From a virus: a stretch of DNA of 25,651 nt. Location of the stretch: IMG/VR virus record IMGVR_UViG_3300028742_000068, positions 1 to 25,651 of that record; one strand, written 5' to 3'. The position numbers were made by a program, and so were the translations under genes. Position 1 is the stretch's first letter, and every line of letters begins with the position of its first letter. The notes below the pieces were generated by a model. That model was not told where the DNA came from. It worked only from the letters and a program-made list of their open reading frames with translations, and made no database searches. Of the stretch, positions 1-25,651 are shown in pieces.

Positions 1-154
1 TGTCGTTCGCGAGCATCGGGAATGACTTGACGGCCGCCGCCCAGTCGCACGCGGGTTTCGGCTGCACCATCATCATGTGCTTTGAGATGTGCGGTACGCG
101 CGGATCGTGTTTCGCAGGCTTGCGGCCGAGCCGCATTGATGAATGGTCGATCAT
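1..154 (-). CDS. Partial conserved phage protein of unknown function (runs off left edge)
   Basis: An open minus-strand frame of 51 codons starts at ATG 154 and is still open at the window edge, so its C-terminus is missing. The start overlaps the stop of the patatin gene as ATGA, which supports translational coupling and the choice of start. The visible N-terminus has a basic stretch (RLGRKPAKHDPR) followed by a Met-rich stretch and ACDW. From memory this resembles a short conserved phage protein family that often begins with a RLGR-PARHD-type motif; that resemblance is unverified. No catalytic motif can be seen and no function is assigned. Confidence 0.6.
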   Translation of the reverse strand, partial: MIDHSSMRLGRKPAKHDPRVPHISKHMMMVQPKPACDWAAAVKSFPMLAND

Positions 155-972
155 GCGGTCACCGGTACGGAAAGGGTTTTGAGGGCTGCCGCAGTGGAGG
201 CATAGCCATCGGCGTACAGCCGCGCGCGGGTGGCGAAGACCATGTTTCGGTCCAGCGGACTCGCGTAGCCGCACGGCACCTGTGCGATCACGGCGCCCTT
301 CATCTTGCCGATCATGATGTGCGCATCCTCGGTCGATTGGATCATCAGATCGATCAGGTGAGGTGCCAGCTTTGTCAGGCCATACTGCCCAGGCTTCAGC
401 GGCGAGTTTTTACCGGCGAGATCAATCCCGATCCGCGGTGCGTCGTCCACCGTCAATTCGTCGACCGGACAATTCGACACGAGGCCGCCATCAACCAACA
501 CTGCGCTGCCAACAAGAACCGGCTCGAAAAAGATCGGGATCGACGCCGAGGCGCGGCCAGCGACAGCGACAGGCATGCCGGGAGTCAGCTTGTTGCTGAA
601 CAGGTACGGCACCTCATTCGAGATGTCCGACGAGACGATGGTCAGATCGATGTCGAGATCGGCGAAAATCTTGCCGCCGGTCTTCTCGGTCATGAACTTC
701 AGGAGCGCATCGCCCGAGCTGTAGCCTTTGCCAGTGATGATCGACAGGAGCGAGCCCGACATGAGCGGTGCCCATGACATCGTCATCGCAAGGCTGTGCA
801 GGTCAGGCATCGACATGCCACACGCGAACAACGCGGCCACCAGCGCGCCGCCGGACGTGCCGCACAGTTCCTTGATTGTGAAGCCCGCGTCGATACAGGC
901 TTGTAAGGCTCCCACGTGAGCAGGAGCCTTCGTGCCCGACCCGCTGAGTGCTACGCGGATCGGCTTGCTCAC
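151..972 (-). CDS. Patatin-like phospholipase
   Basis: This 273-residue protein shows the three marks of the patatin family. They are a glycine-rich oxyanion loop (SGSGTKAPAHVG, residues 10-21), a nucleophile elbow GTSGG with Ser40, and an Asp-Gly-Gly motif with Asp161 (VDGGLVSN). Ser40 and Asp161 would form the catalytic dyad that hydrolyses acyl esters of phospholipids. No signal peptide is evident, so it should act in the cytosol or at the inner membrane unless released by lysis. The start is GTG, overlapping the TGA of the upstream lipoprotein gene as GTGA, which points to coupled translation. Its place at the end of the lysis and host-interface cluster suggests a role in membrane disruption or late host modification; that is inference. 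Confidence 0.9.
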   Translation of the reverse strand: MSKPIRVALSGSGTKAPAHVGALQACIDAGFTIKELCGTSGGALVAALFACGMSMPDLHSLAMTMSWAPLMSGSLLSIITGKGYSSGDALLKFMTEKTGGKIFADLDIDLTIVSSDISNEVPYLFSNKLTPGMPVAVAGRASASIPIFFEPVLVGSAVLVDGGLVSNCPVDELTVDDAPRIGIDLAGKNSPLKPGQYGLTKLAPHLIDLMIQSTEDAHIMIGKMKGAVIAQVPCGYASPLDRNMVFATRARLYADGYASTAAALKTLSVPVTA

Positions 973-1442
973 TTGAACACCGCAGCCGAAAGCGGCGTAG
1001 CTGGCGTCATGACTGCAGTAACAGCCTGCGCAGCCTTCACATTGGCGACCACGACATCCACGAGATCGACCGCCTGTTCCGCCAGCGTGAAATCCGTCTC
1101 GATCGTCGTGAGAGTCGCCGGAGGCAACGGCAGCGTACCGAGGATCGTGCCGATCGCGGGCAACCCGACGGTGATGAGCGTCTGGACGTTATCCGAGGTA
1201 ACGAGCGATGCTGCCGAACACGCGGCCGTGATGGTCGGCTGGATCTTGGTAAGAGCAGCCGAAGCAGCGGCCAGCGTCGGATTGGTGGGATCGGTCGCGG
1301 CAGTGATCTTGATCGTGCTCACAGCACTTTCGACCGGCGTACACAGCGTTGCAGCTACGGTAGCAGGCGTCATCGATGCGCAACCGGCCATCGCGAGGCA
1401 CGCGGCGATACCTACCGCAAGAGCGGCAAAAAGCTTCTTCAT
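969..1442 (-). CDS. Small lipoprotein, Ala/Thr-rich
   Basis: This 157-residue protein has a clear lipoprotein signal: a basic start (MKKLF), a hydrophobic core and the lipobox LAMAGC, with Cys21 as the expected lipidation site. The mature part is rich in Ala, Thr and Val and probably helical, with two further cysteines. The Shine-Dalgarno AAGGAA lies 6 nt before the ATG. It lies directly before the patatin gene with a GTGA overlap, so the two are co-translated. An outer-spanin role would fit the lysis neighbourhood, but no paired inner spanin is embedded nearby and the length is greater than usual for Rz1-type proteins. I do not assign a specific function. Confidence 0.85.
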   Translation of the reverse strand: MKKLFAALAVGIAACLAMAGCASMTPATVAATLCTPVESAVSTIKITAATDPTNPTLAAASAALTKIQPTITAACSAASLVTSDNVQTLITVGLPAIGTILGTLPLPPATLTTIETDFTLAEQAVDLVDVVVANVKAAQAVTAVMTPATPLSAAVFK

Positions 1443-1481
1443 GGTGGTTCCTTGGGAGTGTGCCGCGGGCGCGGCGGGGGA

Positions 1482-1727
1482 TTACTGCTGAGCGTTGACG
1501 GGTGTAGCAGGGACAGGCACGTTGGCCGACACCGTGACAGTCGTAGTCGGTGCAGCGGGCTTGCCGAAGCTGATCGGCAGGCTCTTCATGCCGTGCCAGG
1601 TGGTGATGGTTCCGATCATTCCGAACGCCGCGTCGCGCAGCATCGGGTCGTTGATCTTCAGGAAGTCGCAGGCAGCCAGAAACACGAACAGCAGGCCGAC
1701 CGAGACGGGTTTGATGAGTTCGTCCAT
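1482..1727 (-). CDS. Small membrane protein (possible holin-like)
   Basis: From ATG 1727 this is an 81-residue protein (MDELIKPVSVGL...). A hydrophobic segment spans about residues 6-22, a second weaker one about 32-45, and the C-terminal third is rich in Pro, Thr and Val. The longer reading from TTG 1739 is less likely because GGAG lies 7 nt before ATG 1727, inside that extension. The gene follows a terminator hairpin and precedes the lipoprotein and patatin genes. Size, membrane segment and position would allow a holin or accessory lysis role, but the other holin candidate at 4663-5124 is next to the lysozyme. Function is unproven. Confidence 0.75.
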   Translation of the reverse strand: MDELIKPVSVGLLFVFLAACDFLKINDPMLRDAAFGMIGTITTWHGMKSLPISFGKPAAPTTTVTVSANVPVPATPVNAQQ

Positions 1728-1747
1728 CGATATCTCCAAATGAAAAA

Positions 1748-1764
1748 GCCCGCATATAGCGGGC
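1748..1764 (-). terminator. Intrinsic terminator after the SGNH tail protein gene
   Basis: On the minus strand GCCCGC and GCGGGC pair over a 5-nt loop and are followed by TTTTT. The Shine-Dalgarno and ATG of the next gene follow within 21 nt. It is one of the repeated terminator-RBS junctions in this window. Confidence 0.8.
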
Positions 1765-1786
1765 GCGAGCGGATGCTGGAAAGGGG

Positions 1787-3076
1787 TTACTGGACCGCGA
1801 TCACACCGGAACTGGCGATATCTCCGTACGACAATGCCGTTCCGTGCACGCCGTCGATCGTGTATCCCGGCGCTTTCCAGATACCGGTGTTGATGCCGGT
1901 TTCCATGACTGATGAGGTATCGAACACGCCATCGAAGCAGACGATTTTGGAGCGCAGGGTGTTGTTGACCCGCTGCCGCTGCGTCTCGTCTGCCGAGCTC
2001 ACCAAGGTCTGATTAGTCGTGGTCGCCCAGCTATCCGTGCTAGTCGTTTCGGGATCGATCGTTGTCTGATAGAAATACTGGGCGGGGAACTGCTGACGAA
2101 GTGCCGCGAGGTTCTTGAGGACCGTTGGAGCCGACGCTCCAGTAAATAGGTCGTTCACACCATAGTTGCAGATGATGTGCGTGCAGTACTTCGCTGCAAC
2201 TGCGGCACGTTGGGTAAAGCCAGTCCCCACTACCGCAGCCAGAGTCTCGCCAAACTTGGCAAGGTTGGTGAACGCGCGCACCGGACCGACTGAGCGAGCC
2301 AGTTCGCCAACGTACAGATTGCCGTTCGGCGTGTCCTGATAACCTTCCACGCGACTGTCGCCGAACAGTGCATATGAGGGGACTGTCGTCGGGCCGAAGA
2401 CTGCAATCGGCGGCGCATACGATGACGAGTCGGTGCTGGTGAACGAGCCAGTCGCGCCGGTCAGGTCGGTGGCGCTGGTGTACACAAAGCAGTCGCCAGC
2501 CGTCACGTCAGGGCCAATCGAACTGTCGCCGGTAAAGCCCGTGAAGCACACAGACCCGTTTGTCGCACATTGCCGAAACTCGCGGATAGCGAACTGGGCG
2601 CCGGCCGGAATGGCGAGGGTAACCAGATCGCTCGCGAGCGTCGAGAAGTCATACGCGGTACCGCTATTGCTACCGCCAAACGTCAGTCGCGTGATTGCAC
2701 CACCGAGTGGATATTCAACGCTGGCCGTGATCGTGCAAGCTGCGCCCGCGGCTACTTCAGCCGTACCGTTGCAATACCAGTTCGCGAACGCCGCGCCGAT
2801 CTGGGTGATATTCGTGCGCGCAACGTGGATGGTCCGCGCCATGTGTGCGGTATTTTGCGAGAAGCCGCCGTTGGTGGGCACCTTGGCGCGGGTGGCGACC
2901 AGGCCGGTATAGCTCTGGCCGGTTTGCCATTTGGCGTTGGCGCCGGGGACGCCTTGGGCACCTTGGGCGCCGTTCGTGCCATTTGTTCCGTTGGTGCCGT
3001 TGGTGCCAGCCTCTCCAGGGGATCCGGTTTCTCCGGGGGGACCCTGAACACCAGGAATGCCAATAACAATTGTCAT
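1787..3076 (-). CDS. Tail-associated SGNH hydrolase with collagen-like stalk
   Basis: This 429-residue protein begins with 14 Gly-X-Y triplets (residues 6-47, including four Gly-Thr-Asn repeats), the hallmark of a collagen-like trimeric stalk. A beta-rich middle follows. The C-terminal half is an SGNH/GDSL-type hydrolase: block I FGDSR with Ser241, block III GVND with Asn308, and block V DGVH with Asp408 and His411. All main catalytic residues are present. SGNH enzymes on phage tails typically deacylate host surface glycans, so this is likely a receptor-modifying tail fibre or spike; the exact substrate cannot be read. The gene ends at a terminator, and the next gene upstream is a small structural-type protein. 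Confidence 0.85.
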   Translation of the reverse strand: MTIVIGIPGVQGPPGETGSPGEAGTNGTNGTNGTNGAQGAQGVPGANAKWQTGQSYTGLVATRAKVPTNGGFSQNTAHMARTIHVARTNITQIGAAFANWYCNGTAEVAAGAACTITASVEYPLGGAITRLTFGGSNSGTAYDFSTLASDLVTLAIPAGAQFAIREFRQCATNGSVCFTGFTGDSSIGPDVTAGDCFVYTSATDLTGATGSFTSTDSSSYAPPIAVFGPTTVPSYALFGDSRVEGYQDTPNGNLYVGELARSVGPVRAFTNLAKFGETLAAVVGTGFTQRAAVAAKYCTHIICNYGVNDLFTGASAPTVLKNLAALRQQFPAQYFYQTTIDPETTSTDSWATTTNQTLVSSADETQRQRVNNTLRSKIVCFDGVFDTSSVMETGINTGIWKAPGYTIDGVHGTALSYGDIASSGVIAVQ

Positions 3077-3083
3077 GCGCGCC

Positions 3084-3494
3084 TCAGACGTCTAGGTTGA
3101 GATAGAGTTTTCCGCTGAACTCGCGCACGACCGCGCCAGCGGAGTTCGTGACCTTCATCGTGTAGTAGCCCATCAGGAAACCGGTGATGCCAGACTGCGG
3201 TGGAGCGAGGGGGCCATCCGCAGTAAAGGTGGACGTGATCGACGCGGGTACGTCCCATGCAACCGATCCCGCCGCTGCATCGATGACCAGCGATCCATCG
3301 GCCGTCGAAAGCTGGAAGATGTGGTCCGGCGAACCCAGATATGCAGCGGCCGTCATGACCGCCGAACAACCCGCCAGGTCGACGGCGTTCGCTGGGTTGG
3401 TAGGGTTGGCCGGATTGACCGGGTCGTTCTGATCGAAGGCGACGTAATTCCAGTCGGCACCTTGGTCGATTAGAAAATCAATCGAGTCGTTCAT
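3084..3494 (-). CDS. Small structural-type phage protein
   Basis: This 136-residue protein has an acidic N-terminus (NDSIDFLIDQGADW), an Asn-Pro repeat stretch (NPANPTNPAN) and a beta-rich C-terminal part that ends in LYLNLDV. Phage proteins with this DxxxxxGxDW start and beta-sandwich tail are commonly found beside tail fibres and baseplate attachments, possibly as adaptors; that is inference from context. Its ATG overlaps the stop of the preceding gene as ATGA. There is no catalytic motif. Confidence 0.8.
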   Translation of the reverse strand: MNDSIDFLIDQGADWNYVAFDQNDPVNPANPTNPANAVDLAGCSAVMTAAAYLGSPDHIFQLSTADGSLVIDAAAGSVAWDVPASITSTFTADGPLAPPQSGITGFLMGYYTMKVTNSAGAVVREFSGKLYLNLDV

Positions 3495-4102
3495 TGCGCG
3501 ATCTCGTCGGGCGAGAACACGAACCCGGCCTTGCGCGGATAGCCCTGAAACACGAAGGTCGGGAACGACCGGTGATGGATGCCGTGAGTAGGCGAGCGAT
3601 GGAACTTCGCCGAGAGCGGCAGCATGTTTTGCGGCGAATCGACGAAGGTCTCTGGCGCGGCCGGATCGAAGGCATGCCAGTCAAAGCCGCGCGCCTCGGT
3701 GAGCTTGCAGATCATCCAGATGCCCGATTCCTCGGCAGGGAAGGTCTCGCCAGTCGGCTGATCGGTGATCGGATCTAGCACTGGGATTTCGGTGATCTCG
3801 CCCACGGCGATCGCCTTGACGATCACCCAGTCCACGGCGTCCGCATCGGCCCATTCGCAGAACAGGTGGTGATATTCAGGCGCTGGCTGGCCGCTGATTG
3901 CGCAACGCAATCCGGCCTTGTGGCCCGCAGCCTTCGTATGCCGGAACGTTGCGGATTCGCCGCGCGGCGCCGCGTGATCCGGGTAGTACTCCAGCTCGAC
4001 GTCGGTGACCTTCACGAGGTGTTCGCCGGCTATCTTCAGCCCCTCGGTCATGCACTGATCGCACGTGTGTTCGAGCGGCACGCTGTGGCTGCAACGAGTC
4101 AT
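3491..4102 (-). CDS. HNH-like, Cys-rich phage protein of unknown function
   Basis: This 203-residue protein has an N-terminal CDQC pair (Cys14, Cys17) and a middle block with Cys68, a His-His pair (78-79) and Cys82. Asn159 and His168/His173 follow in NMLPLSAKFHRSPTHGIHH. The order HH...N...H is what an HNH (treble-clef) fold would show, so a nuclease or nucleic-acid-binding protein is plausible, but the spacing is longer than usual and I cannot confirm it. CTGGAG lies 6 nt before the ATG, directly after a terminator hairpin. It is translationally coupled to the small gene downstream, which suggests the pair works together. Confidence 0.75.
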   Translation of the reverse strand: MTRCSHSVPLEHTCDQCMTEGLKIAGEHLVKVTDVELEYYPDHAAPRGESATFRHTKAAGHKAGLRCAISGQPAPEYHHLFCEWADADAVDWVIVKAIAVGEITEIPVLDPITDQPTGETFPAEESGIWMICKLTEARGFDWHAFDPAAPETFVDSPQNMLPLSAKFHRSPTHGIHHRSFPTFVFQGYPRKAGFVFSPDEIAQ

Positions 4103-4119
4103 TTACGGCTCCAGAAACG

Positions 4120-4140
4120 AAAAGGCCGCCCGGAGGCGGC
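4120..4140 (-). terminator. Intrinsic terminator after the lysozyme gene
   Basis: On the minus strand GCCGCC and GGCGGC pair around a TCCG tetraloop (UNCG class) and are followed by CCTTTTCGTTT. A second small inverted repeat (TTGCGC/GCGCAA, 4153-4168) lies just before it on that strand. The next gene's CTGGAG follows at once. Confidence 0.8.
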
Positions 4141-4183
4141 TGAATTGCGAAATTGCGCAAACGCGCAAACTGGTGGTTTGAAG

Positions 4184-4654
4184 TCAGGCTACGTTGGCGG
4201 CAACCGGCATAACGCCAGTCTCCATGGCTTGGCACAGGCGCACAGCGCGGTCGCCGACTTCGCCATACCAGTCGCTTGCCTTCATTGCGGCGGCCGCGAT
4301 CGCGTATGCGCCGCGCTGCGTGGCGCCGAGTGCGTTATGGAAGCCGAGCAGATCGCCGATGCCAATGTTGAAACACATGTTCGCGATGACGCGCTGGCGC
4401 ACTTCGTCGAGTTGGTGCCACCACGACAGATACGTGTCGAGTTCGTGAAAGGTCTCGGCGAGATCGCCGTTGAGGAGTTGGGTAACCTGCGTGTCATTGA
4501 GCGGGTAGGACCATCCGGCCGGCAGCGGGCTCGTGATCAGGTTGTGCCCGACACCCGTGCTGGGATTGCCCTTCGTATCCAGATAGCGCACGTAGCGCAC
4601 GCCCTCGTCGCGGCGCAGCTCGGCGTCTAGCAGCGCAAGATTGGCAGGAGTCAT
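4184..4654 (-). CDS. Endolysin, T4-type lysozyme (GH24)
   Basis: This 156-residue protein matches the lysozyme fold of phage T4 endolysin in size and motif. The N-terminal ELRRDEGVRYVRYLDTKGNPSTG places Glu17, Asp26 and Thr33 with almost the spacing of the Glu-Asp-Thr triad of T4 lysozyme. Further on, the FNIG segment and a Trp-rich helical C-terminal half fit the family. It would cleave the MurNAc-GlcNAc bond of peptidoglycan. No signal peptide or signal-arrest-release segment is visible, so it needs a holin; the coiled-coil membrane protein encoded just upstream is the natural candidate. The Shine-Dalgarno is weak (AGGT). Confidence 0.92.
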   Translation of the reverse strand: MTPANLALLDAELRRDEGVRYVRYLDTKGNPSTGVGHNLITSPLPAGWSYPLNDTQVTQLLNGDLAETFHELDTYLSWWHQLDEVRQRVIANMCFNIGIGDLLGFHNALGATQRGAYAIAAAAMKASDWYGEVGDRAVRLCQAMETGVMPVAANVA

Positions 4655-4662
4655 GGCGCGAC

Positions 4663-5124
4663 CTATTTAGCAGTCGTGGGCTGCACGGGGGGCGTCATCA
4701 CTGCGGGCCGTCCCTGCACTATGAATTGAAGGGTGTCCACCTTGTCCTGATACTGGTAGAACTCGGAATAAAACTCTTTCATCTGCACGAGCATCCATCC
4801 GACGCCACCGATCGATGTCAGCAGAACCGCACCGACGATCTTCCAAGCCCATCCGTGTGCGTTGGTAGTCGATTCAACCTTCGCTAGCCGCTTGAACGAC
4901 TCCTCGAAGTAGGCATCGTGTTTCTTTGTCGTCTCGCCAAGTTGGCCAATCAACTGGGCCTGCAGCCTCTGGCCCACGTTCAGTTCGATCAGCGTGTCCA
5001 TCTTCTTGCCGATATCGTCCAGAACCTTTGAGTTCGCTTCATGCCGCTCGTCCACCTTCTGGTCAAGTCGGGTGATCTGCGACTGGAGTTCGACGTTGGT
5101 GACGTTCATCGTGTGGGCGTCCAT
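4663..5124 (-). CDS. Coiled-coil single-pass membrane protein, holin/XhlA-like candidate
   Basis: From ATG 5124 the protein has 153 residues. Residues 10-85 look like a long amphipathic, charged helix (coiled coil). One membrane segment follows (about 93-114, KIVGAVLLTSIGGVGWMLVQ), and then a short tail ending in PPVQPTTAK. This layout recalls XhlA-type haemolysin/holin-associated proteins. ATG 5124 is preferred over ATG 5109 because CTGGA precedes it by a short spacer and matches the terminator-RBS layout of other genes here. A longer reading from further upstream would run through the terminator. It sits 9 nt before the lysozyme gene, supporting a lysis role. Confidence 0.78.
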   Translation of the reverse strand: MDAHTMNVTNVELQSQITRLDQKVDERHEANSKVLDDIGKKMDTLIELNVGQRLQAQLIGQLGETTKKHDAYFEESFKRLAKVESTTNAHGWAWKIVGAVLLTSIGGVGWMLVQMKEFYSEFYQYQDKVDTLQFIVQGRPAVMTPPVQPTTAK

Positions 5125-5136
5125 TCGGTCCAGGCA

Positions 5137-5160
5137 TAAAAAAACCGCCCGAAGGCGGCT
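5137..5160 (-). terminator. Intrinsic terminator with UUCG loop upstream of the lysis genes
   Basis: On the minus strand AGCCGCC-TTCG-GGCGGTT is followed by a run of T. It can only serve minus-strand transcripts that come from the right, across the inverted accessory block, because no minus-strand gene ends nearby. It lies directly before the start of the coiled-coil membrane gene. Confidence 0.8.
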
Positions 5161-5179
5161 AGTGGTCGTTATTTGTCGC

Positions 5180-5208
5180 TTGACTGATAGGTCCATTGGA
5201 CCTAGTAT
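5180..5208 (+). promoter_or_regulatory. Sigma70-type promoter for the accessory block
   Basis: TTGACT (5180-5185, five of six to the -35 consensus) and TAGTAT (5203-5208, four of six to the -10 consensus) are 17 bp apart, the optimal spacing. The start would fall near 5215, about 47 nt before ATG 5262 and 96 nt before ATG 5311. Orientation matches the plus-strand block that follows. Confidence 0.65.
5188..5204. promoter_or_regulatory. 17-bp perfect palindrome, probable operator
   Basis: TAGGTCCA-T-TGGACCTA is a perfect inverted repeat with 8-bp arms around one central base. It fills the spacer between the -35 and -10 hexamers and covers the first two bases of the -10. A dimeric repressor bound here would block RNA polymerase. 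The HTH-like protein encoded downstream is the obvious candidate for autoregulation; that is inference. Confidence 0.65.
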
Positions 5209-5261
5209 GTACGTACTGGCACCTCGCTTACCGCGCGGTCCGATATCCCGAGAGGACGATC

Positions 5262-6449
5262 ATGAAAGCAAGCTTTCGTGCGCTTTTTCGCGCACTGGGA
5301 ATTTCCCGTCATGCAATACACCCCACCGACGCCGGACGACGTGGAGCGCCTGAAAAAGGAGCTGGGCCTAGACGGCACCCAGATGGCCGAACTGTTCGGT
5401 GTGGCCGGAAACAGGGCATTTCGGCGATATACGTCCAAGTCGGATCTGCCCAAGAACAAGCGCGAGATCGGCGCACACATGTTGTTCTTCGCGATGGCAC
5501 GACTCGAATTGAGCGCCGATGCTATCGAGCGAATCCTCGCGCGCATGCGGCAGGCCGGCGCGACTATCGATCTGTCGGATACCGCTGGCGACTCGGGGTC
5601 ATCGCAGGACTGAGCGTCTGTGTAGCGGCTTGCGGCGGCGCCTCAAGCAAAGACCCCGCACCTGTAGCCAAAGCCATCCTTCCTGCTGCCGTCCCGGCTA
5701 GTGCGCCAGTAGCGGCATCTGATTCGAATACAGCATCACCAGCAGCATCCACCCCGGTGGCGGCTTCGAGTCCCGAGCCTGCTTCAATGCCTGCCGGCGC
5801 ACCTGTGCCGGCTTCGACACCGGTGGCGGGGGTCGTCTTTTTTGGCGACGATCAGGTCTTCGGCGACGTCATCAACCAGTTCGGTATGGTGACGATGACT
5901 TCGCCAACTGAGCCGGCGGCGCTTCAGCCATTGCTCCAATCTGAGTTCAATGATTCTGGCGTGACGGTCGCCAATACTTCGTCAGGCGGAACGTCGTCAT
6001 CGTTGCAAAACGAACTGGCCGGTATGGATGGCATGGGCCAAGGCGAACGCGCCCGAATGATCTCATCGGGCGCCAGGATCGCGGTCGAGGCGCACTCGAT
6101 CAATGATTTCCTCGGCGGCGAAACGGTTGAGGAATATCAGGCCGATCTCATCACGTGGGTTGAGGATGCGCAGGCCAATGGCATTCAGCCTGTTTTGCAA
6201 GAGCCGTCGCCGGTCTGTGATGGATCCGATCCGCTTCAGCCAGAGTACGTCTCAGCCATTGATTCAGTCGGCCAGCAACTGAACGTGCCGGTGATCCCGA
6301 TCTACAGCTATGTCCAGGGCCTCGCCAACTGGCAGTCGCATATGACGAACTGCGAGATTCCGGACGCGTATCTGGATGGCCTGGAGGCGAAGCAGGCGCA
6401 GGCAGTCATTGCACCGCTTGTCAAAACGATCATCGGGGGGAAGTCATGA
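5262..6449 (+). CDS. Lipoprotein with degenerate SGNH-hydrolase-like domain (start uncertain)
   Basis: The convincing part begins near 5580: a basic stretch, a hydrophobic core and the lipobox VAAC followed by GG, then an Ala/Pro/Ser-rich linker and a domain of about 200 residues. The domain resembles SGNH hydrolases, but block I reads FFGDDQ (Ser to Asp), block III reads HSIND, and NCEIPD stands where a DxxHP motif is expected. It is therefore probably catalytically dead. The only standard start in frame is ATG 5262, with a strong AGAGGA 5 nt away. The first 105 residues of that reading are Arg-rich and look like the shadow of the regulator gene in the other frame. So the lipoprotein either uses a non-standard start or frameshift, or carries an unusual N-terminal extension. 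Confidence 0.65.
   Translation: MKASFRALFRALGISRHAIHPTDAGRRGAPEKGAGPRRHPDGRTVRCGRKQGISAIYVQVGSAQEQARDRRTHVVLRDGTTRIERRCYRANPRAHAAGRRDYRSVGYRWRLGVIAGLSVCVAACGGASSKDPAPVAKAILPAAVPASAPVAASDSNTASPAASTPVAASSPEPASMPAGAPVPASTPVAGVVFFGDDQVFGDVINQFGMVTMTSPTEPAALQPLLQSEFNDSGVTVANTSSGGTSSSLQNELAGMDGMGQGERARMISSGARIAVEAHSINDFLGGETVEEYQADLITWVEDAQANGIQPVLQEPSPVCDGSDPLQPEYVSAIDSVGQQLNVPVIPIYSYVQGLANWQSHMTNCEIPDAYLDGLEAKQAQAVIAPLVKTIIGGKS
5264..5307 (+). promoter_or_regulatory. Structured leader: three consecutive inverted repeats before the regulator start
   Basis: GAAAG-CAAG-CTTTC (5264-5277), GTGCGC-6 nt-GCGCAC (5278-5295) and GGGAA-T-TTCCC (5297-5307) follow one another without gaps. The last covers the only purine-rich ribosome-binding candidate (GGGA) of ATG 5311. 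Folding could limit translation of the regulator. The first two lie inside the longer frame that begins at ATG 5262. Confidence 0.45.
5311..5613 (+). CDS. Small HTH-like transcriptional regulator
   Basis: From ATG 5311 this is a 100-residue protein. The N-terminal half (PDDVERLKKELGLDGTQMAELFGVAGNRAFRRY) has the spacing of an XRE-type helix-turn-helix with an LGL-turn-MAELFGV core. A hydrophobic helical segment (HMLFFAMARLEL) and an acidic tail follow. Upstream in-frame GTG 5278 would add MRFFAHWEFPV, but it lacks a good Shine-Dalgarno. It is the first gene behind a promoter with a palindromic operator, so autoregulation is likely. It lies wholly inside the longer frame of the lipoprotein, in the +1 phase. 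Similar small phage proteins usually carry no known function beyond DNA binding. Confidence 0.8.
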   Translation: MQYTPPTPDDVERLKKELGLDGTQMAELFGVAGNRAFRRYTSKSDLPKNKREIGAHMLFFAMARLELSADAIERILARMRQAGATIDLSDTAGDSGSSQD

Positions 6450-7141
6450 AACGCACAACAAGAAACGTTGCTGGCCGCGGTCGCCGCTGGCGCGCAGCAG
6501 TCGCCATCACCATAGGTTGCGCCGCAACAAGCGCGCATGCCGAATCATGGTTCCAGTTCGAAGCCGGTATCGGCGTGGCAAAGTCCGCCGATTCTGGCGA
6601 CAATGTCTGGATCCAGTACGCGATGCCTCACAAGGAGACGCTGACCACGCCCGCATGGATGGTCGGCATCACCGGCCAACCCCTGAGCCATCTCGCCTAC
6701 CACGTCGATTTTGTCGACCTTGGCGAAGTCTCATCCAGCAGCCAGGCAGTCTACGACTTTGACTATGACGCGAATACCCACAAGGTGCTTCACTTTCCGG
6801 CTCCGGTCTCATCGCTTTCTGGATCGGGCCGCACGCTCGGCATCGCTCTCACGCTCGAGCCGAATTACACGTGGCACGACGTCCGGTTTGGCATCGAAGG
6901 TGGCCCATTCATCTTCCGGGGAACGTGGAACGTGTCAATCACGAACCCGGATGGGTCGATGAAACAACTGGACCACGCGCCACAGGTTCAGATCGGCTAC
7001 GTGGCGGGTGCATCAATCGGCTATAAGGATATAAGCCTGTCGTACCGGTACTACAGTGACAAGGAAAAGTGGAACCCCAATCCAGGCCTCATCAAGCACA
7101 CCAGCACGCTGATGGTCACTTACCGGCATAGCTTCTGGTGA
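6446..7141 (+). CDS. Outer-membrane beta-barrel protein
   Basis: This 231-residue protein has a twin-basic, hydrophobic signal peptide ending in SAHA (about residue 32). The mature part alternates polar and hydrophobic residues typical of beta strands and ends in an aromatic residue (RHSFW), as BAM-dependent barrels do. About 200 mature residues would form an 8-stranded barrel. Near the C-terminus, YYSDKEKWNPNPG loosely recalls the HxSN...NPG region of the lipid A deacylase PagL, but the catalytic His position is Tyr, so activity is doubtful. The ATG overlaps the lipoprotein stop as ATGA with GGGGGAAG before it, so the two are co-translated. Confidence 0.82.
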   Translation: MKRTTRNVAGRGRRWRAAVAITIGCAATSAHAESWFQFEAGIGVAKSADSGDNVWIQYAMPHKETLTTPAWMVGITGQPLSHLAYHVDFVDLGEVSSSSQAVYDFDYDANTHKVLHFPAPVSSLSGSGRTLGIALTLEPNYTWHDVRFGIEGGPFIFRGTWNVSITNPDGSMKQLDHAPQVQIGYVAGASIGYKDISLSYRYYSDKEKWNPNPGLIKHTSTLMVTYRHSFW

Positions 7142-7178
7142 AGAGTAGAATACGCGTTAGAGTATTCAGGAGAATCCG

Positions 7179-7292
7179 ATGCAGAACACAAAGTTCATGC
7201 TGTCATTTATTGGGGTTTCAGCGGTCATCTTGCTTTTTCTGATCGCCGCCGCTTCCGGCATCCTTGCTGTCATTTTCGATTGGGTGTTTTAA
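7179..7292 (+). CDS. 37-residue single-pass membrane peptide
   Basis: ATG 7179 opens a 37-codon frame (MQNTKFMLSFIG...FDWVF) preceded by AGGAGA at an ideal distance of 5 nt. Residues 8-33 are a continuous hydrophobic helix. A small inverted repeat GAATAC/GTATTC (7148-7153 and 7162-7167) lies directly before the Shine-Dalgarno and could modulate it. It is the last gene of the accessory block. Size and topology recall small phage membrane proteins that inhibit DNA entry or modulate membrane complexes; there is no sequence proof. Confidence 0.65.
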   Translation: MQNTKFMLSFIGVSAVILLFLIAAASGILAVIFDWVF

Positions 7293-7299
7293 TTCCAAA

Positions 7300-7342
7300 C
7301 GCCGCCACCCGCCGAGCTAAACCACCTCATCGGGTGGCGGCG
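7300..7342. repeat. 12-bp perfect inverted repeat at a convergent gene junction
   Basis: CGCCGCCACCCG (7300-7311) and CGGGTGGCGGCG (7331-7342) pair exactly over a 19-nt loop. The right arm lies in the last codons of the minus-strand fibre-associated gene, the left arm in the gap to the plus-strand membrane peptide. On the minus strand only TTT follows, so it is at best a weak intrinsic terminator. It would block or stabilise both converging transcripts. Confidence 0.6.
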
Positions 7343-7517
7343 CCACGAACACCCACTGACCATCTGACTCGGTAGCCCCCCAGTTGTCATTGGGTTGGGG
7401 CGCTACACTTGTGACGTCCACCCATACAAGTTCCGGATGAAACAGTGTGGCGATATCGGCATCTGTGGAAAATATCTCCATGACGATTCCTTTGTCAATA
7501 CGCGCGTAGGTTTTCAT
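7317..7517 (-). CDS. Small tail-fibre-associated protein
   Basis: From ATG 7517 this is a 66-residue protein (MKTYARIDKGIVMEIF...). The start shares one base with the stop of the tail-fibre gene (TAATG), so it is translationally coupled to it. The N-terminal pattern, KxYARxDxGxVxEI, followed by FHPELVWVDVT, is typical of short proteins encoded right after phage tail fibres, often regarded as fibre assembly or tip proteins. A C-terminal WVFVAPPPDE segment also fits that type. The Pro codons near the end form one arm of an inverted repeat. Confidence 0.8.
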   Translation of the reverse strand: MKTYARIDKGIVMEIFSTDADIATLFHPELVWVDVTSVAPQPNDNWGATESDGQWVFVAPPPDEVV

Positions 7518-9157
7518 TACGAATACTCCCAAATTTCCACATAGCCCTTGGACCCGAAGCCGCCAGCGAGTACGCCGCTTCCTGAGCCGCCAGCGGTTCC
7601 AGACCCGCCGCACCCTAGATTGCTTGCGGATGTTCCTCCCGTATTAAGCGGCACAATGCCTGTCGCTGGTCCTAACAAACTAGAGCTTCCGGCTCCTCCG
7701 TACATAAAAGTAGCACTCTGCGCCAAGGAGTATCCCTGGCTACCCCCGACGCACGCGAAGATGTTTGCCCCAACTGGCGCGCTGCTTGCCGAGCCGTTAC
7801 TGTTGACATTGGGTGGCACCGTATTGTTTAGCATGCTTCCGCCCACACCTCCAGGCGCAGAGATCAAAGTTCCAACCGATGACGTTCCGCCATTTCCACC
7901 GGCGCTCCCGGCGGCTGCGATCCCCGCGGCTCCAATTGTTACGGCCTGGCTTGCCCCGATAGCCGCAGCCAAAAACCTTCCCTCGCCATAAGCACCAGAA
8001 CCGCCGGGAGATCCTAGGCTCGCATTGCCTGAGGATGGTATGGTTATGCCAGCGCCAGCGCCGCCACCACCCTGCACTTTGATCACGACCGACGTCATGC
8101 CTGCTGTTGGCGTGTACGTACCAGACGCAGCGAAGGTTTGGACATTAATCAAACGCCCCGTCGCCTGCCCAAGCTGCATGGCATGCAGCGGCTTCGTGGC
8201 CGGATTGATCTGTTCCGCGCCGCCGGTCTGGCTATTCAGCACCAGCTCGCCGAGGCTTGCACTATAGAGCGCGGTGTACTGTGAGCCGGCGACGATCTCA
8301 CCGCCCTGCAGTGCTCCGGCCACTCCTACGAGATTGACCGATCCTCCGCCGGCGTTGATCGTGCATGGACCGGTGTTGTTGTTTGCGGCCTTGAACGTGA
8401 TTTCCTGCCCATCGGTGTAGGCAGTGAGAGCCGGCGTAAGCGAGAGCGCAATCTGGTTCGCCGTCGTGCTCGTATCGACTGCGTAGCCAGGGGAGCCCGT
8501 CTGCATCATCTGCAGCAGACTCGTGACCTGCGGCACGCCGGCCGGCACCGAGATGTTGCCGGACGTGACGGTGCTCTGGCCATTCGCAACCGTCACGACG
8601 GCAAGCGCAGTCCAGCCGCTGTCGACCGTCGGCGTGACTTGGGTGCCAGTGGTCGCGGCGGTACCGGCTTTGGCCTGAATGACGCAGACGCCCTGACGTT
8701 CAGTGGGCAGCGGGGCGCCCGAACCGCCCTGGCCGTTCAACGGGATCTGAGGATTCGCGCTGTTGAAGAACGGCAGCACGGCCGTCGTCGTGTCCTGATC
8801 CTGATACTGCGCTTCGATCAGGTAAGCGATGCTGAAGCCGCTCGTTGTCGGCGCAGGCGTTGAGATCGTCTGGGCCGCCATGTTGAGGCCCTGCTTCAGG
8901 ATCATGTCGGTCGTGTCAGCCGGCAGAGAGCCCCAAGTCGTCGCATCGACGGCCGTCATGCTGTAGATTTCGCCGATCCCGACAAGCACATTCAGCGCGG
9001 CAGGGGAATTCGGCGTGACTGGAAGCCCGCGCACGACGGTGTTACCACCGAATGCGGCCTGCGAAAGCTTCGCTAGGCCGATCATCGTTGCGCGTTGCGC
9101 GAACAGGAAGTCGACGCTGCGGCCCTGTTCAGACGTGTAAACAATTGGTCTGTCCAT
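7517..9157 (-). CDS. Tail fibre with glycine-rich C-terminal tip
   Basis: This 546-residue protein has an N-terminal domain of about 100 residues that probably joins the fibre to the baseplate (starts MDRPIVYTSEQGR). A beta-rich, Thr/Ala-rich shaft and a trimerisation-like stretch around residues 240-330 follow. From about residue 335 comes a TFAASGTYTPTAGMTSVVIKVQGGGG domain, then many Gly-rich loops (GGAGS, GGSGTAGGSG). The latter is typical of glycine-rich receptor-binding tips, in which polyglycine helices display variable loops. It would recognise the host surface. AAGGAAA precedes the ATG. The HNH gene on the other strand separates it from the rest of the tail operon. Confidence 0.85.
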   Translation of the reverse strand: MDRPIVYTSEQGRSVDFLFAQRATMIGLAKLSQAAFGGNTVVRGLPVTPNSPAALNVLVGIGEIYSMTAVDATTWGSLPADTTDMILKQGLNMAAQTISTPAPTTSGFSIAYLIEAQYQDQDTTTAVLPFFNSANPQIPLNGQGGSGAPLPTERQGVCVIQAKAGTAATTGTQVTPTVDSGWTALAVVTVANGQSTVTSGNISVPAGVPQVTSLLQMMQTGSPGYAVDTSTTANQIALSLTPALTAYTDGQEITFKAANNNTGPCTINAGGGSVNLVGVAGALQGGEIVAGSQYTALYSASLGELVLNSQTGGAEQINPATKPLHAMQLGQATGRLINVQTFAASGTYTPTAGMTSVVIKVQGGGGAGAGITIPSSGNASLGSPGGSGAYGEGRFLAAAIGASQAVTIGAAGIAAAGSAGGNGGTSSVGTLISAPGGVGGSMLNNTVPPNVNSNGSASSAPVGANIFACVGGSQGYSLAQSATFMYGGAGSSSLLGPATGIVPLNTGGTSASNLGCGGSGTAGGSGSGVLAGGFGSKGYVEIWEYS

Positions 9158-9178
9158 TCTAAATTTCCTTAGAACTTC

Positions 9179-9184
9179 TATAAT
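9179..9184 (+). promoter_or_regulatory. Possible -10 element for the HNH gene
   Basis: A perfect TATAAT lies 34 nt before ATG 9218. The -35 region is poor (TTCTAA at 9157-9162, 16-bp spacing), so this is a weak or regulated promoter at best. Confidence 0.35.
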
Positions 9185-9217
9185 TTGGCTTTCGGCGATT
9201 CAGTGAGGAATTCGGAA

Positions 9218-9700
9218 ATGATCGAAATACCGCTCACGCAGGGCAAATCCGCGCTTATCGATGACGAGGATTTCGAACTCGTCTCAAAGCACAAGTGGTA
9301 TGCAGAGAAGTCAGGCGACGGACGCCGCTGGTACGCCGCGACATCGATCCGGACTGCTGACGGGAAAAAGACAACGATCAAGATGCACCGCTATATCAAG
9401 GGCATCACCGACCGGAGAATCGATTGCGATCACCGCGATCTGAACGGCCTGAATAACCAGAAGCTCAACCTACGTGTCTGTACCCGCGCGCAGAACATGC
9501 AAAACACGCCAGTCAAATCGAATAGCAGTAGCGGTCTTAAAGGGATCGTGCTGCATAAATCGAGTGGCCTATGGGGCGCCCGCATCCGAGTGAACGGGAA
9601 GGTCAAATCGCTCGGTTATTTCTACACTCCCGAAGGCGCGCACGCGGCGTACTGCAAAGCTGCTGCCGAACATCACGGCGAGTTCGCCCGTACTGCCTAG
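9218..9700 (+). CDS. HNH homing-type endonuclease with AP2 DNA-binding domain
   Basis: From ATG 9218 (GTGAGG about 9 nt before) this is a 160-residue protein. Residues 55-92 hold the HNH signature: MHRYI, then DHRDLNGLNNQKLNLRVCT and AQN. Residues 105-157 hold an AP2-type domain (SGLKGIVLHKSSGLWGARIRVNGKVKSLGYF...AYCKAAAEHHGEFA). This pairing is common in free-standing phage homing endonucleases, which cut a cognate site and spread by repair. The gene faces the opposite way to its neighbours, lies exactly between two tail genes, overlaps the stop of one by 4 nt, and seems lower in GC. All this suggests a mobile intron-less insertion. Confidence 0.92.
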   Translation: MIEIPLTQGKSALIDDEDFELVSKHKWYAEKSGDGRRWYAATSIRTADGKKTTIKMHRYIKGITDRRIDCDHRDLNGLNNQKLNLRVCTRAQNMQNTPVKSNSSSGLKGIVLHKSSGLWGARIRVNGKVKSLGYFYTPEGAHAAYCKAAAEHHGEFARTA

Positions 9701-10353
9701 GGCGTGACTGGGTTGTCTTCGATGCGCATCCATACAACCGTTCCTGTCATCCGCGTCGATTCGACCGCGGCGATGATCGCGGCGTCCGTGATGGCAGTAA
9801 GCGGTGTCTCGGACCATGCTCCGTACGAGTCCCATGACCAGCGCCACGAATCCAGTTCGCCGAGCGATTGCGCGTTGGTGATGGGCCGGTAGGCCGTGAC
9901 GAAGCTCTGGTAGGGCATGGGAGCGCCCCATTTGCCGACACCGGTATCCCAGTAGAAGCCCCCATCCCAGCCGCCTGAGTCCGTCGTATTGCTCGGCTCG
10001 AAGATGTCCGGCACTCGACCTGTGATGAGCGTCAGCACCGCCGACATGTTGGCCCGCGTCGGCCCCTTCACGAACAGATTCGCAAGGATGCGGGCGCGGA
10101 AAGGACCGTCCTGCTCGTTCGGCAGTCGCGGCAGCGTCGTGCCGAAGAAGTCATTCGAGATCAGGTCAAGGTAACCGTCAGTCGCCGTTGCGATGCGCGT
10201 CTGAAGCGTCGCGTAAGTGATCTGCGCATAGATCGTCGAGAGAGCCCACGCCGGCCCCTGCAGCGTCGCGTCGAAGTTCGGCGAGGACTGGAACCACGAC
10301 TTCGGGATCTGCGCCTTCAGCCGCGCGAAAATATCAGCGATATCACCCTTCAT
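9697..10353 (-). CDS. Baseplate/tail protein at the J-fibre junction
   Basis: This 218-residue protein follows baseplate J with an ATGA overlap. It starts MKGDIADIFARLKAQIPKSWF and continues with a helical N-terminal half in which FRARILANLF resembles the RxRIxA-type segment of phage tail proteins of the Mu gp48/YmfQ or P2 I class. The C-terminal half is Trp/Tyr-rich (GGWDGGFYWDTG). Its place between baseplate J and the tail fibre is where the protein linking the fibre to the wedge is expected. Family membership is by position and pattern only. Confidence 0.78.
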   Translation of the reverse strand: MKGDIADIFARLKAQIPKSWFQSSPNFDATLQGPAWALSTIYAQITYATLQTRIATATDGYLDLISNDFFGTTLPRLPNEQDGPFRARILANLFVKGPTRANMSAVLTLITGRVPDIFEPSNTTDSGGWDGGFYWDTGVGKWGAPMPYQSFVTAYRPITNAQSLGELDSWRWSWDSYGAWSETPLTAITDAAIIAAVESTRMTGTVVWMRIEDNPVTP

Positions 10354-11531
10354 GTGATGCTCACCGTGCCCGCGATAATCTGCTGCTGGGCAGATGCCAC
10401 CAGGTCAGACGTACCACCGTTGATGGTCAGGCCGGTGACGGGCAGCGTGACACCGGACACACCCCAGATCACCGCATACAGTTGCGACCAGGACAGCGTG
10501 CCGCCCAGCGGGACCGCCGCAATGAAGTTTTCGATTGCCGTCGTCACCGCAGCTTCGACATTCGGCTGTGTGAAGCCAGCGGCGGCCGTCACACTCGCGG
10601 CAATGTTCGCCGTGAGATCCGTGGCCGCATAAACGGCGAATGTGATCGACAGCCCACGAATGGCATTGATCGCGGCGTACACCGTATCGTGCAACTGCGT
10701 CGTGAAAGGCGAGATCACGACGTAGAAGAAGCCCATCTGCGTGGCGCCACCCAACGTCTGGTTCTCGACGATCTCGAACTGGATGCCCTGCTGCAGGCCT
10801 TCGATTGCCGAGACGACCGCCGAGTAGATCGCTGCGCGCAGACCTTGGATATAGGCTGCGAAGCGCGTCATCACGGCTTCATCGGTCTCTTGGTTGACGC
10901 CATTCGCGAACGAATTTGGATTCGTCACCGTGTCGACGCCAACGATGGCAGTCGAGATGGTCGTGATCGATCCCGCCGCGACGTTGGTCTGCACACCGGT
11001 GTTCGTCGCCTGGACCGTCGCCTGTCCACTCGTGACGCCGGCCGGAATTATGTAGGCGTTCGCCGCGACGTTGAAGTAGGTCTGCGTCGGGTCCGGGATG
11101 ACCTGAAACGGCTGCGTCCCGTCGGCGGTTTGCGCCATCGCGCCGCCCGAATACGTTACAACGCCCGTGGAACTGATCGAGGGCGTGCCAGCCGGAATCG
11201 TCGTCGCGTTAGTCGGCGTAAAGCGTGAGAACAGCACTTGTCCGATCGAGCCGACTGCCTGCTCGCGCGGCGGACACCCGAAATCGGCGATGAACGTGTC
11301 GACGTCCTCGCCTTCCGACGTCGACAGGCGCGTCACGTTGAGCAGCGTCATGATCAGCGACTGCAGCCACATCGCCACGCCAGCCGTCGCCTCGACGCGG
11401 GCCAACTCAAGCGAGCCCACAACGAATGTCAGAAAGACCGCGATAGCACTGGGAATGGCCGCCACCGCCGACTGGATCGCCGCGACCTGCTGCTGGACGA
11501 TTGTCGTGAAGCTTTGCTGGTTAAGAGCCAT
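10350..11531 (-). CDS. Baseplate wedge protein J-like
   Basis: This 393-residue protein has the layout of the baseplate J / Mu gp47 family. A helical N-terminal part includes LNVTRLSTSEGEDVDTFIADFG, the region that carries the family's characteristic segment after the Ala-rich helix. A beta-rich middle follows (TIPAGT, VQATNTGVQTNVAAGSIT), then a conserved ETDEAVMTRF stretch and a C-terminal helical half with AAINAIRGLSITFAVY. Together with the W-like protein encoded just upstream it would form the baseplate wedge. The start overlaps the preceding gene by 11 nt. Confidence 0.9.
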   Translation of the reverse strand: MALNQQSFTTIVQQQVAAIQSAVAAIPSAIAVFLTFVVGSLELARVEATAGVAMWLQSLIMTLLNVTRLSTSEGEDVDTFIADFGCPPREQAVGSIGQVLFSRFTPTNATTIPAGTPSISSTGVVTYSGGAMAQTADGTQPFQVIPDPTQTYFNVAANAYIIPAGVTSGQATVQATNTGVQTNVAAGSITTISTAIVGVDTVTNPNSFANGVNQETDEAVMTRFAAYIQGLRAAIYSAVVSAIEGLQQGIQFEIVENQTLGGATQMGFFYVVISPFTTQLHDTVYAAINAIRGLSITFAVYAATDLTANIAASVTAAAGFTQPNVEAAVTTAIENFIAAVPLGGTLSWSQLYAVIWGVSGVTLPVTGLTINGGTSDLVASAQQQIIAGTVSIT

Positions 11532-11907
11532 ATGCCGGGACGTTGAAGTTCAGGGTCTGCGGAACGCCGGTGGGCGCGTAGATATAGTTGATCGCCACGC
11601 TGAGGAGGCCGGTCGCGTCGTTCTGGTAGGTGAAGGTCGGAGGGGGCTGCTTCTGCACATCGGCCTCAAGCGCCAGGACGCTGTTGATCAGCGACTTGAT
11701 CAGCGCGAACTCTTCGACCGACAACGCATGGCCGACGAAGCGGCCGAGGCCAGCGCCGTAGGTCGGATGCCAGATGTATGTACCTGGTGGCGTCAGCAGC
11801 GCGCGCACAATACGCTGGTTCAGTTCCGTCACGCCGGTGGCAAGCAAATCGTCCCCTGAGGCCGAGAACTGTGTGTCTTGGCCCCACCAGTGAAATTCAT
11901 CGGGCAT
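11521..11907 (-). CDS. Baseplate wedge protein, gp25/W-like
   Basis: This 128-residue protein is of gp25/W size. The central TELNQRIVRALLTPPGTYIWHPTYGAGLGRFVG segment carries the family's typical order: a helix with a basic residue, an LLT-PG turn, and the YGxGL motif. EEFALIKSLINSVLAL then forms the helix and a beta C-terminus follows. It initiates sheath attachment and joins baseplate J in the wedge. It lies between spike and J, as in P2- and Mu-like operons. Confidence 0.88.
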   Translation of the reverse strand: MPDEFHWWGQDTQFSASGDDLLATGVTELNQRIVRALLTPPGTYIWHPTYGAGLGRFVGHALSVEEFALIKSLINSVLALEADVQKQPPPTFTYQNDATGLLSVAINYIYAPTGVPQTLNFNVPAYGS

Positions 11908-11916
11908 CGTCTACTC

Positions 11917-12564
11917 TCAGGTCGGCGGGCTGGTCTGACTGCCGGCGCCGTGTTCGAGGTGGGTGTGGTTGTGCACGCTCTTGCCCTGCGCTGTCAGGTC
12001 GTTGTTGACCGTGACAGGGCCGTTGAGGGTCGCGTTGCCGCCCTGCGGGCCGGTTCCCTGCGTGACCTGACCGTCCAGTTCGATCGCGGGCGCAGACACG
12101 GTGGCTTCCGTGCCCGCGGTCAGACCGATCGTTTGGGTGGCCTGCATCACGATCGTCTGGGCCGAGAAATTCATCCCGGTGGCCGCGTTGAAAGTCATGG
12201 TTCCGTCGTTGTTCAGCTTGACGTAGGAACCCTTACTGTCGACGATCGCCGCTTGCCCCGATTGGACGACCGGGGGGCGCGCTGAATTGTTGAAGAAGCG
12301 TCCACCTACGACAGTCGCCTCGACCCGGCCATCCATGAAATCGAGCCGCACGGAATCGCCGATACCAGGCCCGAACACCGCACCGAAGTTGTTGCCGACC
12401 CAAGGGGCCGCGAGCGGAATGAAGCCCGTCTCGTCGGTGAGATTCGGCAGAATCAGCACCTTGACCGTGTAGTCGTTCGGGTTGTACGCGCTGATCTGGC
12501 CGTACTTCGTGAAACTGAAGTTGCCCATGAACTCGGACACGACACGCTTGATGTGTTCGATCAT
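11917..12564 (-). CDS. Baseplate spike protein, gpV-like
   Basis: This 215-residue protein has an N-terminal OB-fold-like part (residues 20-75, QISAYNPNDYTVKVLILPNLTDETGFIPL...WVGNNFGAVFGPGIGDSVRLDFMDG). A repetitive beta-helix-like stretch follows (VKLNNDGTMTFNAATGMNFSAQTIV), then a C-terminal HNHTHLEHG motif. His pairs of the HxH type near the tip coordinate a metal ion in P2 gpV-class spikes. It would pierce the outer membrane. The start overlaps the hub gene stop as ATGA. Confidence 0.88.
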   Translation of the reverse strand: MIEHIKRVVSEFMGNFSFTKYGQISAYNPNDYTVKVLILPNLTDETGFIPLAAPWVGNNFGAVFGPGIGDSVRLDFMDGRVEATVVGGRFFNNSARPPVVQSGQAAIVDSKGSYVKLNNDGTMTFNAATGMNFSAQTIVMQATQTIGLTAGTEATVSAPAIELDGQVTQGTGPQGGNATLNGPVTVNNDLTAQGKSVHNHTHLEHGAGSQTSPPT

Positions 12565-13679
12565 GAGAGCGTCACCGTCTGCGCATCCGTTACCGTCTTG
12601 CCGTGGACCGATACCTCAAACCGCGGCGGATCGACCTGAAACCTGCGCCGGATGCGCGCCGCTTCATAGGTCGTATCGAACGGGGTTCCGGTTCCTTGCA
12701 CGATGACCGGCGTCCACGGATAGATGATCGTGTCGCCGGGTAGCGTCGCCGACATCTTCAGTTCGTGCTTGCTGATCTGGTCGAGCAACTGCTGCGCCTT
12801 CGCATCGCACTGCGCCTGCGTCAGCCCGGTGAACGTGAAGTCGTACTGCTGCAGCGTCTGCGCGAGCTCAGCATCGCGCTCAACGCGTTTCGCGGTCTTG
12901 CTGGCAGTGGCGACGGACGTGTAGACGGCGTTTTTCGCGCCGTGATAACTCCGCACCCGCACCGACACGTCCTGCGCGAGCGTGAGGTCGTGTTCGAACT
13001 CGAGGCTCGTCGCATTGGACGTCGGGTAGGGTCTTTCCGTCGTCGGCGGGTCGTACTGGACCAGGTATGGTTGATTCGATACCGCGCTGCCGAATGCCCC
13101 GAAATACAGCGTGCGGCCCAGCACGAAGCATTGCACCCCCTCGTGCTGCGCCAGATAGGTCAGCACGGACCACATGGGCTGCTGCCGGTGCAGGCTGACG
13201 TGATCGAGCGTGAAGAAATGCCCGACAAGATCCGTTGTTGCCTGTACATTCGGCGTTAATCCGACCTGCTGCGCCAGGAAGGTAGCTATCTGGCTCGCCG
13301 TCTGGTTCTGGAACTTGATATCGATCTTCTTATCCGTCAGCAACGCGGTCAGATCGCGGCCCGACAGGGTGAATCCGAGTGTCGCGGCGTTGAGGCGGAT
13401 CGAATCGATGCGGAAGGTCTGCAGTAACGTCAGATCCGCGGCTGAATAGTTCTGCGGATCCTTCGGGAAGCCCACATAAACATCCACCAGGATCTCGGTC
13501 TGTTGAGTCCACCATGCCCAATCCGAAAAAACTGCGGGCACCTCGATGCGGATGGTACCGGCCTCGTTGATACCGTTGTGCTCGCCATCCCAACTGGTCC
13601 AGTCGATCACCTTTGAGCCCACCTGCAGGATCGCCCGCGGTGAAACGAGCGCGCCTGTGGTGGGAAGGGTATTGATCAT
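12561..13679 (-). CDS. Baseplate hub protein, gpD/gp27-like
   Basis: This 372-residue protein lies between the LysM protein and the spike, where the hub protein (P2 gpD, T4 gp27, Mu gp44) is expected. Features that fit are the N-terminal beta domain, TLGFTLSGRDLTALLTDKKI, QTASQIATFLAQQVGL, a WSVLTYLAQHEGVQCFVLGRTLYFG segment typical of this class, and the C-terminal beta domain. It forms the trimeric hub onto which the spike docks. It overlaps both neighbours by 4 nt. Confidence 0.86.
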   Translation of the reverse strand: MINTLPTTGALVSPRAILQVGSKVIDWTSWDGEHNGINEAGTIRIEVPAVFSDWAWWTQQTEILVDVYVGFPKDPQNYSAADLTLLQTFRIDSIRLNAATLGFTLSGRDLTALLTDKKIDIKFQNQTASQIATFLAQQVGLTPNVQATTDLVGHFFTLDHVSLHRQQPMWSVLTYLAQHEGVQCFVLGRTLYFGAFGSAVSNQPYLVQYDPPTTERPYPTSNATSLEFEHDLTLAQDVSVRVRSYHGAKNAVYTSVATASKTAKRVERDAELAQTLQQYDFTFTGLTQAQCDAKAQQLLDQISKHELKMSATLPGDTIIYPWTPVIVQGTGTPFDTTYEAARIRRRFQVDPPRFEVSVHGKTVTDAQTVTLS

Positions 13680-14689
13680 GCTGGAATGGTCAAGGTATTG
13701 ATGCCGGTGAGTACCGGGTCACCGCCAAGTTGAGGATTGGCGGCCAGAATGTCCGTGAAACGGCCGGCATCGCCATATTGCTGCGAGGCAATCGTGTAGA
13801 GATCACCACCACCGACGGTAATGGTCTTCGAGCTGGTCGGCGTTGAAACGAGCGGGAGATTCACCTGCATGCGCGCACAGATGCTGCGCAGTTCGTACAG
13901 TTCGGGCAGTTGTACGGCCGCATTAGCTTGCGCGAGCGCGCTGAAAATCACCGTGTTCGCAGGCAGACCAGGCAATACACCCGAGCCGCTCGCCATCGCA
14001 CCTTCCGCGTTCGCGATCAGCGATTGCACGTGCGACGCCACCGCGGCAAGGGGCGCCGTCACCGATGCTACGGTGCTCGCCACGGTGTTGAGCACCTGGT
14101 CGGCGCAGTTGGCAATGCCGGAAACGAACGAGGTCACCGCCTTCAGGCCATTCGCGATCGGCTGCACAGCGGCAGTCACGGCGCTCATAGCGCTTTGCAG
14201 ATCACCCGCCAGTCCGTTCAGCGTCGAATCGCCGATACAGTTTGACAGCGTGCCCATGCGCGCCATATCGGTTGCCAATGACTGCGCTGGCGTGACGGCC
14301 GGAACCGAATCAATGGTTGCCGTTTGATCCTCGATGACCTCGAAACTGATCGAGTAGGGGATCTTGAACGGCTTCTCGTAGTCGGCATGGAAGTCATGCA
14401 CGACCACCTGATAGCGCAGCGCATCCCATGACAGGGTGCATTGCAGGCCCTCCCGGCGAACCGAGTCCAGAAAGCGGGCGCGCGACAATGCCGAGGTGTA
14501 CAGGAACCACCCAGACCACGACAGCGGTTCGTCGTCGGCTCCCATCGCATTGATGCGGCGCCGGCCGCCGATCATCTTCTGGATGTCGAGCAGTTGCGCG
14601 CCACCGAACCGGATCTTTTCCGGCACTTCCGCATCGGTAAAGACGAAAGACCCGTTCGGCGTGTCCAGTGTGAGGGTCGCAAAGGTCAT
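13676..14689 (-). CDS. LysM-domain tail protein (gp53-like, tube initiator)
   Basis: In this 337-residue protein the N-terminal 115 residues are beta-rich (GGRRRINAMGADDEPLSWSGWFL...), as in DNA-circularisation/gp53-type tail proteins. A long Ala/Val-rich helical middle follows. Residues 286-336 form a LysM-like domain (KTITVGGGDLYTIASQQYGDAGRFTDILAANP). In related phages such proteins bind the tape measure or peptidoglycan and nucleate the tube on the hub. The ATG shares one base with the TGA of the tape measure gene. Confidence 0.85.
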   Translation of the reverse strand: MTFATLTLDTPNGSFVFTDAEVPEKIRFGGAQLLDIQKMIGGRRRINAMGADDEPLSWSGWFLYTSALSRARFLDSVRREGLQCTLSWDALRYQVVVHDFHADYEKPFKIPYSISFEVIEDQTATIDSVPAVTPAQSLATDMARMGTLSNCIGDSTLNGLAGDLQSAMSAVTAAVQPIANGLKAVTSFVSGIANCADQVLNTVASTVASVTAPLAAVASHVQSLIANAEGAMASGSGVLPGLPANTVIFSALAQANAAVQLPELYELRSICARMQVNLPLVSTPTSSKTITVGGGDLYTIASQQYGDAGRFTDILAANPQLGGDPVLTGINTLTIPA

Positions 14690-16701
14690 CAGTACATCCC
14701 CATCCCTGGACTGTACGGCGCAGCCTCAGGATTGAAGCCGGTCGGCCCGGTGCCCTTCGGCGGAATCAGCTTCGTCGCGATCTCGTGACTGTCGACGTAG
14801 AAATGGTTGTGAATGGCGTCACCGAGTTTGCCCCACGGCGAAACCGGTTTTGTCACGTTGTTGCCGAATCCGGGCACACCGCCGGCGGCACCCTGAAAGA
14901 AGGTGTTCTGCTGGTCTGGTGTCATCTTCGACGCCACGGAATCCATCGCGCGCTGGATCATGTAACCGATACCGCCAGCGATGATGGCGCCCACTGCAAC
15001 CACGCCACCTGCAGAGGCCAGCGCAGCAACGCCAATCTCTTCACCAGTCATTGCGGTAGCTGCGCGGGCGAGTAGGGAGCCCGCGCCCCCAGCCAGATAT
15101 TTGGTCAGCCCGACTGCGGCTTTCTCCATCATCCCGGCCGCGCCCTTTGCGCCACTCCATGCACCCATACCGGCGATGGCCGTACCGAAGAGCAGGCCAA
15201 CGTCGAGCCCCGCACCCAGTACCGGGTGATCCTTCGTGAATCCGGCGGTACCGGAAAAGAACGAATTGGCCGCGCTCAGCGCTGAATTGACCGGACCCAT
15301 CAGCGTTGCAGTGCCGTTCATCAATGTAATGTTGGCGTTGGCAATGGTCTGATCTGCGAGGCCCACCGTGCTGACCTGACTCATCATCCGGCCAACGTCC
15401 ATCGGCGGCTGTGACTGGTTCTTCAGGTCGCCCAATGCATGCAGGTTCGATAGCGTCGAGTCTTCGCTGAAGAATGACGCTCCTCGAGCCCCCTGCACAC
15501 CGAAAGCCATCCGGAGCAGGGCATTGAACTTGAGCGGCTCCATCTTTTCGCGATCGGCCGCAAGGATGGACACCTCTTTCATGAGGTCCATGCTGCCGTT
15601 CGCGTAGAACTGCGACTGGTTGCCCTTGTATAGGCCTAGATCCTGCAATGCCGTGTTCTGCTTTGCGTTTGAAAACAGGCCACTACCCAACGTATTCGGC
15701 AACGCGTTGGCGGCCATGGCGTTAAGCCACGTGCCCGACTTCGTGTTCATGATGCCGCCCTGCATCATCGTGGCGATGAGCAGCATCACATCGCTGGAAT
15801 TCGCACCGGCAGCGTGCAGCGAAGGCAATGCATAGCTAGCAGCGCGCCCGATCTGGCCAAGCGACGCGTGCGACGTGAGCGATGCCTGGAGCATCGACTC
15901 GTAAAGAGGTTGGGCTGCTTCTGGCGAATAGGCGCCGGCCATGTGCGACAAGCCAATGAATGCCTGTGTCGCCTCAGGCATTGATACGCCTTTCAGCTTG
16001 GACTCGAGCGCGATATACGGCATCGCGAAGTCCATCATCTGCTTCTGCTGCCCCGCGGACAGCGTTCGCATCAGGCGCGAACCTTCCAGCATCGAGTCGC
16101 CGAACGGTTCAATGTGACCGCCCGTAGCCCATGCGTACTTGCTCGCGTATTCCATCTCGCGAGCGCGCAAGTTCTCGATGTTCGGCTGCCACTGGTCGAA
16201 CGGTACCTGTGCTGTGGCGACCGATTTAACGTTCGCATCAGCCAGGCGGGCGTTTTCGTACACGCCATAGAGCATGCCGGCACCTGCTACGCCGGCAGCC
16301 GTCGCACCGCGACCAGAAGACGTCGAGCGGTCGTCATCGGATGCGGAACCACCGCCGCCACCGCCGGGCACCCGTCCACCAGGCGTGCGCATGCCATTGG
16401 CTTCAGCTCGCGCCGCCGCCATGTTACGGGCGAGATCCCCGCTGCTGGCCGCCATGGTGTCGAGCACGTAGCTCGCGCGCGTGAGACTCCCGGCGCTGTC
16501 GCCAAGGGCGGTTGCAGCCGTCGCGGCCTTCTCGAAGTTGCGGGCCATTCCGGCGCCGGCAGTCGATGCTTTGCGTGCACTCTCGACGAACGCGAGCATT
16601 GAGGCATTTGCCTTGTCCGCCCATTCGACGATCAGCATCAGCCGGTTGCTGACATTGTCCTCAAGTGTGGCGGTGACGCCGATGGCATATGCGTTAATCA
16701 T
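14689..16701 (-). CDS. Tail tape measure protein
   Basis: This is the longest tail gene (670 residues), placed between the chaperone region and the baseplate. A helical, Ala-rich N-terminus leads to a Gly-rich, acidic linker (about residues 106-132). A long helical middle and hydrophobic segments in about residues 490-590 (GVVAVGAIIAGGIGYMIQ) follow; these are typical of tape measures that enter the host membrane. By the rule of roughly 0.15 nm per residue a tail near 100 nm would be expected; that is an estimate. The ATG overlaps the preceding stop as ATGA. Confidence 0.93.
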   Translation of the reverse strand: MINAYAIGVTATLEDNVSNRLMLIVEWADKANASMLAFVESARKASTAGAGMARNFEKAATAATALGDSAGSLTRASYVLDTMAASSGDLARNMAAARAEANGMRTPGGRVPGGGGGGSASDDDRSTSSGRGATAAGVAGAGMLYGVYENARLADANVKSVATAQVPFDQWQPNIENLRAREMEYASKYAWATGGHIEPFGDSMLEGSRLMRTLSAGQQKQMMDFAMPYIALESKLKGVSMPEATQAFIGLSHMAGAYSPEAAQPLYESMLQASLTSHASLGQIGRAASYALPSLHAAGANSSDVMLLIATMMQGGIMNTKSGTWLNAMAANALPNTLGSGLFSNAKQNTALQDLGLYKGNQSQFYANGSMDLMKEVSILAADREKMEPLKFNALLRMAFGVQGARGASFFSEDSTLSNLHALGDLKNQSQPPMDVGRMMSQVSTVGLADQTIANANITLMNGTATLMGPVNSALSAANSFFSGTAGFTKDHPVLGAGLDVGLLFGTAIAGMGAWSGAKGAAGMMEKAAVGLTKYLAGGAGSLLARAATAMTGEEIGVAALASAGGVVAVGAIIAGGIGYMIQRAMDSVASKMTPDQQNTFFQGAAGGVPGFGNNVTKPVSPWGKLGDAIHNHFYVDSHEIATKLIPPKGTGPTGFNPEAAPYSPGMGMY

Positions 16702-17180
16702 TTCCTGCCCGCAAGGGTATCTTCGACGGCCTGTCCGACCAGATTCACGACGTTTTCGGTGTTGCGATACATCGCTGTTGCCAGCACCGGGCGAGGTGGG
16801 ATGCCCTCAGGCGTTCCTTCTTCCTGCCACACCATGACCTCGGCTTCACTGCCTACCGCGAACGCGCGAGGCTCCGCCTCATGCTCAACGCTTTCCCGAA
16901 GACCGCCTTTCACTAGCAGCGGGGTGTTATATCCGGCATCGTCAGCCGCTTCGCCGTCGACGATTGCCTGCAAATGCTGCTGCTTGGTCGCATCCTTCAG
17001 TTCGGCCCACGGGGTGAGCTCTCCCATGTCCTCGCGCTGGTAGTGGCCGAACTCTTCCTTGGCCGTCGCCTCGACGAGGATCGCGCCCGTCTCCATGGCA
17101 GCCGCGTAGGCCAGATCGAGTTCAGCCGCCGCGCGCTCCATCGCCCGGGCGAAAGCGCCGAATGACTTGTATGTCTTCAT
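16698..17180 (-). CDS. HK97 gp10-like tail component
   Basis: From ATG 17180 this is a 161-residue protein. The start is fixed by an ATGA overlap with the stop of the frameshifted chaperone extension; GTG 17216 would overlap that extension deeply. The N-terminal helix MERAAAELDLAYAAAMETGAILVEATAKEEFG, an SVEHEAEPRAFAVGS stretch, and EEGTPEGIPPRPVLATAM with the conserved IPPRP motif fit the HK97 gp10 / virion morphogenesis family. Its position between chaperone and tape measure is unusual, as gp10-type genes normally lie in the neck region. Confidence 0.8.
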   Translation of the reverse strand: MKTYKSFGAFARAMERAAAELDLAYAAAMETGAILVEATAKEEFGHYQREDMGELTPWAELKDATKQQHLQAIVDGEAADDAGYNTPLLVKGGLRESVEHEAEPRAFAVGSEAEVMVWQEEGTPEGIPPRPVLATAMYRNTENVVNLVGQAVEDTLAGRK

Positions 17181-17703
17181 TTCGGCTTCTTCCACTCCAT
17201 GCTTGACCACGACCACTCGGCGCCTTGGATTTCGCCCGCGGCAATGCAGAATCCAAGCAATTCAGCGGGCTGGAGTCGTGTCGCGACATCCCACGGGACA
17301 CCGGCTTTCGTAAGCATCAGCACCTTACGCACGCCAGGGTCCCGGCTTATTTTTTTGCGGCTTCGCGGTCTTCCTTGTCATCGAATAGCTTGATGCCCTT
17401 CGTGAGCGCGGCGAGACCCTTATGACCGAGCCGCCCGATCAGCGCCTTGACCTGCAGCAAGGTCGTGGGCAGATGCACGGGGGTCTCATCGATCGCGCTC
17501 AGGTAGATGAGCGGCAGGCACATATTGACGAAGCGGGTGTTCTCCGCCGCCTCATTGCCGATGGCCAGCACGAGTTCGTACTGCGCAAGCGGGCCCGGAT
17601 AGGTCAGTGTCAATTTGCGGCCATCGGCCACGTCGACGACTGCCGTATCGCCATTGAGCACCGGTGCGGTGCCGCTGGTTTCTGTAACGTTCAGTTCGGT
17701 CAT
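17177..17703 (-). CDS. Tail assembly chaperone G-T fusion made by -1 frameshift
   Basis: Translation of G to its second-last codons and a -1 slip on A AAA AAA (17356-17350) avoids the TAA and continues 57 residues to the TGA at 17179-17177. The fusion has 175 residues. The extension (ISRDPGVRKVLMLTKAGVPWDV...GAEWSWSSMEWKKPK) has the pattern of GT extensions: a short linker, an LT-AGVP-DVA helix, a C-terminal GE-G-E-W-W motif. It fills a gap that otherwise has no gene. Its stop overlaps the next start as ATGA. G and G-T would bind tape measure and tube subunits during assembly. Confidence 0.88.
17347..17703 (-). CDS. Tail assembly chaperone G
   Basis: This is the 118-residue unshifted product. 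It starts MTELNVTETSGTAPV and has a helical core (PGPLAQYELVLAIGNEAAENTRFVNMCLPLIYLSAID) typical of tail chaperones of the lambda G / Mu gp41 class. It ends EDREAAKK at TAA. It lies between the tube and the tape measure, the canonical place. No good Shine-Dalgarno precedes the ATG, which is 5 nt beyond the tube stop, so translation is probably coupled. Confidence 0.9.
   Translation of the reverse strand: MTELNVTETSGTAPVLNGDTAVVDVADGRKLTLTYPGPLAQYELVLAIGNEAAENTRFVNMCLPLIYLSAIDETPVHLPTTLLQVKALIGRLGHKGLAALTKGIKLFDDKEDREAAKK
17350..17356 (-). promoter_or_regulatory. Ribosomal -1 frameshift slippery site
   Basis: On the minus strand seven consecutive A occupy codons GCA AAA AAA just before TAA, giving the heptamer A AAA AAA in the right phase. 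Slipping back one base puts ribosomes into the GT frame, and the nearby TAA may promote pausing. Confidence 0.85.
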
Positions 17704-17707
17704 AGGT

Positions 17708-18142
17708 TCAGTTCAACTGGATGCGGGTGGACGCGAGGAACGAGACGCGCTGGATCACGTTCTTTTCGGCTTCGGCGTCGCCAGCGTCGTCGAAGTAGAG
17801 GATCACACCCTGAAGCTGGAAGGTGCTCGGCGGTCCGCTGATTTCGGTGATGGTTTCCTGGATGAAGCCAGCCGGCTGGACGATGCCTGCGTAGTAGTTC
17901 GCCTCGAAGTTGGCGAAGTACGTATCGAGCGTCGCGTCAGCGCGCGAGACTTCGAACGAGCCTTCCCAGCCACCCTCCTGGAACGAGAGGTGGATCGGCA
18001 GCGTGTTGAGCGGCTTCACCGTCAACTTGTTGGTGATCTTCCGCTTCTTGAAATTCAGCAGCGTCGGCAGAGTGAGCAGGCCGGCCGACGTATAGACATC
18101 GAAGCGGTAGTCACTGCCTATATTCAGGCCTGATTGCGGCAT
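17708..18142 (-). CDS. Tail tube protein
   Basis: This 144-residue protein is directly downstream of the sheath gene, the canonical place of the tube. The sequence is beta-rich with the pattern of contractile-tail tube proteins: LPTLLNFKKRKITNKLTVKPLNTLPIHLSFQEGGWEGSFEVSRADATLDTYFANFEANYYAG, then a C-terminal beta strand pair. It polymerises inside the sheath to make the DNA channel. The ATG follows a terminator hairpin and CTGGAG. Confidence 0.88.
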   Translation of the reverse strand: MPQSGLNIGSDYRFDVYTSAGLLTLPTLLNFKKRKITNKLTVKPLNTLPIHLSFQEGGWEGSFEVSRADATLDTYFANFEANYYAGIVQPAGFIQETITEISGPPSTFQLQGVILYFDDAGDAEAEKNVIQRVSFLASTRIQLN

Positions 18143-18157
18143 GGCTTACTCCAGATG

Positions 18158-18179
18158 AAAAAGCCACCCGAAGGTGGCT
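18158..18179 (-). terminator. Intrinsic terminator after the sheath gene
   Basis: On the minus strand AGCCACC-TTCG-GGTGGCT, a C(UUCG)G-closed hairpin, is followed by TTTTTCATCTGGAG. It lies 20 nt after the sheath stop. Confidence 0.88.
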
Positions 18180-18198
18180 AGATATTCCAATGAATGGG

Positions 18199-20193
18199 TT
18201 ACTGCGGCGTTACGGTGACGGTCTGTCCGCCCTCGATATTCACGAGGAAGTACCGCACGATCGAGAGATACGTAACCATGACGGTCGCGACCATGTAACC
18301 CAGCGCAACCTGACTGATCGGGTTGTTCGCCGCGTTGATCTGCACCGACCACCCGGGCTGCGTCGGCGCATTAACGTTGCCGATCATGTTGTTCGCCTGC
18401 AGGTTGGCGAAGAACGCATCCATCGCGCCCTTCACGTTGCGCCGCAGGTTGATCGTCTGGACCTTTCCCGGCACGTAGCCGAACGCACTCGCGATCGTGA
18501 ATGCGATGTAGTTCGTCATCCGCGTGTAGTTGTCGCCGTTCGTCGCGCTGTTGCTGCTCGCGTTGCGACCGGTGCGGCATGCGAAGATCGCGCCGGCCGG
18601 AGCCGGGTTGGTGATCACTTCGAGGCGGGAGGTGGCCGCGAGCGCGATTTCCGCATCGCTGTACGGCTGGTTCTGCTGGCTGCGCTGGGTCGCGAGGATG
18701 CCGCTGATCGGCGCATTCAGCACAGACTGCTCGGGACTCGTCGAGGCCTGTTGCGCCGAAGAGAACGTGGCGGGCGACACCAGACGGTTCACGCCATTGA
18801 CGGTGTCCTGCCAGAACGTCCAGTCGCCCACCAGACACGCGAAACCATACCCATCGACACCGGCGCTCGAGAGATTGGCGGCGCTCGTCGTAATGCTGGT
18901 ACCCACCGGGTTCGCGCTGTGGAAATAGATGCCTTCCTGCAGTCCGAATGCGAGCTGGAGCGTCCAGGTGCTCGGTGTCTGGCAGTCAATCAGGTTGCCG
19001 ACCTGCGCACCCGCCTTGCGAAGCGCATACATACCGGAACGTGTCAGGCCATCTGCGCCCACCATCGTGATATCGGTCACGCCCGCCGTGCCATCGGTAC
19101 CGCCGGCCAGCGTGTAGGTGTTCGTGAGGTTCGGCGCGTTGGCGGAAGTGCCCAGCGTGGCGATGCAGTTCTGCGACGGGCCACGAAGCCCGGTCTGGCC
19201 GTTGTTCACGGCGTTGACCATATTCAGCCAGACGCTGGTCACCAGACTGATCGTGCCGCCGGTGCCGCCGCCGCCCGTGAGTGTGGCGGTGGCCGACGTG
19301 TAGCCTGCGCCGGAGATGCCGGGCGTGAAGGCGCCAAGGCCCCACACCATGTTGACCAGCGCACCAGTGCCGACACCAGAGGTCGAGGCGGGCGCGACCG
19401 CAGCGGTCGGCGCCGTGCCGCCAGTGAGCGCGCCGGCGTTCGTGACGGTTAGCGACGTGATGACGCCAGCCGTAGCGGTGACCGTCAGGATGACGCCGTT
19501 GGCCATCGTGATGGTGTCACCGGTCACATAACCCGTACCGCCGATCGCCCCGCCGCCGGTGACGTTGGCCGACAGCACCTTCAGGCTAATCGTGCCCGTC
19601 GCCTGCACGCCATTGGCGGCCTGCGGCGCCGAGATAGCCAGTCCGGGAACAGATGTAAATCCGGTGCCCGGGGTGACCGTGCCGCTGGCGACGCCCTGCG
19701 AGAGGTTGTCGAATACTTCCGGCGTGAAGCCGTTACGCTGGATCGACAGCTTGTAGGTGTTCGCCGCGGTGCCCGCAACGATTGAGCATGTGATGCCGTT
19801 GCCGACGATGCCGGTGTACAGACCCGTCAGCGTCATGCCCGTGACCGGCGAGCCGAGCGTGTCTTTCAGTGCCGCGCTGGCAGCGGTATCCGTACCATCC
19901 GTGACGCGCACGAGGACGTAATTCTGGACACCGTTCACATCGCCGATGGCGACGGCGCTCGCGATGTCGCGCGGGCGGTTGGTGACTGGTCCGATGAGTG
20001 TCTGGGCCTGCGCGCTGTTGCCAACGCCCATCATGGCCGAGTTGACCGGACCCCACGAACCGACACCAACGAGGCCGAGGCCATCCGTTGGCACGCCGTT
20101 GATATACGCGATACTCGGCGGCTGGATGATGACGTACAGGTCGGGGGCCTGCAGCGCGGTGACGTTCAAACTGCCAGCTTGAAAGACGGGCAT
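18199..20193 (-). CDS. Tail sheath protein with inserted surface domain
   Basis: This 664-residue protein is flanked by terminators and precedes the tube. Residues 1-165 and about 318-664 look like a contractile sheath: an LGLVGVGSWGPVN start, VNAVNNGQTGLRG, the conserved C-terminal half with TRMTNYIAFTIASAFGYVPGKVQ and a long final helix and strand. Between them about 150 residues (170-317) are Gly/Thr-rich, with repeats of the GYVTGDTITM...VTATAGVITSLTV and GAGYTSATATLTGGGGTGG kind. Sheaths are usually shorter. The insertion would project outwards as an extra beta domain. Confidence 0.9.
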   Translation of the reverse strand: MPVFQAGSLNVTALQAPDLYVIIQPPSIAYINGVPTDGLGLVGVGSWGPVNSAMMGVGNSAQAQTLIGPVTNRPRDIASAVAIGDVNGVQNYVLVRVTDGTDTAASAALKDTLGSPVTGMTLTGLYTGIVGNGITCSIVAGTAANTYKLSIQRNGFTPEVFDNLSQGVASGTVTPGTGFTSVPGLAISAPQAANGVQATGTISLKVLSANVTGGGAIGGTGYVTGDTITMANGVILTVTATAGVITSLTVTNAGALTGGTAPTAAVAPASTSGVGTGALVNMVWGLGAFTPGISGAGYTSATATLTGGGGTGGTISLVTSVWLNMVNAVNNGQTGLRGPSQNCIATLGTSANAPNLTNTYTLAGGTDGTAGVTDITMVGADGLTRSGMYALRKAGAQVGNLIDCQTPSTWTLQLAFGLQEGIYFHSANPVGTSITTSAANLSSAGVDGYGFACLVGDWTFWQDTVNGVNRLVSPATFSSAQQASTSPEQSVLNAPISGILATQRSQQNQPYSDAEIALAATSRLEVITNPAPAGAIFACRTGRNASSNSATNGDNYTRMTNYIAFTIASAFGYVPGKVQTINLRRNVKGAMDAFFANLQANNMIGNVNAPTQPGWSVQINAANNPISQVALGYMVATVMVTYLSIVRYFLVNIEGGQTVTVTPQ

Positions 20194-20209
20194 CGTTTAC
20201 TCCGGGCGT

Positions 20210-20232
20210 AAAAAAACCCGCTCGAAGCGGGT
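20210..20232 (-). terminator. Intrinsic terminator directly before the sheath gene (proximal of two)
   Basis: On the minus strand ACCCGCT-TCG-AGCGGGT precedes TTTTTTT; CCGGAG and the sheath ATG follow. It is the second of two tandem hairpins met by a polymerase coming from the right. Confidence 0.88.
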
Positions 20233-20241
20233 CCAGAAATG

Positions 20242-20262
20242 AAAAAACCGCCCGGAGGCGGT
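20242..20262 (-). terminator. Intrinsic terminator before the sheath gene (distal of two)
   Basis: On the minus strand ACCGCC-TCCG-GGCGGT (UNCG loop) precedes TTTTTTCATTTCTGGA. The latter looks like a leftover terminator-RBS junction, as if the cassette had been duplicated. Confidence 0.88.
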
Positions 20263-20285
20263 CTATTTGACGAGGGTGGGGCGGT

Positions 20286-20522
20286 TCAGTGAGGCATGAG
20301 CAGGCGCGGCGGGATCTTCACGTTCGGCTTGTGTCCGTCGATGAACCAGACCTGAATCTGCCAGGCCTGCCGGGTCCAGTCCACGCCGAACTGCTCACGC
20401 ATGATCTCGATGAAGGCTTTCTTGATGCGCACACAGACAGGCGGGGTTGCTTCCTGCCCGACGAAGCGTTGGACCGCCAACTTGAGCGCCATTCCGGCCG
20501 CACGGCTGCGATCGATACTCAT
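20286..20522 (-). CDS. Small phage protein of unknown function
   Basis: This 78-residue protein starts MSIDRSRAAGMALKLAV, continues with a basic helical segment (VRIKKAFIEIMREQFGVDWTRQAWQIQVWF) and ends GHKPNVKIPPRLLMPH. It overlaps the 48-residue gene before it as ATGA and is the last gene before the tandem terminators that precede the sheath. No domain is recognised. Confidence 0.75.
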   Translation of the reverse strand: MSIDRSRAAGMALKLAVQRFVGQEATPPVCVRIKKAFIEIMREQFGVDWTRQAWQIQVWFIDGHKPNVKIPPRLLMPH

Positions 20523-20665
20523 CCGATCACCTTGTGCACGAAATTGGCGTTCTCGCCAGCCAGCACCGCGGTGATTTCATCCTGATCGCGGATCGCGTCG
20601 CCCTTGCGATAGTTGCCGAATGCGTGCCGCACGACGAGGTAGTAGCCGAGTGTATTCGTTGCCAT
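20519..20665 (-). CDS. 48-residue phage protein of unknown function
   Basis: A 49-codon frame from ATG 20665 has TGAGG 6 nt before the start, and its stop overlaps the next gene as ATGA. The product begins MATNTLGYYLVVRHAFGNYRKGD and ends ENANFVHKVIG. The tight overlaps and absence of another explanation for this gap support it as real. It reads like a short structural or neck peptide (GDAIRDQDEITAVLAGE resembles small beta-rich phage cement peptides), but no family is assigned. Confidence 0.75.
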   Translation of the reverse strand: MATNTLGYYLVVRHAFGNYRKGDAIRDQDEITAVLAGENANFVHKVIG

Positions 20666-20672
20666 GTAAGCC

Positions 20673-21494
20673 TCAGATGTTCGTGGTATTGGGCGAGCCG
20701 TTCACCGGCGTCGTCGTCACACCGAAATTCGTGACGGTGTTGGTAGTTGTCGGCGCCATCGTGGCGTACTCGACTTCGTACAGCAGGTTGCGGCGGTAGA
20801 TCTGCGATTTCTCGCTGGCGTCAAGATCAGTAACGCCTCGATACAGCAACCTCGCCCACGTGTTGTCAGGCATAACGATGCGAGGCTGTTGCTTGAACGA
20901 AAGCTCAAGTACGCGCCCGATGGCATCGCGCAGCGACTCGGTTGGACCCCAGATCGCCAACATAAAGACCTGTGCTTGGCGCCCGATTTCCTGCTGAACC
21001 GTGACTGGCACGGAAATGTCAGTTTCGATACTGAATGCGCCGTTAATCGTGACCACGTAGCCGCTTACCGACGCGCCAGGGATCAATGCGGCCAGTGCGG
21101 CAGCAATCGTGTTGACGGTGTCTGTTGCCTTGACCGCATAGCCGTACGGCTGGTAATTCACCGTCAGGGTGGGCGCTTCGCCCGCATTGATCGAGCCGCC
21201 GACTGTCACGCGGTTGCCCGCTACAGCCAGCGTCAGTTTCGGAGCCGGGATGGCGTTCTCAGCATCATCGTCACCCAGAAACCGGGTGGTGTTTTTCCCC
21301 ATGCCCGGCATCTGGTAGATGCTGACCATGGCATTACTGCCAGCCACGATCGCTTTCAACTGTTGCGGTACCGGCCAGCCAGAGCGCACCACGACCGTTA
21401 TACCAACCGCGCTTGCCTGACCCACTCCATTGGGATACATGGCGGCGCCAACGAGGCTGCCGAGGGTGTTCCGTACATCGGAAATGTCAGCCAT
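20673..21494 (-). CDS. Neck or tail-terminator-type protein
   Basis: In this 273-residue protein the N-terminal part (MADISDVRNTLGSLVGAAMYPNGVGQASAVG) and the section GRQAQVFMLAIWGPTESLRDAIGRVLELSFKQQPRIVMPDNTWARLLYRG read like phage neck/tail-terminator proteins. A beta-rich central insertion (KLTLAVAGNRVTVGGSIN...) and a Thr-rich C-terminal tail are also present. Its ATG shares one base with the preceding TAA. The position between head completion genes and the sheath suits a joining role. The assignment is tentative. Confidence 0.7.
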   Translation of the reverse strand: MADISDVRNTLGSLVGAAMYPNGVGQASAVGITVVVRSGWPVPQQLKAIVAGSNAMVSIYQMPGMGKNTTRFLGDDDAENAIPAPKLTLAVAGNRVTVGGSINAGEAPTLTVNYQPYGYAVKATDTVNTIAAALAALIPGASVSGYVVTINGAFSIETDISVPVTVQQEIGRQAQVFMLAIWGPTESLRDAIGRVLELSFKQQPRIVMPDNTWARLLYRGVTDLDASEKSQIYRRNLLYEVEYATMAPTTTNTVTNFGVTTTPVNGSPNTTNI

Positions 21495-21844
21495 TACGGC
21501 TCCAGACGTTCGACCAGAAGCGCATATCCTAGCGAATTCCAGTACGGGCCGGTGACCTGATAGCGCTGGCCGAGGTCATCGGTGACGATGTCATTGGTCT
21601 GGATCAGGCCGAGTTGCGCGGCGCCCAGCGGGATGAGGACCGTCCAGAGAGTCTTGCCGGCATCTGCCGGCAGGTTTGCATCTGGCTTGCCACTTGTCTT
21701 TTTCAACTGGATCGACGCAGGCAGATCGCTCGCCACAGCCGTTTCGTCAGCCGGCTCGACCCCGCTGTAGTCCGACGTGTAGCCGGGCGTGACGTCCGAG
21801 GTCGGTCGCGTGATCGCAATCGTGCGCGGATATATGAAGCTCAT
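21494..21844 (-). CDS. Head completion / head-tail joining protein
   Basis: From ATG 21844 this is a 116-residue protein (MSFIYPRTIAITRP...). The start overlaps the stop of the connector gene as ATGA; an earlier in-frame ATG would overlap that gene by more than 150 nt and yields an Arg-rich shadow. The beta-rich pattern with an ITRPT start and QRYQVTGPYWNSLGYALLVERLEP end fits small head-closure proteins. Function is inferred from size, pattern and position. Confidence 0.75.
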   Translation of the reverse strand: MSFIYPRTIAITRPTSDVTPGYTSDYSGVEPADETAVASDLPASIQLKKTSGKPDANLPADAGKTLWTVLIPLGAAQLGLIQTNDIVTDDLGQRYQVTGPYWNSLGYALLVERLEP

Positions 21845-22776
21845 GTGAACATCCGCGCCCGATATGGCCCAAGCATCGCCTTGACGTCTTCGCCGAACAG
21901 GCTCGCGGTGAACTGTTCGATCTTCGTGTCGCCAGCCTGATACATCCGCACATTGCCCAGCGGCGGCAGTGATGCGAGCGACGTGATCACCTGGGCGCAT
22001 GCCATCTTGACTTGCGAGGGCAGGTTCGAATACTGGAACCCGGCCACGTAGCGCGCCTTGATCTCGCTATAGTAGGCCAGCATGATGCCTGCCGGTACCC
22101 ACACCTGGCCGGTCTCGGCCTCGATGCCGGCCGACGTATTCGCCGGCCACACTTCCCATGCTGGCGGGCCGCCGAACTTCATCAGCGACGCCAACAGGTT
22201 GAAGTTGTCCGTGTTGTAGCTGGCCTGATCGCCGCGGCGTCCATAGCCATACCGACCGGTGCCGCCGACGATGCGTGCAACCGGAATCTTCGCGAGCGAG
22301 ATCTCGCTGCGGTTCTTCGGCAGATAGCGCTTCTCAGTGATCAGCAAGCCGGTTTCCATGACACAACCTTCAGCGTGTGCATACATGACGCCGTTCGGCA
22401 CATTGGCCGCGGTCGTTCCGAGCGTGAGTTGCTGCCCGCTGATGTTGGTGATCTGTACGGCCTCGACCAGCGACGGATTGGCAACCCGGTCGAGCACCAC
22501 GCAATCTCCAACCTGAAGCATGGCGGTCGGGCCGGTAACGTTCACCACAACGCCGTTGCCCGGACCGAACGCTGCCTGCGCCGTGAACGCCAGTTCAGGG
22601 CTGAGAGCGGACATGAAGCACGGCTGACCGGTTGCATCCGGCGTGTAAATCAGTCCCTCAGGCCGGCGCAGGTATCCGTCGATCAACTCGCTGGCCTGCG
22701 TGACCTGCGCTGCCGTCGTGCTGGCAGGCAGACCATAGGCAGCATAGTCTGCCGACTGGATATAGGCGCTGGGCAT
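21841..22776 (-). CDS. Head-tail connector (adaptor-like) protein
   Basis: This is a 311-residue protein. The N-terminal YIQSADYAAYGLPASTTAAQVTQASELIDGYLRRPEGL resembles the four-helix adaptor start (sADYaaYGlp...aselID-YL) of gp6-like connectors. The C-terminal third (MLAYYSEIKARYVAGFQYSNLPSQVKMACAQVITS) continues the helical connector pattern. Between them lies a beta-rich insert of about 130 residues, so the protein is longer than simple adaptors. It would sit between portal and neck. Confidence 0.78.
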   Translation of the reverse strand: MPSAYIQSADYAAYGLPASTTAAQVTQASELIDGYLRRPEGLIYTPDATGQPCFMSALSPELAFTAQAAFGPGNGVVVNVTGPTAMLQVGDCVVLDRVANPSLVEAVQITNISGQQLTLGTTAANVPNGVMYAHAEGCVMETGLLITEKRYLPKNRSEISLAKIPVARIVGGTGRYGYGRRGDQASYNTDNFNLLASLMKFGGPPAWEVWPANTSAGIEAETGQVWVPAGIMLAYYSEIKARYVAGFQYSNLPSQVKMACAQVITSLASLPPLGNVRMYQAGDTKIEQFTASLFGEDVKAMLGPYRARMFT

Positions 22777-22779
22777 GGA

Positions 22780-23076
22780 TCAGATCGAATAGAGGACAAC
22801 ACCGACGGCAGCGGCAGTGGCTGTTTTCACGAAGCGGAAGATGCCCGGATAAGCCATCACCAGCGCGGGAACCGTATTGCTCAGTTGCGGCGCGATAGCG
22901 GCAGGAACGGCCTGCCAGTTGCCCGATGCATCGAGCACCTGCATCGTGACAGTTTCGGATGTGCCGAGACCGCCAGCGACGACGGTGAACGGACCATCGG
23001 AAACGGTGCGCTGGATCGCCGCGGAATTAGCTGCGCCTGTCTGGGCGGCAACAACGATTTGTGCGGCTACGCTCAT
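22780..23076 (-). CDS. Small beta-rich phage protein, possible capsid decoration
   Basis: This 98-residue protein has an Ala-rich N-terminus (SVAAQIVVAAQTGAANSAAI) and a beta core (GPFTVVAGGLGTSETVTMQVLDASGNWQAV). Size and place close to the capsid gene allow a decoration protein, but there is no specific motif. It starts with an ATGA overlap. Confidence 0.72.
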   Translation of the reverse strand: MSVAAQIVVAAQTGAANSAAIQRTVSDGPFTVVAGGLGTSETVTMQVLDASGNWQAVPAAIAPQLSNTVPALVMAYPGIFRFVKTATAAAVGVVLYSI

Positions 23077-23297
23077 GTGACACCTTGCGGAAGGATCAAC
23101 GGCGACCGCTGGGCGATGCGTCGGTCGAGCATGTACTGCCCGAGCTGCTCATCGACAGTCGCCTCGCCGTTGATAAACGGAATGGAGAACATCTTCGGCT
23201 TGCCCTGTTCATCCATGAATTCGGACACAGGGAACTCATTGCCCGGCTGGACGAATGTCGTCTGTTTGCCGCGCGCGCCAGGTAGATAAACCTTCAT
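23073..23297 (-). CDS. Small phage protein following the capsid gene
   Basis: This 74-residue protein (MKVYLPGARGKQTTFVQPGNEFPVSEF...) is polar and mixed in charge and ends LILPQGVT. GAGG lies 7 nt before the ATG, next to a terminator hairpin. No family is recognised; a capsid or neck role is suggested only by position. Confidence 0.72.
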   Translation of the reverse strand: MKVYLPGARGKQTTFVQPGNEFPVSEFMDEQGKPKMFSIPFINGEATVDEQLGQYMLDRRIAQRSPLILPQGVT

Positions 23298-23315
23298 TCA
23301 GCCCCTCAAAACATA

Positions 23316-23339
23316 AAGGGCCGCCCGAAGGCAGCCCTT
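23316..23339 (-). terminator. Intrinsic terminator after the major capsid gene
   Basis: On the minus strand AAGGGCTGCC-TTCG-GGCGGCCCTT forms a 10-bp stem with one mismatch and a C(UUCG)G loop, then TATGTTTTGAGGGG. The U-tract is interrupted, so termination may be partial. Confidence 0.78.
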
Positions 23340-23359
23340 ATCACTTGATTCCGACCGGA

Positions 23360-24346
23360 TTACGGACGGTTCACGCAGATCGTCGCGTGCGCATACGAAG
23401 CGCCCTTGAAGATCACGGTATCGAACTTCACGCCCACGAACTGGCCAGCCAGGTTGCCAACCAGACCGAGCTGGAACAGACGCGGGTTCGGGTTGTATTC
23501 CTTGCCCGAGATCACGGGAATCTCCACTTCCGACTCCATGAGGATGGAGATGTAGTAGTTCTTCCCGCTTGCCGGCGTGCTGAACCCGTACTTGCCGGTG
23601 GTGTCCGTCGGCATGAACGGATCGCCGACGATCGGCAGTTTGCCGACTTGCGTCGAGATCGCTGCCACCGACACGCCCGCAACCACTTCCATCGAATCCA
23701 GCGTGATGCGCGTTGCCTTGGCTTCCTGGTCGATGTAGTCGGCCATGATCGGATTCATGTAGATCGCCGTCGGGCGAACTACATACGTGGCGTTTGCCGC
23801 CATCGTCGCGACAGCCGTCTTGATCGCGTCAATGATCGAGGCGCCCAGCGCGCAGTTGAATTGCTGCGAGACTTGTGCGAGACCGCCCATCCATTGCAGC
23901 GTGGTCGGCGCCGACATGCTCGTGTCGGTTCCGGCCCAGAACATCGACGCGCGCAACAGCTCGATCGCGCTGATGACGTCGTCGACGTCCTTTGCGACCA
24001 CCGATGCGAACTGACCTTGCTGCTCGGTCACGTCCTTGTCGAACAGCGACAGGTTCGATTGAGCGGTCATCGCCTTGATGAACGCAGGGCGTTCGAGGCG
24101 GGTCGGGCCCGTTGCGGTAGCCGCGAGGTTCCGCGGATCGACGGCGGCCGCCTGCGCGAGCGCGGTCTGTTCGAAGTAGCGGTGCGGGTGACCAGTCGCG
24201 GGACGCTGCTCGATACGCTGCAGCGGAATGGACGAACGACGCAAGACATCCATGATCTCGCGGTCGAATTCGGGCACTTCGATTGCGCCGGTACCGAGGA
24301 AGTCGGCCGCCGCATCGAGGCTCAAGAGTTTGGCATCAACACCCAT
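23360..24346 (-). CDS. Major capsid protein
   Basis: In this 328-residue protein the N-terminal arm (MGVDAKLLSLDAAADFL...EVPEFDREIMDVLRRSS) and the HK97-fold core fit a capsid. Core segments include the helix FASVVAKDVDDVISAIELLRASMF, TYVVRPTAIYMNPIMADYI, and a C-terminal LGLVGNLAGQFVGVKFDTVIFKG strand region. Size and pattern fit the E-loop/P-domain/A-domain order. The gene lies between terminators, which sets it apart as a unit, as expected for the most abundant virion protein. CTGGAG precedes its ATG. Confidence 0.9.
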   Translation of the reverse strand: MGVDAKLLSLDAAADFLGTGAIEVPEFDREIMDVLRRSSIPLQRIEQRPATGHPHRYFEQTALAQAAAVDPRNLAATATGPTRLERPAFIKAMTAQSNLSLFDKDVTEQQGQFASVVAKDVDDVISAIELLRASMFWAGTDTSMSAPTTLQWMGGLAQVSQQFNCALGASIIDAIKTAVATMAANATYVVRPTAIYMNPIMADYIDQEAKATRITLDSMEVVAGVSVAAISTQVGKLPIVGDPFMPTDTTGKYGFSTPASGKNYYISILMESEVEIPVISGKEYNPNPRLFQLGLVGNLAGQFVGVKFDTVIFKGASYAHATICVNRP

Positions 24347-24364
24347 GTTCTTGCTCCAGAAATG

Positions 24365-24386
24365 AAAAAACCCGCCAGCGGCGGGT
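24365..24386 (-). terminator. Intrinsic terminator between scaffold gene and capsid gene
   Basis: On the minus strand ACCCGCC-GCT-GGCGGGT precedes TTTTTTCATTTCTGGAG and the capsid ATG 24346. No promoter fits between hairpin and start. Confidence 0.88.
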
Positions 24387-24409
24387 CTTGGGTGATTCGG
24401 GGAATGTGC

Positions 24410-25078
24410 TTAGCGGGTGCCGACTTCCATCAGGCCGTCGTTGCGGAGCTTCAACTTCATCTCCATCGCCTTCTGCCCGTGAATGTTGCCTGCATCGAGG
24501 ATCGCGTTGACCTGGGTCGTCGACAGCTTGCCGTCCTTAACATCCGCTTCGACGATATTGGCCTTCGCCAGCAATGTCTGGATGTTCGCGGGCAGCGTGG
24601 CGCGCTCCGCGGGCTTGGCGGCAACGAACGCAGCAGCCTTTAGGTCGGTCAGCTTCGTATCCGCTGCGGCAAGTTCGGCCTTCAGGGGAGCCACGGCCTT
24701 TTCAACGGCAGCAGCGATCGCTTCATCATTCTTCTTCGAAGCGTCAGCGGCAGCGTTCGGCGATGCGTCGAAATAGCTGTGATCGTTGTAGATGTGCGGC
24801 ACCTTGCCGGTCGCGGCTTCCACCGCCATGTGACGGCCGATCTTGCGCAGCGCAGCAGCATGCCCCATCGTCGGGTGCGAGCCCACGCCAGCGGCATCCA
24901 TTGCATCGGCGCAAGCCATGCACGCTTCCACGTGCGGCTTGACCTGATCGATGATCGGGCCACCAAGCGATGCGCCCGAGGCTTCGATCTTCGTGACTTT
25001 CTCGGCCAGCGCTGCAACAGCGTCGTTCAGCGGCTTGTTGGCTTCGGCCAAAATGGCCAGCATTTCTTCCTTGGTCAT
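24410..25078 (-). CDS. Nested scaffold protein from an internal start (candidate)
   Basis: Within the protease-scaffold gene an in-frame ATG at 25078 has AGGA 7 nt before it. It would yield a 222-residue scaffold (MTKEEMLAILAEANKPLND...) lacking the protease domain. The arrangement matches the known lambda C/Nu3 scheme, in which the scaffold starts inside the protease gene. Expression is not shown by the sequence alone. Confidence 0.5.
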   Translation of the reverse strand: MTKEEMLAILAEANKPLNDAVAALAEKVTKIEASGASLGGPIIDQVKPHVEACMACADAMDAAGVGSHPTMGHAAALRKIGRHMAVEAATGKVPHIYNDHSYFDASPNAAADASKKNDEAIAAAVEKAVAPLKAELAAADTKLTDLKAAAFVAAKPAERATLPANIQTLLAKANIVEADVKDGKLSTTQVNAILDAGNIHGQKAMEMKLKLRNDGLMEVGTR

Positions 25079-25651
25079 TTCGAATTCCTGTTCGGCCTTG
25101 GCGGCCAGTGATGTGGTCCGATAGGCGGCCAGCTCCTTATAGAGCACGGCGGCACCCGTGAACACGCAGTAGTCAATCACCCACGGATCGGCGTCGAGGT
25201 CCCGGATGCGGGCGTCGAGTTCGTAACTGAACCCGAGCGCGCCCTTTTCGGCCTTGATCTGCTGACACTCGTCAGGGAAGTCTCTTGCGTAGAAAAAACC
25301 TTCAATCTCGACCGCATCTCCGACGATGGTCGCGCCAGTGATGAGGCCAATCTTTCGTTTGCGGTCATGGCCGCCGAAGCCGGGCTGATAGTCGACAGCC
25401 ATTCCGAGCAGACTCGGTAGTGCGGCTTCTGCAACAGCCTTCGGCAAGATCGTCCGTTTGCCGGTCGATCCTTCCGGAGGCGCGTCGCTTGGCTGATCGA
25501 TGCGCGTGAGCACGCCAGAGAACGGCATGCGGTTCGGGTGATCGGCGACTGTCGGAACATCAAGCGCCATTGCCTCGAAAGACATGGATGCCGTGACATG
25601 CCAGTCAGCGGTGTCGATACCCAGTTCCTTCGCGCGGCGCCGGATGTTCGC
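24410..25651 (-). CDS. Prohead protease-scaffold fusion (5' end beyond window)
   Basis: The frame is open from the right edge through ATG 25585 (22 codons read through it), so the real start may lie outside the window or be ATG 25585 (391 residues). Numbering from that ATG, residues 1-160 look like a phage prohead protease: His73 in GGHDRKRKIG and Ser120 in LGFSYEL are the expected catalytic pair. Residues 165-391 form an acidic, Ala-rich helical scaffold. The protease would cleave scaffold and capsid arms during maturation. A second start within the gene (ATG 25078) is noted as a separate finding. Confidence 0.87.
   Translation of the reverse strand, partial: ANIRRRAKELGIDTADWHVTASMSFEAMALDVPTVADHPNRMPFSGVLTRIDQPSDAPPEGSTGKRTILPKAVAEAALPSLLGMAVDYQPGFGGHDRKRKIGLITGATIVGDAVEIEGFFYARDFPDECQQIKAEKGALGFSYELDARIRDLDADPWVIDYCVFTGAAVLYKELAAYRTTSLAAKAEQEFEMTKEEMLAILAEANKPLNDAVAALAEKVTKIEASGASLGGPIIDQVKPHVEACMACADAMDAAGVGSHPTMGHAAALRKIGRHMAVEAATGKVPHIYNDHSYFDASPNAAADASKKNDEAIAAAVEKAVAPLKAELAAADTKLTDLKAAAFVAAKPAERATLPANIQTLLAKANIVEADVKDGKLSTTQVNAILDAGNIHGQKAMEMKLKLRNDGLMEVGTR

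Follow-up and report, generated by a model that had tools for sequence, protein, structure and literature searches.

Does a short, unannotated gene in a phage tail module give rise to one protein or to two? The DNA analyzed here, IMGVR_UViG_3300028742_000068, 25,651 bases in length (the window), carries a myovirus tail module on its minus strand, as recognized from the list of ORFs and from profile matches. Behind one gene of this module, which we term G, lies a stretch with no conventional gene of its own. A sequence-only reading had proposed that this stretch, designated T, is reached by a programmed -1 frameshift at the end of G, giving a tail chaperone G-T. The conserved heptamer, the extension, the position of the gene and a fold match support that proposal, and we regard it as very likely that the one gene yields two tail assembly chaperones through a programmed -1 ribosomal frameshift. 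The device is known from phage lambda; here it occurs in an unannotated protein family and together with a conserved RNA hairpin.

The end of gene G

The genes of the module follow one another in the order sheath, tube, G, T, Neck1-like gene and tape measure (Table 1), the tube being called by its position. The location of G between tail tube and tape measure fits a chaperone of the lambda type; here T and the tape measure are separated by an additional gene. A gene similar to this Neck1-like gene follows T in 141 of the 171 related loci that have a following ORF; its placement between T and the tape measure is unlike the arrangement in lambda and P2.

Table 1. Features of the tail module and of the frameshift site in the window.
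Feature	Position	Strand	Basis or remarks
Tail sheath	18199..20193	-	phrog_23 E=4e-26
Tail tube candidate, directly upstream of G	17708..18142	-	phrog_12993 (function unknown); position after sheath
G, probable tail assembly chaperone, 0-frame product	17347..17703	-	118 aa, 12.7 kDa; phrog_20383 E=8e-25; fold match 2OB9
AGGA, possible Shine-Dalgarno-like element, weak	17372..17375	-	15 nt before heptamer
Slippery heptamer A AAA AAA	17350..17356	-	0-frame codons AAA AAA adjoining the stop; same phase in relatives
0-frame stop TAA	17347..17349	-	directly 3' of heptamer
Spacer TAAGC, 5 nt	17345..17349	-	between heptamer and stem
Downstream stem, 5' arm CGGGACCCTGGCGT	17331..17344	-	folding and covariation
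Inner (apical) stem, 5' arm CGTAAG	17324..17329	-	folding and covariation
Inner (apical) stem, 3' arm CTTACG	17309..17314	-	folding and covariation
Downstream stem, 3' arm AAGCCGGTGTCCCG	17294..17307	-	folding and covariation
T, -1 frame extension	17177..17350	-	57 codons + TGA; predicted three-helix domain
Tail completion / Neck1-like gene	16698..17180	-	phrog_26, phrog_222; start overlaps T stop as ATGA
Tape measure candidate (PhageMin_Tail)	14689..16701	-	PF10145 E=2.6e-7, below curated cut-off; position

The reading-frame part of the proposal is borne out. G ends in GAA GCC GCA AAA AAA TAA, with the run of seven A residues in X_XXY_YYZ phase and the stop codon adjoining it. In the -1 frame translation would continue as ISRDPG...KKPK for 57 codons (17350-17180) up to a TGA at 17179-17177, which overlaps the ATG of the next gene (17180-17178) as ATGA, and the resulting fusion, GT, has 175 aa and a mass of 19.0 kDa. 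Positions 17181-17346 indeed hold no stand-alone gene: no ORF of at least 60 aa starts there on the sense strand, the only exception being the next gene in a form extended to a GTG (17216). An open -1 frame is nevertheless weak evidence when taken alone, about 20% of the positions in a shuffled window being open for 55 codons, and runs of seven A are not rare, with three in the window against 0.8 expected. The case therefore rests on comparison with relatives, in which two things rise above chance: an in-phase slippery heptamer across the related loci, and purifying selection in the -1 frame.

The slip site and the extension in related loci

Relatives were gathered by the similarity of G, tube or T, and not by way of the heptamer. 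This gave 181 distinct loci, most of them on metagenomic contigs. A slippery heptamer is present in the same phase in 173 of the 181, and in 144 of these it stands directly before the 0-frame stop. The heptamers are AAAAAAA (48 loci), AAAAAAC (43), AAAAAAG (34) and GGGAAAC (48); the remaining 8 loci have none of the four, and several of them still have A-rich lysine codons at the stop. Heptamer type has changed at least 16 times on the family tree (21 with the larger set), the site being slippery throughout. Degenerate slip sites (A AAG AAG, A AAA GAC, CGA AAA and similar, or CCCTTTG) next to an intact extension are seen in L163, L157, L161, L243, L253, L060 and L100; these members possibly rely on a weaker site or on slips by a single tRNA.

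The extension is 55-62 codons long in nearly all of the first 128 loci. When T is compared with its close relatives, the -1 frame alone is under constraint, with a dN/dS of 0.17-0.39; in each of the other two frames pN is about equal to pS or exceeds it. It is this comparison, with the heptamer kept in phase and the extension under selection, that speaks for a genuine programmed -1 frameshift. Related phages in which the extension is interrupted or the A-run unconserved had been named beforehand as grounds for abandoning the idea, and the idea came through this test. The window clade (20 distinct loci, with G down to about 40% identity) retains A AAA AAA in every member, more distant relatives have another slippery heptamer at the same place, and the extension is open in nearly all. 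The nearest locus from a cultured isolate is that of Paraburkholderia tagetis RG36 (L042), and several separate metagenome assemblies contain identical copies, so that a sequencing error does not account for the run of seven A. In part of the GGGAAAC clade (L050, L051, L053, L054, L056, L058, L059, L123, L139 and others) the 0-frame stop lies 6-7 codons further downstream, with the heptamer and the stem described below unmoved; the heptamer, rather than the stop, is thus the fixed point.

Because the run of seven A is a homopolymer, T might instead be reached through transcriptional slippage, in which RNA polymerase adds one A and some mRNAs are then read straight into T; longer A-run cassettes do shift more in E. 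coli (PMC3711429). We consider this very unlikely. Relatives carry A6C, A6G and GGGAAAC at the same site, which are slippery for tRNAs but are not long homopolymer runs, and the conserved long homopolymer run that marks a transcriptional slippage site is absent among them. The retention of the X_XXY_YYZ phase and the presence downstream of a covarying RNA stem with ribosomal spacing likewise speak against slippage by the polymerase. Even less probable is that T is a separate small protein made by re-initiation in the -1 frame after the G stop, with the heptamer incidental. The annotators of phages phiKX1 and phiKX2 did give T as a gene of its own, and GTG, TTG or ATG is found early in T at some loci. 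Yet in 69 of 129 loci none of these three codons occurs among the first 12 of T (ATG is present in only 9), conservation reaches right to the G-T junction, and a separate T leaves unexplained the in-phase heptamer in 173 of the 181 loci.

A stem-loop inside the extension

Ribosomal frameshifting at this site had been proposed with the reservation that an obvious downstream stem was lacking. That reservation does not hold: a stem-loop begins 5 nt past the heptamer, with a predicted minimum free energy of -28.7 kcal/mol for the 60-nt segment, and it covaries among relatives. It is the most stable of 954 segments of 52 nt taken across G, T and the next gene. Its first pair is C-G, followed by G-C, G-C, G-C, A-U and C-G. 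By published empirical rules, stimulatory hairpins of bacteria start 4-10 nt after the motif, with a G-C first pair and at least 3 further pairs (PMC4066793), and the stem of the window, which starts after 5 nt with C-G, agrees with these rules. A 5-bp hairpin just past the stop (GCCGG/CTGGC) was also considered and was dropped, the longer stem being more stable and covarying. A search of Rfam returned no known element, the one match (chrB-a) being at chance level and elsewhere.

Since the stem lies inside coding sequence, synonymous resampling was used as the fair control. Against it the window clade gives z values of -2.3 to -2.5 for the stem, the GGGAAAC clade gives -2.3 to -3.5, and AAAAAAC clade B lies near -3; further downstream z is about 0 in most groups. 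All three of these clades, and phage phiKX1, share this stem, placed identically with respect to the heptamer. In a joint alignment of 46 distinct rows, 88% of cells are paired and the covariation score is 0.392, as against 0.199 +/- 0.012 for shuffled alignments and at most 0.129 for slid ones. Pair 16-60 is G-C, C-G or A-U depending on the clade. The shuffles preserve column make-up and not relatedness, so that the slid and synonymous controls weigh most.

A frameshift could be real and the stem still be a mere by-product of protein coding, imposed by the fixed DPG and GVP codons and without a role of its own. The stem lies wholly within T codons that are under protein selection, and conserved residues do account for part of the pairing, as synonymous resampling yields 7-8 pairs. 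The observed number, however, is 13-14, and double changes preserve pairs in the stem. Moreover, the AAAAAAC members of clade D, with some members having seven A, possess a covarying stem of their own at a different register. We accordingly think it unlikely that the stem is only a by-product. In the AAAAAAG members of clade D no stem was found.

Upstream of the heptamer the signals differ by clade. In the window clade a Shine-Dalgarno-like stimulator was sought; AGGA lies 15 nt before the heptamer, but the signal does not exceed that of the synonymous control. In the GGGAAAC clade a Shine-Dalgarno-like sequence of the GGGGAG type lies 8-10 nt upstream of the heptamer (-6.3 kcal/mol versus -4.4 kcal/mol in the control, n=51), and it is a possible second stimulator.

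Products of the gene and their probable role

G matches only PHROG 20383, to which no function has been assigned, and all 64 members of the family that were tested (64/64) match the same PHROG. The AlphaFold model of G, a confident one (pLDDT 86.6), has as its best PDB fold match 2OB9, the HK97 tail assembly chaperone, with a probability of 0.93, an E value of 0.08 and a modest TM score of 0.46-0.50; the next distinct PDB entry has a probability of 0.14. When G is compared with HK97 gp13 by profile the score is marginal, 11 of 2000 shuffles being as good, and beyond this score no significant sequence link of G or T to the lambda, P2 or HK97 chaperones was found. T is confidently predicted to form a three-helix domain (pLDDT 92.7) and has no credible match by sequence in Pfam, NCBIfam, PHROGs or PDB. 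The sequence-only reading had seen in T the known pattern of a GT extension. We could not confirm this: T lacks a credible family match, and against lambda T, P2 E' and HK97 T it scores no better than shuffled sequences do, for which reason homology to these three was rejected.

The position of the gene and the modest fold match to the HK97 chaperone suggest that G acts as a chaperone. We infer that G and GT work in assembly in the manner of lambda G and GT, a likeness of function with no demonstrated descent from the lambda, P2 or HK97 families. Most ribosomes would halt at the TAA and release G. A fraction of them, with both AAA codons of the heptamer occupied by tRNA-Lys, would move back by one base and go on to make GT, with its T domain. 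The stem-loop (17344-17294), placed within the T coding sequence, most likely delays the ribosome and lifts the slip rate, and slow termination at the adjoining stop may add to slippage. Speaking against this reading, A AAA AAA slips less readily in E. coli than A AAA AAG does (PMC5009743); such efficiencies refer to E. coli and not to the host of this phage. By analogy with lambda, where G and T bind the tape measure and the tube protein, respectively (PMC5009743), G would here bind the tape measure protein and T would recruit tube subunits. PHROG 20383, a large and unannotated family, would together with the T domain gain a probable function and a second product.

Strength of the heptamer and presence of the hairpin

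In E. coli A_AAA_AAG slips far more readily than either A_AAA_AAA or A_AAA_AAC (PMC5009743), and motifs of low efficiency include A_AAA_AAC and G_GGA_AAC (PMC4066793). Hairpin z by heptamer is -0.36 for AAAAAAG, -1.44 for AAAAAAA, -2.14 for AAAAAAC and -2.69 for GGGAAAC, an order inverse to that of shiftiness. A stem of either register is present in 1 of 34 AAAAAAG loci, as against 101 of 139 loci with the other heptamers (29/48 for AAAAAAA, 27/43 for AAAAAAC and 45/48 for GGGAAAC), and over loci the association between heptamer and hairpin has a Mann-Whitney p of 3e-7. Independent contrasts between AAG and non-AAG partners number about 10 (3 on supported branches); on average the stem is confined to the non-AAG partner in 3.6 of them, and the reverse is seen in 0. 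This chaperone family may thus have traded heptamer strength against the hairpin, such that lineages using A AAA AAG, the most shift-prone of the heptamers, do without a downstream hairpin and the halves of the signal are exchanged. Since relatedness leaves only about 10 contrasts, we offer the trade-off as an unproven hypothesis, to which we give somewhat less than even weight. The many variants of heptamer and hairpin within one homologous gene amount to a natural experiment on the way in which a frameshift ratio is maintained as the underlying signal varies.

Relationship to described phages and frameshift systems

The locus resembles that of lambda in that a short gene lies between those for tail tube and tape measure, and a -1 slip near its end would add the T domain. 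It differs in its heptamer, which is A AAA AAA and adjoins the stop here but is GGGAAAG in lambda, in the absence of sequence similarity of either G or T, and in the Neck1-like gene noted above. HK97, a siphovirus, has an annotated -1 frameshift chaperone pair, gp13/gp14, whose structure 2OB9 gave the fold match of G; its gp14 extension, however, does not match T. The myovirus P2 shares the order sheath, tube, E, E', tape measure and has an annotated -1 frameshift giving E and E+E', but its slip site is T TTT TTG, there is no sequence similarity, and no gene lies between E' and the tape measure. The chaperones G and GT of lambda were described by Levin 1993 and by Xu, Hendrix and Duda 2004 and 2013, as summarised in PMC5009743. 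IS3-family elements and dnaX (PMC4066793) likewise combine an X_XXZ_ZZN heptamer with a hairpin 4-10 nt downstream that has a G-C pair; the hairpin described here differs in lying inside a putative phage chaperone gene, with a stop that adjoins the heptamer in most members.

We also searched 50,697 phage records. Window G, G plus T of another clade, and G of a third clade found nothing among them; T and tube found only the Komagataeibacter xylinus phages phiKX1 (LC644975) and phiKX2 (LC644976), which are contractile-tailed by electron microscopy (PMC8566455). Both have the same module order as the window, with a homologous tube (E=2e-14 for that of phiKX1) and T. In phiKX1, in which both G and T are present, the slip site is A AAA AAC TGA, in place of the A AAA AAA of the window, and is followed by the same stem. 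Both records list T as an independent 'hypothetical protein' that starts at an internal ATG (L200 / L201, 3019-3198); it probably constitutes the end of the preceding gene, reached by frameshifting, and the two phages illustrate how T is missed or split by gene callers.

Several other genes of the window were noted in passing. An AP2-domain gene (9185-9700, plus strand; PF00847 E=3e-4, below cut-off) lies on the strand opposite to the tail module, between baseplate and tail fibre genes, and is possibly homing-endonuclease-like. Two proteins similar to GDSL/SGNH hydrolases are encoded at 5196-6449 (plus strand) and 1787-3076 (minus strand), one of them behind a collagen-like stretch. A patatin-like phospholipase gene is located at 151-972 on the minus strand (PF01734 E=5e-28).
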